From contig JAKQIY010000068.1 of assembly GCA_029561455.1 (NCBI GenBank), positions 62,001-126,000 on the forward strand: a DNA stretch of 64,000 nt, written 5' to 3'. Below, in pieces: positions 1 to 64,000 of the stretch. The notes under the pieces were generated by a model, which was not told the DNA's origin, did not search any database, and saw only the letters and a program-made list of their open reading frames with translations. The translations under genes and the position numbers were made by a program. The stretch is from a bacterium (lineage in GTDB: Bacteria; Zhuqueibacterota; Zhuqueibacteria; Residuimicrobiales; Krinioviventaceae). How positions within the stretch are numbered: position 1 is the stretch's first letter; every line of letters starts with the position of its first letter.

Positions 1-2
1 AT

Positions 3-1640
3 ACTTTTCCGCCGGCAGAGGCGCCGAGTTCAAGTCAGCCTGATTTTTTACTTGTTAATGCGGAACAGTTTTCTTCCAATTTACCCATAATTGTTATTGA
101 TACATACGGACAAACAATTGTCGATCCCTATCGTATAGAAGCCGATATGGGAATTATTTATAACGGTCCTGGTAACCGGAACTATTTAACCGATCCATAC
201 AATGATTATAACGGCCAAATAGGTATTGAACTGCGTGGTTCTACAGCGCTCCAGTTCCCCAAACAGCCATATCGTTTGGAAACCCATGATTCACTTGGTC
301 AGGATATCAATGTTTCGTTGCTCGGTATGCCCATTGATAATGACTGGGTTTTGCATAATCCCTACAGTGACAAAACATTTATTCGTAATGTTCTGGCCTA
401 TAAAATTGCCAACGATCTGGGTCAATATGCCAGTCGTTCACGATTGTGTGAACTGTTTTTGAACGGTCAGTATGAGGGTGTTTACGTATTGCTGGAAAAG
501 ATCAAACGAGATAAAAATCGCGTCAATATTGCTGATCTTGATTCTACCGATCTTGATGGTGATAAAGTAACCGGCGGTTATATCCTGAAAATTGACAAAA
601 CCGAAGGCGAGCAACTTGGCGGCTGGCGTTCCGCCAATAATGTTAATTATCAATACCATTACCCGGCACCTGACGAAATTATGCCGCAACAGGAGCAGTA
701 TATCCAGAATTATATGTCTCGTTTTGAACAGCTTGTACTCAGTCCCGGTTACGCCGATCCTGATACAGGTTATACGAGCATGGTCGATTTGAACAGTTTT
801 GTCGATTTTTTCCTGGTCAATGAAATATCCCGTAATATCGATGGTTACCGGCTGAGTTCATTTATGTATAAAAACCGCGATGATAAAGATGGCCGGTTAA
901 AAATGGGGCCGGTTTGGGATTTTAATTTGGCTTTTGGCAATGCTAATTATTATTATGGCTGGGGAACCCAGGGATGGAATTTGCAGTTGCTGATTGATAA
1001 TACACAGGGAGATTTTGAAGTTCCCTTCTGGTGGGGAATAATAGCTAATGACGCAGCCTTTCAAAACCTGCTTGCCCAACGCTGGGTTGAATTGCGCGCC
1101 AACGAGTTAAAAACTGAAACTTTACTGGAATTTATTGATGCCATGGCCGATACCCTGGCCGAAGCGCAGGTGCGTAATTATAAACGTTGGCCTGAGGCGT
1201 TGGGTAATTATGTATGGCCAAATTTCATGTGCGGTTACTATTATGAAGAGGAAATAGAGTTCCTGAAGGAGTGGTTAACCGAACGTCTTCGCTGGATGGA
1301 TTCCATGATTATTCTGCCGGAATTGAAAAGCGATATTGAACTAAACTCAACAATTGTGCCTGTCGCTTTTAGCCTGGCGCAAAATTATCCCAATCCATTT
1401 AATTCACAAACCGTGATCGAGTTTTCACTTGATAAATCATCCTTTACCAGCATTGAAATTTTCAATTTACTGGGTCAGAAAGTGAAAACCCTGGTACAAA
1501 GCTCTCTAGCTGCCGGCAAGCACCGGATCGTTTGGAATGGAATCAATGATTCCGGCAAAGCGATAACCGCCGGAATATATACATATCGTATTCATTCCGA
1601 TAGTGGTGTTCTCTATAAAAAGATGGTATTTGTTGAATAA
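3..1640 (+). CDS. CotH-like kinase-fold protein with C-terminal sorting domain (5' partial)
   Basis: The reading frame is open from position 3 to the stop at 1640, so the gene begins before the window; the ATG at 147 is internal. The residues before it (NLPIIVIDTYGQTIVDPYRI) are part of the usual CotH N-terminal region. The body has CotH-family features: ADMGIIYNG, IELRGST, the KQPYRLETHD segment, DNDWVLHNPYSDKTFIRN, YVLLEKIKRDKNRVNI and MGPVWDFNLAFGN. CotH proteins are atypical protein kinases, known from spore coats and from many exported bacterial proteins. The last 90 residues (QNYPNPFN, FNLLGQKVKTL, GIYTYRI, KKMVFVE) form the FlgD-Ig-like/type IX sorting domain, so the protein is probably surface-attached or secreted. 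The substrate is unknown. Family call confident, function not. Confidence 0.88.
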   Translation, partial: TFPPAEAPSSSQPDFLLVNAEQFSSNLPIIVIDTYGQTIVDPYRIEADMGIIYNGPGNRNYLTDPYNDYNGQIGIELRGSTALQFPKQPYRLETHDSLGQDINVSLLGMPIDNDWVLHNPYSDKTFIRNVLAYKIANDLGQYASRSRLCELFLNGQYEGVYVLLEKIKRDKNRVNIADLDSTDLDGDKVTGGYILKIDKTEGEQLGGWRSANNVNYQYHYPAPDEIMPQQEQYIQNYMSRFEQLVLSPGYADPDTGYTSMVDLNSFVDFFLVNEISRNIDGYRLSSFMYKNRDDKDGRLKMGPVWDFNLAFGNANYYYGWGTQGWNLQLLIDNTQGDFEVPFWWGIIANDAAFQNLLAQRWVELRANELKTETLLEFIDAMADTLAEAQVRNYKRWPEALGNYVWPNFMCGYYYEEEIEFLKEWLTERLRWMDSMIILPELKSDIELNSTIVPVAFSLAQNYPNPFNSQTVIEFSLDKSSFTSIEIFNLLGQKVKTLVQSSLAAGKHRIVWNGINDSGKAITAGIYTYRIHSDSGVLYKKMVFVE

Positions 1641-1701
1641 TGTCTGTTGTATTTGTTACTGATAAATTAATGCTCTCGCTATTATCAAACAGGAGTATTT
1701 T

Positions 1702-3837
1702 ATGAACAAGAGATTATACACATTAATAATATATGTATTACTGGGTTTTACGATCAGCGCCGGCGCTCAGCACTGGGAATGGCAGAATCCAGATCCACGT
1801 GGTTCGACATATCTGTATGTGCACCCTTTCAGTTCAACCCATGTTATCAGTGTTGATATAAGCGGTTCTGTGATCCAAACCCTAAACGGGGGAGATGATT
1901 GGCAACCCGGGCAAGATAATTATGATCAGCATAGTGGGTTTACCAGCTTTTATTTTATCAATCCCGATACTGGTTGGGCTACCGGTTATTATTATAAACC
2001 AGCCGGTAACAATTATACACAAGTTGATATAATATTAAAAACCGTCAATGGTGGTCAGTCCTGGACACGATTAACCGAAGATAATCGCGGCGTGTTGAAC
2101 ACTGTATTTTTTGTTGATGCCGACACCGGTTATGTTGGTAGTTCCTCCGGCAAAATTTACCGTACAGTCGATGGCGGCGCCACCTGGACGAGTACCAAAG
2201 CCAGGACTTTTACGTATACGTCATTATTTTTTGTTGACAGCAAAACCGGCTGGGCGTTTTCACGAAACGGTAAAATTTTTAAAACAACCGATAGCGGCGA
2301 TCATTGGCTGGAACAAGAAACCGGGGTGGATAATTATTTTTACTCCAGTACATTTACCAATGATTCTACCGGATTTGTGATTGGAAGTAATGGTATAATA
2401 CTGAAAACTAGTGATGGCGGAGTTACCTGGACGAAGTCTGTCAGTAATACACCATTGGGGCTGCTGGATATTGATTTTATTAGTGAAAGCACCGGTTTTA
2501 TTTGTGGAGAAAGCGGTTTACTGCTCATGACAACCAATAGCGGCGAAACCTGGCAAACGTTAGACTCGCCATGGGAATACGATCTTTATTCCATAAAGTT
2601 CAGTGACGAATTAAACGGCTGGTCTGTTGGTGAAGGCGGTATTATACTCAAAACCGGGGATGGTGGTAATACCTGGTTCAAACAAACCAAAGGCACTGCT
2701 GAAATTCTGCAATCTATCAATTTTTCTGATAATCTTCATGGCGCAGCGGTCGGTAGGAATGGTGCGATCATCACTACAACCGATGGCGGCCAAAATTGGG
2801 TAATACAAAATAGTTCTGTTGACCGGACTTTGAATTCCGTTTGTTTTACTGATAATTTAAAGGGATGGAGCGCCGGGCATGATGGTATTATTTTACATAC
2901 AACCGATGGCGGCATCAGTTGGTTACCCCAGAATAGTGGTACTGAGGACTGGTTATATGACATTCAGTTTGTCAACGACAGCACCGGCTGGGCGTGCGGC
3001 TGGAACGGTACAATACTACACACAATCGACGGTGGTTTGCAGTGGACACCGCAAAACAGTACTACTAACTGGTGGCTGGACGATCTGTTCTTTATTAATG
3101 ATAGCATCGGTTGGGCTACAGGACTCTATGGGACGATTTTAAAAACCACCGATGCCGGACAAACCTGGTTGTTAAAGAATCAGTCCGAATTGCGATTAAA
3201 TTCCATACATTTCAGCACTGAAAATGACGGATGGGCAGTAGGGTGGTTCAATAATGTCATGTTTACCACTGATGGCGGTGAATCCTGGAACTGGCTGGCC
3301 GGCGGCGAGCAGTGGATGTCGTGGAATTGTGTCTATTTTTCCCATCCCGATACCGGCTGGATTGTTGGTGATTATGGCCAGGTTGCAAAAACTATGGATG
3401 GCGGTTATTCATGGACAGGTATTCCCAGTGGCACGGAAAGTAATCTACATTCAATTTGCTTTAGCGACGCAAACCACGGTTGGATTGCCGGAGATAACGG
3501 CGCACTGATGTTTACCGATAAAGCCGGAATTATGGATATAAAAGCGCCGGAAAAAAACCGGGCGAAAACAAACCAAAATTTTATTCTGGTGCAAAATTAT
3601 CCGAATCCGTTTAATGCCAGTACTACTATACAACTCACTATACATCAGCCCGGTCACTTACAGATCAAGGTTTTCGACATTCTGGGCAGAGAAGTGGCGA
3701 TCCTGGCAGATAACGGATATAGACCGGGTAACTATTCATTTCGTTTGCATGCGGAAGATTTACCTAGCAGTGTTTATTTTGTACGCGTCCAGGTCGGTGA
3801 TCAAATTGAAACCTGCAAGATGGTTTTGCAAAAGTAA
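1702..3837 (+). CDS. YCF48/BNR-type beta-propeller exported protein with sorting domain
   Basis: 711 residues starting at an ATG behind caggag. An N-terminal signal peptide (LIIYVLLGFTISAGAQ) is followed by about a dozen repeats of roughly 43 residues. Each contains a TGW(A/V)xG-type strand and an LKTTDGGxTW-type strand, as in the photosystem II assembly factor YCF48/Hcf136 family and BNR-like propellers. The C-terminal 85 residues (VQNYPNPFNASTTI, FDILGREVAIL, VYFVRVQVG, KMVLQK) are a type IX sorting domain. It is probably a secreted or cell-surface propeller; no catalytic site is visible. The gene follows the CotH-like gene by 61 bp and could be co-transcribed. The last 33 coding bases recur 79 nt downstream beside a tRNA fragment, which suggests local rearrangement at its 3' end. 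Confidence 0.9.
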   Translation: MNKRLYTLIIYVLLGFTISAGAQHWEWQNPDPRGSTYLYVHPFSSTHVISVDISGSVIQTLNGGDDWQPGQDNYDQHSGFTSFYFINPDTGWATGYYYKPAGNNYTQVDIILKTVNGGQSWTRLTEDNRGVLNTVFFVDADTGYVGSSSGKIYRTVDGGATWTSTKARTFTYTSLFFVDSKTGWAFSRNGKIFKTTDSGDHWLEQETGVDNYFYSSTFTNDSTGFVIGSNGIILKTSDGGVTWTKSVSNTPLGLLDIDFISESTGFICGESGLLLMTTNSGETWQTLDSPWEYDLYSIKFSDELNGWSVGEGGIILKTGDGGNTWFKQTKGTAEILQSINFSDNLHGAAVGRNGAIITTTDGGQNWVIQNSSVDRTLNSVCFTDNLKGWSAGHDGIILHTTDGGISWLPQNSGTEDWLYDIQFVNDSTGWACGWNGTILHTIDGGLQWTPQNSTTNWWLDDLFFINDSIGWATGLYGTILKTTDAGQTWLLKNQSELRLNSIHFSTENDGWAVGWFNNVMFTTDGGESWNWLAGGEQWMSWNCVYFSHPDTGWIVGDYGQVAKTMDGGYSWTGIPSGTESNLHSICFSDANHGWIAGDNGALMFTDKAGIMDIKAPEKNRAKTNQNFILVQNYPNPFNASTTIQLTIHQPGHLQIKVFDILGREVAILADNGYRPGNYSFRLHAEDLPSSVYFVRVQVGDQIETCKMVLQK

Positions 3838-3839
3838 AT
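3802..3839 (+). repeat. 38-nt direct repeat, left copy (3' end of the propeller gene)
   Basis: Begins caaattgaaacctgcaagat and includes the stop codon of the preceding gene. It matches 3881-3918 at 34 of 38 positions by eye (four substitutions), with a period of 79 nt. The two copies flank the tRNA-Leu fragment at 3840-3882. Confidence 0.9.
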
Positions 3840-3882
3840 CAGGTAGACGCACTGGACTCAAAATCCAGCGGTAGCAATACCA
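3840..3882 (+). pseudogene. Internal fragment of tRNA-Leu(CAA)
   Basis: These 43 nt are identical to the reverse complement of 25841-25883, the central part of the intact tRNA-Leu(CAA) gene. They run from the D-loop (caggtagac) through the whole anticodon arm (CTGGA, loop CTCAAAA, TCCAG) to the variable arm (GGTAGCAATACC). Acceptor stem, most of the D-arm and the T-arm are absent, so it cannot make a tRNA. It sits directly after the stop codon of the propeller gene, between two 38-nt direct repeats. Confidence 0.92.
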
Positions 3883-3918
3883 AATTGAAACATACAAAAT
3901 GGTTTTACAAAAGTAAAT
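3881..3918 (+). repeat. 38-nt direct repeat, right copy
   Basis: Begins caaattgaaacatacaaaat. It is a diverged copy of the terminal codons and stop codon of the propeller gene. The 2-nt overlap with the end of the tRNA fragment leaves the exact junction ambiguous. Confidence 0.9.
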
Positions 3919-3937
3919 TACCGATATTAAATCAATT

Positions 3938-3999
3938 CCGGGAAAGTATTATTGATGAATTATGTAAAGGATCTTTCCCGGGCTAGTACTGCCCCGGAA
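3938..3999 (+). terminator. Two mutually exclusive hairpins, the second terminator-like
   Basis: CCGGGAAAG (3938-3946) pairs with CTTTCCCGG (3973-3981) over a 26-nt loop. Alternatively TTCCCGGGC (3975-3983) pairs with GCCCCGGAA (3991-3999) around TAGTACT with one C-C mismatch; AT-rich sequence ending in a T-run follows before the next gene. The arms overlap, so only one can form at a time. It probably terminates the upstream unit; a regulatory switch is only a possibility. Confidence 0.5.
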
Positions 4000-4027
4000 A
4001 ATATTTGTCTATTTTTACAGGTGGATT

Positions 4028-4537
4028 ATGGATCCAACAATTATTATCTCCCGGTTACAGGATAATGGGCTAGTCATAGATAATATGTTGACCGGAATTC
4101 CGGTTAAGCAAGAGCGTTGGAAACCGGCTGCGGATAAATGGTCCATGCTTGAGGTTATTTGTCATTTATGCGATGAAGAAAAAGATGACTTTCGTACCCG
4201 ACTCGACTACACCCTGCACAAGCCCGGTCAATCCTGGCCGCCTATCGATCCGACCGGCTGGGTGTTTACCCGCCATTATCTTGATCAAAATTTCGGTGAA
4301 ATGAAAATTAACTTTCTTTCCGCACGCCTCGACACAATTTCCTGGCTGGAAGCACTCAATCATGTTGACTGGAATATGGAGTACTCTCATCCACAGTATG
4401 GAATTTTTACCGCCGGCGATTTGCTGGTCTCCTGGCTGGCGCACGATTACCGGCATATCCGCCAGCTTGCCAACTTGAATGTGCACTATATGCAGGTACT
4501 GGCAGCCCCATACTCGATTCGTTATGCCGGCGATTGA
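4028..4537 (+). CDS. DinB-like domain protein
   Basis: 169 residues, start ATG behind aggtgg. It matches the DinB_2/YfiT-like four-helix metal-binding fold: WKPAADKWSMLEVICHLCDEE near residues 37-57, with the first metal histidine in ICHLCDEE, and a C-terminal WLAHDYRHIRQL with the other histidines. Family members are putative metal-dependent transferases, for example bacillithiol S-transferases; the substrate here is unknown. A second DinB-type protein is at 37044-37565. It stands alone between the double hairpin and a transporter gene. Family confident, function unassigned. Confidence 0.82.
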   Translation: MDPTIIISRLQDNGLVIDNMLTGIPVKQERWKPAADKWSMLEVICHLCDEEKDDFRTRLDYTLHKPGQSWPPIDPTGWVFTRHYLDQNFGEMKINFLSARLDTISWLEALNHVDWNMEYSHPQYGIFTAGDLLVSWLAHDYRHIRQLANLNVHYMQVLAAPYSIRYAGD

Positions 4538-4697
4538 TTTTAATAATACCGGGCTAAAATTGTCTAACACTTGAGGCATAAAAATTAGTTCTAAATTATT
4601 GTTTTGGTAACGAATGAATTTTAGGTTTTTTTTCCCCTCCGATTATATTATATTACTCACATAAAATCTTTTCAGCATACACCGGAAAATAAGGAGA

Positions 4698-5663
4698 ATG
4701 AGTTTGGATCGGGCATTAAATTTATATAATAAACTATTTATGGTATGGGTATTAATAGGTGGTGTGGCGGCTTTTTTCTACCCGCAGATCTTTATTCCAC
4801 TTAAAGCATATATGGATTGGTTTTTTGCCCTGACCATGCTGGGAGTGGGTATGGTTATGAATACTGACGATTTTGTAAATATTTTTAAAAATTATAAAGT
4901 TGTCATAATTGGTACCGTAACGCAATTTACCGTTATGCCGTTCGGCGCCTTTTTGGTCTCCCGGTTATATAATCTATCGCCGGATTTTTCTTTAGGTTTG
5001 ATCCTGGCCGGTTCGGCCCCCGGCGCTATGGCCAGTAATGTCATCAGCTACCTGGCCGGCGCGGATGTCGCCTATTCTGTGTCCCTGACAACCGTATCGA
5101 CATTCCTGTCCCCGGTATTAACCCCGTTTTTAACCATGTTATTGGCCAGTACAATACTCAAAGTTCCATTCTGGCAAATGTTTTTCAGCGTTTGTAAAAT
5201 GGTGCTCATTCCACTTTTACTCGGACTGGGATTAAAACGCATTTTTCAACAAAAGCTGCAACCAGTATATAAAATATTCCCGGCAATATCCTCTACTTTT
5301 ATTGTATTTATCTGCGCTTTGGTTATTGCCATGAATAAACACTATTTGTTACAAATTAATCTGATCATTTTCCTGGCGGCGATTACTTTGAATGTTGCCG
5401 GACTTGTGATAGGTTACCGTGTCGGTAAATTTTTCAAAATGGATTTACTTAAAACCCGGGCCCTTTCCATAGAAATCGGCATGCAAAACGCCGGTCTGGG
5501 AAGTGTTCTGGCTCTGAAACACTTTAATGAGAGGACGGCATTACCGGCCGTCATATTTGTTTTTATTTGCATTTTTTCCGCTTCGTTGCTAGTCCCCTTG
5601 TGGTCGGTTAAAAATAAAACTAAAAATGAGAGAATTGTTGATTGTACAATAACCTCAGAATAG
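4698..5663 (+). CDS. Bile acid:sodium symporter (SBF/BASS) family transporter
   Basis: About 320 residues with nine or ten hydrophobic segments. SBF-family hallmarks are LTMLGVGMVMNTDDF near residue 48, AGSAPGAMASNVISYLAGADVAYSV (the conserved crossover region, near residues 109-133) and EIGMQNAGLGSVLAL near residue 260. It is predicted to be an inner-membrane Na+-coupled importer of an organic anion; relatives carry bile acids, pantoate or pyruvate. The start is ambiguous: aaggag (4691-4696) leaves one base to the ATG at 4698 but seven to a TTG at 4704, so TTG may be the true start. No metabolic neighbour points to a substrate. Confidence 0.86.
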   Translation: MSLDRALNLYNKLFMVWVLIGGVAAFFYPQIFIPLKAYMDWFFALTMLGVGMVMNTDDFVNIFKNYKVVIIGTVTQFTVMPFGAFLVSRLYNLSPDFSLGLILAGSAPGAMASNVISYLAGADVAYSVSLTTVSTFLSPVLTPFLTMLLASTILKVPFWQMFFSVCKMVLIPLLLGLGLKRIFQQKLQPVYKIFPAISSTFIVFICALVIAMNKHYLLQINLIIFLAAITLNVAGLVIGYRVGKFFKMDLLKTRALSIEIGMQNAGLGSVLALKHFNERTALPAVIFVFICIFSASLLVPLWSVKNKTKNERIVDCTITSE

Positions 5664-5967
5664 AATTATTTTGCTGATCATTTATTACAAATATTAACCT
5701 GCAATCCGTAATAACTCAAGTTTGGAATAATAATTGCAATACTTTTAGGTTTTGAATTCAGTGATTAAAGTTTAATTAACATGAACACCACATGTAGGAT
5801 ACCTATTAAACAATTGATAATTAATATTTTTTTTTCATACGAAAACTGCACATGATTACCATGCAAGATGAGGAACCGTTTACAATTTATGGCTCTCGTT
5901 CACATTTCCTCTGTTTCTTGTTTTTATAAAATATGATATACATGCTGATTATTGGAATTCCCCTAGA
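5664..5967. other. 304-nt AT-rich intergenic region before the sensor kinase
   Basis: No open frame with coding character and no RNA gene seen. It presumably holds the promoter of the sensor kinase, but I cannot pick a convincing -35/-10 pair. There is no strong terminator hairpin after the transporter gene. Confidence 0.5.
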
Positions 5968-8900
5968 ATGAAACGATTAATATTACTCCTGTTATTATTG
6001 TTAAATACAATTGTTTGGGCTCATACAGGGAACTATAAATTTAAACGACTTTCCGTTGCCGACGGATTGTCAGGCAGCCAGATTACCGGTATAAACCAGG
6101 ATCATCAGGGTTTTCTTTGGATTGGAACTGCCGATGGACTGAATCGTTATGACGGCTACCGCTTTAAAGTATATAAAAAAGATGCTGATAATCCAAATAG
6201 TTTGGTCCACAATTCGATATTTTCTGTATTTGTTGCCAGCAATGGCAATTTATGGGTAGGAACTCATCGGGGTATTAGCCGTTATATCGGGCATTCCGAT
6301 TCATTTGAAAATTATTTATTAAATGATCAGGATCTGCATACCAACCGCGCCAATCATGTGGATGCCTTTGCGGAAGATAGTGAACACAATTTATTTACTT
6401 GTGCTGAAGATGGATTTATTTACAAATTCGATTATACATTAAACAAGTTTTCGCTTGTGGATACTATTCAATTCGGGACGATCCGCGCCATGATCATCGA
6501 TCGGGATGATCAGTTATGGATTGGCAGCGACAGCAGTGTTTTTCGATATGACTGGCGCAATAAAATTGTTGAACAATTAAATTTACAAATCTCCAGAAAC
6601 CGGACTTATGAACGTTATTATGTACAAACTTTATGCGAAGATGGTGATGATATCTGGATTGGTATGATTTCCGGGGGCACAGTTATTTATAATAAAAAGA
6701 ACAAAACCTTTCGGCAATTAAAATTTAACTATTATAAAGAAAATGATGTCGATTGCATCTTTAAGGAAAATGACCACGAAATCTGGATAGCTACCAAGGG
6801 TGGGCTTAAATTATATGATAAATCGACTAAAACATTCAAAACTTTCAGGTACAACAAATTTGATCCTTTTACAATATCGGATGATTCGATATGTGAAATT
6901 TTTAAAGATGAACAGGGGGATTTGTGGTTTGGAACATTACTGGCCGGAATCAATCTATTAGTGAATAACAAACAATTTCACCATTTTCGTGAAGATGCTT
7001 ACCAGGCCGGCGGGCTTACCAAACCAATTGTTTCTGCTCTTTGGGAAGATATTGATGAAAATTTATGGGCTGGGTTCTTTACCGACGGGATCGATGTTAT
7101 AAATCGCAAAACCGGCAAGAAAAGGTTTTATTTCTATGACCCTCAAAAACCGGGCTCACTTGGCGCAAGTTCAGTGCTTTGTATTTATCAGGATAGTTTT
7201 GGTATAATATGGGTCGGCACTTACCTGGGCGGATTGCAAAAGTTTGATCCGGTTACCCATACTTTCACTGCATATAAACATGATCCTCAAAATCCCACTA
7301 GTATCGGCAGCAATGATGTCCGATCTATCATTGAAGATCAGGATCATAATCTCTGGCTGGTAACTCAGGGTGCAGGAATTAGTAGATTCGACCGTAAAAC
7401 CGGTCACTTTATACATTACCGGGCTGATTATAGTAATTTAGCCAATTCATTGCTTGACGACTGGCCATTTATGCTGCTATTAGATTCCAGACAACAAATA
7501 TGGGTAGCTACACCAACAGGTCTGAGTTGTCTTGGCAAAGATCGCACAACATTTACAAATTTCCAAAGTGAAGAGGGAAACGAAAACAGTTTGTGCAATG
7601 ATTTTATTAATTATTTATTTGAAGATTCGGATAAAAACCTGTGGATCGGAACAATCGAAGGTTTAAATTTATATAATCCGGCAACAAATACCTTTAAACG
7701 TTATACGGTTAAAGATGGTTTGCCAAATGCCATGATTAATGGAATTCTTGAAGATGACCATAAAAATTTATGGATCAGTACCAACGGAGGATTATCCAAA
7801 TTTTCACCTTCTACAAATACTTTCAGGAATTATGATGTTGCCGATGGTTTGCAGAGCAATGAGTTCCTGGCGCGCTCCTGTTTTAAAAATAAACATGGGG
7901 AAATGTTTTTTGGCGGTGTGAATGGTATTACCGTTTTTTATCCTGACAGTATCAGAGATAATCCATACATACCGCCGGTTGTAATTACCGATTTCAGGTT
8001 ATTTAATGAATCTATACCTATGTCGAACTTTTTCAAGGAAAAAACAACTCGTACAGATTCAAACGATGTACAACCGACAATATCTTTGAAACATCATCAA
8101 AATGTTTTTGAATTTGAATTTGTAGCGCTAAATTTCCATCAATCGGAAAAAAATCAGTTTTCTTACATGATGCAGGGTTTTGATAAAGAGTGGATTGCTT
8201 CCGGTAATAAACGGGAAGCGACTTATACAAATCTCAATCCCGGTGATTATGTGTTTCGGGTGATAGCCTCGAATAATGACGGCATTTGGAATATGAAGGG
8301 GGTGGCCCTGCCTGTAAAAATATTACCGCCATTTTGGGAAACCATTCCGTTCCGTATTTTCGGAATTCTATTTTTTATCGCGCTTGTTCTAACGTTTATC
8401 AAAATTCGCACCAATAATATCAAGCAACAAAATGTTATTTTGGAAGGTGTCAACCAGCAGCTTAAAACAGAAATAGGGGAACGCATTCGCGCTGAAAATA
8501 AAATCAAAGATTCCCTGATGGAAAAAGAAGTACTGCTCAGGGAATTGCACCATCGCGTTAAAAACAACCTGCAAATCATTCGCAGTCTTATAACGCTGCA
8601 ATCAAAGCACATTAATGACAAAAAAGCGCTGGCGGCATTTGATGATATCAGTAAACGGATTTTCTCTATGGCGCTGGTGCATGAGAAAATGTACAAATCC
8701 AATAATTTTGTTGATATTAATTTTCGCGAATATATAGAGAGTATGGTTCGTGAGTTGTTCTATTCTTATGAAATAACCGGTAATATCGAATTGGACCTGT
8801 CGATCCAGGATATTTCACTCGGACTGGATGTTGCCATACCGTGCGGACTGGTAATCAATGAACTTGTAACCAATTCGCTCAAACATGCTTTCCCCAATGG

Positions 8901-9126
8901 TAAAAAAGGATTATTGCAAATTCATTTGCAAAAACAGGATGATCATAGTATACAACTTTCGGTTTCAGATAATGGTAAGGGAATTGCCCCGGATATCGAT
9001 CCCCATAATCCCAATACACTCGGATTAACGCTGGTGAAAATTTTAACCCAACAATTAAATGGCAACCTGGAAATACGTAATAATAACGGCTCCGAGTTTT
9101 TAATTAATTTCAAATGCAACATTTAA
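5968..9126 (+). CDS. Two-component sensor: reg_prop beta-propellers, Y_Y_Y domain, HisKA_2-type histidine kinase
   Basis: 1052 residues. A signal peptide (MKRLILLLLLLLNTIVWA) is followed by about 13 repeats of the LW(I/V)GTxxGLxRYD type (for example GFLWIGTADGLNRYDG, GIIWVGTYLGGLQKFD), forming two seven-bladed periplasmic propellers. A Y_Y_Y domain (YTNLNPGDYVFRVIASNNDG) and one membrane helix (FRIFGILFFIALVLTFIKI) come next, then a cytoplasmic kinase. Its dimerization segment ELHHRVKNNLQIIRSLITLQ carries the phospho-histidine and is of the HisKA_2/HWE-like type; ATPase motifs are NELVTNSLKHAFP, DNGKGI and LGLTLVKILTQQL. Unlike classical hybrid sensors of polysaccharide loci, it has no receiver or AraC domain, so a separate response regulator is needed; none is adjacent. 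It lies before the carbohydrate region and may sense an oligosaccharide (inference). Confidence 0.92.
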   Translation: MKRLILLLLLLLNTIVWAHTGNYKFKRLSVADGLSGSQITGINQDHQGFLWIGTADGLNRYDGYRFKVYKKDADNPNSLVHNSIFSVFVASNGNLWVGTHRGISRYIGHSDSFENYLLNDQDLHTNRANHVDAFAEDSEHNLFTCAEDGFIYKFDYTLNKFSLVDTIQFGTIRAMIIDRDDQLWIGSDSSVFRYDWRNKIVEQLNLQISRNRTYERYYVQTLCEDGDDIWIGMISGGTVIYNKKNKTFRQLKFNYYKENDVDCIFKENDHEIWIATKGGLKLYDKSTKTFKTFRYNKFDPFTISDDSICEIFKDEQGDLWFGTLLAGINLLVNNKQFHHFREDAYQAGGLTKPIVSALWEDIDENLWAGFFTDGIDVINRKTGKKRFYFYDPQKPGSLGASSVLCIYQDSFGIIWVGTYLGGLQKFDPVTHTFTAYKHDPQNPTSIGSNDVRSIIEDQDHNLWLVTQGAGISRFDRKTGHFIHYRADYSNLANSLLDDWPFMLLLDSRQQIWVATPTGLSCLGKDRTTFTNFQSEEGNENSLCNDFINYLFEDSDKNLWIGTIEGLNLYNPATNTFKRYTVKDGLPNAMINGILEDDHKNLWISTNGGLSKFSPSTNTFRNYDVADGLQSNEFLARSCFKNKHGEMFFGGVNGITVFYPDSIRDNPYIPPVVITDFRLFNESIPMSNFFKEKTTRTDSNDVQPTISLKHHQNVFEFEFVALNFHQSEKNQFSYMMQGFDKEWIASGNKREATYTNLNPGDYVFRVIASNNDGIWNMKGVALPVKILPPFWETIPFRIFGILFFIALVLTFIKIRTNNIKQQNVILEGVNQQLKTEIGERIRAENKIKDSLMEKEVLLRELHHRVKNNLQIIRSLITLQSKHINDKKALAAFDDISKRIFSMALVHEKMYKSNNFVDINFREYIESMVRELFYSYEITGNIELDLSIQDISLGLDVAIPCGLVINELVTNSLKHAFPNGKKGLLQIHLQKQDDHSIQLSVSDNGKGIAPDIDPHNPNTLGLTLVKILTQQLNGNLEIRNNNGSEFLINFKCNI

Positions 9127-9277
9127 TAATTTCTTATCCGGTTAGATATATACATTTATTTGTGGCGCTGGGCGCTGCCGGGGGTTCCCACAATTAATTC
9201 CTTCTATGATTTTTAGGTAAATCAGCAAATTACTGCACCAGGTTATTTTTTTGGAAATTAAATAGGAACACCGGTTG

Positions 9278-9302
9278 TTGTAACGGGTTGAATTTGTTAC
9301 AA
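9278..9302. promoter_or_regulatory. 25-nt interrupted palindrome upstream of msrBA
   Basis: TTGTAAC (9278-9284) and GTTACAA (9296-9302) are perfect inverted repeats separated by 11 nt. They end about 40 nt before the start codon of the methionine sulfoxide reductase gene. This could be an operator for a dimeric regulator. No T-run follows, so it is not a terminator. Confidence 0.45.
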
Positions 9303-9342
9303 AGCAGTAATATGGATTTTAAATATAGTTTTGGAGGTCACA

Positions 9343-10299
9343 ATGAAAAGACTGATGACCATATTTTTGATGATAATTTTGTTATCACTTTTTTATATGT
9401 ATAATCCGTTTTCACAGGAAATGAAGGTAAATGCAAAGGATAGTAAAGTGAACTATAAAAAATTAACGCCGGAAGAACAGCAGGTTATCATTCACAAGGG
9501 AACCGAAGCTCCCTGGACCGGCAAATACGTCAATTTCAAAGCAACCGGCACTTTTACCTGCAAACAATGTAATGCCCCGTTATATCTGTCTCAAGATAAA
9601 TTTGATTCACAGTGTGGTTGGCCAAGTTTTGATGATGAAGTACCCAGCGCTATTAAACGCCAGGTCGATGCCGACGGGCGGCGAACTGAAATTCTCTGCG
9701 CCAATTGCGGCGCTCATTTGGGTCATGTTTTTAGCGGCGAAGGATTTACTGCAAAAAATATCCGTCATTGCGTGAATTCCATTTCATTGAATTTTGTCCC
9801 TGCCGACAATAAAACAAATTCAGAAACTGCCTATTTTGCCGGCGGGTGCTTTTGGGGCACCGAACATTATTTAAATAAAACAAAGGGAGTTATTACAACC
9901 ACTGTAGGTTATATGGGCGGCGATGTGGAAAATCCTACCTATAAACAAGTATGCGCAGGAAATACCGGCCATATTGAGACTGTTCAAGTTGAATTCGATC
10001 CTGCTATAATATCTTTTGAAGAACTGGCCAAATTATTCTTTGAAATTCACGATCCGACTCAAACCAATGGTCAGGGACCGGATATCGGTGAACAGTATCT
10101 TTCAGTGATATTTTACAGCAATGATGAACAAAAAGCGGTTTCTGAAAAATTGATCAAAATATTACAGGGAAAAGGATACCGTGTTGCCACCACATTAATA
10201 AAAGCGGACAAGTTCTGGGATGCTGAAGATTATCACCAGGATTATTACGAGCACAAAGGTACACAGCCTTATTGTCATTTCTATACGAAACGCTTTTAA
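9343..10299 (+). CDS. msrBA: Exported bifunctional methionine sulfoxide reductase MsrB-MsrA
   Basis: It reduces both epimers of methionine sulfoxide in oxidised proteins. The start is the ATG at 9343, five bases after ggaggt; the in-frame TTG at 9331 lies inside the ribosome-binding region. The protein has 318 residues: an N-terminal hydrophobic signal segment (MTIFLMIILLSLFYM), then MsrB with two zinc CxxC pairs (CKQCN and CANCG), CGWPSF and the catalytic cysteine in RHCVNSISLNF. MsrA follows with GGCFWGTEHYL (catalytic Cys), GYMGG and HIETVQVEFDP. The MsrB-before-MsrA order is the reverse of the Neisseria PilB arrangement. The signal segment indicates repair of envelope proteins. A palindrome at 9278-9302 may control it. 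Confidence 0.93.
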   Translation: MKRLMTIFLMIILLSLFYMYNPFSQEMKVNAKDSKVNYKKLTPEEQQVIIHKGTEAPWTGKYVNFKATGTFTCKQCNAPLYLSQDKFDSQCGWPSFDDEVPSAIKRQVDADGRRTEILCANCGAHLGHVFSGEGFTAKNIRHCVNSISLNFVPADNKTNSETAYFAGGCFWGTEHYLNKTKGVITTTVGYMGGDVENPTYKQVCAGNTGHIETVQVEFDPAIISFEELAKLFFEIHDPTQTNGQGPDIGEQYLSVIFYSNDEQKAVSEKLIKILQGKGYRVATTLIKADKFWDAEDYHQDYYEHKGTQPYCHFYTKRF

Positions 10300-10330
10300 T
10301 CTGTCCGCATTCTTTTACCGATATTTTCTG

Positions 10331-10434
10331 CAAGTGGAATGTACCTGCAATAGTCATTGGATTAGGCAATGATATACTTCTTATTTAGGTGTTGATCTGT
10401 TTTACACAGGTTGCTACGAGGAACATTCCACTTG
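10331..10434. repeat. 104-nt intergenic segment bounded by 12-nt perfect inverted repeats
   Basis: CAAGTGGAATGT (10331-10342) is exactly mirrored by ACATTCCACTTG (10423-10434), with 80 nt between. Partial inner pairing (ACCTG with CAGGT) is also possible. There is no coding sequence inside. It could be a MITE remnant or a long RNA hairpin. Confidence 0.5.
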
Positions 10435-10558
10435 ACATCAGTCCCCAGAAGTAAAAATTATAGATAATTATTCATAGACAAATCAATATTTTTTAATATA
10501 AAAAAATTGTAGTTTTTATTATTTTTACCTACATTGTTTCTTGACACCCGGAGGTTTT

Positions 10559-12811
10559 ATGAAACATTTGTATTGGTTTGTGCTATGTACGATAATATTA
10601 TGGCTTAATAGCTCTGCGGATACCCCATCGCGGGACACTATTCCCCTGAATGGCACCTGGCAATTTGAACAAACCACTAGGGCTTTTCCTCCCGGTAAAT
10701 TTACCCGTACAATCCCAGTTCCAGGATTAATTCATCTTGCCACGCCGAAAATTGATCAATATGATAAATTACATATTATCGATACCGAAAATACCGGGGC
10801 TTCAGGAAATCCTTATACGTCACCATATCGGCCTCGTTATAACTGGTATCGGCGTATTGTTAAAATCCCTGCCGAGCATAAAAATCGCCATGCCGTACTC
10901 ACATTACTGAAAAGTAAATACGTTACCCAGGTATTCGTCAACGGTATGGATATGGGCTCTTCTATGGCTTGTTATACCCCGGTTGAATGTGAAGTGACCC
11001 GCGCTTTAAAATATGGCGATGAAAACGAGATACTGGTACGGGTTGGCGACCGGGCCTGGCTGCCTGCTGAAGCTGCCGGAAGTACAGATAAAGAAAAAGT
11101 TAATTACCTGCCCGGAATTTGGGATGATGTAATGTTGAGTTTTACCGGGCAATACCGTGTACACCGCGCCATTGTGCTGCCGAATTTGTCAACCCGGCAG
11201 GTTACTGTTAAAATGTTGATCCATAATTTCAATTCGTCGCAAATTGATTATGGCGACATTATGCAGGATACCTGCAAAATCAAAGTGACTCTCTATGAGA
11301 AAAACGGAAATTCAATATGCGCGGGACCGGTCATTCAAAAACTATTAGTTAAACGGGAAAACCTCACACCAACTGAATTATCAATACCCATGCCGGGTGC
11401 ACATTTATGGTCTGTAGATGATCCGTTCATGTATAGCGCCAAGATTGAACTTTTAGATCATGACAAGCCCGCAGATGCAATTACGGTTACATTTGGTATG
11501 AGGGAGTTTAACCGCATAGGTAAACATTTCGCTTTGAATGGAGAAAAAGTTTATTTGCGTGGTACAAATATCACATTGCATCGTTTTTTTGAAGATCCGG
11601 AATGTGCGGCATTGCCCTGGGATCGTCAGTGGGTACGAAAATTGTTGGCCGAACTGCCAAAAGCGATGCATTGGAATGCCATGCGTATTTGCGTAGGTAT
11701 TGCCCCGCAATTTTGGTACGATATTGCCGACGAATGTGGCTTGATGCTACAAAATGAATGGCTGTACTGGCAAAATCACGGCTGGGATGAACAAATCCGC
11801 AAAGAGTATACGGACTGGGTATGGAGTGACGGCAACCATCCTTCTATAGTTATCTGGGATGCCATCAACGAAAATTGGGATTCGTTTATCGGGAACACCT
11901 TGATACCGGAATTGAAAAAGCTGGATCCAACCCGTATCTGGGATGCCGGTTATATGACCTCGGCGGATATGGGACTGGATGAAATGGATGAGCCGCATCC
12001 GTATCGCGCTGCCGGATGGGGACAAAATTTATCCCAATATACTGCAAGTCAGAATAGCGATCCATGTCCGTTGGGAGATTTATCTGCGCGATCTCCGGAA
12101 TTTGATCAATTTGTCGAAAGCAGCGCCGCGCAATTGGTAAATGAATACGGTTGGGTATGGTTGTGGCGTGATGGCAGACCGGCCAAGTTGACGCATAACC
12201 AGTATGATTATTTTATAGGTAAGAATTCCACTGCCGAACAGAACCGGGAATTTCAGGCTTATTGGCTGCAACTGGAAACGGAATGGTTGCGTGCGGAACG
12301 GTCTTTTGCCGGCGTTCTGGCTTTTTGTTATCTTACTAATAATTATGGTCATACTGGCGACTGGTTTTATGGGCCGATTAAAGATTTAACTCCAAGTCTC
12401 ACCCTGAAATGGTTTGAACATTGTTTTGCTCCTGCCGCTGTATTTATTGATTTACTTGACCAGCGTTACATCCAACCACAACGGTTCTATTCACCCGGTT
12501 CCAGGCTTTTATTCAACCTGGTCGGAGTAAATGACTATTCACACCCGGTCAATGGCTCTATAAATCTATTACTTTATAATGGCTTGGGGCAACAGGTGAG
12601 CAAACAAGTACTGACTTTAGATATCCCCGCTTTTGGTAAAATATATTTACCGGTAACGATTGACCTGCCGGTTATTAAAGGTCATTACCTCATCGTCTCT
12701 GAATATGTCATTAATGATGAAATGCCGGTATCAAGCAGAAGATATATAAATGTGGGAGAAGGCAATATAGGTTCCTTCTTTAATATGCAACCATCTGTAC
12801 ATCAAGATTAA
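10559..12811 (+). CDS. Glycoside hydrolase family 2 protein (beta-galactosidase/glucuronidase-like)
   Basis: 750 residues from the ATG at 10559, three bases after ggaggt; a TTG at 10541 precedes the ribosome-binding site and is not used. A signal peptide is followed by a GH2 sugar-binding jelly roll (LNGTWQFEQ, YNWYRRIVKIP, VFVNGMDMG, YLPGIWDDV), an Ig-like domain and a TIM barrel (YLRGTNITLHR). The acid/base glutamate is in IWDAINENW and the probable nucleophile in LVNEYGWVW. GH2 enzymes remove terminal beta-galactosyl, glucuronosyl or mannosyl residues; the exact specificity cannot be read. It opens the carbohydrate-active block and probably acts in the periplasm or outside the cell. Confidence 0.88.
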   Translation: MKHLYWFVLCTIILWLNSSADTPSRDTIPLNGTWQFEQTTRAFPPGKFTRTIPVPGLIHLATPKIDQYDKLHIIDTENTGASGNPYTSPYRPRYNWYRRIVKIPAEHKNRHAVLTLLKSKYVTQVFVNGMDMGSSMACYTPVECEVTRALKYGDENEILVRVGDRAWLPAEAAGSTDKEKVNYLPGIWDDVMLSFTGQYRVHRAIVLPNLSTRQVTVKMLIHNFNSSQIDYGDIMQDTCKIKVTLYEKNGNSICAGPVIQKLLVKRENLTPTELSIPMPGAHLWSVDDPFMYSAKIELLDHDKPADAITVTFGMREFNRIGKHFALNGEKVYLRGTNITLHRFFEDPECAALPWDRQWVRKLLAELPKAMHWNAMRICVGIAPQFWYDIADECGLMLQNEWLYWQNHGWDEQIRKEYTDWVWSDGNHPSIVIWDAINENWDSFIGNTLIPELKKLDPTRIWDAGYMTSADMGLDEMDEPHPYRAAGWGQNLSQYTASQNSDPCPLGDLSARSPEFDQFVESSAAQLVNEYGWVWLWRDGRPAKLTHNQYDYFIGKNSTAEQNREFQAYWLQLETEWLRAERSFAGVLAFCYLTNNYGHTGDWFYGPIKDLTPSLTLKWFEHCFAPAAVFIDLLDQRYIQPQRFYSPGSRLLFNLVGVNDYSHPVNGSINLLLYNGLGQQVSKQVLTLDIPAFGKIYLPVTIDLPVIKGHYLIVSEYVINDEMPVSSRRYINVGEGNIGSFFNMQPSVHQD

Positions 12812-12825
12812 TTAAGAGTTAGAGT

Positions 12826-13521
12826 ATGCTGTCGAAATCCCTGGCAAGTTTGGCATTAATCTGTTTTCTTTTTACCCTTATCTGGATGGTATTTATGGTC
12901 TGGATCGAATGGGAAAAAGGACCGTTCAATACTTTTCCTGAGGTTTATCAATATGTCGTTCAACTCGACTGGAAATTTTATCTTTCTTATATTAATGCAG
13001 TAATTTTAACACTTTGTGTTGCTCTATTTTTTACTGCTCTTGCTAAAGTTTTAGCTAATGTCAGTAAATTTTGGGCTTTTACAGGGTTTATTTTGATTCC
13101 ACTTTATTGTGCTATTAATCTATTTGTTTATCTGTCCCAGATAACTTTGGTGCCACATTTGGTCAAAGCCATTGGCTTGAACTTTTATTCTCCGGCGGTA
13201 TTTTTTTTGCAAACCCGTTATATACATTTATGGAGGGAATCTACAGTCAGTATTATTAATATTGTTGGTTACAGTATACTGGGAATTACGTCAATAATTT
13301 ATGGTGCTTTATTGTGGAAGGCATTTAGAAATTACCGTTTTTCTGCGCTATTGCTCGCCGCAAACGGTGTGGCTTGTATTATTGGAACATGTGGAATTTT
13401 ATTACATAGCTCTATAATGCAAAAAGGTACTATTATCGGCGGTATCTTTTTTTTATTGGCCCAGGTTCCGTTCTTTACTGGTCTTGTAAAAAATAACCCT
13501 AAAATGTGGAGAATTAAATGA
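12826..13521 (+). CDS. Unknown polytopic membrane protein
   Basis: 231 residues with about six hydrophobic helices (LALICFLFTLIWMVFMVWI, INAVILTLCVALFFTALA, FTGFILIPLYCAINLFVYL, SIINIVGYSILGITSIIYG, FSALLLAANGVACIIGTCG, IIGGIFFLLAQVPFFTG). I do not recognise a family or a catalytic motif. It starts 14 bp after the GH2 gene and overlaps the next gene by four bases (ATGA), so it is translationally coupled to the metallo-beta-lactamase-fold protein and may be its membrane partner (inference). Confidence 0.75.
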   Translation: MLSKSLASLALICFLFTLIWMVFMVWIEWEKGPFNTFPEVYQYVVQLDWKFYLSYINAVILTLCVALFFTALAKVLANVSKFWAFTGFILIPLYCAINLFVYLSQITLVPHLVKAIGLNFYSPAVFFLQTRYIHLWRESTVSIINIVGYSILGITSIIYGALLWKAFRNYRFSALLLAANGVACIIGTCGILLHSSIMQKGTIIGGIFFLLAQVPFFTGLVKNNPKMWRIK

Positions 13522-14303
13522 AAAAATTGATTCTGATCATTCTACTCTGGTTATTTATGGCATTGCCAGGTTACCCCGAATCTAATGAATTAACGTTTAC
13601 CATATTGTATAATAATTATGCTCATGTACCGGGAACAGTTTCCGATTGGGGCTTTTCCTGCCTGGTGGAAGGTGGCGAACAAACAATTTTATTCGACACC
13701 GGAGCAAAGGCTGATATTTTAATGCAAAATGTCCGCAAGCTGAATGTGGATTTATCAAAAGTGGATATTATTGTATTGTCCCATAATCATGCGGATCATA
13801 CCGGCGGCCTGGATTCGGTTTTGGCAATAAATCCCCACCTTGATATTTATATTTTGCAATCTTTTCTAAAGGATTTTGCCCGGCAGCACAAGCTACCGGA
13901 TTCTTCTGTACAGCGAATAAAGGAACCGAGGCAAATTTGCGCTAACGTCTTTACCACAGGGGAGATGGGAAGTTCAATTAAAGAACATTCTCTGTTGTTT
14001 CATACCGGTAAAGGTCAGGTAATTTTGACGGGTTGTTCGCACCAGGGCATAATTAAAATTGTCCAAAAGGCACAGGAACTCGATCCAAAACCAATTTACA
14101 TGGTTTTGGGAGGTATGCATCTCCTGCAACATTCGGATAGTGAAATTAAAGAGATCATCCACAAATTTAACATGGCGGGTGTACAAAAGTGCGGCGCTAC
14201 GCATTGCACCGGCGACCGCGCGATGGCCTTATTTTCTGCCGCTTTTAACGAAAACTTTATCAACGCCGGAACTGGCGCTGTGATAACTATAAGTAAGGAA
14301 TAA
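13518..14303 (+). CDS. Exported metallo-beta-lactamase-fold hydrolase
   Basis: 261 residues with a signal peptide (KLILIILLWLFMALPGYP). The metal-binding motif HNHADHTGG sits near residue 92, with TILFDTGAKADIL before it and GCSHQGI and GGMHLL supplying later ligands. It most resembles the COG1237 subgroup, annotated as dihydropterin-type synthases or general MBL hydrolases; this subgroup is functionally poorly defined. The substrate is unknown. It overlaps the preceding membrane-protein gene by 4 nt. Confidence 0.85.
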   Translation: MKKLILIILLWLFMALPGYPESNELTFTILYNNYAHVPGTVSDWGFSCLVEGGEQTILFDTGAKADILMQNVRKLNVDLSKVDIIVLSHNHADHTGGLDSVLAINPHLDIYILQSFLKDFARQHKLPDSSVQRIKEPRQICANVFTTGEMGSSIKEHSLLFHTGKGQVILTGCSHQGIIKIVQKAQELDPKPIYMVLGGMHLLQHSDSEIKEIIHKFNMAGVQKCGATHCTGDRAMALFSAAFNENFINAGTGAVITISKE

Positions 14304-14359
14304 ACAGGGCTGTAGGCCAAATTTTTAACTTTACTACGAGTAAAAGGTTTTTTGTCACT

Positions 14360-15931
14360 ATGAATAAAGTATTATTTTTATTGTTGATCGCTTCAGCGCT
14401 TTTGGCGCAAAACTGGACTGCCGATTTGGGCAATGGTAAGTACAAGAATCCGGTTTTGTTTGCCGATTATTCGGATCCCGATGTGGTTCGCGTCGACGAT
14501 GATTATTATATGGTGGCCTCCAGTTTTAACTGTATGCCGGGCATTCCGGTACTCCATTCCCGGGACCTGATCAACTGGACGATCATCAGTCACGTGTACG
14601 AACGTTTGCCGTTTGAAAAATACGATAAACCGGTACATGGACAAGGTTCCTGGGCGCCTTCGATTCGTTATCATAATAATAAATTCTATGTCTATTTTTG
14701 CACTCCCAATGAAGGTTTGTTTATGGCGAGCGCTGCGAATCCTGCCGGGCCCTGGAAACTGCATCATGTCGTAAACATCGAAATGTGGGAAGACCCCTGT
14801 CCGCTTTGGGATGACGACGGCAACGCTTACCTGGTGCGCAGCAAGTTACGGGGTGATATTCTTTATTTGCACAAAATGCGCGTTGATGGAACCGCAATTC
14901 TGGATAACGGTACCGTTATTTATCATAATGAAACCGATAATCCGACCATTGAAGGCCCGAAATTTCTAAAGAAGGATGGTTATTATTATATTCTTGCCCC
15001 GGCTGGAGGTGTACCAACCGGTTGGCAAACCCTGCTGCGTTCCAAAAACATTTATGGTCCGTATGAAGCGAAAAAAGTGCTGCACCAGGGCAATACTGAT
15101 ATAAACGGCCCGCACCAGGGCGGACTGGTGCAGGTACAGTCCGGTGAGTGGTGGTTCATCCATTTTCAGGATCGGGGCGCTTATGGAAGAATTATTCATT
15201 TGCAGCCGGTGACCTGGCGGGACGACTGGCCGTTCATGGGCGTTGATAGCAATAATGACGGCATTGGCGAACCGGTTACAGAATATACCAAACCGGATGT
15301 CGACAAAACCTGGCCAATCGCAGTTCCGCAAACCTCGGATGAATTTAATGCCAGGGAACTCGGTTTGCAATGGCAGTGGCACGCCAATCCTTTACAAAGC
15401 TGGTATTCTCTGACCGAGCGGGATGGCTTTTTACGCCTGCGGGCAGTGCAAAACCTGTCCCAGAACGGCAACCTGTGGTTTGTTCCCAATTTACTGCTGC
15501 AAAAATTTCCGGCCCCGGAATTTACTGTTACGACCAGAATCATCTTACACCCTGATAATGTGAATGAAAAATGCGGACTCGTGATTATGGGCAAGGAATG
15601 GGCTTATATTGCCATGTCTGAAACAGATTCCGGTATACAGATCGAAATGTGCACCGGGACTTTTTTTCAGGGTTTTGACAAAACCCAGTTGATACAGGCG
15701 GCGCCGCTTAATGACCGCGAATGTTATTTGCGTGTTCATGTCAACGACCAGGCGGTTTGTTCTTTTTTCTGGAGCAGCGATGGTAAGGTCTACCAGCCAA
15801 TCGGCCGGGAATTCGCAGCAACGGCAGGCGTCTGGATTGGCGCCAAGGTCGGATTGTTTTGTGTGAATCCCAATATCGGATACAAAAACAGTCATGGTTA
15901 CGCCGATGTTGACTGGTTCAGGTTTGAATAA
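14360..15931 (+). CDS. Glycoside hydrolase family 43 protein with C-terminal concanavalin-like domain
   Basis: 523 residues with a short signal peptide (VLFLLLIASALLAQ). The five-bladed propeller of GH43 starts with YSDPDVVRVDDDYYMVASSF (first catalytic Asp) and continues with EDPCPLWDDDGNAYLV (modulating Asp) and TIEGPKFLKKDGYYYI (acid Glu). From about residue 325 a beta-sandwich of the beta-xylosidase C-terminal type follows (DEFNARELGLQWQWHANP). Such enzymes release xylose or arabinose from xylan-type side chains. It belongs with the neighbouring GH2, GH27 and GH3 genes as a hemicellulose-degrading set. Confidence 0.9.
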   Translation: MNKVLFLLLIASALLAQNWTADLGNGKYKNPVLFADYSDPDVVRVDDDYYMVASSFNCMPGIPVLHSRDLINWTIISHVYERLPFEKYDKPVHGQGSWAPSIRYHNNKFYVYFCTPNEGLFMASAANPAGPWKLHHVVNIEMWEDPCPLWDDDGNAYLVRSKLRGDILYLHKMRVDGTAILDNGTVIYHNETDNPTIEGPKFLKKDGYYYILAPAGGVPTGWQTLLRSKNIYGPYEAKKVLHQGNTDINGPHQGGLVQVQSGEWWFIHFQDRGAYGRIIHLQPVTWRDDWPFMGVDSNNDGIGEPVTEYTKPDVDKTWPIAVPQTSDEFNARELGLQWQWHANPLQSWYSLTERDGFLRLRAVQNLSQNGNLWFVPNLLLQKFPAPEFTVTTRIILHPDNVNEKCGLVIMGKEWAYIAMSETDSGIQIEMCTGTFFQGFDKTQLIQAAPLNDRECYLRVHVNDQAVCSFFWSSDGKVYQPIGREFAATAGVWIGAKVGLFCVNPNIGYKNSHGYADVDWFRFE

Positions 15932-16041
15932 AACGCCGATTTATTTGTATTATTTATAGCGCTGTTACTTGACTAATTCCTGTTACATTAAATATAACAG
16001 TAAATAATTAACTACTAACCTTACTAGTAAAGGGGTTTGAA

Positions 16042-16731
16042 ATGACAGATTACATTATCAGAAAAGAAACGGAATCACAATTTATTCAGCCGGACCTGGG
16101 CGCGTGTTACAGCTTTGCCTGGAAGCAACTATGGAAGTATTTTCCCGAACTGTTGCTGGTAACGCTGGTCACTTTTTTATTTGCCGTACCGCTATTTTCA
16201 ATTTCCTTTTTACAGGAAATTAATGAGGTCTTTGCTATTTATTTCTCCATTGTTTCCATGATCTATTCTTTTTTTGTCATCAATCCGCTTGAATATGGTT
16301 ACAGTTTTGTATGTCTCAAAGCTGTGCGCGACGAAAAGACCCGCATACAAGATCTGTTCCAGGTGTTAGGCACATACCTGCAGGCGCTCCTGGCAGTTTT
16401 ATTAACCGGAATGATTATTACCGCCGGAATTATCTGTTGTATTATTCCCGGAATCATTCTGGCCTGCAAACTGGCATTTGTACCGTTTTTGGTGGTCGAC
16501 CGGCGGATGGATTGCATCGACGCAATTAAAGCCAGCTGGAATATGACTAATGGCCACACCACGACTATTTTTTTAATGATGGTTCTTGCCATACCCATTT
16601 ATATTGCCGGACTGATATGCTGTGGCGTCGGCGTCATCGTTGCTGCTATATGGGTAGAACTGGCCGGTGCGGCGCTTTATCATGCAGTAGTAATGACAGC
16701 CGGAAGCGCTGTTTCACAGCCCAACCAGTAG
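16042..16731 (+). CDS. Uncharacterised multi-pass membrane protein
   Basis: 229 residues with ATG behind aaaggggtttga. A short cytoplasmic N-terminus is followed by four to six helices. The conserved-looking stretch IIPGIILACKLAFVPFLVV, then D(C)IDAIKASWNMTNGH, recalls uncharacterised membrane proteins of the DUF975/YciC type. No enzymatic motif is present. It lies between the GH43 and GH27 genes, but nothing links it mechanistically to glycan use. Confidence 0.75.
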   Translation: MTDYIIRKETESQFIQPDLGACYSFAWKQLWKYFPELLLVTLVTFLFAVPLFSISFLQEINEVFAIYFSIVSMIYSFFVINPLEYGYSFVCLKAVRDEKTRIQDLFQVLGTYLQALLAVLLTGMIITAGIICCIIPGIILACKLAFVPFLVVDRRMDCIDAIKASWNMTNGHTTTIFLMMVLAIPIYIAGLICCGVGVIVAAIWVELAGAALYHAVVMTAGSAVSQPNQ

Positions 16732-16825
16732 ATATATAATCGACTTGTGTTGTTGGCGAAGTACAGGAATGTCATTTAACCGGCGTCGTCATTACATTTA
16801 TTTTTTTTTAAAAGGATAATCATAA

Positions 16826-18004
16826 ATGATTCGCAGGCTTTTAATTTTTCTTTTCTTTTTTTCATATCATTTTTTGTATGCGCAAAAGTTCACAGAGCTG
16901 GCATTGACGCCGCCGATGGGCTGGAATAGCTGGAATTGTTTTGAATGTGATGTGCATGAACAACTCATTCGTGAAATTGCTGATGCCATGATTGCCAGCG
17001 GCATGAAGGACGCCGGTTATGAGTATATTGTGATCGATGATTGCTGGCAGGTAGACAGGGACAAGGATGGTTTCATTGTTGCCGATCCGCAACGGTTTCC
17101 CTCCGGCATCAAAGCATTGGCCGATTATGTGCATGACAAGGGATTGAAATTCGGTTTATATTCCTGCGCCGGCCAAATGACCTGCGCCAAACGTCCCGGC
17201 AGCAGGGGTCACGAGTTCCAGGATGCGATTATGTATGCTCGTTGGGGTGTGGATTATCTGAAATATGACTGGTGCAATACAGAGGGACAGACAGCGCAAG
17301 AGTCCTATTCACTGATGCGCGATGCGTTATATGCCACCGGACGGCCGGTGGTTTTCAGCCTGTGCGAATGGGGACTGAATAAACCCTGGGAATGGGCGGC
17401 CGGGGTCGGACATTTATGGCGTACGACCGGCGATATTCGCAATAACTGGGATATCCCGGATGCCAAAGAAGGTAAAGTATGGGCAGGAGGCGTCATTATC
17501 AACCTGGATATGCAACAGGGATTGGAAAAGTATGCCGGTCCCGGCCATTGGAATGACCCGGATATGCTGCAGGTGGGCAATGGCGTTCTAACCGAAAGTG
17601 AAAACCGCGCCCATTTCAGTTTGTGGTGTATGCTGGCTGCGCCTTTAATGGCTGGGAATGATTTGCGCACTATGACGCCGGCAGTGCGGGATTTGTTAAC
17701 CAATCGGGAAGTAATTGCAGTTAACCAGGACTCCTTAGGTAAACAGGGCTATAAAATCCGCGATGACGGTGAATTTGAAATTTTTTACAAACTGTTGTCC
17801 GGTAGAAACCTGGCAATCTGCCTGTTTAACCGGCATGATACGGAGTTTAAGGTAACAATCGACTGGAAAACTTTGCAAATAAAGGAAACCTGTCGGATTC
17901 GTGATCTCTGGAAACACGAGTATTGCGGCGATACCGGTCGGAATTTTACCGTGACAATTCCTGCGCATGATGTAATTATGTTGAAATTGGAGAAAGCTGA
18001 ATAA
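16826..18004 (+). CDS. Alpha-galactosidase, glycoside hydrolase family 27
   Basis: 392 residues, signal peptide (RRLLIFLFFFSYHFLYAQ). GH27 signatures are LTPPMGWNSWNCFECDV, YIVIDDCWQ, GLKFGLYSCAGQMTC, the nucleophile Asp in VDYLKYDWCN and the acid/base Asp in WRTTGDIRNNWD. It hydrolyses terminal alpha-1,6-galactose, for example on galactomannan or raffinose-type sugars. A small C-terminal beta domain (FKVTIDWKTLQ to the end) is as in the family. The typical length and intact catalytic residues suggest a functional periplasmic or secreted enzyme. Confidence 0.94.
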   Translation: MIRRLLIFLFFFSYHFLYAQKFTELALTPPMGWNSWNCFECDVHEQLIREIADAMIASGMKDAGYEYIVIDDCWQVDRDKDGFIVADPQRFPSGIKALADYVHDKGLKFGLYSCAGQMTCAKRPGSRGHEFQDAIMYARWGVDYLKYDWCNTEGQTAQESYSLMRDALYATGRPVVFSLCEWGLNKPWEWAAGVGHLWRTTGDIRNNWDIPDAKEGKVWAGGVIINLDMQQGLEKYAGPGHWNDPDMLQVGNGVLTESENRAHFSLWCMLAAPLMAGNDLRTMTPAVRDLLTNREVIAVNQDSLGKQGYKIRDDGEFEIFYKLLSGRNLAICLFNRHDTEFKVTIDWKTLQIKETCRIRDLWKHEYCGDTGRNFTVTIPAHDVIMLKLEKAE

Positions 18005-18077
18005 CTAAATTCGAAATTCGGACAAGTGTTGTGGAAATAATATGACCATTTCTACCTGAATTATGAAAGGGGACACC

Positions 18078-20036
18078 ATGAAAAAGTTTGTATTGGTTGC
18101 AGTCATTTTTGTCAGCCTTTTTTTTTCAAATTACGGCCGGGCAACCATAACTTCCGATTCTGTGCTGGTAATTCCAAAAACAGAGATTGCTCCAGTTATT
18201 GACGGCGTATTAGATGTGGTTTGGTATAATGTCTCAACTATTTTGATGGAAAAAGAAGAACAACCCTTTCCGACCGGGTATATTCCACCGGAAAACTGGT
18301 GGGATATATGGGGCAATTTTAAAATGTTATGGGATGACAAGTACCTTTATCTTTTTGTGCAGGTCTATGATGATACAAATAATTATAATAATACCAACAC
18401 GTATGCACAGGATGGCATCGAACTTTATTTTGACGCCGATAATTCAAAATTAATGTCGTATGATGGTTATGATGACTTTTTTATAAGATTCAATACCCAG
18501 TGGACCTCCCTTCTAAATGTAGAAACAGGATATGGTGGTACCGGTTTTGACTGGGGTTTTTTTATAGTGAGATCAAAATTTGCTTTTGTGTTTACGGAGC
18601 TGGGTTATAATTTCGAAGCTGCCTTTTATCTTGATGATTTACAGATGGAATGGGATTATGATGAATATTTTGGTTTTGAAATTAATATTAATGATAATGA
18701 TGTAGGTGACCATGATAGCGGCTGGCGGTGGTGGCGTTCCGATAATGATACCTGGAATGATCCCAGCCTGTTTGGTACTGCGGTTCTTGAAAACCTGCCG
18801 GTCGGACAAGAATTACGTGTCGGTGAAGTTTACCATGCGCCGGTACTGGACGGGCTACTGGAACCGGCATGGGACTATGCGCCCGATTTCACTGCCGGAG
18901 AGTTTATCGCTCTTGATAATGGAGCGCCTGTTAACTGGGATATGTATAGTGAGGTTATCGATTGGAATGACACGAACTGCGATTTCCGGTTAATGTGGGA
19001 TGAACATTATATTTACTTTTTTACTACTATCCGTGATGATTATATAAACACTAGCGGGGATGATGATACAAATAAAGACAGTATCGAATTATTCTTTAAT
19101 GGCGTTAATAATACGTCAATGAACTCCGGAACCGGCGCGTTTGAAAGTACCGCCGCTCACTTTATTTTTGTATATTCCGATACAACTCTGGATAATGTCG
19201 CCTTTGCCAAAACTGCGCTTGGCTGGAATGCAGAAGGCCGCATCCCATTTTCGGAGTTAAATTTTACCCCCCAAATGTACGAAAAATTTACGTTTGATAT
19301 TATCTTTAATGACCGGGATGAATCCGGTGCGCTCTATAGCGGCAAAAGGGCATGGTGGGGAAACGACCTGGCTTTGCGGCAGAATCCAGCTCTGTGGGGT
19401 CCGGCTGTTTTACAAGAGGCTTATCAAATTAAAAATGAACACAAACCAACTGTTTATACGTACCCTGCGACGACTGTAACTGAGACATCGGCTTTTTTAA
19501 ATGGTCGTGTCACTACTAATGCAGACTATACAACCGCCAAATTTATTTACTGGGGCAGCGATGAACAGCATAATGAAATTAAAGCGACAAATAGTCCAAT
19601 ATATCACAACAAAATTGTAAATGCTTATGTTAATTTAGCCGGCCTGGTACCCAATTCAACTTATCATTATTATATCCTCGCCCAAAATGACATTGGCGCT
19701 GCCCAGGGTGAAACCCGAACCTTTACCACATTACCGGCTACCGGTGTTGAGGATAGTAACAATTCTATACCTTTTACCTGGCAGTTATTACAAAACTATC
19801 CCAATCCGTTTAATGCCGAAACGATGATTGAATTCAGCCTTGCCAAGCCATCGTATGTTCGCCTGGAACTATACAACATATCCGGCGAACAGGCGGCAAC
19901 TTTGGTATCAGAGCAGTTGAACGCCGGAATCCATAAAATTAACTGGGATGCAACCGGTTATGCCGGCGGGGTCTATTTTTATAAACTCATAACGCCGGAT
20001 TTTGTTATGATAAAAAAATTAGTATATGTCCGTTAA
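18078..20036 (+). CDS. Secreted CBM9-type carbohydrate-binding protein with sorting domain
   Basis: 652 residues from the ATG at 18078; the in-frame ATG at 18063 lies in the aaagggga ribosome-binding site. After the signal peptide come two CBM9-like/DOMON-related beta-sandwiches: PVIDGVLDVVWYNVST with WDDKYLYLFVQVYDD and DGIELYFDADN, then PVLDGLLEPAWDYAPD with WDEHYIYFFTTIRDD and DSIELFFNGVN. A fibronectin-III-like domain (VTETSAFLNGRVTTNADYT, NSTYHYYILAQNDIGA) precedes the C-terminal sorting tail (LLQNYPNPFNAETMI to KKLVYVR). It probably binds plant polysaccharide at the cell surface and assists the flanking glycosidases. No catalytic domain seen. Confidence 0.9.
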   Translation: MKKFVLVAVIFVSLFFSNYGRATITSDSVLVIPKTEIAPVIDGVLDVVWYNVSTILMEKEEQPFPTGYIPPENWWDIWGNFKMLWDDKYLYLFVQVYDDTNNYNNTNTYAQDGIELYFDADNSKLMSYDGYDDFFIRFNTQWTSLLNVETGYGGTGFDWGFFIVRSKFAFVFTELGYNFEAAFYLDDLQMEWDYDEYFGFEININDNDVGDHDSGWRWWRSDNDTWNDPSLFGTAVLENLPVGQELRVGEVYHAPVLDGLLEPAWDYAPDFTAGEFIALDNGAPVNWDMYSEVIDWNDTNCDFRLMWDEHYIYFFTTIRDDYINTSGDDDTNKDSIELFFNGVNNTSMNSGTGAFESTAAHFIFVYSDTTLDNVAFAKTALGWNAEGRIPFSELNFTPQMYEKFTFDIIFNDRDESGALYSGKRAWWGNDLALRQNPALWGPAVLQEAYQIKNEHKPTVYTYPATTVTETSAFLNGRVTTNADYTTAKFIYWGSDEQHNEIKATNSPIYHNKIVNAYVNLAGLVPNSTYHYYILAQNDIGAAQGETRTFTTLPATGVEDSNNSIPFTWQLLQNYPNPFNAETMIEFSLAKPSYVRLELYNISGEQAATLVSEQLNAGIHKINWDATGYAGGVYFYKLITPDFVMIKKLVYVR

Positions 20037-20080
20037 GTTTATTATTATATTATGAATATAATTTTTTACAGGATGCTCAA

Positions 20081-22345
20081 TTGGCCGACAAATCTTTACC
20101 CTATTTTAATTCCGGGTTGCCTGTAACGGAACGGATTGCGGATTTAATCAGCCGCATGAACCTGGATGAAAAGATCGCCCAACTTTATTCCGTACCCTGG
20201 GAAGTCTCGATTAGCGACGAAAATGAAAATTTTTCTCCAGCTAAAGCGGAACAGTATTTAAAACACGGTATTCTTCATGTCGGACGTCCCGGTCTGAAAA
20301 AGTCTCCACGGGAAGCCGCCCGGTTTACTAACGCCGTGCAAAAATATCTGGTTGAGGAAACCCGTTTGGGAATTCCGGCGCTGTTTCATGAAGAAGCGCT
20401 GCATGGCTTGATGGCGCAGGGCGCCACCAGTTTTCCCCAGGCTATAGCCCTGGGCAGTACCTGGGACCCGCATCTGGTTCGGCGTGTTTTTGCAGTAGCA
20501 GCCCGTGAAATGCGCGCCCGCGGCAGTAATTATGCCCTGACGCCCGACCTTGATCTGGTGCGGGAACCCCGTTGGGGACGCACTGAAGAATCTTTCGGTG
20601 AAGACCCTTACCTGGTGAGTCGCATGGGGGTTGCCGCAGTTTTGGGGTTGCAGAGTGCAAGTGTGAATATAGATAATGAGCATATAATTGCGACTGTTAA
20701 ACATTTTACCGCGCATGGACAACCGCAGGGCGGCAGGAATGGCGCCCCGGTCAATGTTTCCATGCGCGAATTAAGGGAAAATTTCCTGCAACCGTTCCGG
20801 GCTGCGGTTGTAGAAGGCGGTGTGCAAAGCGTTATGGCTTCTTATAATGAAATCGATAGCATCCCTTCCCATTGTAATAGATGGCTACTACATGACTTGT
20901 TGCGTACTGAATGGGGATTTGCTGGATTTGTTACTTCGGATGGCTGGGGAATCGGCCAGTTGGATACTGTGCATCATGTCGCTGCTAACAAAAAGGAAGC
21001 GGCAAAACTTGCGATAGAAGCCGGCGTCGACTCGGAAATATTATGTCCGGACAGCTTTCAATTTCTGCCCCAACTGGTTAAATCCGGTCAGGTCAAGGAA
21101 AGCATTATTGACCGCGCCCTGGAACGGGTATTACGCAGTAAATTTAATTTGGGTTTATTTGAAAATCCCTATACCGATCCCGATGCTGCCGAACATATAG
21201 TCGGTTGCCCGGAACACCGGCAACTGGCGCTGGAAGCGGCGCACAAGTCGATCATTCTGCTGAAAAACACCGGGAATTTATTGCCGTTACATGTCGATAA
21301 ACTTAAAAAGATTGTGGTCATTGGACCTAATGCGGCCGGATTGCACCTGGGCGGTTATAGTTACGAACCGACTCATAGTGTTACCGTGCTGGAGGGAATA
21401 AGACAAAAGGCCGGTAACGATATTGAGGTACTTTATCATGAAGGATGCCATATAACCAAACAGCCATCGGATTGGCGTTTATGGTGGCAGGATGAAATTG
21501 GACTTGTTGACCCGGCGGAAGATGATAAACTATTAGATGAAGCTGTGGAAATTGCCCGTCAGGCAGATGTTGCCATATTAGTTATAGGTGGCAATGAGGG
21601 TACCTGCCGCGAGGGCTGGGATGATAATCACCTTGGCGACCGCGATGACTTGAACTTATTGGGCCGCCAAAACGAACTGGTTTTAAGAATATTTGAAACC
21701 GGAACTCCCGTTGTTGTTGTACTGATAAACGGCCGCCCGTTGACGATAAACGATATTGCCGACAAGGTTCCTGCTATAATTGAAGCCTGGTATCCGGGAC
21801 AGGAGGGAGGCGCGGCAATTGCTGATATATTATTTGGTAATGTGAATCCCGGCGGCAAGCTGAGCATCACTTTTCCCCGCTCCGTCGGTCAACTGCCGGT
21901 TTATTACAACCATAAACCCTCTGTCAACCGCCATTATCTTTTCGCAATTACCGAACCGTTGTTTCCCTTTGGATATGGATTGAGTTATACAACTTTTTCC
22001 TATAATAATATTCGTCTCTCTGCAAGCAATATGCATAAAAATGAATCAGTTACAGTCAGCGTCGATATTACCAATACCGGGACTTTGGCTGGTGATGAAA
22101 TTGTCCAGTTATACATTCGCGACCGGGTCAGTTCCGTCACCAGGCCGGTCATTGAATTAAAAGATTTTCGCCGTATCTATTTCAAAGCCGGGGAAACGCA
22201 GATTGTTCAGTTTACTATTACCCCTGATAAATTATCCTTTTTTGATGTTCACATGCAGCAGGTTGTGGAACCGGGTGAATTTGATATTATGATTGGCACA
22301 AGCTCTGTTAATTATTTAAAAACTATACTAACTGTACACGCTTGA
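20081..22345 (+). CDS. Glycoside hydrolase family 3 beta-glucosidase/beta-xylosidase
   Basis: 754 residues. The frame has no upstream ATG before an in-frame stop, so the TTG at 20081 (agga seven bases upstream) is the best start. It then has no signal peptide, unlike the surrounding glycosidases, and is likely cytoplasmic. GH3 N-domain motifs are PALFHEEALHGLMAQG, GEDPYLVSRM and KHFTAHGQPQGGRN; the nucleophile Asp is in FVTSDGWGI. The C-domain has ILLKNTGNLLPL and PGQEGGAAIADILFG, and a fibronectin-like C-terminus (YGLSYTTFSYNNIRLS, VTVSVDITNTG) follows. It would split imported oligosaccharides to monosaccharides. Confidence 0.93.
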   Translation: MADKSLPYFNSGLPVTERIADLISRMNLDEKIAQLYSVPWEVSISDENENFSPAKAEQYLKHGILHVGRPGLKKSPREAARFTNAVQKYLVEETRLGIPALFHEEALHGLMAQGATSFPQAIALGSTWDPHLVRRVFAVAAREMRARGSNYALTPDLDLVREPRWGRTEESFGEDPYLVSRMGVAAVLGLQSASVNIDNEHIIATVKHFTAHGQPQGGRNGAPVNVSMRELRENFLQPFRAAVVEGGVQSVMASYNEIDSIPSHCNRWLLHDLLRTEWGFAGFVTSDGWGIGQLDTVHHVAANKKEAAKLAIEAGVDSEILCPDSFQFLPQLVKSGQVKESIIDRALERVLRSKFNLGLFENPYTDPDAAEHIVGCPEHRQLALEAAHKSIILLKNTGNLLPLHVDKLKKIVVIGPNAAGLHLGGYSYEPTHSVTVLEGIRQKAGNDIEVLYHEGCHITKQPSDWRLWWQDEIGLVDPAEDDKLLDEAVEIARQADVAILVIGGNEGTCREGWDDNHLGDRDDLNLLGRQNELVLRIFETGTPVVVVLINGRPLTINDIADKVPAIIEAWYPGQEGGAAIADILFGNVNPGGKLSITFPRSVGQLPVYYNHKPSVNRHYLFAITEPLFPFGYGLSYTTFSYNNIRLSASNMHKNESVTVSVDITNTGTLAGDEIVQLYIRDRVSSVTRPVIELKDFRRIYFKAGETQIVQFTITPDKLSFFDVHMQQVVEPGEFDIMIGTSSVNYLKTILTVHA

Positions 22346-22443
22346 CCGAAATAACAAAGAATCTTTTGTAATTTTATTATTGAAAAAGAAATCTGTAAAT
22401 TGTAATTTATATAAAATTCAATAAGCTTTAAAGGTATACTCAT

Positions 22444-23529
22444 TTGCAAATCAATTTTTACAATGTGGTCAGCGCTATTGCGGTATTCCAGTCCGGTTTT
22501 CTTTCCCTTTTCTTTATTAATAATAAAAGAGGAGCACGGCGCAGCAACATCATACTAAGCTTTATATTACTTGTCCATGCTCTGTATATCATTTATACTT
22601 ATACCCTGAGTTTCGGTGCTGGAGAGGGCGCCGTTAAATATTATAATATTTTATTTCTGGTTAGCCAAACCGCTTTTTTACTGGGGCCGCTATTATTTCT
22701 CTATATTCTATCTATTTTAAAACCTGATTTTAAACTGAGCCCTGTGCATTTGCTGCACAGCCTGCCGTTTTTTATGGCGATTATCTACATTCTGGCTAAA
22801 ACACAAAACCTGACTATTCTGGTTGACTGGGGTTCGCAATTACGAACAGCCATGAGCGCCGGCGTGATTATCCACTTGTTCATTTACCTGATGGCGTCAT
22901 TTTATCTCAAGCGTTTTAAATTACAATCCATTATATCGGTAGAAGATGATTCGAAAATGTCCTGGTTACGGTTTTTACTTTTAGGTTATATCTTTTTATG
23001 GTTCATTCAACTGCATATTTTTGTTTTTATCGATATCTGGAAATTATACCAACTTTGTCCCTATTCCGATAGTTTGTATTTTACCTGCGTATTTATTTTT
23101 TGTAATTGTATTGCCTGGATTGCCATGAACAAGCCGGAAATTTTTTCCTTTCATAAACGTTATCAAACTTCGGAACTCTCTGAACAAGATAAACAAAAAT
23201 ATCTCGATAAACTATTGGCACACATTGAGGCAGATAAAATCTACCTGGAACCCTCAATTACCTTAACGGCGCTGGCAAAAAAGTTGCATATACCTAACCG
23301 TTATTTGTCACAGATCATCAATGAAACATTTAATTTGAATTTTTGTGATTTTATCAACCGTTACCGCGTTGAATACAGCAAGCCGTATTTATCCAAATTG
23401 GAAGATGGTAAAAAAAATATTTTGGAAATAGCCTATATGGTTGGTTTTAATTCCAAATCCTCATTTAACCAGGCTTTTAAAAAGCACACCGGCGTAACTC
23501 CTTCCGAATTCCGCAGCACTGGCTCCTAA
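22444..23529 (+). CDS. AraC-family regulator with membrane-spanning N-terminus
   Basis: 361 residues from a TTG start with aaagg nine bases upstream. The N-terminal 220 residues contain about seven hydrophobic helices (VVSAIAVFQSGFLSLFFI, IILSFILLVHALYIIYTYT, LLFLYILSIL, SLPFFMAIIYILA and others). A linker and a C-terminal AraC DNA-binding domain follow: LTALAKKLHIPNRYLSQIIN and ILEIAYMVGFNSKSSFNQAF, ending KKHTGVTPSEFR. This architecture occurs in Bacteroidota and relatives, where the membrane part is thought to sense a signal. It lies between the GH3 gene and a surface protein and may control them (inference). Confidence 0.9.
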   Translation: MQINFYNVVSAIAVFQSGFLSLFFINNKRGARRSNIILSFILLVHALYIIYTYTLSFGAGEGAVKYYNILFLVSQTAFLLGPLLFLYILSILKPDFKLSPVHLLHSLPFFMAIIYILAKTQNLTILVDWGSQLRTAMSAGVIIHLFIYLMASFYLKRFKLQSIISVEDDSKMSWLRFLLLGYIFLWFIQLHIFVFIDIWKLYQLCPYSDSLYFTCVFIFCNCIAWIAMNKPEIFSFHKRYQTSELSEQDKQKYLDKLLAHIEADKIYLEPSITLTALAKKLHIPNRYLSQIINETFNLNFCDFINRYRVEYSKPYLSKLEDGKKNILEIAYMVGFNSKSSFNQAFKKHTGVTPSEFRSTGS

Positions 23530-23662
23530 TCAGTTTCACAATAAAATGTACAAAATCATACATCCGGTCGATTTACAGTCCGGGTTATGATATATTTATC
23601 CTGCGCAGTTGTCTGACAGGTGTTTGAACTGTGCAGGTCATTATAATAATCAGGAGCCATAT

Positions 23663-25189
23663 ATGTGCAAGCCAAACATTTTTAAATCCGTTGTTGTTTT
23701 CGTAACGCTATTGATAATTACTATTTTTCATTCAGTTGCCGCCAACCCGGTTGGCCCTTATTTCGGCGAAATCCCGCCCGGCGATACGGCTAAAGTGTTT
23801 GCCCCAAATTTTATATCACGTCCGGACTGGTGGGTGCAGAACTGCTGCTTTTCTTCAGATGGCCGGGAGTTTATATTTTGCCTGACGGATAAGGACTGGG
23901 GAAATTGCCGTATTATGTATACAAATTGTTTTAATAATAATGAATGGAGCGAACCGGTCAAAATAATTGATAATGCCATTGTGCCGTATTTTTCCTACGA
24001 TGACCAGGAAATTTATTGTATTTCCTACCAGCGCAACGGCACTAGCACCGCCGATGTCTGGAAAAGTGCACGCAGCGCCGATGGCTGGGGTGAACCGGTA
24101 CGGGTAGAGGCGCCGGTTAGCGCCCCGGATGGCCATGAATGGGAGGTTGCTGCGCCTGCCGATAATATATTGTATTTTTCTTCTGACCGGCCAGGCGGCT
24201 TTGGTAATATGGATGTTTATCGCTCAGTCCTGGTCGATGGCAAATACATGGTCGCCGAAAATCTGGGTGTTCCCATTAATACAGCATCATTGGATGAATG
24301 CCCCTGGGTGGCGCCCGATGAAAGTTACATGGTATTCAATTCCTGGAAAACCAATCCCAAATTTGCCGGTAATAATTTGTATATAAGCTGGCGTAATGCC
24401 GACAGTACCTGGACCAATCCCAAAGACCTGGGCGCGGCGGTGAATACCAATTATCTCGATATATATCCCTATATATCTCCCGACGGCAAGTATTTGTTTT
24501 ATACAATCCGTAAAATTGCTTATGGCGGTTCGGAGCCCTCGAAACTTTACTGGATCAGCACGGATTTTTTGCACAAAATGCGCTCTACTAATTTTCCCCC
24601 TTATTTAAAAGGAGCTATCGAGCCGGTTAATGTTTTTAAAGATGCGGAGTTCAGTTTTCAAATTCCCGATTCAATTTTTCATGATGATGACGGCGATACG
24701 CTAAGTTATATACTCACAAAATCAAGCGGCTCCACACCGGACTGGCTGCATTTTGATCCCGTCACCCGCATTTTATCCGGCACGCCGCCAAAAGTGGAGA
24801 AAATATGGCTGCGGGTTACTGCTGCCGATCCTTCCGGGGAAAAATGCAGCTGTCTGTTCCGGTTAATCATTGAGGTCGGCAGTAACGTGGCCCAAGATAA
24901 CAAAACCCCGCGCCGGTATAGCCTGGGACAAAATTATCCCAATCCATTTAACCCGGAAACGACTGTACCTTTTATCATCAGTAATACATGTCATGTAATG
25001 ATGAAGGTATTCAATTGTCATGGTCAATTAGTGAGAACCCTGATCAATGGAATAATGGCCGCCGGTAACTATGCCGTTACCTGGAATGGTGCTGATGACG
25101 AGGGTTTACCGGTCAGCACAGGCATGTACCTGTTACAATTTACCACCGGGAATGTCCACGAATTGCAGAAAATGCTGTTGATACGATAA
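23663..25189 (+). CDS. Exported PD40-propeller/Ig-like protein with sorting domain
   Basis: 508 residues from the ATG at 23663, seven bases after aggag. The signal peptide (VVVFVTLLIITIFHSVAA) is followed by WD40-like PD40 blades (CFSSDGREFIFCL, YFSSDRPGGFGNMDVYRS, PDESYMVFNSWKTN, ISPDGKYLFYT) similar to TolB/OmpA-associated propellers. A cadherin/dystroglycan-type Ig domain follows (DADFSFQIP-like segment, DDDGDTLSYILT, PDWLHFDPVTRILSGTPP). The last 85 residues are a sorting tail (LGQNYPNPFNPETTV to QKMLLIR). Function unknown; probably a surface glycan-binding or structural protein of the carbohydrate region. A strong terminator follows. Confidence 0.87.
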   Translation: MCKPNIFKSVVVFVTLLIITIFHSVAANPVGPYFGEIPPGDTAKVFAPNFISRPDWWVQNCCFSSDGREFIFCLTDKDWGNCRIMYTNCFNNNEWSEPVKIIDNAIVPYFSYDDQEIYCISYQRNGTSTADVWKSARSADGWGEPVRVEAPVSAPDGHEWEVAAPADNILYFSSDRPGGFGNMDVYRSVLVDGKYMVAENLGVPINTASLDECPWVAPDESYMVFNSWKTNPKFAGNNLYISWRNADSTWTNPKDLGAAVNTNYLDIYPYISPDGKYLFYTIRKIAYGGSEPSKLYWISTDFLHKMRSTNFPPYLKGAIEPVNVFKDAEFSFQIPDSIFHDDDGDTLSYILTKSSGSTPDWLHFDPVTRILSGTPPKVEKIWLRVTAADPSGEKCSCLFRLIIEVGSNVAQDNKTPRRYSLGQNYPNPFNPETTVPFIISNTCHVMMKVFNCHGQLVRTLINGIMAAGNYAVTWNGADDEGLPVSTGMYLLQFTTGNVHELQKMLLIR

Positions 25190-25233
25190 ACACGGGGACA
25201 ACGCCTCGCCAAACCGGAACATCATGCGAAACC

Positions 25234-25254
25234 GATTGTTTGCACAAAACAATC
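25234..25254 (+). other. Small hairpin before the terminator
   Basis: GATTGTTT (25234-25241) pairs perfectly with AAACAATC (25247-25254) around GCACA. It lies between the PD40 protein gene and its terminator. Confidence 0.5.
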
Positions 25255-25261
25255 AAGTCAT

Positions 25262-25289
25262 AAAGCCCTGTGCAATGCAGGGCTTTTTT
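25262..25289 (+). terminator. Rho-independent terminator of the PD40-protein gene
   Basis: AAAGCCCTG and CAGGGCTTT form a perfect 9-bp stem with loop TGCAATG, followed by T's. Confidence 0.88.
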
Positions 25290-25361
25290 ATTTTGTCTTT
25301 TTTTGGTGCTTTTTTGAAGGGAAAACTGGGTATTTTATAAGCAAGTCAGGTTTTAAAAACC

Positions 25362-25389
25362 AAAAAGGCCCGGTGTATTGCCCGGCCTT
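25362..25389 (-). terminator. Minus-strand terminator after tRNA-like unit A
   Basis: On the plus strand AAGGCC-C-GG and CC-C-GGCCTT pair with one C-C mismatch around TGTATTG. In minus-strand orientation the stem is followed by TTTTTGGTTTTT. Confidence 0.7.
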
Positions 25390-25416
25390 GATGTTATTTA
25401 TATTGATTCAAGTTAG

Positions 25417-25487
25417 CGCCGAGGGCAGGAATCGAACCCGCAAGTATGGCTGGCGATGGATTCGAGTCCGGAGTGTCTGAATTGCCA
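25417..25487 (-). pseudogene. Truncated tRNA-Leu-like unit A
   Basis: The minus strand keeps the T-arm (GCGGG, TTCGATT, CCTGC) and the 3' acceptor strand CCTCGGC of the neighbouring tRNA-Leu, plus an anticodon-like arm (GGACTCGAATCC). The 5' acceptor strand and D-arm are replaced by TGGCAATTCAG, and the variable arm by ATCGCCAGC. It cannot fold into a normal cloverleaf. Units B and C share the altered 5' part. Terminator at 25362-25389. Confidence 0.75.
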
Positions 25488-25498
25488 CAAATAAAAAA

Positions 25499-25526
25499 AG
25501 GATTTGGTATTTTTCTCCAAATCCTT
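25499..25526 (-). terminator. Minus-strand terminator after tRNA-like unit B
   Basis: AAGGATTTGG (25499-25508) and CCAAATCCTT (25517-25526) form a perfect 10-bp stem; a T-run follows in minus orientation (complement of 25492-25498). Confidence 0.85.
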
Positions 25527-25534
25527 CTTATGTG

Positions 25535-25606
25535 TACCGAGGGCGGTAATCGAACCCGCATGGTAGCGCTACCGCTGGATTCGTGTCCGGCGCGCCTGGT
25601 TTGCAA
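25535..25606 (-). pseudogene. Truncated tRNA-Leu-like unit B
   Basis: The minus strand keeps the T-arm (with one change, GATTACCGC), acceptor 3' strand CCTCGGT and a variable arm GGTAGCGCTACC whose stem equals that of the intact tRNA but whose loop differs (GCGC for GCAA). The anticodon-like arm is CCGGACACGAATCC with a shortened loop. The 5' end is TTGCAAACCAG instead of an acceptor strand. Not a functional tRNA by eye. Terminator at 25499-25526. Confidence 0.75.
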
Positions 25607-25611
25607 CAAAT

Positions 25612-25672
25612 TTAAAAATGGTGGGATAGAATCCCACCCTACAAAACAATAAAGTCCCATTTCAGGGGCTTT
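25612..25672 (-). terminator. Two minus-strand hairpins after tRNA-like unit C
   Basis: GGTGGGAT (25620-25627) and ATCCCACC (25631-25638) pair perfectly around AGA, and a T-rich tail follows on the minus strand. AAAGTCCC (25651-25658) and GGGGCTTT (25665-25672) form a second stem with a T-G wobble. Confidence 0.75.
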
Positions 25673-25678
25673 TCAAAG

Positions 25679-25749
25679 TGCCGAGGGCGGGAATCGAACC
25701 CGCATGAGATTGCTGGCGATGGATTTGAGTCCGAGCGCCTGGATTGCCA
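25679..25749 (-). pseudogene. Truncated tRNA-Leu-like unit C
   Basis: The last 28 nt of the unit, from ATGCGGG to the 3' end, match the intact tRNA-Leu exactly (T-arm and acceptor 3' strand CCTCGGC plus A). The anticodon-like arm is CGGACTCAAATCC, one A shorter than in the tRNA. The 5' part (TGGCAATCCAG) and variable region (ATCGCCAGC) resemble unit A, not the tRNA. Followed by two terminator-like hairpins. Confidence 0.78.
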
Positions 25750-25771
25750 CACTAATCCTGTATATTCTACA

Positions 25772-25806
25772 AATAAAAAAGGATTCGGAGAGTTCTCCAA
25801 ATCCTT
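25772..25806 (-). terminator. Terminator of the intact tRNA-Leu
   Basis: AAGGATTCGGAGA (25779-25791) pairs with TCTCCAAATCCTT (25794-25806). The single non-Watson-Crick position is a G-U wobble only in minus-strand RNA, which supports minus-strand transcription. A T-run follows downstream in that orientation. Confidence 0.87.
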
Positions 25807-25814
25807 ATTATTAG

Positions 25815-25898
25815 TGCCGAGGGCGGGAATCGAACCCGCATGGTATTGCTACCGCTGGATTTTGAGTCCAGTGCGTCTACCTGTTTCACCACCTCGGC
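25815..25898 (-). tRNA. tRNA-Leu (anticodon CAA)
   Basis: 84 nt on the minus strand. Acceptor stem GCCGAGG/CCTCGGC with discriminator A; anticodon stem CTGGA/TCCAG around loop CTCAAAA, giving anticodon CAA (reads UUG). The long class II variable arm is GGTA-GCAA-TACC, and the T-arm is GCGGG/CCCGC with TTCGATT. The CCA end is not encoded. A promoter (25905-25932) and a terminator (25772-25806) bracket it. Confidence 0.96.
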
Positions 25899-25904
25899 TC
25901 AAGA

Positions 25905-25932
25905 ATTATAATTTAGAAATATCCTGAATCAA
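25905..25932 (-). promoter_or_regulatory. Promoter of tRNA-Leu
   Basis: On the minus strand TTGATT (complement of 25927-25932) is 16 nt from TATAAT (complement of 25905-25910). The tRNA 5' end follows six bases later, so the transcript should start almost at the mature 5' end. Confidence 0.7.
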
Positions 25933-26067
25933 AGTCAAGAAAAAGATATTCACAATAAAATATTCCGGGCGTTTTTGTGATTTTATTTGTTTTTTTCTTA
26001 GAATAGATTAAATTTAGACTTTAATAAAAAATTCAAATAATTTATACAACAAGTTAATGGAGTTAAA

Positions 26068-27294
26068 ATGAACAAGAAATCTATTGATGATCTCAAATTA
26101 AAGGGCAAACGCGTATTGATCCGCGTGGATTTTAATGTGCCATTGACCGATGATAAAAAAGTTGGCGATGATAAACGTATCGTTGCCGCGCTGCCGACGA
26201 TAAAAAAAGTGATCAATGATGGCGGTAAAGCCATATTAATGTCCCACCTTGGCCGTCCGGACGGCCAGAAACTGCTGGAATACTCCCTGGAACCGGTTGC
26301 CGAACACCTGGGTAAACTGCTGGATAAAAAAGTCGTGTTTGCGCCGGATTGTGTCGGTAAAGAAACCGAAGCCCTGGTCGCTAAAATGCAGGACGGCGAT
26401 GTGATGCTGCTGGAAAACCTGCGCTTTTACCCGGAAGAAGAAGGCAAAAAAGAAGGCAAGAAATTAACCAAAGCCGAACAGCAATGGTTCATCGACGCCC
26501 TGGCAAAACTTGGCGATCTGTATGTTGATGACGCTTTCGGCACCGCCCATCGCCCGCATGCTTCCATGTCCGGCATACCGGAAAAGCTAGGACAAGGCGC
26601 TTCCGGCTACCTGATGCAAAAAGAACTGGAATATTTTGCCAAAGTGTTCGACAACCCGGCTAAACCGCTGCTGGCTATTCTCGGCGGCGCCAAAGTGAGC
26701 GACAAGATTCTGGTCATCGAGAATTTGCTGGATCAGGTCGACAGCCTCATCATCGGCGGCGCAATGGCGTATACCTTTTTAAAAGCCAAAGGTGTAGCCG
26801 TAGGTAAATCCCGCGTGGAAGAAGAATTTGTCGATAAAGCCAAAGGCTATATCGAAAAAGCCAAACAGAAAAATGTAAAACTGTTGCTGCCGGTTGACCA
26901 TATTGTCGGCGCGGCTTTCCCAACTGCCGACGCTCCCGGTACACCAACCGCGACAACCGGCGAAGCGATCGACGCCGACAAGATGGGCCTGGATATTGGT
27001 CCGAAGACCATTGACATATTCATTAAAACCATTAAAGATTCCAAAACGATCATCTGGAACGGCCCGATGGGTGTGTTTGAAGTCAAAGGCTATGATAAAG
27101 GCACCTTTGCGATTGCAGAAGCTATTGCTACCAGCGGCGCAGTATCGGTCGTTGGCGGCGGCGATTCCGCCAGCGCGGCCAAGAAATCCGGTTTTGGCAA
27201 ACAGTTCGGCCACATTTCCACCGGCGGCGGCGCCAGCCTGGAACTGATGGAAGGAAAAATCCTCCCCGGCGTAGCGGCGTTAAGTAACAAATAG
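26068..27294 (+). CDS. pgk: Phosphoglycerate kinase
   Basis: Glycolytic interconversion of 1,3-bisphosphoglycerate + ADP and 3-phosphoglycerate + ATP in the cytoplasm. 408 residues, close to the usual length. Motifs: RVLIRVDFNVPL (substrate signature), SHLGRPDG, LLENLRFYPEEEGKK, DDAFGTAHRPHAS, LAILGGAKVSDK, WNGPMGVFE, GGGDSASAAKKSG and STGGGASLELMEGK. The start is the ATG after ggagttaaa. It stands alone; codons are visibly richer in G/C-ending forms than in neighbours, as expected for strong expression. A pair TCACAA/TTGTGA (25950-25955, 25975-25980) lies upstream with unclear meaning. Confidence 0.98.
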   Translation: MNKKSIDDLKLKGKRVLIRVDFNVPLTDDKKVGDDKRIVAALPTIKKVINDGGKAILMSHLGRPDGQKLLEYSLEPVAEHLGKLLDKKVVFAPDCVGKETEALVAKMQDGDVMLLENLRFYPEEEGKKEGKKLTKAEQQWFIDALAKLGDLYVDDAFGTAHRPHASMSGIPEKLGQGASGYLMQKELEYFAKVFDNPAKPLLAILGGAKVSDKILVIENLLDQVDSLIIGGAMAYTFLKAKGVAVGKSRVEEEFVDKAKGYIEKAKQKNVKLLLPVDHIVGAAFPTADAPGTPTATTGEAIDADKMGLDIGPKTIDIFIKTIKDSKTIIWNGPMGVFEVKGYDKGTFAIAEAIATSGAVSVVGGGDSASAAKKSGFGKQFGHISTGGGASLELMEGKILPGVAALSNK

Positions 27295-27308
27295 TAACTT
27301 GATTGTGT

Positions 27309-27332
27309 GTCCAGCCCGGAACCGGGCTGGAC
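27309..27332 (+). terminator. Strong hairpin after pgk
   Basis: GTCCAGCCCGG and CCGGGCTGGAC pair perfectly over an AA loop. The following tail (gctgctttgtttt) is only moderately T-rich, so termination or mRNA 3'-end protection are both possible. Confidence 0.65.
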
Positions 27333-27430
27333 GCTGCTTTGTTTTAGCTTTGCTCACTTTTTAATTCTTCAAATATTACATAACTTCGGTTCGGTTTCGT
27401 TCAAAATTGGCATTGATCTTACGATTAAAA

Positions 27431-27446
27431 TGTGATGTGGTTCACA
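27431..27446 (+). promoter_or_regulatory. Consensus CRP-type operator
   Basis: TGTGA-TGTGGT-TCACA, in the context aaaa...ttaa, matches the E. coli CRP consensus half-sites and spacing exactly. A possible -10 TATACT (27491-27496) would put the transcript start about 62-65 bp from the site centre, as in class I CRP activation. The -35 region is poor, as is common at activator-dependent promoters. The downstream gene is at 27541, and a Crp family protein is encoded at 51209. Confidence 0.72.
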
Positions 27447-27540
27447 TTAATTTGCTTTCAGTTGTAACCTTTTTCCCTCGCTACCGTTTATATACTGTCA
27501 AACAACAATTTAGTGTACTTTCACATTATAGAGGTTAGTT

Positions 27541-28155
27541 ATGAAAAAATTAGCTTTTTTGCTGATCATTGCTTTTGCTTTTATGCAAACTGTTTTTGCA
27601 GCCGATGAAGAAACTTTACTGGGCGGTGATTTTACCAGTGGCGGTTTTGGCGGTCCGGTAGTCAAAGTATCGCAAGTCAATAATGAGACTGCCGTGTTGA
27701 TGGGCGGTCGGGGCGGCTGGATTATCAACCATAGTTTAATTCTGGGCGGCGGCGGTTATGGCCTGGTAAATGAGATTGAAGCTCCCGGTGTCTTTATCAA
27801 TGGCCGTCAGGCGAATTTACAGTTCGGTTACGGCGGTTTCGAAATTGAGTACGTAGCCCATCCAATGGAACTGTTAAATTACTCCGTTTATTTATTGATC
27901 GGCGGCGGCAGCGTTGAAAATACAATATGGGACAATGATTATGATGATGATGAATATGATGATTATGATTCTCATCAGGACAACATTTATGTCGTTGAAC
28001 CGGCAGTCAATGTTACCCTGAATGTAACATCCTTTTTCCGCGTCAGCGGCGGCGTCTCATACCGCTATGTTACCGGTGTGGATATTGCGGGCACCAGCAA
28101 TGAAGAATTGACGCAACCATCTTATAATCTCACTTTTCGATTTGGAAAATTTTAA
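27541..28155 (+). CDS. Putative outer-membrane beta-barrel-like protein
   Basis: 204 residues with a clear signal peptide (LAFLLIIAFAFMQTVFAA). The rest has alternating glycine-rich amphipathic strands (LILGGGGYGLVN, LQFGYGGFEIEYVAHP, YSVYLLIGGGSVEN, VTLNVTSFFRVSGGVSYRYV) and ends in aromatic F, as many outer-membrane barrels do. An extreme acidic insert (DNDYDDDEYDDYD, around residues 136-148) probably forms an exposed, possibly cation-binding loop. I do not recognise a named family. A CRP-type operator lies about 95 bp upstream and a hairpin follows, so it looks like a single cAMP-controlled transcription unit. Confidence 0.75.
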   Translation: MKKLAFLLIIAFAFMQTVFAADEETLLGGDFTSGGFGGPVVKVSQVNNETAVLMGGRGGWIINHSLILGGGGYGLVNEIEAPGVFINGRQANLQFGYGGFEIEYVAHPMELLNYSVYLLIGGGSVENTIWDNDYDDDEYDDYDSHQDNIYVVEPAVNVTLNVTSFFRVSGGVSYRYVTGVDIAGTSNEELTQPSYNLTFRFGKF

Positions 28156-28171
28156 TAGCTATTTTTTCAAA

Positions 28172-28201
28172 CGGCGCATTGTCTTGTTCGGCAGTGCGCC
28201 G
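28172..28201 (+). terminator. Hairpin after the beta-barrel-like gene
   Basis: CGGCGCA (28172-28178) pairs with TGCGCCG (28195-28201) over a 16-nt loop; the tail (ctttcatat) is weakly T-rich. Confidence 0.5.
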
Positions 28202-28394
28202 CTTTCATATCCAGGCACTCTTTTTACAATATCGTCTTGGGGTCATTATTTTTTATTTGAATCGCCAGTTAGTGAATAGTTGGAAACGACACATAAAATT
28301 TTATTTTGAATTCGTTGTGACAAGTTGTAAATTCTTCACAAGAGTGGGATAAATACAGAATTTTTGAAAACAAATCAGGTGGAGCGGCCTAGTG

Positions 28395-29267
28395 ATGAAT
28401 ATTAATGAGCCATTACGTTCACAACTAGTAGTTTATCAGAAAAATGAAATTACCGAGCACCACATCTATAAAAATCTGGCCAATATAATCAAAGAACCGG
28501 AAAACCAAAAAGTTTTGTTACAAATTTCCGCCGATGAATTGCGCCATTACCAACAATGGAAAACATATACCGGAATCGATATTGAACCGAACTGGTGGAA
28601 AATACGTTTTTATGTTTTAATTTGTCGGGTCTTCGGTATTACCTTCGGTATCAAGCTGATGGAAAGCGGGGAAGAGGGCGCGCAGAAAAGTTATCATCAA
28701 ATTTTAAATGAAATTCCGGAAATCAGCCGGATTGAACAAGATGAAAATGAGCACGAGAAAGCCCTGGTCGCCATGTTGGATGAAGAAAGGTTGCACTATA
28801 TCGGCTCCATTGTGTTAGGTTTAAATGACGCTCTCGTGGAACTGACCGGCGCCCTGGCAGGGTTTACCCTGGCCTTGCAAAATATCCGCCTGATCGCCTT
28901 AACGGGACTGATAACCGGGATTGCCGCCGCACTTTCTATGGCCGCATCGGAGTATCTATCCACCAAAACTGAAAAAGATCATCGCAATCCGTTAAAAGCT
29001 TCTATTTACACCGGTTTCGCTTATATCTTCACAGTAATTATGCTAATCTTACCTTTTTTAATTTTGGGGAATTATCTGTTCGCGCTATTTTTTACCATGA
29101 TTATTGCCATATTGATCATTGCCTTTTTTAACTATTATATTGCGGTGGTTGAAGATGTATCTTTTAAAACACGGTTTCTGGAAATGGCCGGACTTTCAAC
29201 CGGTGTAGCTCTAATCAGCTTTTTCATTGGCTTTCTCCTTAAGCGATTTATCGGTGTTGATATTTAA
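28395..29267 (+). CDS. Ferritin-like domain fused to a VIT1/CCC1 membrane transporter (MbfA-like)
   Basis: 290 residues; the ATG at 28395 and the GTG at 28392 both fit ggtggag. The first 130 residues form a rubrerythrin/ferritin-like helical bundle with metal ligands in NEITEHHIYKNLA, SADELRHYQQW and DENEHEKALV. The C-terminal half is VIT1-like: GLNDALVELTGALAGFTLAL, AAALSMAASEYLSTKTEKD, then three more helices. Related MbfA proteins export iron or manganese and protect against iron/peroxide stress. The ferroxidase-type domain probably faces the cytoplasm and loads the channel. Single gene; no iron-box visible by eye. Confidence 0.88.
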   Translation: MNINEPLRSQLVVYQKNEITEHHIYKNLANIIKEPENQKVLLQISADELRHYQQWKTYTGIDIEPNWWKIRFYVLICRVFGITFGIKLMESGEEGAQKSYHQILNEIPEISRIEQDENEHEKALVAMLDEERLHYIGSIVLGLNDALVELTGALAGFTLALQNIRLIALTGLITGIAAALSMAASEYLSTKTEKDHRNPLKASIYTGFAYIFTVIMLILPFLILGNYLFALFFTMIIAILIIAFFNYYIAVVEDVSFKTRFLEMAGLSTGVALISFFIGFLLKRFIGVDI

Positions 29268-29317
29268 CAATTTAATAATATAACCGGAAACATTACCATA
29301 GAAATGTGAGGTATATT

Positions 29318-32300
29318 ATGCAAAAATATTTACTTCTTTTACTTGCTATTGTAATTTTAAATCCCGGTAAAAACAATGCGATGCAGCTACAACAGGAATC
29401 ACGATGGGTTGGCGGTTCCAGTCGGGCTGCGGCGCTATACAATGACTATTGCCTGACCGGGGTGGGGGGATATTTACAGGTATTTAATGTTAATACTTAT
29501 GAAAAACTGGCCGAACTGGACCTTGGCGACGTTATTACTCATATTACCATTGCCGGGAACGCCGCATATATATCTGCTTCAGGAGCCGGTACTGTGGTTA
29601 TTGACATATCGGACCCCGAACATCCCGATTCTATTTCCACGATTGCAGGATATACTCCCAAATCGGTTGTTGATAATAATTTTTTATATATTGCCTCCTA
29701 TACAGATGGATTCAAGATCTATGATATTCAGGATCCACTCAACCCGGTATTCACAGGCGCGCTGGATGTTGAAGGATTTGTGATGGATATTTCTGTAAAA
29801 GGCAATTATGCTTACCTGATGAACCTGACCAAAGGCATTCAGGTAATAAATATTGCGGATAAAAGCGCTCCGCAATATATCAAAGATGTATTGACGACGG
29901 AAAATGCCCTGGTTAGCGCCGTATATGGTAAATACCTGCTGGTCGGATTTACCAACTATGGAGAGGGTATTGATATTTTCGATTTGACCGATCCGGACAC
30001 ACCGCAAAAAGCCGCTTATATCGACAGCCTGAATTATATTTATGATATGAAAATTAAAGACAACTACCTGTTCACCGCCAGCGCCTGGTATGGGGTTTTT
30101 ATTTATGACCTCACCAATCCACTAAATCCTGTGGAATACTGGAAAAGGGATAGTGATTATGTGGTAAGTGTGGATGTTAATAATTCAAATCTGGTTTATG
30201 CAGACCAGGAAAACGGTATGGTGATCATGCCGATGAATGATGATGCACAGCCTGTCATACCTAATAAACTGGAACTGGATTGTACTAGTACACAAATGCT
30301 TGGTTTTGCAGACTATCTTTATATTCCTGAAGGGCGGTCTGCGCATATTGTTAACGTCAAGCCGCCACAGGGTCTGTCTTATCTAAAAAAAGTGACTATG
30401 AAAATTCAACGTAATATCGTTTACGAGGATAAAAAACTCTATTCAAGTTACAGTGATTATATCTATACCTACGATTTAACCGATCCATTGAATCCGAGTG
30501 GATTAGATTCACTTAAAATGAAAGGGGATACTTATCGTGTCGCCAAGTCCGGAAATTATGTTTTTGCCTGCGCCAACGGCAGCTATAAATCTATTGCCTG
30601 CGAAATCATAGATGCTACCAATCCGGCCGATTTGAAATCCGTATCACAAATTAATTATCTCTATCGGTTCATCAGGCATTATCCGGTCAACGACCGTCTT
30701 TATGCTCTGGATGAATATGGCGGTTTATTCCGTATCGATATATCCAATATCGCGGCGCCGGTTTTTGACAAGACCCCGATCGACCCCGATTCGGTTTTGG
30801 GTTTCTGGATCAAAGATAACCTGGCATTTGTAACCACTTCGGAAGATTTACTCAAAATCTATGATATCGGTGACCCAGATAATTTTCAATTACTGAAAGA
30901 ATATTCATCGACAAACTTTATTGGCGAACCGCTTTTTTATGGCAATCTTGCTTATACCTCCACATACAATGGCATGCGTATTTTTGATTTCAGTAATCCC
31001 CTGCAGGCGCGGGAAATCGGCTTTCTGGATATCTATCCCTATTTTACCACGCCGGTAATAATCGGCAACCAGCTTTATGTGTATAAAATAATCATGGAAA
31101 ACCTGATCATGCAATTCAGCCTGGCCGATCCGGTTAATCCCGGAGTTCCCGGAGTTATCAGGCAATTGGGGTATAATAATACCGTTGCAGTAAACGACCA
31201 GGCCGTATTTGTCGCGAATCAATCCGGCGCTTTTTTAGCTCTTGATATGCAGCAGCCCAAAGCGCAAATATCAAGTTCAATCTCTACAAGTGGTTCGATC
31301 AAGGGAATTGCCCTGTCCGGCGATCTGGCTTTCCTGGCGGAAGATAATTTTGGAATGCGCATAATAAATGTAGCCGATCCGGCCTATCCCGTGCAATTGG
31401 GCAATTATCATCCGACCACCAACGGCTCGGTAACAGATGTGCTTGTGCATGGTAATTATGCTTATTTATATGGTGGAATTTATGGATTAAAGATCATCGA
31501 TATTTCCAATCCCGAATCACCGATGGAAGCAGGTTCACTGCCCGCGGCTAATGCCTATTCTACCGGTAAATCATGTTTACATTATCCCTATTTTTATTGT
31601 ACGGAAGGAAATGCCGGTGTCAAGATTGTTAATGTTGCCAATCCGGAAGCGCCGGAAATAATTTCCACAATCAATACCGACGGCACTGCTTATGATGTGG
31701 ATTATAAGGATAATTACCTGTATGTTGCCGATGGCCGCTATCATCTCCGGGTTTATGATGTACAAAATCCCGCAGCGCCGGTTCTTATGACCTCGGTTGA
31801 ATTAAGAAATTGCACTGTGGAACGTATTTGTATTGCCGGGAAATGGGCATTTTTATGTTGTTCCTATAATGGAGTCTACATCTTTGATATAACCGACCCG
31901 GCGAATCCGGTCGAAGCCGGTCATATCACTTTCCGAGATTGTGAAATAACCGATGCTTTTTTCCATAATGGTTATCTCTATTTTTCTGATAAATATGCCG
32001 GTGTTTTTAAGTACAGCAGTGATCAGTTCACAGCCATTCAGCAGAATTCACTACCGACTCCGACGGTAACCCGGTTATATTCAAACTATCCCAACCCGTT
32101 CAATACCGTGTCGTGTATTGAATATGAACTGGCTAAACCGGGACTGGTGAAACTGGAAATATTCAATATTAACGGGCAAAAAATCAAAACCCTGGTCAAT
32201 CACCGGCAGGAAAGCGGTTTTTATCGGATTAACTGGGATGCGACCAATGATGCCGGTGTGCCCGTAGCCACCGGTTTATATTTGTATCGTTTGAAAACCG

Positions 32301-32341
32301 GCGATTCGGCGCATATAAAAAGAATGATACTTTTGAAATGA
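29318..32341 (+). CDS. LVIVD-repeat surface protein with sorting domain
   Basis: 1007 residues from the ATG at 29318, six bases after gagg; the GTG at 29306 is inside the ribosome-binding area. A signal peptide (YLLLLLAIVILNPGKNNA) is followed by some 20 LVIVD-type propeller repeats of about 42 residues, each with a core like (V/I)xxxGNYAYL...GLKIIDISNPESP and variants (IYDLTNPLNPVEY, IVNVANPEAPEI). The C-terminal 85 residues are a sorting tail (NYPNPFNTVSCIEYEL, FNINGQKIKTL, GLYLYRL, KRMILLK). LVIVD proteins are extracellular with unknown function; they may act as adhesins or scaffolds. It lies before the GH95 gene. Confidence 0.9.
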   Translation: MQKYLLLLLAIVILNPGKNNAMQLQQESRWVGGSSRAAALYNDYCLTGVGGYLQVFNVNTYEKLAELDLGDVITHITIAGNAAYISASGAGTVVIDISDPEHPDSISTIAGYTPKSVVDNNFLYIASYTDGFKIYDIQDPLNPVFTGALDVEGFVMDISVKGNYAYLMNLTKGIQVINIADKSAPQYIKDVLTTENALVSAVYGKYLLVGFTNYGEGIDIFDLTDPDTPQKAAYIDSLNYIYDMKIKDNYLFTASAWYGVFIYDLTNPLNPVEYWKRDSDYVVSVDVNNSNLVYADQENGMVIMPMNDDAQPVIPNKLELDCTSTQMLGFADYLYIPEGRSAHIVNVKPPQGLSYLKKVTMKIQRNIVYEDKKLYSSYSDYIYTYDLTDPLNPSGLDSLKMKGDTYRVAKSGNYVFACANGSYKSIACEIIDATNPADLKSVSQINYLYRFIRHYPVNDRLYALDEYGGLFRIDISNIAAPVFDKTPIDPDSVLGFWIKDNLAFVTTSEDLLKIYDIGDPDNFQLLKEYSSTNFIGEPLFYGNLAYTSTYNGMRIFDFSNPLQAREIGFLDIYPYFTTPVIIGNQLYVYKIIMENLIMQFSLADPVNPGVPGVIRQLGYNNTVAVNDQAVFVANQSGAFLALDMQQPKAQISSSISTSGSIKGIALSGDLAFLAEDNFGMRIINVADPAYPVQLGNYHPTTNGSVTDVLVHGNYAYLYGGIYGLKIIDISNPESPMEAGSLPAANAYSTGKSCLHYPYFYCTEGNAGVKIVNVANPEAPEIISTINTDGTAYDVDYKDNYLYVADGRYHLRVYDVQNPAAPVLMTSVELRNCTVERICIAGKWAFLCCSYNGVYIFDITDPANPVEAGHITFRDCEITDAFFHNGYLYFSDKYAGVFKYSSDQFTAIQQNSLPTPTVTRLYSNYPNPFNTVSCIEYELAKPGLVKLEIFNINGQKIKTLVNHRQESGFYRINWDATNDAGVPVATGLYLYRLKTGDSAHIKRMILLK

Positions 32342-32422
32342 TGTATATAACAGGTTGACTGGATTCATATTGAACCTTTAATCCTGTTTGTGGCTTAGTC
32401 CCATAGCTTATAGGAGATTATT

Positions 32423-34870
32423 GTGATTCTCAAGAGATCATGTTATCTGATTCTGTTTGCGCTGTTGTTGCCGATTATTTTTATTTCGTGTAAATCAAGC
32501 CGGAATTTACAAACTAATGAACTGCTCTGGTATACCTATCCTGCTCAGTACTGGAACAGCCAGGTGTTGCATCTAGGCAATGGTTACCTGGGCGCTTCAT
32601 TTTTCGGCGGCGTCGATACTGAAATTATTGCCCTGACCGAGAAAAGTATGTGGACCGGCGGCCCGTATCGCGGCAATCTGCAGGAAATCGGCGTTAATCC
32701 CAAATCCTTGTCCAGTTTACCCAAAATTCGTGAGGCTGTTGTCAATGGCAACATCTATAAAGCGGATAGTCTCACCCAACATGATTTTTTAGGAGACGAT
32801 CAACTCTTTGGCAACTTTACCAGCATCGGGGAACTGGCGATCAATTTTAATCATCGCCAACAGGTGCACAATTACCGGCGCGAACTGGATCTCTCGCAAT
32901 CGCTTGGCAGAGTGACCTATTCAATTGGGGATGTTACTTTTTATCGCAAGTACTTTTGTTCGTATCCGGACCAAATTTTTGCTATGAAATTCACCGCCAG
33001 CCGCCCCGGCGCTGTCAGTTTTGCCCTGACCATGAATGTATTCCAGGATTCAGCCGCAATCGATATTCAACCGCCCGATTATTATGTAAACGGCTTTATT
33101 AATGAAAACCACCGGCCATTCCAGGTTTGTATCCATCTGGAAAATAATGGGGGAGAAGTGATGGTCCGGAGCGATTCCCTGTGTGTCGATCATGCCGATA
33201 CTGTTATTATCTACCTGACCGCAGCTACCAATTACCGCCTGCATTACCCGGATTATAGCGGTGAAAACCCGGCTATAACCAACCGGCAGATCATGGATAA
33301 GGTGTTACAACAAAATTATGAACAACTTGAAGCAAATCATATCCATGATTACCAGGAATTGTATAACCGGGTTACATTACACCTTCAAGGCGATGCGCAA
33401 GTAGAAAAATTATCCACCGATCAGCGTTGGCGGCGATTAAAAAATGGTCAATCTGATCCTGGTTTGAAAGCGCTGGCTTTTAACCTGGGCAGGTATATGA
33501 TTATCAGTTCATCGCGGCCGGGAACGTTACCAGCCAACTTGCAGGGCGTGTGGAACAATTTCAAGGTTGCTCCCTGGGCCGGCAATTACCAGAGTAATAT
33601 CAACCTGCAGGAAATTTATATGTCCTGCGGCCCGGTTGATTTACCGGAATGCCAGCAGGCATATATTGATTGGATCAGGGATTTATCTCAACCCGGCGCT
33701 GAAATCGCCCGCCGGTGTTATGGAACGGCTGGTTGGGTCAGTCACTCCACCGGTAATATATGGGGACATGCGGCGCCGCGCGGTGATATTATGTGGGGTA
33801 CATATCCCGTTGGTGCCGCCTGGCATTGCCAGCACTTGTGGGAACAGTATACCTATACTCCCGATTCCCTGTACCTACAAAACACCGCTTATCCCCTGAT
33901 GAAGAGCGCCTGCATATTTTGGTTGCAAAATCTTGTACCATATCAGGGCTATTTAATCAGTTCCCCTGCCGTCTCTGCCGAGCATGGGGCAATGTTGACT
34001 GAAAACGGCCTGAATCCTGCATTTCATGATATTAAAAGCGATCAATATCAATACAACATCCCAGGTGTTTACCAGGATATTGAAATGATTTGGGAATTAT
34101 TTACCAATACCGCAACGGCTGCAAAAATCACCGGCGATAATGCTTTTGCCGATAGCCTGTTGCAAATCCGCGCCAAGCTGCCACCTCTGAAAATTGGTAA
34201 ATATGGACAATTGCAGGAATGGTATGAAGATATTGATAACCCGGAGTGTCATCATCGGCATATTGCGCATTTGTATGCCGTTTATCCCGGTACTCAAATC
34301 CACCCCTTGACAACGCCGGAATTAGCCGGAGCCGCCGCCAAATCCCTGGATATGCGCGGTGATGGACGCTTTCCGCAACAGGAGCAAGTCTCCGGCGGCA
34401 ACTGGGCAAGGGCGCACCGCATCTGGTGCTGGACGCGCCTGCTGGATGGGAACCGCGCCAATAAAATTTTTACAGAATTACTCACCGAACAAGGATTTGA
34501 AAACCTGCTGACCTTTCAGCATATTGGCTATCACTGGGAACGGCCGGAGTATTACCATGAGGGAGATTCGCTTTACTGTCATTTTCAATTGGATGCTACT
34601 GCTTCAACCCCCGGTTTTATTGCGGAAATGCTGCTGCAATCTCATTTGGGGGAAATTCATCTACTGCCGGCGCTGCCCGATGAATTTGCAACCGGTTCGG
34701 TATCCGGCTTGAAAGCTCGTGGCGGTTATCACCTTGATATAAAGTGGCAGAATCGGGAATTACAGTCCGCTGTAATTTATTGCCCCGGCAATCATGTACC
34801 CCGAATCCGAGTTAAAGATCAGGTGCTTGATCTCTCCGGTGATAAAAGGATCAAACTAGTTCAACTATAA
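32423..34870 (+). CDS. GH95-type alpha-L-fucosidase lipoprotein
   Basis: 815 residues, GTG start six bases after taggag. The lipoprotein signal (LILFALLLPIIFISC) puts the mature protein on a membrane facing the periplasm or outside. GH95 features are VLHLGNGYLGASFFGG, LTEKSMWTGGPYRG, then the (alpha/alpha)6 barrel with LPANLQGVWNNFKVAPW, NYQSNINLQEIYMSCGP (catalytic-region asparagines), SPAVSAEHGA (acid Glu), GGNWARAHRIWCWTRLLDG and FQLDATASTPGFIAEMLLQS (Asp). The family removes alpha-1,2-fucose, or galactose in some members, from plant or host glycans. Intact by eye. It is consistent with fucosylated xyloglucan-type targets together with the GH2/43/3 genes upstream (inference). Confidence 0.9.
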   Translation: MILKRSCYLILFALLLPIIFISCKSSRNLQTNELLWYTYPAQYWNSQVLHLGNGYLGASFFGGVDTEIIALTEKSMWTGGPYRGNLQEIGVNPKSLSSLPKIREAVVNGNIYKADSLTQHDFLGDDQLFGNFTSIGELAINFNHRQQVHNYRRELDLSQSLGRVTYSIGDVTFYRKYFCSYPDQIFAMKFTASRPGAVSFALTMNVFQDSAAIDIQPPDYYVNGFINENHRPFQVCIHLENNGGEVMVRSDSLCVDHADTVIIYLTAATNYRLHYPDYSGENPAITNRQIMDKVLQQNYEQLEANHIHDYQELYNRVTLHLQGDAQVEKLSTDQRWRRLKNGQSDPGLKALAFNLGRYMIISSSRPGTLPANLQGVWNNFKVAPWAGNYQSNINLQEIYMSCGPVDLPECQQAYIDWIRDLSQPGAEIARRCYGTAGWVSHSTGNIWGHAAPRGDIMWGTYPVGAAWHCQHLWEQYTYTPDSLYLQNTAYPLMKSACIFWLQNLVPYQGYLISSPAVSAEHGAMLTENGLNPAFHDIKSDQYQYNIPGVYQDIEMIWELFTNTATAAKITGDNAFADSLLQIRAKLPPLKIGKYGQLQEWYEDIDNPECHHRHIAHLYAVYPGTQIHPLTTPELAGAAAKSLDMRGDGRFPQQEQVSGGNWARAHRIWCWTRLLDGNRANKIFTELLTEQGFENLLTFQHIGYHWERPEYYHEGDSLYCHFQLDATASTPGFIAEMLLQSHLGEIHLLPALPDEFATGSVSGLKARGGYHLDIKWQNRELQSAVIYCPGNHVPRIRVKDQVLDLSGDKRIKLVQL

Positions 34871-34927
34871 AAACTAGGCAATTATATCAAATATTACAAA
34901 AACTACTCTGGCAAAGGACGAATCGCG

Positions 34928-35776
34928 ATGAATGGGAATATACCGGTACTGTTTGTGGAAGGGGCCTGTCTGGCGGAAGCATGGGAAAATTCACTCATCA
35001 GCTTGTATAAACATGGTTGTGATATTAAAACCGAATACGATAAACCGGACGATCCCCCCAGTAAAGATTGCAGCATGACCATAGTAGTCATTGATCCGCT
35101 TGCCGAACCAATGATCCACAAAGATTTTCCCTGCGGACTGGACGATTTGCAGGAATATGTATTGGAAGTAACTCAAGGCATCAAGGATCATTTGGTACGT
35201 GATGCCGCTGATGCCCAAGATACCCGCTGGGAGTATACCTATCATCAACGGTTGTTCAAGTATCTCATTCCCGACAGTAAACAGCTATTTGACCAGATAG
35301 AACTGGTTGCACAAAAATTGGCAAAAACGCCTCATACGAGACGGGCACAGGCAATTACCTGGCAGGTGTGGGAAGATAATTACTGTTTTGATCCGCCATG
35401 CTTGCAAAGTATCTGGTGCCGCCTGCTTCCGGGTGATGACCAAAACTGGTCTTTAAATACCAATGTTCGTTTTCGCTCCAATGACGCCTATAAAGCTGCA
35501 TTTATGAACATGTTTGCCTTGATCCAGTTACAATTGCAAATAGCCGGGCGCATAGAACAGTTAGCCGGTTTTAAAGTGAAATTAGGTCGCTATGTGCACC
35601 AGGCGGACAGTTACCATTTGTATGGCTCTTATTTTAAGGATTTTCAGGCGCGGTTTTTAAAAGCGCTGGAGACCCGCACATTTGAACAACGCTGTTACAA
35701 TTATGCGGATGTCAAATTTATGATGGATGAAGCAATACCGGCAATATTGGAAAAAGCGCGGACGATGGGCAGATAA
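34928..35776 (+). CDS. Thymidylate synthase superfamily protein
   Basis: 282 residues, ATG start. It has the order of thymidylate-synthase motifs: RRAQAITWQVWEDN, the cysteine motif DPPCLQSIWCRLL (candidate catalytic Cys), NVRFRSNDAYKAAFMNM, and QADSYHLYGSYF in place of the classical DxHxY. It resembles the divergent, archaeal-type TS proteins more than E. coli ThyA; the N-terminal LFVEGACLAEAWENSL fits the same group. It may make dTMP or a modified pyrimidine nucleotide. No DHFR gene is adjacent, so the real substrate is uncertain. Confidence 0.72.
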   Translation: MNGNIPVLFVEGACLAEAWENSLISLYKHGCDIKTEYDKPDDPPSKDCSMTIVVIDPLAEPMIHKDFPCGLDDLQEYVLEVTQGIKDHLVRDAADAQDTRWEYTYHQRLFKYLIPDSKQLFDQIELVAQKLAKTPHTRRAQAITWQVWEDNYCFDPPCLQSIWCRLLPGDDQNWSLNTNVRFRSNDAYKAAFMNMFALIQLQLQIAGRIEQLAGFKVKLGRYVHQADSYHLYGSYFKDFQARFLKALETRTFEQRCYNYADVKFMMDEAIPAILEKARTMGR

Positions 35777-35779
35777 TTT

Positions 35780-35803
35780 CCCGGAAGCCGAGTCTCTTCC
35801 GGG
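35780..35803. terminator. Hairpin between convergent genes
   Basis: CCCGGAAG and CTTCCGGG form a perfect 8-bp stem with loop CCGAGTCT between the thymidylate-synthase-like gene and the oppositely oriented transaldolase gene. No strong T-run on either side. Confidence 0.45.
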
Positions 35804-35930
35804 TTAATAAATTGTTGATTTCAAACTCGAAACATCCTATATAACAATAGAATAGTGTGGCTAATTAAAGTTTTACATGATATGAGATAAAAGAGAATTT
35901 CCCGAATACATGGTAATTAATTAAAAATGA

Positions 35931-36899
35931 TTAATCACAAGCCGGATTTTGCGCTGCAATAAATGCTTCCAGCTTTAAAGTATCAGCGGTAAAATTACGA
36001 ATACCTTCCGCCAGTTTTTCAGTGGCCATGGCGTCTTCATTAAGCAGCCAGCGAAAGCGGCTTTCATCAATTGAGATTTGTTCACCGGAGTATTTGCGGG
36101 AGTAATCCTGATTTAATTTATGAAATACATCTCCGGTCGAGTTTTCAAGTTCTTCCAATAATGCCGGGGAAATAGTTAAAAGATCGCATCCGGCCAGTTC
36201 AAGAATTTGTCCGGTATTACGAAAACTGGCGCCCATAACCAGGGTATTATAACCGTATTTTTTATAATAATTATATATTTGGGTAACCGATTGAACGCCG
36301 GGATCGTCCTGAGGCTTGAATTTTTTAGTCTCGGTATTTTTTACATACCAATCCAGTATTCTGCCGACAAACGGTGATATAAGTGTTACCCCTGCCTGGG
36401 CACAAGCAACGGCTTGTACAAAACTAAAGAGCAGGGTTAAATTACAATGAATACCTTCTTTTTCGAGTTGCGCCGCGGCACGAATCCCTTCCCAGGTTGC
36501 AGCGATTTTTATTAAAATCCTGTCACTGTCAATTCCTGCCTCCTCATACAAAGCGATGAGTTCGCGCGCTTTATCTATAGTCGCATTACAGTCAAAAGAC
36601 AAGCGGGCATCGACTTCTGTCGATATTCGTCCTGGAATGATCCGCAAAATTTCCACGCCAAAATTTACCGCCAGTTTATCAAGCGTCAACAGACGCAGCG
36701 CGGATGCAGAACGGGCAGTTGTGCGGGCATAACACACAGCATCTTCGAGCAGATGCCGGTATTGAGGCATTTGCGCTGCTTTCAGAATGAGGGTGGGATT
36801 GGTTGTCGCATCGGCCGGTTTATATTTTTTTATGGCTTCAATATCACCGGTATCGGCGACAATAATGGTATATTTTTTTAATTGCTCAAGACGGTTCAC
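35931..36899 (-). CDS. tal: Transaldolase
   Basis: Non-oxidative pentose phosphate pathway: transfers dihydroxyacetone between sugar phosphates in the cytoplasm. 322 residues, class of E. coli TalB by length. Motifs: the N-terminal signature [14 protein letters not shown], the Schiff-base lysine in [41 protein letters not shown] and [12 protein letters not shown]. The start is GTG with gagg seven bases upstream. First gene of a minus-strand stretch of mixed functions. Confidence 0.96.
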
Positions 36900-37043
36900 A
36901 GTTTATCCTCTTCATTTATCTATCATTAGAAAATATTACTTTATACAACAGACAAATGAAGTTGAATATTTCTCACGTTGCAGCCATTCAATTAGCGGCA
37001 AAGATAGAACATTAGCGTTTTTATCATTTCAATCTGCAAATGT

Positions 37044-37565
37044 TCATGGAATTGAAATATGATATCGTTCCCGTAAAATATTCAGATGGTGGACAAGATG
37101 GCCAAATAAAATTCGGGCAATTAAACGTGGCGATAAATGATGACTATTGGCAATTCCGACATTTTGTAAAGCTTCGGTAGTGAAGGATTGGAACAGGGTA
37201 ATAAATCCCATCCGGGCAATAACAAACTGGTTTATGAGTTCCTCTATGGTTTGATCATCAAAATTGGCATTATGAATATAATCATCCTGATCCCAACCGG
37301 GCAATGGATTTTTTTCATGTCGACCGATACACAATGCCCGGTAACTGAAAATTCGTTCGCTGTCAATAAGGTGTCCAAATAATTCTTTAACGCTCCATTT
37401 ACCGGGCGCATATCGGTATAATGCTTTTTCATTGCTGACTGATTGAAATATCTTTACAACAGCATCTTGCTGCTCTTGTATAATCGTAATAATATCTCCC
37501 ACTGGAACCAGGTCCAGGTATTTCTGATAATGGGATTGGGGTTCATAAGGTTTTATTGTATCCAT
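37044..37565 (-). CDS. DinB superfamily protein
   Basis: 173 residues with the DinB_2 pattern: YAPGKWSVKELFGHLIDSER (first metal His in FGHLIDSERIF), YRALCIGRHEKNPLPGWDQDDY, and C-terminal LFGHLVHHLNILRERY carrying the other histidines. A putative metal-dependent thiol transferase or hydrolase of unknown substrate. It is only distantly similar to the DinB protein at 4028-4537. The start ATG is at 37565 on the minus strand. Confidence 0.85.
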   Translation of the reverse strand: MDTIKPYEPQSHYQKYLDLVPVGDIITIIQEQQDAVVKIFQSVSNEKALYRYAPGKWSVKELFGHLIDSERIFSYRALCIGRHEKNPLPGWDQDDYIHNANFDDQTIEELINQFVIARMGFITLFQSFTTEALQNVGIANSHHLSPRLIARILFGHLVHHLNILRERYHISIP

Positions 37566-37647
37566 ACAGGGCTCAGTTCACTATTTTTACAGTTATATAC
37601 AGAACTCATTATTCAATTACGATTGAAATAATTTAATAAGAGATTAA

Positions 37648-38550
37648 TTATTGTTTTTTATAACGCTTAAAATATTCATCCAGTTGCCGGCGGGTGATCA
37701 GATGATCGGAATTGGCTTTTAATGTGCAAACATAGCGGGCGGCGATCTGGCCGCGCAGTACTGAGTCCTGTGGAGAGTAGCCGTCAATAATATAACTGCT
37801 TAAAAAACCGACGGCCAGGCTGTCCCCGGCACCGTTGGTATCGACAACCGGGGCATCAAGTTCTATTGCTTCGAAAAACTGGATACCTTTCACAGTACCC
37901 AATGCACAACCCCGTACGCCCATTCCAGCAACAATTGTCAAATTGGAATTGAGTTTCAGCAATGATTCGATGATCGGCTGCGGCGAGGCATGATTGACGC
38001 AGGAGAAAAAGATAATATCGGCATGATTGATAAAATCCTGTCTATAGGGATCATACACATCGGTAACATCCTGAATATCACAGGAAATTTTCGCTCCACA
38101 CTCCCGCGCAATGGGAAGGAGTCGGCGTGCCCAATTGGGAATGTTAAAATGGACCAGCCGTGATGCATGTAGAATTGTACGGCATTTTTCCAGATCGGGT
38201 AACAGTGTCATGTGGCTTTTTCCGTCGTAAAAATTTTTGCGTCTCCCGTCGCGGTACATAAAGTTGATACTACGATTGGTGCCGGCATGATCTATATATA
38301 ATCCCTCGGTGTTTATGCCATCATCATTGAAAACGTCTTTAATGAACCGCCCGTTTGCATCATTACCGATAAAGCCGATGAAAGCAGTATTTAACCCCAG
38401 GCGGGCAAAACCGCGACTAGCATAGCCCCCGGCCTGACCAATGCAATCAATATTTTCGGTAAAATTCGATTCCACCCGCGAATCAAGTCCATCCCCGTAA
38501 TAAATATTTGTATCTATGCCAACATTACCGATGACTGTTACATCAAACAT
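37648..38550 (-). CDS. PfkB-family carbohydrate kinase
   Basis: 300 residues of the ribokinase fold. N-terminal VIGNVGIDTNIYYG, GQAGGYASRGFARLG (sugar-binding, GG motif) and IGFIGNDANGRFI; C-terminal PfkB signature VDTNGAGDSLAVGFLSSYI with the catalytic Asp and GAGD anion hole. It phosphorylates a sugar or nucleoside with ATP; specificity is not readable. It lies 82 bp upstream of the DinB gene on the same strand. Confidence 0.92.
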   Translation of the reverse strand: MFDVTVIGNVGIDTNIYYGDGLDSRVESNFTENIDCIGQAGGYASRGFARLGLNTAFIGFIGNDANGRFIKDVFNDDGINTEGLYIDHAGTNRSINFMYRDGRRKNFYDGKSHMTLLPDLEKCRTILHASRLVHFNIPNWARRLLPIARECGAKISCDIQDVTDVYDPYRQDFINHADIIFFSCVNHASPQPIIESLLKLNSNLTIVAGMGVRGCALGTVKGIQFFEAIELDAPVVDTNGAGDSLAVGFLSSYIIDGYSPQDSVLRGQIAARYVCTLKANSDHLITRRQLDEYFKRYKKQ

Positions 38551-38605
38551 TTTATGATCTTGATGTTAAAGTAAATATCGTAAATTTATAAACCGGTCAG
38601 ATCCA

Positions 38606-39850
38606 TTAAATTGCGTTATTGATCTCGTTTAGATCGGTTTTTATTTCTTCGGCAATTTTGACAATATTATTTGCCGGTATCTCGATGTAATTAAATTCTG
38701 AATAATCGATTTCGTGAATATCATCCTTTGCTGCTACCATATTGACAATATCATTCGTGAACCGGGAAACCAGCATAATATCATTATTTTTCGACAGATC
38801 AGTGCTTATGGAATGGTGAAATAACGCTGTCTCAACGCTGATCTGCGGGAGATTCCACAAATTCAACAGAAATGCGCCGACTTCAGCGTGAGTATTACCG
38901 GCAAAACCGAGATCAAGTTCACAGTCATAAAATGTCATATACGGATGATTGTTTTTATGCTCTATGATCTGTTCAAATCGATCCGGAAAATATTGTAACA
39001 GGATAATCTTGCCAATATCATGGGTTATACCCACTGAATTGAATTTACTGTTCAATTGTTTCATATATTTCATTTTATAAAACAATTGTATGTATTTGTT
39101 AACAATAGAAGAATGGTCAATAATATCCTGAAAATACTTGGTTTGTTTGGAGTTTAACGGTTTTTGGGTAGATAAGGTGACGGCCAGTACAATATTTTTA
39201 ACCGCATTTAAACCCATTGTCATAATTGCGTGTTCGATAGAGGCAGTGGGTTCGCCTAACCGCCGATAGAATGCGGAATTGGCGATATGCAGGATCTTGG
39301 TAGCAACGGAAACATCCTGCTTGATAATATCTGCAAACTCGTCAAATGACGCTTCACGGTGAAACGCGCTCATGAAATACTGGTATAACATCGGCAAACT
39401 GGGCAGGCGATCCAGGCTGTTCATGAGATTCAATATCTTTTCGTTTTTAAAGGTCTTGTGAAATTTTAACAAACGAATGATATCTTCTTTTAACTCGGCC
39501 GTATCCCAGGGTTTAGGGAAATAAGTTGTAACCAGACCATTGGTCAATGATTGTAAAGCTACAGATTCATCCACAAAACCGCTCAGCATAACCCGAATGA
39601 TCGAAGGCCATTTCTTTTTAACAGCTTCCAGTAATTGTATGCCATCCATTTCCGGCATACGCACATCGCTGATAATTAAATCAATCTGTTCCTGCTCAAG
39701 GAGTTGCAGCGCCTGGCGTCCATTGGGAGCCGTGATAATATCAAATTCATTTTGAAACAGGGTGTCGCGTATTACATTCAAAACACTGGATTCATCATCG
39801 ACAAATAAAACTCTACCGAGTTTTCCAGCTTGTGCATCAATATTTGCCAT
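38606..39850 (-). CDS. Response regulator with HDOD output domain
   Basis: 414 residues. The receiver domain is at about residues 13-130 (VLFVDDESSVLNVIRDTL acidic pocket, phospho-Asp in LIISDVRMPEMDG, VMLSGFVD, conserved Lys in YFPKPWDTAEL). An HDOD domain follows (SLDRLPSLPMLYQYFM, QDVSVATKILHIANSAFY, SIEHAIMTMGLNAVKNIVLA). HDOD domains lack phosphohydrolase activity and act in signalling and regulation of motility or differentiation. No kinase gene is adjacent; the orphan sensor at 5968 is a conceivable but unproven partner. Confidence 0.93.
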   Translation of the reverse strand: MANIDAQAGKLGRVLFVDDESSVLNVIRDTLFQNEFDIITAPNGRQALQLLEQEQIDLIISDVRMPEMDGIQLLEAVKKKWPSIIRVMLSGFVDESVALQSLTNGLVTTYFPKPWDTAELKEDIIRLLKFHKTFKNEKILNLMNSLDRLPSLPMLYQYFMSAFHREASFDEFADIIKQDVSVATKILHIANSAFYRRLGEPTASIEHAIMTMGLNAVKNIVLAVTLSTQKPLNSKQTKYFQDIIDHSSIVNKYIQLFYKMKYMKQLNSKFNSVGITHDIGKIILLQYFPDRFEQIIEHKNNHPYMTFYDCELDLGFAGNTHAEVGAFLLNLWNLPQISVETALFHHSISTDLSKNNDIMLVSRFTNDIVNMVAAKDDIHEIDYSEFNYIEIPANNIVKIAEEIKTDLNEINNAI

Positions 39851-39984
39851 AATTGTGCCCCAATTTCCAAGGTTTTATTAGTTAATTGTCAGTTGCTGCA
39901 TGTAAATTAATTAAATGTAGTATTTTCAGAAATTAAAGTAAAGAAATTTTTTAGCGGTGGTCATGAACTCATAACCACATTATT

Positions 39985-40602
39985 TTATAAAAAACATATT
40001 GCAAAAATCGTGCTCACATCGGCAAAAAAGTGAGAAACAATCGGAATAAATAATCCACAATGTTTTATTTTTAATTGCCGCCAAACAAGCGCTGCTCCTG
40101 TTAACACTATAAATATCAATAAAATATATATCGGTTTAATAAAGAGATACAATACCGGAACATGATATGCGGCAAACAAAAAATCGGATAAATCGGGCCA
40201 TTTGCTTTGGCTTCCCAATAATTCCCGCCAGAAATACTCTTCAAGAACCGGTGTACAAAAACAGTAACAAAGGATAAAAAGTATCCACTGGTGTTCATAA
40301 AGACCATAACCGGTTAAAACTTCATGCAGAGACTGCTCACCTTTACGGATCCATGGCCACATAAAGTAAATGAGAATTCCATTCGTTGCGGTAATTATAG
40401 AATAAAAACTTGTCAGACGCCAATTAATATCCCGCAGGATTTGCCGGGGTAAGCCGGTTATGCGATACGCAATCAATGAAAAGATAATAATGCCATAATA
40501 TAAAGCTATTGCAATCCAGATATTATGACATAGAACTAGTCCGATAATCATTGCTGCAACAGGGAGAAGCATCAGGATTACTTTTCTGTAAATTGCAGGC
40601 AT
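39985..40602 (-). CDS. CPBP-family intramembrane metalloprotease
   Basis: 205 residues, about six membrane helices. CPBP (Rce1-like) motifs: TPVLEEYFWRELLG (glutamate pair), LFAAYHVPVLYLF (first His) and IVSHFFADVSTIF (second His). The family cleaves membrane proteins or prenylated substrates. It begins 17 bp after the haem-binding protein gene, so the two are probably co-transcribed. Confidence 0.85.
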   Translation of the reverse strand: MPAIYRKVILMLLPVAAMIIGLVLCHNIWIAIALYYGIIIFSLIAYRITGLPRQILRDINWRLTSFYSIITATNGILIYFMWPWIRKGEQSLHEVLTGYGLYEHQWILFILCYCFCTPVLEEYFWRELLGSQSKWPDLSDFLFAAYHVPVLYLFIKPIYILLIFIVLTGAALVWRQLKIKHCGLFIPIVSHFFADVSTIFAICFL

Positions 40603-40619
40603 GAGAGTTATGACGGGAA

Positions 40620-41066
40620 TCAGGGCTGAACTACGCCGCTGCTATCCGCAGCAATAGCCCAACTCTTTACAGTATCCTTTGCGGCCGGCGTAAGCCGGGC
40701 TTCCGGATGAAGCCATAAATAGGGCTTTAAGGGCATATTATTCTTGTCGATTTCATACCAGATATTCTGTTTGTAATATTGGATTTGTTTGGCGTTTAAG
40801 CTACCCCATTCTGAAAAGTTGAGATATTCCCGGCCATGATGTACGTCAAAGGAAACCAGCCAGGAGACCGGGGCTATATAACTATACCAGGGCCAGGTAG
40901 TGGCATTGGAGTGGCAGTCATAACAGGATTGTTGCAGAATTGCTTTGACCGGCTCGGTATCCGGCATGTCCGCAACAACCGGAGGATTGTCCCGCTTGAC
41001 TGGAACGAACTGAATGGCTATAAACAAGATAACGATAATGAGGATCAGAGTTTTTACTTTTTTCAT
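40620..41066 (-). CDS. Haem-binding domain protein (cytochrome-like, single CxxCH)
   Basis: 148 residues. An N-terminal hydrophobic anchor (TLILIIVILFIAIQFVPV) is followed by the Haem_bd family pattern: ILQQSCYDCHSNATTWPWYS (CxxCH haem attachment), ISWLVSFDVHHGREYLNFSEW-like segment (written in the protein as VSWLVSFDVHHGRE) and NNMPLKPYLWLHPEARLT with the methionine ligand region. Probably a periplasmic mono-haem electron carrier or sensor. Start ATG with aggagga. Followed by the CPBP protease gene. Confidence 0.92.
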   Translation of the reverse strand: MKKVKTLILIIVILFIAIQFVPVKRDNPPVVADMPDTEPVKAILQQSCYDCHSNATTWPWYSYIAPVSWLVSFDVHHGREYLNFSEWGSLNAKQIQYYKQNIWYEIDKNNMPLKPYLWLHPEARLTPAAKDTVKSWAIAADSSGVVQP

Positions 41067-41218
41067 TACTATTCCTCCTGGATATTAAAAAATTTTGTCT
41101 GATAACCATATTTAAAACAACCCGAAAATTTAAGCCTTAACAATAATGCTGGTCTGCATATTCCAACCAGGAAAATATTATATACGTGCAATTTTAAAAA
41201 AATACACCTGCACGGGAG

Positions 41219-42304
41219 TTACTCCAGCTTTTTTTCCAGCAAGGCATAAATTAAATAGTCGTTCCATTTTTTTGAATCCGGATCATAGACGCCAAAACCG
41301 CTATGGAATTCCCAATATCCCCAACTGATTGACCGGTCTTCGGCGCTGCGGGCAATATAACTGGTCCATACCAGGCGCGAGTTATTATCGGCGCGGTAAT
41401 AGGAACCGAATTCACCTAAAAACAGGGGTCGATTATGCTGCTGTGCCCATCGGACTGCGAAATCGAGGTGGCTGTCGACCATATTGCGTTCATTGATGGA
41501 GCCAATCCATTTGGTCCCCAGCCATTCATTGGCGCCATCCACCCAGTCTCCGGCGCCCTGGTGTGTAAAATTGAACGGTAAATAATAATGAAAAGTAACA
41601 ATGATATTTTGATCATCTTCAGGCAAATCCAAACCCGGCAGCGCATCATAGCCATTCCAGTTGGTGGGACCGATAATTACCGTACGCCCAGGGTTGGTTT
41701 TACGAATAATTGCCAGCGCGTCTTTCAACAGTATATTCCACTTTGCCGGCGTCAGATTTGCGTTTGGTTCATTTAAAATTTCAAAAAACAGTTCATCCGG
41801 GTAATTTTTAAAATATTCGGCAATCGTTTCCCATGATGCCAGAAATTTTTCCCGGTATGTATCCGGTTCATCAAAAATTCCATCAAAATGATGACTGTTG
41901 ACAATGATGGCGAGATCGCGGGAGAGCGCCTGATTCACAGCCCATTCCACCCGCTGCAACCAGGCTTCATCAACGGTAAAGGGAGCGGTATCCATCATAT
42001 GAGTAGACCAGCGAACCGGCAGGCGTATGGCTGTAAATCCAATATCTTTTATAAGCTGGAAATATTCCTCATCGAGCATTCTGCCCCAGGCGGCTTCGCT
42101 TTCGGCTTCCAGGGTGCTCAGGTTAATGCTTTTAGCCAATAATTGGTTTTGTACAAATGGATCCAGCGGTTCTGTGGAAGGCGGATCATATTTATATTTG
42201 GTTTGCTTGGGTTTTACCGGATTTTTGTCTTTTCCGGAGCAGGATATTATTAAAACCAGCAACGGTAATAATAGCAATAGTGTTTTATAAGAGCAGCGGT
42301 TCAT
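41219..42304 (-). CDS. Glycoside hydrolase family 5 lipoprotein (endoglucanase-like)
   Basis: 361 residues; the ATG at 42304 lies six bases after aagg, whereas the ATG at 42310 overlaps it. Lipoprotein signal (LLLLLPLLVLIISC), then the GH5 TIM barrel: FTAIRLPVRWSTHM, NSHHFDG, acid/base Glu in FFEILNEPNANLTP, FHYYLPFNFTHQGAG, nucleophile Glu in PLFLGEFGSYY, and WGYWEFHSGFGVYD. An endo-acting beta-glucanase/mannanase-type enzyme tethered to the envelope; it may supply oligosaccharides to the enzymes encoded at 10559-22345 (inference). Confidence 0.92.
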   Translation of the reverse strand: MNRCSYKTLLLLLPLLVLIISCSGKDKNPVKPKQTKYKYDPPSTEPLDPFVQNQLLAKSINLSTLEAESEAAWGRMLDEEYFQLIKDIGFTAIRLPVRWSTHMMDTAPFTVDEAWLQRVEWAVNQALSRDLAIIVNSHHFDGIFDEPDTYREKFLASWETIAEYFKNYPDELFFEILNEPNANLTPAKWNILLKDALAIIRKTNPGRTVIIGPTNWNGYDALPGLDLPEDDQNIIVTFHYYLPFNFTHQGAGDWVDGANEWLGTKWIGSINERNMVDSHLDFAVRWAQQHNRPLFLGEFGSYYRADNNSRLVWTSYIARSAEDRSISWGYWEFHSGFGVYDPDSKKWNDYLIYALLEKKLE

Positions 42305-42564
42305 TGTCATCCTTACTAACTGGGGTGAATTCCGGGCGTTTTTTCCTGGAGTTTGGCGCGAATATCAAAACAGAAAGTTTACCATCCGGATTATTCTAAA
42401 AACAATTGTTTCAAAACAGGCTATTTATTTGTAATTTATTACATGAGCGAAATACAAACCTGTTATTTGTAATATAATAAATTATACACAAAAAAGGAAT
42501 TGGATAATTTTCAATATTAATTATCAGGTAAATAGTGCAGTAATTTTCATTTTCCGGATTAACG

Positions 42565-43281
42565 ATGAGTGACCAGTTTAACAAGAACCGACCCAGCCGG
42601 ATAATTACATCCAATCAAACGGGCATTCATCATAACCTCGCGCATATTTTGGAGAAGCATATAACCCATGATTTTCTAAAATCGGAATCGCAACATACTG
42701 TAAATGCTTTTCGTGAGATTGAAAAAGAGGTTTTACCTCTAAACAGACCCTTGATATTTGATTCCGGCTGCGGGGTAGGGGAAAGTACGCTTGTGCTTGC
42801 GCTGCAATTCCCTGAGCATATTATTATTGGGATCGATAAATCCGCGCACCGACTGCAAAAAAATGTGCATTATCGGTTAGATCTTGCCGCAAATTATCGC
42901 CTGGTACGCGCCGATCTGTATGATTTCTGGCGTCTGGCAGTGCGCGAACACTGGCCGGTTGACAAACATTTCATCTTTTACCCCAATCCCTGGCCCTTAA
43001 AAAAAGACCTTAAAAAGCGCTTTCACGGGCATCCGGTCTTTCCGCAACTATTACTCCTGGGCAATACTATCGAATTGCGTAGTAACTGGTTAATTTACCT
43101 GCAGGAATTTGCATTTGCATACCGCTATATAACCGGCAAAACCGTCGTTATTGAAGCTTTTACTCCGGTTGTTCCTGAAACTCCATTTGAACGAAAATAT
43201 CTGCAGAGCGGGCATTATTTATATCGCCTGGTGATCGACAACCTGAATTTTACAAACCGATCTTTAAAGCTTCATTTTTGA
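42565..43281 (+). CDS. trmB: tRNA (guanine-N7-)-methyltransferase
   Basis: 238 residues. It methylates N7 of G46 in tRNA using S-adenosylmethionine. SAM-binding segment LIFDSGCGVGESTLVLA and the acidic loop IIGIDKSAHRL; family-specific FIFYPNPWPLKKDLKKRFHGH (usual DPWPKKRHHKRR) and TPFERKYL near the C-terminus. Rossmann-type fold of about family length. It is divergently oriented from the GH5 gene with a 254-nt AT-rich gap holding no obvious other gene. Confidence 0.9.
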   Translation: MSDQFNKNRPSRIITSNQTGIHHNLAHILEKHITHDFLKSESQHTVNAFREIEKEVLPLNRPLIFDSGCGVGESTLVLALQFPEHIIIGIDKSAHRLQKNVHYRLDLAANYRLVRADLYDFWRLAVREHWPVDKHFIFYPNPWPLKKDLKKRFHGHPVFPQLLLLGNTIELRSNWLIYLQEFAFAYRYITGKTVVIEAFTPVVPETPFERKYLQSGHYLYRLVIDNLNFTNRSLKLHF

Positions 43282-43516
43282 GAAATTTTAACCGGCATTG
43301 ATGGAATAAACTATTTTTGCTATAATATATTACAAACACAGCACTTGGGTATATTTTACTTAGTAATTGTTCCTTTTTGTCAACAAACCGGGTTTATCCG
43401 CCAAATATAGCATTTTTATTATATATTGAAAAATATATACTTAGATCATTTTTAATTGTGGTATAATTATTGCTAGTGGTATAGTAAATTAACAGGCAGT
43501 CGCATCAGGCAGATAC

Positions 43517-44464
43517 ATGGATATGGACAAAGTTCGAGATATGCAACATACACGATTGAAAATGATGTCATTTTCACTCGGCGCCTCCAGTGTGAAGCAA
43601 ATCATCCTGGATTGGAAAAAAATATTCCTGACATTTTTTTTCGTCTCAATTATTTTAGTAATTCTTTTCATTCAGCTATTGCGTTTATTATCTTATGTCT
43701 ATAGTGACTGGAAGATTGTCCAGTTGAAAAAATCCAATAATCAACTTGCTGATCAGTTAGTTAATTATAATAATAAAATGCAGCAACTATGCAAAATTGT
43801 TTCCGAGCTTGAGCAAAAAGATGATGATTTGCGGGTGTTTGTTGATTTACCGACGGTTAACATGGATATTCGGCGCCTGGGCGTTGGTGGTCAATCTAAT
43901 GAAACATTTACAACCTATAGTTCAATCAGCGAAGAATTAGTCAATCTGGCCACAACTGTAGATCAGGAAATTACCAATCTTACCCAGCGAGTTGATTTAT
44001 TGACCACAAGCCGTAAAGCGATTAAATATAAATATAATCAAAATGTTACATTACTTAAAAGTACACCATCCATTCATCCCGTTAAAAATGCACGCATGGG
44101 CGATCAATTCGGTTATCGTACCGATCCGTTTACCTGGGAACGTAAGCATCATAATGGGGTGGACCTGGTTGCACCACGCGGCGCCGATGTTCTGGCAACA
44201 GCCGAAGGTACTGTACTGGAAGCAGTTTCCAGGTATACACCTAATCAATTACGGGGTAAATATATAATCATTGATCATAATAATGGTTTTTTTACTAAAT
44301 ATGCACATCTATCCAAAGTATTGGTCAAGCCGGGTCAAAAAGTAACCCGTTATACCCTTATCGGCAAAGTCGGCGATACCGGACGCGCTACAGGTCCGCA
44401 TTTGCATTATGAAGTGATTCAAAATGATGTTAATGTAAACCCCAAAAGCTTTTTTCTCGATTGA
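43517..44464 (+). CDS. Membrane-anchored M23 (LytM-type) peptidase
   Basis: 315 residues. One membrane helix (IFLTFFFVSIILVILFIQLL, residues 36-55), a coiled coil (about 70-175), then a LytM/M23 domain: MGDQFGYRTDPFTWERKHH, zinc ligands in HHNGVDLVAP (HxxxD), TGRATGPHLHYEV (HxH) and YAHLSKVLVKPGQKV. All zinc ligands are present, so it is probably an active peptidoglycan endopeptidase in cell-wall remodelling. Start ATG at 43517 or 43523; neither has a strong ribosome-binding site. Confidence 0.92.
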   Translation: MDMDKVRDMQHTRLKMMSFSLGASSVKQIILDWKKIFLTFFFVSIILVILFIQLLRLLSYVYSDWKIVQLKKSNNQLADQLVNYNNKMQQLCKIVSELEQKDDDLRVFVDLPTVNMDIRRLGVGGQSNETFTTYSSISEELVNLATTVDQEITNLTQRVDLLTTSRKAIKYKYNQNVTLLKSTPSIHPVKNARMGDQFGYRTDPFTWERKHHNGVDLVAPRGADVLATAEGTVLEAVSRYTPNQLRGKYIIIDHNNGFFTKYAHLSKVLVKPGQKVTRYTLIGKVGDTGRATGPHLHYEVIQNDVNVNPKSFFLD

Positions 44465-44751
44465 CCTGCCAGGTTTATACAACTTTTAGTCCAATCTTTT
44501 CTTTTAAATTTCCTTTTTTTTTGGTAAATTTCTTTTACTTGCATTTTGGTGTAAACAAAAATTAATTACCAGGTTTTAAAGGATCCATTACAATCACCAG
44601 AGCAGGCTAAAAAAATTTTTTAGTAAAAGTATTGTATCTTTTCGCTGGTAATGGCATCTAATAATTAAAACTGATAATGACTTTATTTGTCCAGTGTTCA
44701 ACTTGTGTATCGAGATTTTTTTCATTGTAAATAATATAATAATGGTGAAGA

Positions 44752-44985
44752 ATGGATTGTGAGGATTTTATAAATCGCTTGTGCGATGATTTGGCCGAAG
44801 ATATTAATTCAGAGGTCTGTGAGCAAATCAAACGTCATCTTGAAACCTGCAGCGACTGCCGCACCCAGCTTGCCGCAATGAAAAATACCGTCAACCTGTT
44901 TAAATGTATGGGTGAAATACAGGTTCCCATTGCGGTACATGAGAGACTGATAACCATGCTGAATGTTAAAAACGCCGCAAAATAA
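44752..44985 (+). CDS. Small putative zinc-finger (zf-HC2/anti-sigma-like) protein
   Basis: 77 residues. The motif CEQIKRHLETCSDCRTQL fits the zf-HC2 HxxxCxxC zinc site found at the N-terminus of anti-sigma factors; MDCEDFINRLCDDLAED before it is also typical. There is no membrane helix and no sigma factor gene adjacent, so it may be a soluble anti-sigma factor acting on an unlinked sigma. It ends 3 bp before the convergent unknown gene. Confidence 0.75.
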   Translation: MDCEDFINRLCDDLAEDINSEVCEQIKRHLETCSDCRTQLAAMKNTVNLFKCMGEIQVPIAVHERLITMLNVKNAAK

Positions 44986-44988
44986 CGC

Positions 44989-45804
44989 CTATACTATCGG
45001 ATTTTCTTCCTTGTTGGTATTATCGGTTGATGATGTTTCCACTGTTTGAACTGCCTGGGATATTTTTTTGTTTTCATTTACCGATATTTCTTTATCGAGA
45101 GAAACATTGATATTGATTTTTAAAGTATCTTCCTGATTAATTTCCAGGACATTTTGCTTTTTTCGGGGTATATACAATAAATAATCTTCAGTATTGTCAT
45201 TGAACATTTTTTTAGTCCAGTACATTGCCGAGACGAGGGCAAATATCTGTTCGAGTAATTTTCCATCCTTAACTGCCGCAAGTTCTTCCATATCATCTAA
45301 AAACAGGGCGGCAATATTAATATCTTTTTCTTTGGCAAAATCGGATAACGTTTTAACGATGCGCATAATATACATGTTAATATCTTCTTTATGCAGCCGC
45401 ACTGTGCCTTCGGTAAGCCGGGTTTTTTCAAAAGAAATTGATAGATCAAGTTTGTATTGCTGCTCTACCATCTGGCCGTTTATTTCACTGCGTATTGAAA
45501 ATTGAATCCCCATGGTCAAATCAATTTTTTGTTGCTTGTAATTGAAAAATCCGGTTGCGGAATTGAGACTGATCTCATTATCCTGGTAATCCAATTGTAA
45601 AGAAAAGGAGCTTGCCTGTGTTAAAGCAAAATCTACCGCCTCTCTTTGTTTTGCCGCCAATTCCTGGGAAATGACTACCCGGTCTTCGCGTGTTGTATCC
45701 GGATTTGCGGATTGATTCGAGCGATTCTGTGCTATTTGCTCTCTGGTTTTTATATTTAACAGGGATTGGTTCAGATTCAGAAAATTTAGAGATGATATCG
45801 ACAT
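44989..45804 (-). CDS. Unknown protein, related to its neighbour at 45871
   Basis: 271 residues, no signal peptide or membrane helix, no family recognised. The N-terminus (LNFLNLNQSLLNIKTREQ) is low-complexity and contains DRVVISQEL, recalling short motifs of flagellar/surface-associated proteins. The middle has alternating strands (YKLDLSISFEKTRLTEGTV) followed by a helical region (IMRIVKTLSDFAKEKDINI, ALFLDDMEELAAVKDGKLL). The same strand-helix order with similar residues occurs in the adjacent protein at 45871-46818, suggesting ancient duplication. The C-terminus is polar and probably disordered. Function unknown. Confidence 0.75.
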   Translation of the reverse strand: MSISSLNFLNLNQSLLNIKTREQIAQNRSNQSANPDTTREDRVVISQELAAKQREAVDFALTQASSFSLQLDYQDNEISLNSATGFFNYKQQKIDLTMGIQFSIRSEINGQMVEQQYKLDLSISFEKTRLTEGTVRLHKEDINMYIMRIVKTLSDFAKEKDINIAALFLDDMEELAAVKDGKLLEQIFALVSAMYWTKKMFNDNTEDYLLYIPRKKQNVLEINQEDTLKININVSLDKEISVNENKKISQAVQTVETSSTDNTNKEENPIV

Positions 45805-45870
45805 AGACTTCTTTCTTAAAGAATATACGGGTGTTTACCATGAATCTATATCGGATGCTTGAGGGAAAAC

Positions 45871-46818
45871 TTAACCGTAAATGACCACCACCAACAGGAT
45901 AATTATGACTATTACCAGCAAGAGCATCGATAGTCGGGTGCGCTTTTTTGCTGTATATGGATCGACAGTATCAGTCCATAACAGGCCGCCTAGCTGTTGC
46001 CGAAGCACAGTAATTAAATTTTCCGGGGATAATTTTTGCATAATAAAGTGTAAAAAATTATATCCGGGTAATTGCACACCACTACCGGTGAGTTTAGGGT
46101 TTATACCGATATCCTGTTCAGTTTCCGGGGTTGCAGAATAGGGGACAGTGATAATTTTGAATTGCATATCTGGATTTTTTTTCTCGATCTCAAATCCCGG
46201 TATGTGATTTTTTTGTCCGTTGACCTGCTTTTTATAAAGACTCACTTCCGGGGGATGATTTTTATATTTACCCCGTGCATGAATGATCGCTATTATAGTG
46301 CCAAGTGGTTGTAATATTCCATCCCCGTTTTCGTCAAGTAAGGCGGCAAACATAGAATCTTTGATGACAATATTGTCAAGATCAAGCGACTTTTTTTGTG
46401 CAAAATCAAGTAACGTTTTGGATAAACGTTCCGCAGCGCCGGTCAATTCGGTTTCCAGGTTCTCAAATATGCCTTCACTTTGATGATAGCGAACGCCATT
46501 TGTAAGGACTTCTACTTTAAAATTATAGTTTTTGGCTGCCATAGGCTCAAGAAATTGCCGGTTGATGTAATATGCCAGTTTAAGGGAAAGAGTCTTGTGA
46601 TGTGTATTTATCGAGATACGAATATCTTCAAATTTTATGCTTTGATTAGTATTTTTGGTGGCCGTATCAACAATATGCGATTTTATTCCTTTGGAGATGT
46701 GGTAACTGGTTTGCAATCTTTTTACAGGTGCGTTATGATGCAGGTCCGGCCCGTGACTGATATGGGTCGGTATTCTTTTATCATAACGATCATGTGGAAT
46801 TTTGCTAATGTTTGTCAT
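45871..46818 (-). CDS. Unknown tail-anchored protein, relative of the gene at 44989
   Basis: 315 residues. N-terminal 70 residues are histidine-rich and probably disordered. The middle (YNFKVEVLTNGVRYHQSEG, SKTLLDFAQKKSLDLDNIV) parallels the neighbouring protein. It also contains LLDENGDGILQ, which has the DxNxDG spacing of a calcium-binding EF-hand/dockerin loop, though the last ligand is Gly. The C-terminus is one membrane helix (LSMLLLVIVIIILLVVVIY) at the very end, a tail anchor with most of the protein in the cytoplasm, since no signal peptide is present. No known family recognised. Ribosome-binding site aaagg. Confidence 0.78.
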   Translation of the reverse strand: MTNISKIPHDRYDKRIPTHISHGPDLHHNAPVKRLQTSYHISKGIKSHIVDTATKNTNQSIKFEDIRISINTHHKTLSLKLAYYINRQFLEPMAAKNYNFKVEVLTNGVRYHQSEGIFENLETELTGAAERLSKTLLDFAQKKSLDLDNIVIKDSMFAALLDENGDGILQPLGTIIAIIHARGKYKNHPPEVSLYKKQVNGQKNHIPGFEIEKKNPDMQFKIITVPYSATPETEQDIGINPKLTGSGVQLPGYNFLHFIMQKLSPENLITVLRQQLGGLLWTDTVDPYTAKKRTRLSMLLLVIVIIILLVVVIYG

Positions 46819-47099
46819 TTCGGCCTTTTTATGCTAAATATCGGTTGGTTCACTCTTTTCTTGAGGAAAGTGTCAGCTTAAATAATTTTGATCTTTTTTT
46901 AGTAAGGAAAATTTTAGTAAGCAGACTAGCAGAGTTTTCATGTCCAATTGTAAAATTACGGAATTGTTGTTTGTCTTAACCTGTACGGAAAAAAATGATC
47001 GCTCATTAAATAACCAGAATTTAAAAAAATTTACCAAAAAAAACTTTAAATTTAGACCTGAAATTAGTATCTTATTGCCGATCAAATGAGGAGAGGTAT

Positions 47100-48269
47100 A
47101 TGAGTGAAAATGAAATCAAGATCATTTCTTTTTCAAATCGCACCGCCAAAGATCGTCAGTTATTAAAAAAGTTTGTCCGGTTTCACTGGGCACATTACAA
47201 AAACGATGCAAATTACATTCCGTTATTAAATTATGAATATCTGGGTTTCAAACTGATTGGAATGACAGGTTTTTTTGAACCACAAAATTTATTTTTTAAA
47301 CATGCAGAAATGATTTTTTTCATGGCAATGCAAAATAACATCCCGGTCGGCAGATGCAACGCTTTTATTAATCATAATTATAACCAGCACTGGCAAGAAA
47401 GCACCGGCTTTTTCGGCCAGTTCGAAGCGATTGATAGTCCCGATGTTGCCGGGGCGCTTATCCAGGCTGCTGCCGATTGGGTGCAAGCCCGAGGTATGAA
47501 CCTGTTGCGGGGTCCGCAGCCATTGCCGGTTAATGAAGCTACCCCCGGCTTGATGACCCAGGGTTTTGACAGCCGTCCGGTTATTTATTATCATTATAAC
47601 AAACCTTATTATGAAAAACTGATATTAACCACCGGTTTACAACCGGTAAAAAAAGTCCTTTCCTGGGAAGCGCCGGTGAACGACCCGGTTGATGAAAAAT
47701 TACAACGGGTGACTGAAAAAGTAATTGAACGATTCAAAATCAAAATTGAAACCTGGGAACAACGACCTTTAAAAGTCCGTCGTCAGGAAATGTTTGACAT
47801 ATATAACGATGCCTGGAGCGATAATTTTGGATTTGTACCTTTTACCCAGGAAGAATTTTTTGCCATAGTTAACGATATGCAACTGGTTATGGATAAAGGG
47901 CTATTTATGTTTATCTATGTACATGATGAACCGGCGGCATTTTTTGGCGGCATCCCCAACGTTTTTGAAAGGCTGGCGTCGGTTTGCGGTTCCCGGCATC
48001 TGGAACTGTTGCGAGCCTTGAAATTGTTGTATGCCCGCAATCATGTTAAGGGTTTTCGTTTGGGATACCTGGGTGTAAAGAAAAAATTTCGCCGCCTGGG
48101 ACTGGACGGAGTTATGATATGGCTGCAAAAAAATTATTCCCATAAACGTGGCTATGAATATTGTGATATGGGCTGGGTATTGGAGGATAATGTTATGACC
48201 CACCGGCTGGTTGAACTTGTAAATGCCAAACCTTCCAAAGTTTATACAATCTTTCAAAAATCGGTTTAA
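47100..48269 (+). CDS. GNAT-like N-acyltransferase-fold protein of unknown substrate
   Basis: 389 residues, ATG behind aggagagg. It resembles a conserved uncharacterised family annotated as GNAT/YghO-type proteins: FVRFHWAHYKNDANYIPLL near the N-terminus, VGRCNAFINHNYNQHW, TGFFGQFEAIDSP, LLRGPQPLPVNEATPGLM and, in the second half, LGYLGVKKKFRRLGLDGVM, which resembles an acyl-CoA pyrophosphate loop (Q/RxxGxG/A-like), with YEYCDMGWVLEDN. Two tandem GNAT-like halves are likely. Cytoplasmic. Followed 12 bp later by an isomerase-like protein, so possibly one operon. Confidence 0.8.
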   Translation: MSENEIKIISFSNRTAKDRQLLKKFVRFHWAHYKNDANYIPLLNYEYLGFKLIGMTGFFEPQNLFFKHAEMIFFMAMQNNIPVGRCNAFINHNYNQHWQESTGFFGQFEAIDSPDVAGALIQAAADWVQARGMNLLRGPQPLPVNEATPGLMTQGFDSRPVIYYHYNKPYYEKLILTTGLQPVKKVLSWEAPVNDPVDEKLQRVTEKVIERFKIKIETWEQRPLKVRRQEMFDIYNDAWSDNFGFVPFTQEEFFAIVNDMQLVMDKGLFMFIYVHDEPAAFFGGIPNVFERLASVCGSRHLELLRALKLLYARNHVKGFRLGYLGVKKKFRRLGLDGVMIWLQKNYSHKRGYEYCDMGWVLEDNVMTHRLVELVNAKPSKVYTIFQKSV

Positions 48270-48281
48270 TCAGGGATTTTT

Positions 48282-49238
48282 ATGTTAAAAACAGATCGTC
48301 GACAATTTATAAAACAGATAGCATTATCGCTCGGGGCTTTATCGTATATCGGGTTGGGTTCTTCCTGTAACAAAAAACAGCCGGGCGCCGGACAACCCTG
48401 GAACGGATTTAAATATGCGATGTGTAATGAGAGTATGCAATCCTTATCCTGGCAGGAACAATGCAAAATTATTGCCGACGCCGGTTACAAAGGGGTAGAA
48501 ATTGCTCCTTTTACACTGGTTCAGCAGAGTTTGGCTGATCTTGACTCTGATAAAAGAAGGGAATTACGGACAATAATGGAAGAAAGCGGACTGCAATGCG
48601 CCGGTTTACACTGGCTGCTGGCGCCGCCGCCGCCCAATTTGCATTTTACTACTCCTGATAAAAAGACCCGTGATAATGCGATTTCTTATTTGTATCAATT
48701 AATCGACTTTTGCGCCGCAATGGGCGGGGAAGTTATGGTCTTTGGTTCTCCAAAACAACGCAGTACCCAGGGTATTCCAGTTGCCGAAGCCAAAAAGTAT
48801 TTTGCTGAAGGCTTGTCGCTGGCGGCTACTTATGCGCAACAAAATAATGTTAAGATTTTAATAGAACCATTGGATAAAAGTCAATCCGATGTTGTAAATA
48901 CCCTTGCCGAGGCATTACAAATTGTTAAAATAGTTGATCACCCGGCTGTGCAACTCATGTTTGATTTTCATAATACTCCCGATGAAACTCAACCGTGCGA
49001 TGAACTGGTAAACCGCTTTTTAGATTATATTTTTCATGTCCATGTGCAGGAAATGGACGGCAAACATCTGCGTAACGGTAACAAAGTTGACGAGTTTATA
49101 AAAACATTTCAGATTCTTAAAAACCGGAATTATTCACGCTGGATTTCAGTTGAAGTGTTTGATTTTACGCCTGGCGGTCAAATTATTGCCCGTGAATCCA
49201 TGCAGACATTGCGGGCAATTGAACGTCAGCTTGTATAA
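48282..49238 (+). CDS. Exported sugar-phosphate isomerase/epimerase-like TIM-barrel protein
   Basis: 318 residues. The N-terminus DRRQFIKQIALSLGALSYIG is a Tat-like signal, with GLGSSC as a possible lipobox. The xylose isomerase-like/AP endonuclease 2 TIM barrel shows ADAGYKGVEIAPF, GLQCAGLHWLL, VKILIEPLDKSQSD, VQLMFDFHNTP and IFHVHVQEMDG with metal-type His/Glu/Asp residues. It probably isomerises or epimerises a sugar outside the cytoplasm; the substrate is unknown. Starts 12 bp after the GNAT-like gene. Confidence 0.85.
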   Translation: MLKTDRRQFIKQIALSLGALSYIGLGSSCNKKQPGAGQPWNGFKYAMCNESMQSLSWQEQCKIIADAGYKGVEIAPFTLVQQSLADLDSDKRRELRTIMEESGLQCAGLHWLLAPPPPNLHFTTPDKKTRDNAISYLYQLIDFCAAMGGEVMVFGSPKQRSTQGIPVAEAKKYFAEGLSLAATYAQQNNVKILIEPLDKSQSDVVNTLAEALQIVKIVDHPAVQLMFDFHNTPDETQPCDELVNRFLDYIFHVHVQEMDGKHLRNGNKVDEFIKTFQILKNRNYSRWISVEVFDFTPGGQIIARESMQTLRAIERQLV

Positions 49239-49298
49239 ATTTAGTTTTATGTCCTGATAATAATTACTACCGATAACCAAAAATGGGAAAAGTGACAA

Positions 49299-51053
49299 TT
49301 GCTTAAAAAATTACATCATAAAGGAATTCTGATACCTGATCCACCTGTATATCATGGCATTACTCTGGCAATACGGGGGCAGCAGGTCAAATTAACTCCC
49401 AAACAGGAGGAAATGGCCCTGGCTTGGGCGCGTAAACAGGGCACTCCGTATGTAGAAGACCTGATCTTTGTAAAAAATTTTATGCTCGATTTCAGTCGGG
49501 CTCTCAATATCCAACCAGTTTTGAAAGTAGATGAAGTTGATTTTTCCCCGCTGATTAAAATTGTTGAAAGCGAACGTGCCGCCCGCGAAGCCATGAGCAA
49601 GGAAGAAAAAAAAGCCCTGGCTGCTCAGCGTAAACAGGTTCGCGAACAATTAAAAGAAGAATATGGTTTTGCTCTGGCCGATGATGAGCGGATTGAACTG
49701 GCCAATTATCTCGCCGAACCGAGCGGTATATTTATGGGCCGTGGAAAGCACCCGTTACGGGGGAAATGGAAAGAAGGAGCTTCGCAAAGCGATATTACCC
49801 TCAATATCAGTCCGGATGCGCCGGTACCGCCGGGTGAGTGGAAAGATAGAGTCTGGCAGCCGGAATCGTTATGGGTAGCCCGTTGGGAAGATAAATTATC
49901 CGGAAAAATTAAATATATCTGGCTGCATGATACCGCGCCGGTCAAGCAAGTCCGCGAAGCGCAAAAATTTGATAAAGCAATAGAACTGGATAGCCGCATT
50001 CAAGAGGTTCGCCGCCATATTCAGGAAGGGTTGAGCAGCGATAAACCCAAAATTCGCCGTGTTGCTACCGCCTGTTTTTTGATCGATGCGTTATGTCTGC
50101 GTGTTGGCGACGAAAAAGATGCGGACGAAGCCGATACCGTCGGCGCCACAACTTTACGTCCTGAACACATCAAATTACTGGATGACGGTAAAGTTGAATT
50201 TCGCTTTCTTGGTAAAGATTCTGTGTTGTGGCATAAAAAGATTGAGTTGCCGCAGTTGGTTCGGGATAATCTGCAAGAGCTGATAAAAAATGCCGAACCT
50301 TCTGCCAATGCCGTTGCCGGTAAAAGTAAAAATTCTGCCTATTTCAAGCCACAGCTCTTTCCTGATATCACCAGTCGCAATGTGAATGAGTATTTATCGC
50401 AGGCAATGCCGGGTCTTTCCGCCAAAGTATTTCGTACTCATCATGCTACAACAACAGTACGGGAAAACCTGGAAAACGCCGGAGTAGTAGTGAACGATCC
50501 TGAATATAAGAAATGGGAAGCGGTTGTTAAAGCCAACCTTGAAGCAGCAATTTTATGCAATCATACCAAGCAGGCGCCCAAAAACTGGGAAAACCGTAAA
50601 AAGAACTATCGCGATCGGGAGATGAGTACACAAAAGCGGCTTGAGACTCTGAAGAAACAATTGCTAAAGATGAACGATGAGTTAAAAACTCTTAAACAAG
50701 AAGCCAAAGAGAAAAAGACCCAAGCAAAAACCAAACAAGCCAAACAAAAAGCCGCCACTACCTGGAACAAGCGGATTACCGCTAAGGAAAAATTAATTGC
50801 TAAAGCCGCCCAGATGGAAGAAAAAACCCGGCAAGCGCTCGGTAAGTTACGGGCGCAAAAAGCAATCGCCATGCAAAATCGTACCTGGAACCTGGGCACC
50901 AGCCAGAAATCGTATATCGATCCCCGTGTGTTTTATAACTGGGGCAACCGGGTCAATTATGATGTGCTGGAAAAATACTATTCATCCACATTACGGCGTA
51001 AATTTATGTGGGTAAAAAATATTGCTGAGGCTGATACTGATGACGAGGAATAG
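49299..51053 (+). CDS. Eukaryote-type DNA topoisomerase IB
   Basis: Relaxes supercoils by nicking one DNA strand and forming a 3'-phosphotyrosyl link. 584 residues from a TTG (an in-frame stop lies at 49293). It has the whole nuclear Top1 layout: N-terminal cap core (ILIPDPPVYHGITLAI, VKLTPKQEEMA, AMSKEEKKALA, EEYGF, SGIFMGRGKHPLRGKWK, IKYIWLHDTAPVK). The catalytic core follows with R268 (CLRVGDEKD), K306 (FLGKDSVLW), R379 (AKVFRTHH) and H422 (ILCNHTKQ). A lysine-rich coiled-coil linker at about 440-520 leads to a C-terminal domain with Y539 (QKSYIDPRVFYNWG). These align with human R488, K532, R590, H632 and Y723. Bacterial type IB enzymes are normally short, poxvirus-like proteins of about 350 residues. 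Stands alone. Confidence 0.96.
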   Translation: MLKKLHHKGILIPDPPVYHGITLAIRGQQVKLTPKQEEMALAWARKQGTPYVEDLIFVKNFMLDFSRALNIQPVLKVDEVDFSPLIKIVESERAAREAMSKEEKKALAAQRKQVREQLKEEYGFALADDERIELANYLAEPSGIFMGRGKHPLRGKWKEGASQSDITLNISPDAPVPPGEWKDRVWQPESLWVARWEDKLSGKIKYIWLHDTAPVKQVREAQKFDKAIELDSRIQEVRRHIQEGLSSDKPKIRRVATACFLIDALCLRVGDEKDADEADTVGATTLRPEHIKLLDDGKVEFRFLGKDSVLWHKKIELPQLVRDNLQELIKNAEPSANAVAGKSKNSAYFKPQLFPDITSRNVNEYLSQAMPGLSAKVFRTHHATTTVRENLENAGVVVNDPEYKKWEAVVKANLEAAILCNHTKQAPKNWENRKKNYRDREMSTQKRLETLKKQLLKMNDELKTLKQEAKEKKTQAKTKQAKQKAATTWNKRITAKEKLIAKAAQMEEKTRQALGKLRAQKAIAMQNRTWNLGTSQKSYIDPRVFYNWGNRVNYDVLEKYYSSTLRRKFMWVKNIAEADTDDEE

Positions 51054-51208
51054 CGCTTGATTTATTATTAGTAAAATTGTAATTTAATTATCCAGAAATT
51101 GATGAAATTAATACATAAATATTTAATATGCCATAATTGTTAATATACTTTTTTCCACACATTTTTAAAAATTACCAGGTATAAACCACAATATACTGAA
51201 AATTTAAA

Positions 51209-51931
51209 ATGGAAAATATCATGGCAGATGATCGTGTCATTCGACTGTTAAAGCGAGTTCCGCTTCTTGCCAAGCTGAACGATTCCGAACTGGAGCAAAT
51301 AATTTCCCAGTGTGTGCGCCGGGAATGTGAAAAAGAACAAGTGCTGTTTGTTGAAGAAGAGGTTGGCCAAACCTTGTTCATCATTTTACGGGGAACAGTT
51401 AAAATTACCCGTACCAGCGATGAAGGCAAGGAAGTAATTCTTACTATCCTTAAATCCGGCGACTTTTTCGGCGAACTATCGCTCCTGGATGGTAAGGGTC
51501 GCTCGGCTACAGTTATTTCGATGGAAGAAGTAGAACTATTGACCCTGCGGCGTAGCGAGTTTTTATTGATTATTGAAAAATTTCCGCACATTGCTATCGA
51601 ACTGTTAAAAGTACTCGCCGACCGGATTCGCAAATGCGATGTACAAATAGAAAACCTGACCCTGCAGGATGCAGTCGGCAGGGTTGGCGCCACCTTGATC
51701 CATGTTGCCGAACAAACCGGCTATAAACGCGGTAAAAGCATTATCATTCCCAAACTACCGGTACAGCAGGATCTTGCCAATATGGCCGGTACTGCCAGGG
51801 AAACCATTTCCCGCGTTATGGCATTATTTGAACAAAAACGGTTGTTTATCCGCGAAGGCGGCCACAGAATAGTATTTCCTGATTTTGATAATTTTAAAAC
51901 CGATTTTTGGGCCGCGAGTAAGGATATTTAA
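51209..51931 (+). CDS. Crp/Fnr-family transcriptional regulator (CRP-like)
   Basis: 240 residues; start at 51209 or the ATG at 51221. Cyclic-nucleotide domain with the phosphate-binding cassette FGELSLLDGKGRSATV (Glu89 and Arg98, the cAMP-contact positions of CRP), a dimerization helix, and a C-terminal winged helix with recognition helix TARETISRVMALFEQ. R-E-...-R matches the CRP residues that read TGTGA, and a consensus site of that form is at 27431-27446. No FNR-type cysteine cluster is present. It is followed after 2 nt by a CYTH-domain protein that may make its cAMP ligand. Confidence 0.92.
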   Translation: MENIMADDRVIRLLKRVPLLAKLNDSELEQIISQCVRRECEKEQVLFVEEEVGQTLFIILRGTVKITRTSDEGKEVILTILKSGDFFGELSLLDGKGRSATVISMEEVELLTLRRSEFLLIIEKFPHIAIELLKVLADRIRKCDVQIENLTLQDAVGRVGATLIHVAEQTGYKRGKSIIIPKLPVQQDLANMAGTARETISRVMALFEQKRLFIREGGHRIVFPDFDNFKTDFWAASKDI

Positions 51932-51933
51932 TT

Positions 51934-52443
51934 TTGCAAAACCTGGAAATTAAAGCAGTTTACCCAAACCTGGAATATGCCGCTGCACAGGCAATTGCAA
52001 TTGGCGCACACCTGGAATGGGAGTGCGAACAGCAGGATACCTATTTCAAAGTGGCGCAAGGCAAACTCAAACTGCGCCAGGTAAGCGGGCACCCCGCCGA
52101 ATTGATTCATTATCAACGCAGTACAACTTCTGAAGTAAAAACCAGCGACTATCTTATTTATCGCACCAGCGACCCGGATATGCTTGGTCGGATTCTGGAA
52201 AGTTTTTTGCACTCTGATACCGTTGTAAAGAAAAACCGTACTTTGTATTTGTGGCACAATGTACGTATTCATTTGGACAGGGTGGAAGGCCTGGGAAATT
52301 TTATAGAATTTGAAGCGGTCATAACCGATAATGCTGATCACATTCTTTCTCGTGAGCGACTCGAATACCTGATCACAATATTTGCAATCGACCCCGACGC
52401 CTTGCAAACAGTCGGTTATTATGAATTAATTAACAGTAGATAA
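51934..52443 (+). CDS. cyaB: CYTH-domain protein, putative class IV adenylate cyclase
   Basis: 169 residues from a TTG start two bases after the crp-like gene's stop codon. CYTH triphosphate-tunnel motifs: NLEIKA at the N-terminus (the variant of ExExK usual in CyaB-like proteins), QQDTYFKVAQGKLKLRQV, ELIHYQR, VRIHLDRVEGLGNFIEFEAV. Class IV cyclases convert ATP to cAMP, while other CYTH proteins are triphosphatases, so the activity is not certain from sequence. Coupling to a CRP gene strongly favours cAMP synthesis or a cAMP-related role (inference). Confidence 0.85.
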   Translation: MQNLEIKAVYPNLEYAAAQAIAIGAHLEWECEQQDTYFKVAQGKLKLRQVSGHPAELIHYQRSTTSEVKTSDYLIYRTSDPDMLGRILESFLHSDTVVKKNRTLYLWHNVRIHLDRVEGLGNFIEFEAVITDNADHILSRERLEYLITIFAIDPDALQTVGYYELINSR

Positions 52444-52459
52444 TATAATTGGAGTTCAT

Positions 52460-53416
52460 GTGTACGGTAGTTTAAAAGTTTTTCATGGTAATAGTCATCC
52501 GCAGCTTGCGGCTGAAATTTGTACAAATTTGCAGATACAACGGGGTAAAATCAAAATTCATCGTTTCAGCAATGAGAATATTAAAGTAAAAATTGAAGAG
52601 AATGTCCGAAATGACGATGTGTTCGTAATTCAAACTGCATCGAATCCACTTAATGAACATTTTATGGAATTGCTTATCATCCTGGATGCCCTGAAATATG
52701 CATCGGCAAAGCGGATCACGGCGGTGATGCCATATTATTTTTATGCCCGTTCCGATAAAAAGGATGAGCCAAGAATATCAATAACCGCCCGTTTGGTTGC
52801 AGAATTATTGCTGACTGCCGGCGCGGACCGGATTTTAACCATGCAGTTACATTCACCGCAAATAATGGGATTCTCCCGCATTCCGATGGATCAGCTATTG
52901 CCAACGCAAATAATGGTTGATCATTATCGTAAAAAGGATCTGAGTAATGCCGTCATCGCTGCTACTGATGTTGGCGGCGCCAAAGCAGTACGCAAATTTG
53001 CCAGGCTTCTCGATTTACCGATGGTGATTCTGGATAAAGAACGCATCGGCGATAAGGAAAAAGTAGTGATCAATAATATTATCGGTAATGCCGAGGGTAA
53101 AGATGTTTTGATTCTTGACGATGAAATACTATCCGGTGGTTCGATATTACAGGCGGCAGAATTTTTACATCATCATGGCGCGCGCCGGTTGTGGGCTTGC
53201 TGTACCCACGGATTTTTTACCAACAATGTTTTGGAATGTATTGAAATGTCCTTTATTGAAGAATTGGTTACTACCGATTCCATCCCGCAAACCAACGGCA
53301 ATAAATACAATAAATTGAAAATACTATCGGTAGCCGAATTATTTGCCAATGCAATAAAGGCTATTCATGTCGGCGACTCGGTTGGTGCGTTGTTCCGGGA
53401 TACGGAGCAGGAATAG
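52460..53416 (+). CDS. prs: Ribose-phosphate pyrophosphokinase
   Basis: Makes PRPP from ribose 5-phosphate and ATP for nucleotide, His and Trp synthesis. 318 residues, GTG start after ggag. Motifs: FSNENIKVKIEENVR, AVMPYYFYARSDKKDEPRIS (catalytic flexible-loop region, a variant of YARQDRK), MQLHSPQIMGFSRIPMDQL, and the PRPP loop VLILDDEILSGGSIL (classical VDDMIDTAGT altered). It belongs to the operon-like run 51209-55746. Confidence 0.93.
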   Translation: MYGSLKVFHGNSHPQLAAEICTNLQIQRGKIKIHRFSNENIKVKIEENVRNDDVFVIQTASNPLNEHFMELLIILDALKYASAKRITAVMPYYFYARSDKKDEPRISITARLVAELLLTAGADRILTMQLHSPQIMGFSRIPMDQLLPTQIMVDHYRKKDLSNAVIAATDVGGAKAVRKFARLLDLPMVILDKERIGDKEKVVINNIIGNAEGKDVLILDDEILSGGSILQAAEFLHHHGARRLWACCTHGFFTNNVLECIEMSFIEELVTTDSIPQTNGNKYNKLKILSVAELFANAIKAIHVGDSVGALFRDTEQE

Positions 53417-53422
53417 ATAGAC

Positions 53423-54064
53423 ATGGCCGTTAAACCCGTTAAACTGGTATTTTTTGATCTCGGTAACGTTCTTGTGTATGTGCATGTCGGGCGGTTTTAT
53501 GCCGGTATGGCGCATATCACCAATATTCCCGAACAACAGGTCATCGAGATGCTCAAAGACCGTACGTCTGCGATTGTGGATTTTAATTGCGGCCGGTTAT
53601 CTGCACGCGAATTTTATAAAATTGTCTGCAAGGATTTTGCTCATGTAACAATGGATCAATTCCGGGCGATCTATACCGATATATTCAGCTTGAATAATGA
53701 AACCATACAATTGGCCCAGGCGTTAAAGCAACATGTACGGATTTCTATTATCAGCAATACCGATGAACTGCATTTTGAGTATATCTGTAAACAGTATCCC
53801 TCTATACAAATGTTTAAAGATCCGATACTATCCTACCAGATACATGCGGTCAAACCGAATCCGGAAATATATACCCAGGCTTTGCGCCAAGTAAATTTAC
53901 CGGCGCAGGAATGCATTTTTATTGATGATTTACCCGAAAACATTCATGCTGCCAACAAGATCGGAATGCATGGCATTGTTTACACAACAACCAAGGAGTT
54001 ATTGCACCAACTTAATAATTATAATTTGCCTATAAAACATTCAAATGTGATTGGAGGATTTTGA
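53423..54064 (+). CDS. HAD-superfamily phosphatase (YihX-like)
   Basis: 213 residues. HAD motif I is FFDLGNVLV (Asp nucleophile; Gly instead of the second Asp, as in the YihX subgroup). Motif II is ISIISNTDE, motif III Lys is in AVKPNPEIYTQAL, and motif IV is CIFIDDLPENIHAA. It dephosphorylates a small phosphorylated metabolite; YihX acts on glucose 1-phosphate. Its stop overlaps the next start by four bases, so it is translationally coupled to the DegT-type gene. Confidence 0.9.
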   Translation: MAVKPVKLVFFDLGNVLVYVHVGRFYAGMAHITNIPEQQVIEMLKDRTSAIVDFNCGRLSAREFYKIVCKDFAHVTMDQFRAIYTDIFSLNNETIQLAQALKQHVRISIISNTDELHFEYICKQYPSIQMFKDPILSYQIHAVKPNPEIYTQALRQVNLPAQECIFIDDLPENIHAANKIGMHGIVYTTTKELLHQLNNYNLPIKHSNVIGGF

Positions 54065-55290
54065 TGGGAACACTAGCAATAAACGGCGGTACCCCGGTAC
54101 GAACCCAGCCGTTCCCGGTTTGGCCGGTGTGGGGCGATGAAGAAATTGACGGATTGACCAGGGTGATCAAAAGCGGCAGTTGGGGATGCCTGAAAGGAAC
54201 GCTGACCGCCGAATTTGAAAAAAAGTTTGCCGCTTATATGCAAGCCAAACATGGTATATGTTTGAACAGCGGCACAACCGCCCTGCGTATCGCTCTCACA
54301 GCCGCCGATGTCGATACCGGCGCTGAAGTTCTGGTTCCCGCCTATACATTTATTGCCACCGCCACGGCCGTTGTTGAAATGGGCGGTATACCGATTTTTG
54401 TCGATATTGACCCGAATACCTATAACATCGATGTTAAACAAGCCGAAGCTGCAATTACGAAAAAAACCAAAGCGATTATGCCGGTGCACTTTGCCGGTCG
54501 TCCTGCAAATATGGATGCGATATTGGCGCTGGCTAAAAAGCATAATCTCAAAGTAATTGAGGACGCAGCCCAGGCCTGGGGCGCCGAGTGGAACGGCAAA
54601 CGGGTTGGGGCCATTGGCGATGCCGGCTGTTTCAGCTTCCAGTCCTCAAAAAATATCAACTGCGGTGAAGGCGGTATCATTCTGACCAATGATGACCTGG
54701 TAGCAAAAATGTGCCGATCCCATATCAATTGTGGACGCAGTGAAGACGGCTTGTGGTATGAACATTTTTATTTTGGCGGTAATTACCGGCTCACCGAATT
54801 ACAGGCCGCGGTTCTGCACTCCCAGTTCGACCGCTATGAAGAATTAAAAGTAATAAGACAAGCAAATATGGCATATTTAAATGAAAAATTGCGCGCCATC
54901 GAAGGTATAGTACCGTTGATTGATGAACCCCAGGTTACCCAACACGCCGCACATTTATATATTTTCCGGTACAAAAAAGAATTTTTTGCCAATAAATCCA
55001 AAAATTCTTTTATCGATGCCATGCGCAAGGAAGGCATTTTTACCAGTCCCGGTTATTCCATACCGTTATACAAACAGCCGGTATTCCTAAAAAAAGCTTT
55101 TGGCCCGCGCGGTCGCACAGTTGATCTGCCGGTGGATTACAGTAAAAATTACTGTCCGGAAACCGAAAAAGCCTGTTTCGAAGAGGCGATCTGGTTCACC
55201 CAGAATATGTTGTTGGGAACCGAAGCGGATATGGATGATATTGTTTCCGCAATAGTTAAAATTAAAGAACATGCGGATGAATTGAAATAA
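54061..55290 (+). CDS. DegT/DnrJ/EryC1/StrS-family aminotransferase
   Basis: 409 residues, PLP-dependent. Motifs: GGTPVRTQPFPVWPVWGDEE, LNSGTTALRIAL, VPAYTFIATATAV, VIEDAAQAWGAEW, PLP-binding Lys in CFSFQSSKNINCGEGG, RSHINCGRSEDG and GGNYRLTELQAAVLHSQ. It resembles amino-sugar or scyllo-inosamine/AHBA-synthase-like members that aminate keto-sugars. No other sugar-nucleotide genes are nearby, so the substrate is open. Coupled to the HAD phosphatase gene. Confidence 0.92.
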   Translation: MMGTLAINGGTPVRTQPFPVWPVWGDEEIDGLTRVIKSGSWGCLKGTLTAEFEKKFAAYMQAKHGICLNSGTTALRIALTAADVDTGAEVLVPAYTFIATATAVVEMGGIPIFVDIDPNTYNIDVKQAEAAITKKTKAIMPVHFAGRPANMDAILALAKKHNLKVIEDAAQAWGAEWNGKRVGAIGDAGCFSFQSSKNINCGEGGIILTNDDLVAKMCRSHINCGRSEDGLWYEHFYFGGNYRLTELQAAVLHSQFDRYEELKVIRQANMAYLNEKLRAIEGIVPLIDEPQVTQHAAHLYIFRYKKEFFANKSKNSFIDAMRKEGIFTSPGYSIPLYKQPVFLKKAFGPRGRTVDLPVDYSKNYCPETEKACFEEAIWFTQNMLLGTEADMDDIVSAIVKIKEHADELK

Positions 55291-55380
55291 CGACAGTGTT
55301 ATAATTACAATTCTAGTTCCGGAGCGCTTTACCTTTATAAGATGCGCTCCGGATTTTGTTCATATATAGAAAAGAAGAAA

Positions 55381-55746
55381 ATGTATAAACTGGTTGTCGA
55401 ATCTTTTTTTTCTGCCGCTCATCACCTGGTTGAATACCCGGGCGCCTGCCGCCGTATACACGGACATAACTGGGTAGTTAAAGCGACTATAGCAGCGAGT
55501 ATTCTTGATGAATCCGGTATGGTTATGGATCTGTTCACCCTGAAAGCGATACTTGATGATTGCCTTAACCAGTTTGATCATCGGTTGATCAATGAAACAC
55601 CGCCGTTTGATACCGTTAACCCCACCTCGGAAAACCTGGCAAAATATATATACGACTATATGAAAAAACAACTGCCGCAGGGAATTAATATGCACCAGGT
55701 TGAAGTATGTGAGACTGAAAAATTTTCCGTTATCTATTCGGAATAA
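55381..55746 (+). CDS. queD: 6-carboxy-tetrahydropterin synthase (QueD/PTPS family)
   Basis: 121 residues from the ATG at 55381 (upstream gaaaagaag); an in-frame ATG at 55342 would add a tail not seen in the family. Zinc histidines in SAAHHLVEYPGACRRIHGHNW, then GMVMDLFTLKAILDDCLNQF, DHRLIN, NPTSENLAKYIYDYM and VEVCETEKFSVIY. QueD converts dihydroneopterin triphosphate to 6-carboxytetrahydropterin in queuosine synthesis. The PTPS/folate variants are similar, and the cysteine after the histidine pair supports the QueD-type assignment. Confidence 0.9.
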   Translation: MYKLVVESFFSAAHHLVEYPGACRRIHGHNWVVKATIAASILDESGMVMDLFTLKAILDDCLNQFDHRLINETPPFDTVNPTSENLAKYIYDYMKKQLPQGINMHQVEVCETEKFSVIYSE

Positions 55747-55839
55747 AAAGTGAGGTATCTGTAACAACACCGGTCGGTTGAAAAAAACGGGCAATCAGTG
55801 AATACGATTCAAAAAATTGTCGATTTTGCAAAAAAGTGC

Positions 55840-55867
55840 TTGACTATTGGTTTTTAAATATTAAATT
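55840..55867 (+). promoter_or_regulatory. Possible promoter of the aromatic operon
   Basis: TTGACT (55840-55845) and TAAATT (55862-55867) spaced by 16 nt. The predicted transcript would begin near 55875, some 40 nt before the leader peptide. The -10 fits only four of six consensus bases. Confidence 0.4.
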
Positions 55868-55912
55868 TAACTCTTGAAATTATGGAACAGAATTCTAAAT
55901 CAGATTAACGCC

Positions 55913-55978
55913 ATGAAATTTACATATTACATCTTTAATTATTTTTATTATTTTACCGGCAGGTACGGGAAAGATTAG
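55913..55978 (+). CDS. Phe/Tyr-rich leader peptide of the aromatic amino acid operon
   Basis: A 21-codon frame, ATG to TAG, reading MKFTYYIFNYFYYFT and ending GRYGKD. Four Phe and six Tyr make up almost half the peptide, with a Tyr/Phe cluster at codons 10-14. The stop codon is directly before the candidate antiterminator and 31 nt before the terminator stem. This matches leader peptides such as PheL, where ribosome stalling at scarce charged tRNA controls transcription. The ribosome-binding site is poor by eye. The downstream operon makes chorismate and tyrosine precursors, so the codons fit the product. Confidence 0.85.
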   Translation: MKFTYYIFNYFYYFTGRYGKD

Positions 55979-55979
55979 C

Positions 55980-56031
55980 ATCAGGTCTTAATTTTTTTTA
56001 GCAAATCTAACCCACTACCAAAAATCCTGAT
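55980..56031 (+). promoter_or_regulatory. Candidate antiterminator pairing of the aromatic attenuator
   Basis: ATCAGG (55980-55985) is complementary to CCTGAT (56026-56031), and ATTTTT (55991-55996) to AAAAAT (56020-56025), with a 5-nt bulge; TAG/CTA pairing may extend it into the terminator's left arm. If a ribosome stalls on the Tyr/Phe codons this helix can form and block the terminator. If the ribosome reaches the leader stop codon it would cover ATCAGG. The structure is inferred from complementarity only. Confidence 0.65.
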
Positions 56032-56048
56032 AGTGGGTTTTTTCTTTT
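56009..56048 (+). terminator. Attenuator terminator before the chorismate mutase gene
   Basis: AACCCACTA (56009-56017) pairs with TAGTGGGTT (56031-56039) over a 13-nt loop, followed by TTTTCTTTT. The T-run ends 12 nt before the first start codon of a nine-gene operon, so the terminator must be regulated or leaky for the operon to be expressed. Confidence 0.9.
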
Positions 56049-56060
56049 ATGGAGCAACGC

Positions 56061-56342
56061 ATGGATATTCAGTCGATACGAAAAGAAATTGATACGATTG
56101 ACGAACAAATACTCGGCCTGTTGTCAAAACGGGCGGAATATGCTTTGCTCATCGGCAAACTTAAACAGCAAAATGCGTTGGCTATCCACAGCCGTGAAAG
56201 GGAAGAACAGATCATTTCCAATATTATTGTCAAAAATTCCGGGCCGCTTTCGCACCAGGATATACGGGTAATTTTTCAAATGATCATCCTGGTATGCCGC
56301 AATTTGCAAAGTGATGATGAAAAAAAAAATACCGGTTTATAG
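56061..56342 (+). CDS. Chorismate mutase (AroQ class)
   Basis: Converts chorismate to prephenate. 93 residues from the ATG at 56061, six bases after ggag; the ATG at 56049 overlaps that site and is not favoured. A three-helix AroQ-type protein: IRKEIDTIDEQILGLLSKRA with the first active-site Arg region, EYALLIGKLKQ (Lys), and IHSREREEQIISNI. First gene after the attenuator and located just before DAHP synthase. In relatives the two enzymes can form a complex or fusion; here they are separate genes. Confidence 0.92.
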   Translation: MDIQSIRKEIDTIDEQILGLLSKRAEYALLIGKLKQQNALAIHSREREEQIISNIIVKNSGPLSHQDIRVIFQMIILVCRNLQSDDEKKNTGL

Positions 56343-56420
56343 AAACGCTGTAAAATTGCAATTAACTATATGGACAGAACAGATTAAACTCTCAGGACAT
56401 TACCGAGAAAGGAAATAACC

Positions 56421-57443
56421 TTGGTCATAGTAATGAAAGATAGCGCATCGGAAGAACTGATTCTGGCGGTGGCCGATCGCTTGAAATCTTTAGGATTTGA
56501 TGTTCACAAAGTTGTTGGTGTTAACAAAACCATTCTTGGCGCCATAGGCGATAAACGGGATATAGATATTCGCCAGTTTGAAATTATGGATGGTGTACAG
56601 GAAGTCGTGCGCATTACCGAACCCTATAAACTCTCCAGCCGCACTTTTCACCCGGAAAATACTCATGTTCAGGTCCGTGATGTTGTTTTTGGCGCCGATG
56701 AGATCCATGTTATTGCCGGCCCCTGCTCGATTGAAAGCGAGGAACAATTGTTTACTATAGCCGGAATGGTGAAAAAAGCCGGGGCAACAGTTCTGCGCGG
56801 CGGCGCTTTTAAACCCCGCACCTCGCCGTACAGCTTTCAGGGTATGGGAGAAGAAGGCCTTAAACTTATGAAAGAAGCAGGCAAGCAATTCGAACTGGCA
56901 ACCGTTTCGGAAATCATGCGCGAAAACCAGTTGGACATGATGCTTGAAAATGTTGATATTTTACAAGTTGGCGCCCGAAATATGCAAAATTTTCCGCTGT
57001 TACGCGAACTGGGAAAAACCACAAAACCTATTTTGCTCAAGCGCGGTATGGCCGCTACAATCGAAGAATTTCTCATGGCTGCCGAATATATCATGGCCGG
57101 CGGTAATTATAATGTCATTCTGTGTGAACGGGGCATTCGTACTTTTGAAAATTACACCCGCAACACCCTGGACATATCGGCAATACCGGTTGTTCATAAA
57201 CTGAGCCATTTGCCGATCATAGTCGATCCCAGTCACGGCACCGGTCTGCGCGATAAAGTAGGACCAATGGCACGAGCTGCAGTAGCTGCCGGGGCCGACG
57301 GCCTCACCATTGAAGTTCATCACCAGCCGGAAAAAGCGCTTTCCGACGGCGCACAATCTTTGTATCCACACCAGTTTGAACGGCTCATGGAAGAATTACG
57401 AATGATTGCCTGGGCAATCGGCAGAAAAATAAAACAGGGATAA
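56421..57443 (+). CDS. aroF: 3-deoxy-7-phosphoheptulonate synthase (type I-beta)
   Basis: First step of the shikimate pathway: PEP + erythrose 4-phosphate to DAHP. 340 residues, TTG start eight bases after aaagg, giving an N-terminus MVIVMKDSASEE of the Thermotoga-type regulatory ferredoxin-like domain (residues 1-70), known to bind Tyr/Phe in the family. TIM barrel: IAGPCSIES, LRGGAFKPRTSPYSFQG, QVGARNMQNF, LLKRGMAATIEE, ILCERGIRTF, LPIIVDPSHGTG and IEVHHQPEKALSDG. Feedback sensing by the N-terminal domain would add to control by the upstream attenuator. Confidence 0.95.
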   Translation: MVIVMKDSASEELILAVADRLKSLGFDVHKVVGVNKTILGAIGDKRDIDIRQFEIMDGVQEVVRITEPYKLSSRTFHPENTHVQVRDVVFGADEIHVIAGPCSIESEEQLFTIAGMVKKAGATVLRGGAFKPRTSPYSFQGMGEEGLKLMKEAGKQFELATVSEIMRENQLDMMLENVDILQVGARNMQNFPLLRELGKTTKPILLKRGMAATIEEFLMAAEYIMAGGNYNVILCERGIRTFENYTRNTLDISAIPVVHKLSHLPIIVDPSHGTGLRDKVGPMARAAVAAGADGLTIEVHHQPEKALSDGAQSLYPHQFERLMEELRMIAWAIGRKIKQG

Positions 57444-57446
57444 ATA

Positions 57447-58556
57447 ATGGACACTTTTGAACGTTTTAACAAGATACTCATTGTCGGCGTCGGCCTGATC
57501 GGTGGCTCCCTGGCGCTGGCGCTTAAACGCAAGGGCTACACCGGCACAATTATCGGCGTTGATAATCCGTACGCCCTGGAAAATGCCAAAAAACGTAAAG
57601 CGGTCGACCTGGTTTATTCGATAGAAGAACTGGGTGAAGCGGCATCCCAGGCAGATTTGATCTTTTTATGCACACCGATCAATGTTATTATCGAACATTT
57701 ACAGGTATTAGGCAAATATGTTAAACCTAATACCCTCATAACGGATGTAGGCAGTATAAAGCGTAAAATTGTCGAGACTGCCAATATTCATTTACCCCAG
57801 GAATGTGATTTTATCGGCGGACATCCCATGGCCGGTTCCGAGTTTCGCGGCGTGAACGCAGCCGATCCGTTTTTGTTCGAAAACACAATTTATGTGTTAA
57901 CCCCGGTGCGGCCAATAAACGAATCGACGCGCAAAGCCTTTGGCGATTTACTGGAACGGATAGGCGCCAAAGTTCTGCTGTTGTTGCCCAAATTGCATGA
58001 TGAAATTGCCGCTGCGGTCAGCCATTTACCGCAAATGGCCGCTGTAGCTTTGATGAATATGGTGGCCAACAAGCAAAAAGAGAGCCCCCATTTTCTGAAA
58101 ATGGCCGCCGGCGGTTTTCGTGATATGACCCGCATTGCTTCCAGTCCCTATGGTATGTGGGAGCAGATCAGAACCACCAATGCCGATATGATTGTAACTT
58201 ATATCGATGCATACATCGAAGAATTGAATAAAGTAAAAAATATGCTGCTGACCGATGACCTGCAAAAATATTTTGAAAATTCGGCCCGCAACCGGTTATA
58301 TATACCCAGTGATACCAAAGGCTTTTTAAGGCCGCATTATGATATTTCCGTTGCGGTTGAAGACCGGCCCGGCATGATCGCCCTGATCACCAATACCCTG
58401 GCCGGTAAAGAAATAAATATCAAAGATATCGAAGTATTAAAAATCAGAGAAGACGAGGGTGGCACAATTCGTTTGGCATTCTCCACAGAAAAAGAGCAGG
58501 AAATGGCTCTGGAATTGCTCAAAGCGAATGGCCTTGAATGTGGTAAGAGGGAATAA
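57447..58556 (+). CDS. tyrA: Prephenate dehydrogenase with C-terminal ACT domain
   Basis: Oxidatively decarboxylates prephenate to 4-hydroxyphenylpyruvate, the tyrosine precursor. 369 residues, start three bases after the aroF stop. The NAD-binding N-terminus is KILIVGVGLIGGSLALALK; later motifs are LIFLCTPINVIIEHL, GGHPMAGSEFRGVNA (catalytic His region), HDEIAAAVSHLPQMAAVAL and GGFRDMTRIASSP. An ACT domain at about 288-369 (ISVAVEDRPGMIALITN) suggests tyrosine feedback inhibition. Confidence 0.95.
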   Translation: MDTFERFNKILIVGVGLIGGSLALALKRKGYTGTIIGVDNPYALENAKKRKAVDLVYSIEELGEAASQADLIFLCTPINVIIEHLQVLGKYVKPNTLITDVGSIKRKIVETANIHLPQECDFIGGHPMAGSEFRGVNAADPFLFENTIYVLTPVRPINESTRKAFGDLLERIGAKVLLLLPKLHDEIAAAVSHLPQMAAVALMNMVANKQKESPHFLKMAAGGFRDMTRIASSPYGMWEQIRTTNADMIVTYIDAYIEELNKVKNMLLTDDLQKYFENSARNRLYIPSDTKGFLRPHYDISVAVEDRPGMIALITNTLAGKEINIKDIEVLKIREDEGGTIRLAFSTEKEQEMALELLKANGLECGKRE

Positions 58557-58557
58557 T

Positions 58558-59841
58558 ATGAAAAATATAGTGCTCAAACCCGCAGCGCGTCTGCGGGGTG
58601 AAATTGTTCTGCCCGGCGATAAATCTATTTCCCATCGTGCGCTGATACTGAGCGCCATTGCGGATGGCGATTGTCATATTACCGGGTTATCCAATGCCCT
58701 GGATGTCAACAACACTATCGAGTGTTTGAAAAAATTAGGTATTAAAATTCAAACCAAAGGGGAGCAGGTCATTGTCAAAGGCGGTGGGATGTATGGATTA
58801 AAAGCGCCGAAAACGATCCTGGATGCGGGAAATTCCGGCACGACGATCCGCCTGTTATCCGGCATATTGGCGGCGCAGGATTTCATTACGGAAATTACAG
58901 GCGACGCTTCCCTGCAAAACCGCCCGATGCGGCGTGTAATAGAACCCCTGGAAATGATGGGAGCGCAAATTGAAAGTAATATGTTCAAAGCGCCGTTAAA
59001 AATTCGCGGCAACCAGCTGCGCGCTATTGATTATGCTTCGGCGGTGGCCAGCGCCCAGGTAAAATCCTGTATTTTGTTGGCCGGTTTATACGCCAAAGGA
59101 ATTACACGGGTTACGGAACCTTCCGAATCCCGTAATCATACCGAATTAATGCTGCGGGAATTTAATGTCAATATCCAGGCAAATCCGGGTATGGCCGGCG
59201 TTAAGGGCCCGGCGCAATTGCAACCTGCCGATATTGATGTGCCGGCCGATATTTCAGCGGCGGCGTTTTTTCTGATCGCCGGGTGCCTGGTTCCCGATTC
59301 TGAAATTATTATGCCGAATGTCGGTGTCAACCCAACCCGCACCGGTATTCTGGATGCTCTGATTGCCATGAAAGCACCGGTACAAACGGAACCCCAGGTA
59401 ACAATTAATTACGAACCCCGACAAAAATTGATCGCCCGGCCGGTCAATCTCAATCCAACGCACCTGAGCGGCTCGCTGATACCACGCATTATTGATGAAA
59501 TCCCGATCCTGGCGGTGGCCGCAACCCAGGCTAATGGCACCACAACAATCAAGGATGCCGGCGAATTGCGCATCAAAGAGTCGGATCGCATCACCACAGT
59601 TGTCAGTAACCTGAAGAAAATGAAAGCCAATATCCGTGAGATCAAGGACGGCATGATCATTGACGGCCCCAGCCGATTACGCGGCGCAGAAATTGATTCC
59701 TACGGCGATCATCGTATTGCCATGGCTTTTGCCATTGCCGCACTATTCGCGGAAGGAGAAACCCAAATCAATAATATCGAGTGCGTCGATACTTCTTTTC
59801 CGGGATTTTTTGAAATGTTAGAGTCGCTGCGTAATGGTTAA
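58558..59841 (+). CDS. aroA: 3-phosphoshikimate 1-carboxyvinyltransferase (EPSP synthase)
   Basis: 427 residues from the ATG at 58558, one base after the tyrA stop and behind gaggg; upstream in-frame codons would overlap tyrA by about 100 bp and add residues outside the family. It joins shikimate 3-phosphate and PEP. Motifs: LPGDKSISHRALILSA, LDAGNSGTTIRLLSG, SLQNRPMRRVIEPL, SAQVKSCILLAGLYA, DISAAAFFLIAG, DEIPILAVAAT, LRIKESDRI and YGDHRIAMAFAIAAL. The GNSGT active-site loop has the usual, non-shifted residues. Confidence 0.96.
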   Translation: MKNIVLKPAARLRGEIVLPGDKSISHRALILSAIADGDCHITGLSNALDVNNTIECLKKLGIKIQTKGEQVIVKGGGMYGLKAPKTILDAGNSGTTIRLLSGILAAQDFITEITGDASLQNRPMRRVIEPLEMMGAQIESNMFKAPLKIRGNQLRAIDYASAVASAQVKSCILLAGLYAKGITRVTEPSESRNHTELMLREFNVNIQANPGMAGVKGPAQLQPADIDVPADISAAAFFLIAGCLVPDSEIIMPNVGVNPTRTGILDALIAMKAPVQTEPQVTINYEPRQKLIARPVNLNPTHLSGSLIPRIIDEIPILAVAATQANGTTTIKDAGELRIKESDRITTVVSNLKKMKANIREIKDGMIIDGPSRLRGAEIDSYGDHRIAMAFAIAALFAEGETQINNIECVDTSFPGFFEMLESLRNG

Positions 59842-60715
59842 AGCATCGAGTAAATTATATGCGGTAATCGGCGATCCCATTGCTCATAGTCTTTCTCCGC
59901 TCATGCAAAACTGGATGATCGGCCAATTTGGCCTCAATGCTGTGTATGTGGCATTTCACATTCGCAAACCTCAGCTTGAAGCCTGTCTGCAAGCGGTGCG
60001 TACGTTAGAAATTGGCGGTTTAAATGTAACCGTTCCGCACAAAGAAGCCGTACTACCATTTGTGGATACAAAATCAGTTGATGTGGAACTGTTACAGGCG
60101 GCCAACACTATTAAAAACTGCAACGGGCAGTTGCAAGCGCATGTTACCGATCCATTTGGATTCACAGAATCGCTTGGTGATAACCGTGATCGTTGTAACG
60201 GCGCTAGCGTGGTATTATTTGGCGCCGGCGGCGCCGCCCGTTCTGTCTGTTATGCGTTGTCCCGTCTGAAAATTGCCCGTTTAGTGATTGGCGATGTTGT
60301 GGCAGATAAAGCCCGTGAATTACAAAGCCTGGCAATAAACAGGCTCAATATGCCTGATGTGTCCTTGTTTTCTCCCGCCGATCCCAATTTTTCCGATCTA
60401 ATTAGCGATGCCGGTATTATCATCAATACCACTGCAGTGGGCATGCATCCCGACACCGACCGGGCTGTTATGAGCGATTTTTCTTGTATCAGCAAACACC
60501 ATTTTGTTTATGATGTCATTTATAATCCACAAACGACAAGGCTTTTACAACAAGCGAAAAAGCATGGGGCGACTGTGCAAAATGGCCTGGATATGCTTAT
60601 ATACCAGGGACTGGAATCGCTGCGTATCTTTAGCGGCGAACATTTAACGCTCAGTCCAGCGCAATTGTCGGAACTGCATAAAATAATGAACCGTGAATTG
60701 GGGATTTATGAGTAG
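59834..60715 (+). CDS. aroE: Shikimate dehydrogenase
   Basis: NADPH-dependent reduction of 3-dehydroshikimate to shikimate. 293 residues. Motifs: VIGDPIAHSLSPLMQNWM (substrate-binding Ser), GLNVTVPHKEAVLPF (catalytic Lys), the Rossmann loop VVLFGAGGAARSVCYAL, NTTAVGMHPD and VYDVIYNPQTTRLLQQA. The start overlaps the aroA end by 8 nt (translational coupling). Confidence 0.96.
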   Translation: MVKASSKLYAVIGDPIAHSLSPLMQNWMIGQFGLNAVYVAFHIRKPQLEACLQAVRTLEIGGLNVTVPHKEAVLPFVDTKSVDVELLQAANTIKNCNGQLQAHVTDPFGFTESLGDNRDRCNGASVVLFGAGGAARSVCYALSRLKIARLVIGDVVADKARELQSLAINRLNMPDVSLFSPADPNFSDLISDAGIIINTTAVGMHPDTDRAVMSDFSCISKHHFVYDVIYNPQTTRLLQQAKKHGATVQNGLDMLIYQGLESLRIFSGEHLTLSPAQLSELHKIMNRELGIYE

Positions 60716-61913
60716 AATACGCTTTTTAACCGCCGGGGAATCGCATGGTCGCGCCTTGACTACTATCATTGAAGGATTACCGGCCGGCCTGGAAATATCG
60801 GAAACAGCTATCGAACATGAACTGCAGCGCCGTCAGCGTGGCTACGGCCGCGGCGATCGCATGAAAATTGAACATGATCGTGCCCGGATTTTATCGGGAG
60901 TGCGCTATGGTGTGAGCCTCGGCAGCCCGGTATCTTTGCTGCTTGAAAATAAAGACTGGATCAACTGGACTGAAAAAATGTCGGTTACGCCGGTAGAACA
61001 CCCTACGCCGCCGCTGCAAATGCCCCGGCCCGGCCACGCCGACTTTGCCGGCATGGTTAAATATCGCCAGGATGATCTGCGTAATTTACTCGAACGCTCT
61101 TCCGCCCGCGAAACCACCATGCGCGTCGCCGTGGGCGCCATTTGTAAAAAACTGCTGGAAAAATTTCATATACATATTTATGGACATATAACCCGTATTG
61201 GGTCCGTTACTTCACCTTTCAGTGTGTTAAATATCCCATCCCGGCATTTTAAAAATCCTGATTATATTAAAGAATTTGCAACAATTTTTAAACAGGTTGA
61301 AGAATCGCCTATGGCCTGTGCTGATTCAGCCGCTACTACAGCAATGGTAGCACTGGTTGATGACGCAAAACAGCAGGGCACATCGCTTGGCGGCCAGTTT
61401 GAACTAATTGCTACCGGCTTGCCGGTTGGGTTGGGCAGCCACGTTCATTGGGATCGCAAACTGGATGCGCAAATTGCCGCCGCACTAATGAGCATCAATG
61501 CAATAAAGGCTGTCGAGATCGGCCTGGGCGTGCAGGTTGCCCACTTGCCCGGCAATAAAGTACATGACCAGCTTTATTATACCGAAGCCGGTGGCTATTA
61601 TCGCGGTAGTAATAACGCCGGGGGAATTGAAGGTGGTATGAGTAACGGCGAACCCATCGTTGTAAAAGCGACCATGAAGCCCCTGCCGACAATGATCCAA
61701 CCACTGGATTCGGTGAATGTCGCCACACATACAGCCAGCACTGCCCATTATGAACGCGCTGATGTGTGCGCCGCTCCCGCTGCGGTTGTCGTTGGCGAAG
61801 CCATGCTGGCTATAGTTCTTGCCGATGCCCTGTACGAAAAACTGGGCGGCGATTCAATCCCGGAAATGCTACATAATTTTAGAGGATTGTCAAATGTACC
61901 CCTGGGATGGTAA
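60708..61913 (+). CDS. aroC: Chorismate synthase
   Basis: Converts EPSP to chorismate with reduced FMN as cofactor. 401 residues from the ATG at 60708, which overlaps the aroE stop; upstream in-frame codons are inside aroE. Motifs: FLTAGESHGRALTTIIEG, RRQRGYGRGDRMKIEHD, LSGVRYGVSLGSPVSLLL, MPRPGHADFAGMVKY, SSARETTMRVAVGAI, GGIEGGMSNGEPIVVKAT and ADVCAAPAAVVVGEAMLA. Full length, intact active-site residues. Confidence 0.97.
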   Translation: MSRIRFLTAGESHGRALTTIIEGLPAGLEISETAIEHELQRRQRGYGRGDRMKIEHDRARILSGVRYGVSLGSPVSLLLENKDWINWTEKMSVTPVEHPTPPLQMPRPGHADFAGMVKYRQDDLRNLLERSSARETTMRVAVGAICKKLLEKFHIHIYGHITRIGSVTSPFSVLNIPSRHFKNPDYIKEFATIFKQVEESPMACADSAATTAMVALVDDAKQQGTSLGGQFELIATGLPVGLGSHVHWDRKLDAQIAAALMSINAIKAVEIGLGVQVAHLPGNKVHDQLYYTEAGGYYRGSNNAGGIEGGMSNGEPIVVKATMKPLPTMIQPLDSVNVATHTASTAHYERADVCAAPAAVVVGEAMLAIVLADALYEKLGGDSIPEMLHNFRGLSNVPLGW

Positions 61914-62430
61914 AAACATCTATTTTATGGGTTTTATGGCATCCGGCAAATCCGCTGTGGGCCGCGAAATGGCGAAAATGCTAGGTTGGCCGTTTCACGA
62001 TACCGATGATCTGGTTGAAATTAAAGCCGGGAAAAAGATCAGCAGCATTTTTGAGGAAGATGGGGAAGAGGCATTTCGTAACCTGGAAACCCAAGTTTTG
62101 CAGGATATTGCCGCTAAACGGCAATTAGTTATTTCCCTGGGCGGCGGCGCTATTATCCGCGAACAAAACCGGGCGCTGTTGAAACAAAGCGGTATTTTGA
62201 TCTGTTTAACCGCGCCGGTTGAAATTCTGGCGCAACGCATTGCGATGAAATCGCACCGGCCGCTGATGGCCAACCTTTCCGGCCCTGAATTACAAGCTAA
62301 AATCGCCGCAATGCTGCGCGACCGTGAACCATATTATAAACAAGCCGACTATACTGTTGTTAATGACGGAGTACTGAATATTAAACAACTGACCAGTTCA
62401 TTATTCAATAAAATGTGTAATGATGTATGA
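61894..62430 (+). CDS. aroK: Shikimate kinase
   Basis: ATP-dependent phosphorylation of shikimate. 178 residues from the ATG at 61894, seven bases after agagga; it overlaps aroC by 20 nt. Walker A GFMASGKSAVG, HDTDDLVEIKAGKKISSIF (shikimate binding), FRNLETQVL, ISLGGGAII and SHRPLM with the lid Arg. The earlier in-frame ATG at 61819 would run through aroC and is rejected. Confidence 0.95.
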   Translation: MYPWDGKNIYFMGFMASGKSAVGREMAKMLGWPFHDTDDLVEIKAGKKISSIFEEDGEEAFRNLETQVLQDIAAKRQLVISLGGGAIIREQNRALLKQSGILICLTAPVEILAQRIAMKSHRPLMANLSGPELQAKIAAMLRDREPYYKQADYTVVNDGVLNIKQLTSSLFNKMCNDV

Positions 62431-63521
62431 ATAAACTAGTAGTAAACCTGGATAACCGTTCCTACCCGATATACATCGAACCGGCAATTTTTAAAGAAAC
62501 CGCGTCATTACTTGGCCAATTCGACTCCGGCAAGGAGTTTTTTATTATTACCGATAGCAATGTCCGGCCACTGTATGGCGATGTGCTGTTTGACTCGCTG
62601 CGCAATGCCGGTCTCTCTCCACAATTACTGGTTGTTCCCGCCGGAGAACACTCTAAATCCCTGCAGGTCGCGGAAGATTTGTATACACAACTGCTCGCGG
62701 CGCGGGTCACCCGTCAATCTAAAATCATTGCTTTGGGTGGCGGCGTTATCGGTGATCTGGCTGGATTTGTTGCCGCAACCTTGTTGCGTGGTGTACCATT
62801 TATCCAGATACCCACAACCCTTTTGAGCCAGGTCGATAGCAGCGTCGGCGGCAAAGTCGGCATCAATCATCCACTGGGGAAAAATCTGATCGGTGCTTTT
62901 TATCAGCCGCAGTTGGTCATCATTGATCCCCTGGTTTTAAAAACGCTGCCAATCCGTGAAATTAAAGCCGGTTTGGCCGAAGTTATCAAGTATTCCTTTA
63001 TCGCCAACGCCGGTTTTTTTAAGCAATTATCCGCATCTATCACTGATATTATTAATCTCAATGATTTAATGTTGGTGCAGGACATAATTTCCACATGCTG
63101 CCAAATTAAGGCTGAGGTAGTTGCCAAAGATGAAAGAGAATCCGGTTTACGCGCCATTCTCAATTTCGGGCATACGATTGGTCATGCGTTGGAAACTGTT
63201 ACCAATTACGACTATTTTTTGCATGGTGAAGCGGTAGCGCATGGTATGCGCGGGGCATTATACCTGTCTTTTTTACATCAGTATATCAATAAAAATGAAC
63301 TGACCCGGGCCTGTGCGCTAATTGCCAGCCTGGAACCGCCTGCCATCCCCACACATATAACCGGTGAAGCGCTTGTGCAGGCCATGAGTAAGGACAAAAA
63401 GCGCTCCGATAAAGGCCAGTTGTGGATTTTACTGCAAAAAATCGGTCAGTATGATATGAACCGCAATGTTCCTGCCGAAATGGTAAAAGAAGCAATTGAT
63501 TTTATCCTAACGGGGAACTAA
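62427..63521 (+). CDS. aroB: 3-dehydroquinate synthase
   Basis: Cyclises DAHP to 3-dehydroquinate with NAD and a divalent metal. 364 residues, starting in the aroK stop (ATGA overlap). Motifs: [65 protein letters not shown] and [12 protein letters not shown] with metal ligands His/Glu. Complete and of usual length. Confidence 0.97.
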
Positions 63522-63537
63522 CAAACAAGGAATTATT

Positions 63538-63978
63538 ATGCTAAATATATTGGTTATTCACGGTCCAAACCTTAATTTACTGGGCGAACGCGAACCGGAT
63601 GTATATGGATGTTTCACCCTGGATGATGTAAATAAGCAAATCACCACCCTGGCTCAGCAATTGGACATGACCGTAAGGATATTTCAATCCAACCACGAGG
63701 GGAATATAATCGATTTTATTCATGAAAACCGCAAATGGGCGCATGGCATCGTCATCAACCCCGGCGCCTTTACCCATTACAGTTATGCCCTGCGCGATGC
63801 CATTGCCGGCGTGCAGCTTCCGGCTGTAGAGGTTCATATCTCCGATATTTACAAGCGCGAAGAATTCCGTAAAATATCGGTGATCAAACCGGTTTGTATC
63901 CACCAGGTTTCCGGTAAAGGTATAAACAGTTACCTGGAAGGCATTCAGTTCCTGGAAAATTATATAAAATCGCTCTGA
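63538..63978 (+). CDS. aroQ: 3-dehydroquinate dehydratase, type II
   Basis: Dehydrates 3-dehydroquinate to 3-dehydroshikimate. 146 residues; start ATG with aagga nearby. Type II signatures: [19 protein letters not shown] (catalytic Arg/Tyr region), [50 protein letters not shown]. Last gene seen in the operon; 22 bases after its stop the window ends, so further operon genes are possible. The name aroQ here means dehydroquinase, not the AroQ-class chorismate mutase at 56061. Confidence 0.96.
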
Positions 63979-64000
63979 GGGGTTTGGTTATCTGGTCACG

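Follow-up and report, generated by a model that had tools for sequence, protein, structure and literature searches.

Between a queD-like gene and a nine-gene chorismate/tyrosine operon, the 64,000-nucleotide stretch of DNA analysed here (the window) contains what is very probably a ribosome-mediated transcription attenuator, by which the operon as a whole responds to the supply of charged Phe- and Tyr-tRNA. Its parts are present and conserved, its terminator and antiterminator are mutually exclusive, and both helices covary among relatives; ribosome stalling, readthrough and a response to Phe and Tyr are predicted from this arrangement.

Leader, switch and operon in the window

A sigma-70-like promoter, identified by consensus match only, is present at 55840-55867 (-35 TTGACT, 55840-55845; 16-nt spacer; -10 TAAATT, 55862-55867), on the forward strand as are all features of the window described here, and starts 73 nt 5′ of the ATG of a short frame. 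Of 38 loci, 28 have a TTGAC box 53-77 nt 5′ of the leader ATG, counting L116 via a match at -75 and excluding L127, whose sole match is at -19, and the box is mostly followed by a TA(T/A)ATT-like -10 sequence. The leader frame itself (55913-55978) reads MKFTYYIFNYFYYFTGRYGKD followed by a stop codon, and the letters bear out the description given in an earlier, sequence-only reading of this DNA, a frame of 21 codons of which 10 are aromatic, 4 Phe and 6 Tyr. None of 300 dinucleotide shuffles of this region yielded an ATG frame with an equally dense aromatic run, and shuffles carried out locus by locus gave an equally dense frame in 0-6 of 300.

An intrinsic terminator lies between the leader and the first gene. 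The hairpin (56009-56039) has a 9-bp outer stem with arms AACCCACTA (56009-56017) and TAGTGGGTT (56031-56039), is found at the same place in leader-bearing relatives and, as had been described from the sequence, has a T tract (56038-56048) that stops 12 nt short of the ATG at 56061. A simple terminator scanner listed no terminator at the leader site of the window, and scored that of L153 as weak. The distance from leader stop codon to terminator is 20-38 nt in all loci except L135 (51 nt). A GGAG sequence (56051-56054) probably serves as ribosome-binding site for the first gene and favours initiation at ATG 56061 over ATG 56049; in L113, a relative from the same genus, a stop codon comes directly after the upstream ATG.

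Nine chorismate/tyrosine genes had been proposed to follow the terminator and Pfam matches agree. They encode a type II chorismate mutase (CM; 56061-56342, PF01817), the DAHP synthase AroF (56421-57443, PF00793 and PF18152), prephenate dehydrogenase with an ACT-like domain (tyrA, 57447-58556), EPSP synthase (aroA, 58555-59841), shikimate dehydrogenase (aroE, 59834-60715), chorismate synthase (aroC, 60708-61913), shikimate kinase (aroK, 61891-62430), dehydroquinate synthase (aroB, 62427-63521) and a class II dehydroquinase (aroQ, 63538-63978). Most of these genes overlap or are separated by a few bases, the widest gap, 78 nt, being that between CM and aroF, and the order CM-aroF-tyrA-aroA-aroE-aroC-aroK-aroB-aroQ is kept within the taxonomic order of the window. 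The earlier suggestion that the operon would be controlled as a whole is supported. The queD-like gene (6-pyruvoyl-tetrahydropterin synthase, 55342-55746) is upstream on the same strand, and such genes are often near the operon in relatives.

The left arm of the antiterminator (55962-55979, GGTACGGGAAAGATTAGC) is within the last leader codons and the stop codon, and its right arm (56001-56019, GCAAATCTAACCCACTACC) consists of the terminator's 5′ arm and the sequence flanking it. As terminator and antiterminator both use 56009-56019, they are mutually exclusive. The antiterminator helix contains mismatches in the window, and its pairing scores z = -3.7 relative to shuffled leader ends. The predicted fold contains the antiterminator when its arm is free (-18.9 kcal/mol), and is reduced to the terminator when a ribosome occupies the stop codon (-12.8 kcal/mol). 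Given an assumed ribosome footprint, a ribosome at the stop codon would hide the whole arm, and one stalled at any of 8 of the 10 aromatic codons would leave it free.

Transcription would start downstream of the promoter, with a ribosome following RNA polymerase and translating the leader. When Phe- or Tyr-tRNA is scarce, the ribosome would stall in the Phe/Tyr run (codons 3-14), leaving the end of the frame (55962-55979) bare to pair with 56001-56019; the left arm of the terminator would be taken and the operon read. With an ample supply, the ribosome would reach the stop codon (55976-55978) and cover the left arm of the antiterminator, the terminator would form and transcription would end.

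Conservation in relatives and alternative explanations

AroF was searched for in 82 genomes of the phylum, and upstream DNA was obtained from about 50 loci. A scan of further genome contigs gave AroF matches of at most 69% identity, in Acidobacteria, Zixibacteria and other groups; none evidently belonged to the window's phylum, and L036, labelled Zixibacteria, has a TyrA with only 35% identity. Sensing of Phe and Tyr by ribosome stalling had been proposed from the window alone, with the suggestion that orthologous upstream regions be compared for Phe/Tyr-rich frames and for covariation in both helices. All 16 loci of the window's taxonomic order whose upstream DNA is intact, the window itself among them, have a Phe/Tyr-rich frame (for example MKYNFYNYYYFYFYFGSSGRD, MFYFFYNYYFYFTCSGKG and MNYHYYNFYYYYFYEPCGG), and 17 further aro-operon loci, from families of the class (f7, f8, f12, f13) and of the phylum (f14, f16, f18, f19, f23), carry their own such frame and terminator. 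Both Phe and Tyr are represented in every leader, the weakest, L150 and L123, having 4 aromatic codons each. Covariation is seen for the terminator and for the antiterminator formed by the leader end, and the proposed sensing is, to this extent, supported. The last leader codons are G-rich in nearly every locus (often AGYGGG) and complementary to the flank and left arm of the terminator. When the duplex energies of own partners were compared with those of partners swapped between loci, the own pairs were stronger with z = -9.5 for 28 loci and z = -12.5 for 37 loci, with 0 of 5000 permutations as extreme in either case; L135, which has no clear arm, was omitted from the later pairing sets. The signal persists without the GC-rich pair L136 and L143 (z = -11.4) and in a thinned set (z = -11.2), and control segments gave z = -1.9 to +0.6. 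Changes also occur three ways among the helices, as in L119 (CCCACA/TGTGGG/TGTGGG).

Phe and Tyr codons are A+T-rich (over all leaders there are 131 TAT, 116 TTT, 33 TAC and 25 TTC), which by itself gives some enrichment in leaders that are A+T-rich. An A+T-rich spacer that by chance holds an aromatic frame, in which TTT and TAT arise easily, and an ordinary terminator is nevertheless practically out of the question, contradicted by the shuffles, by the covarying helices and by the phylum-wide conservation, which already refutes it; A+T content as the source of the enrichment is opposed by the shuffles and by two GC-rich relatives that share the design, L136 and L143. Arrest peptides, such as TnaC, have a similar arrangement of a short conserved leader and a terminator, and the frame might on that account respond to a free metabolite rather than to charged tRNA. 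This is very unlikely, as the residue pattern is not fixed: Phe and Tyr swap freely, being exchanged at 5 of the 9 aromatic positions shared by the window and a same-genus relative, and the class of amino acid is all that is retained. The SSG, GGR or GK residues at the C-terminal end of the leaders are accounted for by the antiterminator arm being G-rich. Even less credible is a hairpin that does no more than terminate transcription of the queD-like gene, with the operon promoter behind it. The gene is on the same strand as the hairpin, but a promoter-like site and the leader intervene between them, several relatives (e.g. L114 and L115) have leader and hairpin and no queD match in the stretch read, and only about 21 nt separate the hairpin from the first gene.

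The sequence-only reading had correctly recognized a switch between terminator and antiterminator, but had built it from other segments, pairing the linker ATCAGG...ATTTTT with the loop and right arm of the terminator (55980-55996 with 56018-56033). Complementarity of ATCAGG (55980-55985) to CCTGAT (56026-56031) does exist in the window, and the duplex has an energy of -7.9 kcal/mol. It is, however, weaker than the leader-end pairing (-15.9 kcal/mol), is not kept among relatives (z = -0.5 and +0.6) and includes a linker segment that has not been kept in the same-genus relative, so that there is very little probability that it is the working antiterminator, even in this species alone. The arm that is conserved is the one that pairs the last leader codons with the left arm of the terminator.

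Leader codons and helix layouts across the phylum

In families f9, f10 and f11, CM-aroF-tyrA is located directly 3′ of trpEGDCFBA, and no separate Phe/Tyr leader precedes CM-aroF-tyrA where the upstream DNA was read. Of such trp-aro fusions, L157, L158, L159, L161 and L162 have a mixed Trp/Phe/Tyr leader before trpE, exemplified by MKHLPANYFWRNWYWYYYTSSGKDSHSSSR in L157 and MKAIHSTSAYWFWYWYYYASSGMDMFASRI in L158. There are 2-3 Trp codons per leader in all five fused loci and 0-1 in all 33 separate loci; at least two Trp codons in 5/5 versus 0/33 gives a Fisher p = 2e-6 with kinship ignored, and on the tree the fused state requires two changes, so that few evolutionary events are behind this comparison. 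Separate and trp-fused operons are thus a natural experiment in which leader codons follow gene content, and the result supports the view that the codons track the genes that they would control. These five fusion operons also have tyrA and further aro genes after CM-aroF.

The loci also differ in helix layout. In loci from outside the window's taxonomic order, the antiterminator arm has a second pairing partner early in the frame, mostly at codons 4-9 (z = -6.6), with the aromatic codons largely between the two segments, a four-segment layout of the trpL type. Within the order, this layout is absent: the sequestering helix of segments 1 and 2 gave no signal (z = +0.4), with both linker and upstream DNA tried. 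The leaders of the order are shorter (median 20.5 versus 31 codons) and a ribosome on the stop codon would cover more of the arm (median 1.0 versus 0.5; p = 5e-6), a contrast between clades that is not significant within either and so may reflect a single evolutionary event. Plausibly, segment 1 was lost in the order and its function passed to the ribosome at the stop codon; loss is the direction suggested by the presence of the helix in several other classes of the phylum. We lean slightly towards a phylum-wide family of aromatic attenuators, with codons retuned with the operon (Phe/Tyr for aro-tyr; Trp, Phe and Tyr for trp-aro) and segment 1 lost in the window's order, where a three-segment switch with its arm on the stop codon would remain. 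If so, readthrough would be the default for a leader that is not translated, the reverse of the superattenuation of trpL, and loss of the protecting helix together with an arm on the stop codon gives a testable prediction for the default state of such switches.

Leaders are also present elsewhere in the genome of the window. Before a separate trpEGDCFBA operon is a leader rich in Trp, MSLTQKQSCFLFWWWLWRTEVYHR (L168, contig G000:C61, reverse complement 2444-2518), accompanied by a terminator and a further hairpin, and a His-rich leader, MIRYTVHHHHHAHITDNSL, precedes hisG (L170, contig G000:C51, reverse complement 1092-1151), with a terminator about 40 nt further on. In this genome, no leader was seen before pheS or a homoserine dehydrogenase gene. 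A frame reading MQILDYYRYFF before a prephenate dehydratase gene (L156, contig G000:C19, 145-180) may be only promoter sequence, and a leader for that gene was rejected, the site being too near the contig end and having no clear terminator. Beyond the phylum, Phe-rich short frames with a terminator immediately after them precede aroF in Clostridia and Fusobacteria (L065, L067, L074, L079, L086 and L107). Some share a GF(F/Y)FSxGxxFC-like peptide motif, and these frames may represent a further attenuator family, one whose leader is conserved in sequence. In an Acidobacteria metagenome-assembled genome, a frame rich in Phe, Tyr and Trp, MTLACNLYFFYWWHMKSFCPPV, is located before CM-aroF (L056, 2503-2571), and the terminator scan found none near it.

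Relation to known systems

Leaders this short seldom retain homology. No attenuator, T-box or riboswitch family of Rfam exceeded its gathering threshold in the leader region; the best sub-threshold matches, to the trpB motif (21.4 bits, cut-off 59) and SAM-SAH (19.1, cut-off 40), were taken as chance. The tyrosine T-box of low-GC Gram-positives resembles the proposed attenuator in that tRNA charging is sensed before aromatic genes, whereas the window, which has no Rfam T-box match, would sense it through leader codons. With trpL of E. coli there is the likeness of exclusive helices set by ribosome position, and relatives outside the window's taxonomic order have segments 1 to 4, but the order itself lacks segment 1 and has segment 2 on the leader stop. 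The pheL/pheA and pheM/pheST systems of E. coli also have Phe-rich leaders with alternative terminators and antiterminators; they govern terminal-branch or synthetase genes without sensing Tyr, and differ from the window, where the antiterminator arm is inside the leader frame.

In the literature outside subscription papers, we found no description of an attenuator of this kind from the lineage of the window, of an aroF leader in which Phe and Tyr are both this abundant, or of trp-aro fusions with mixed Trp/Phe/Tyr leaders. The statement of the sequence-only reading that no such case has been described was, however, too strong, as leader-peptide attenuation of aroF is already known: aroR of C. 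glutamicum and uORFC-13-1 of Acholeplasma both precede aroF (PMC11802643, PMC4046766, PMC8632094). The present attenuator would extend such regulation to an entire uncultured phylum and would offer a single mixed leader through which the common shikimate pathway would be governed by both of its main end products. The Acholeplasma motif, which has a Phe codon or codons and a terminator (PMC8632094), is alike in placing an upstream Phe-codon frame and a terminator before aroF, and differs in lineage and in having at least one Phe codon, as opposed to the Phe/Tyr run of the window. The leader of the C. glutamicum aroF operon contains Phe-Tyr-Phe, and ribosome stalling on it raises transcription under Phe limitation, no response to Tyr limitation being reported (Neshat 2014, as cited in PMC11802643; PMC4046766). 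There, as in the window, an aromatic leader peptide precedes a DAHP synthase operon, but C. glutamicum belongs to another phylum and its leader has three clustered aromatic codons, whereas that of the window has 10 and precedes a nine-gene shikimate/tyrosine operon.
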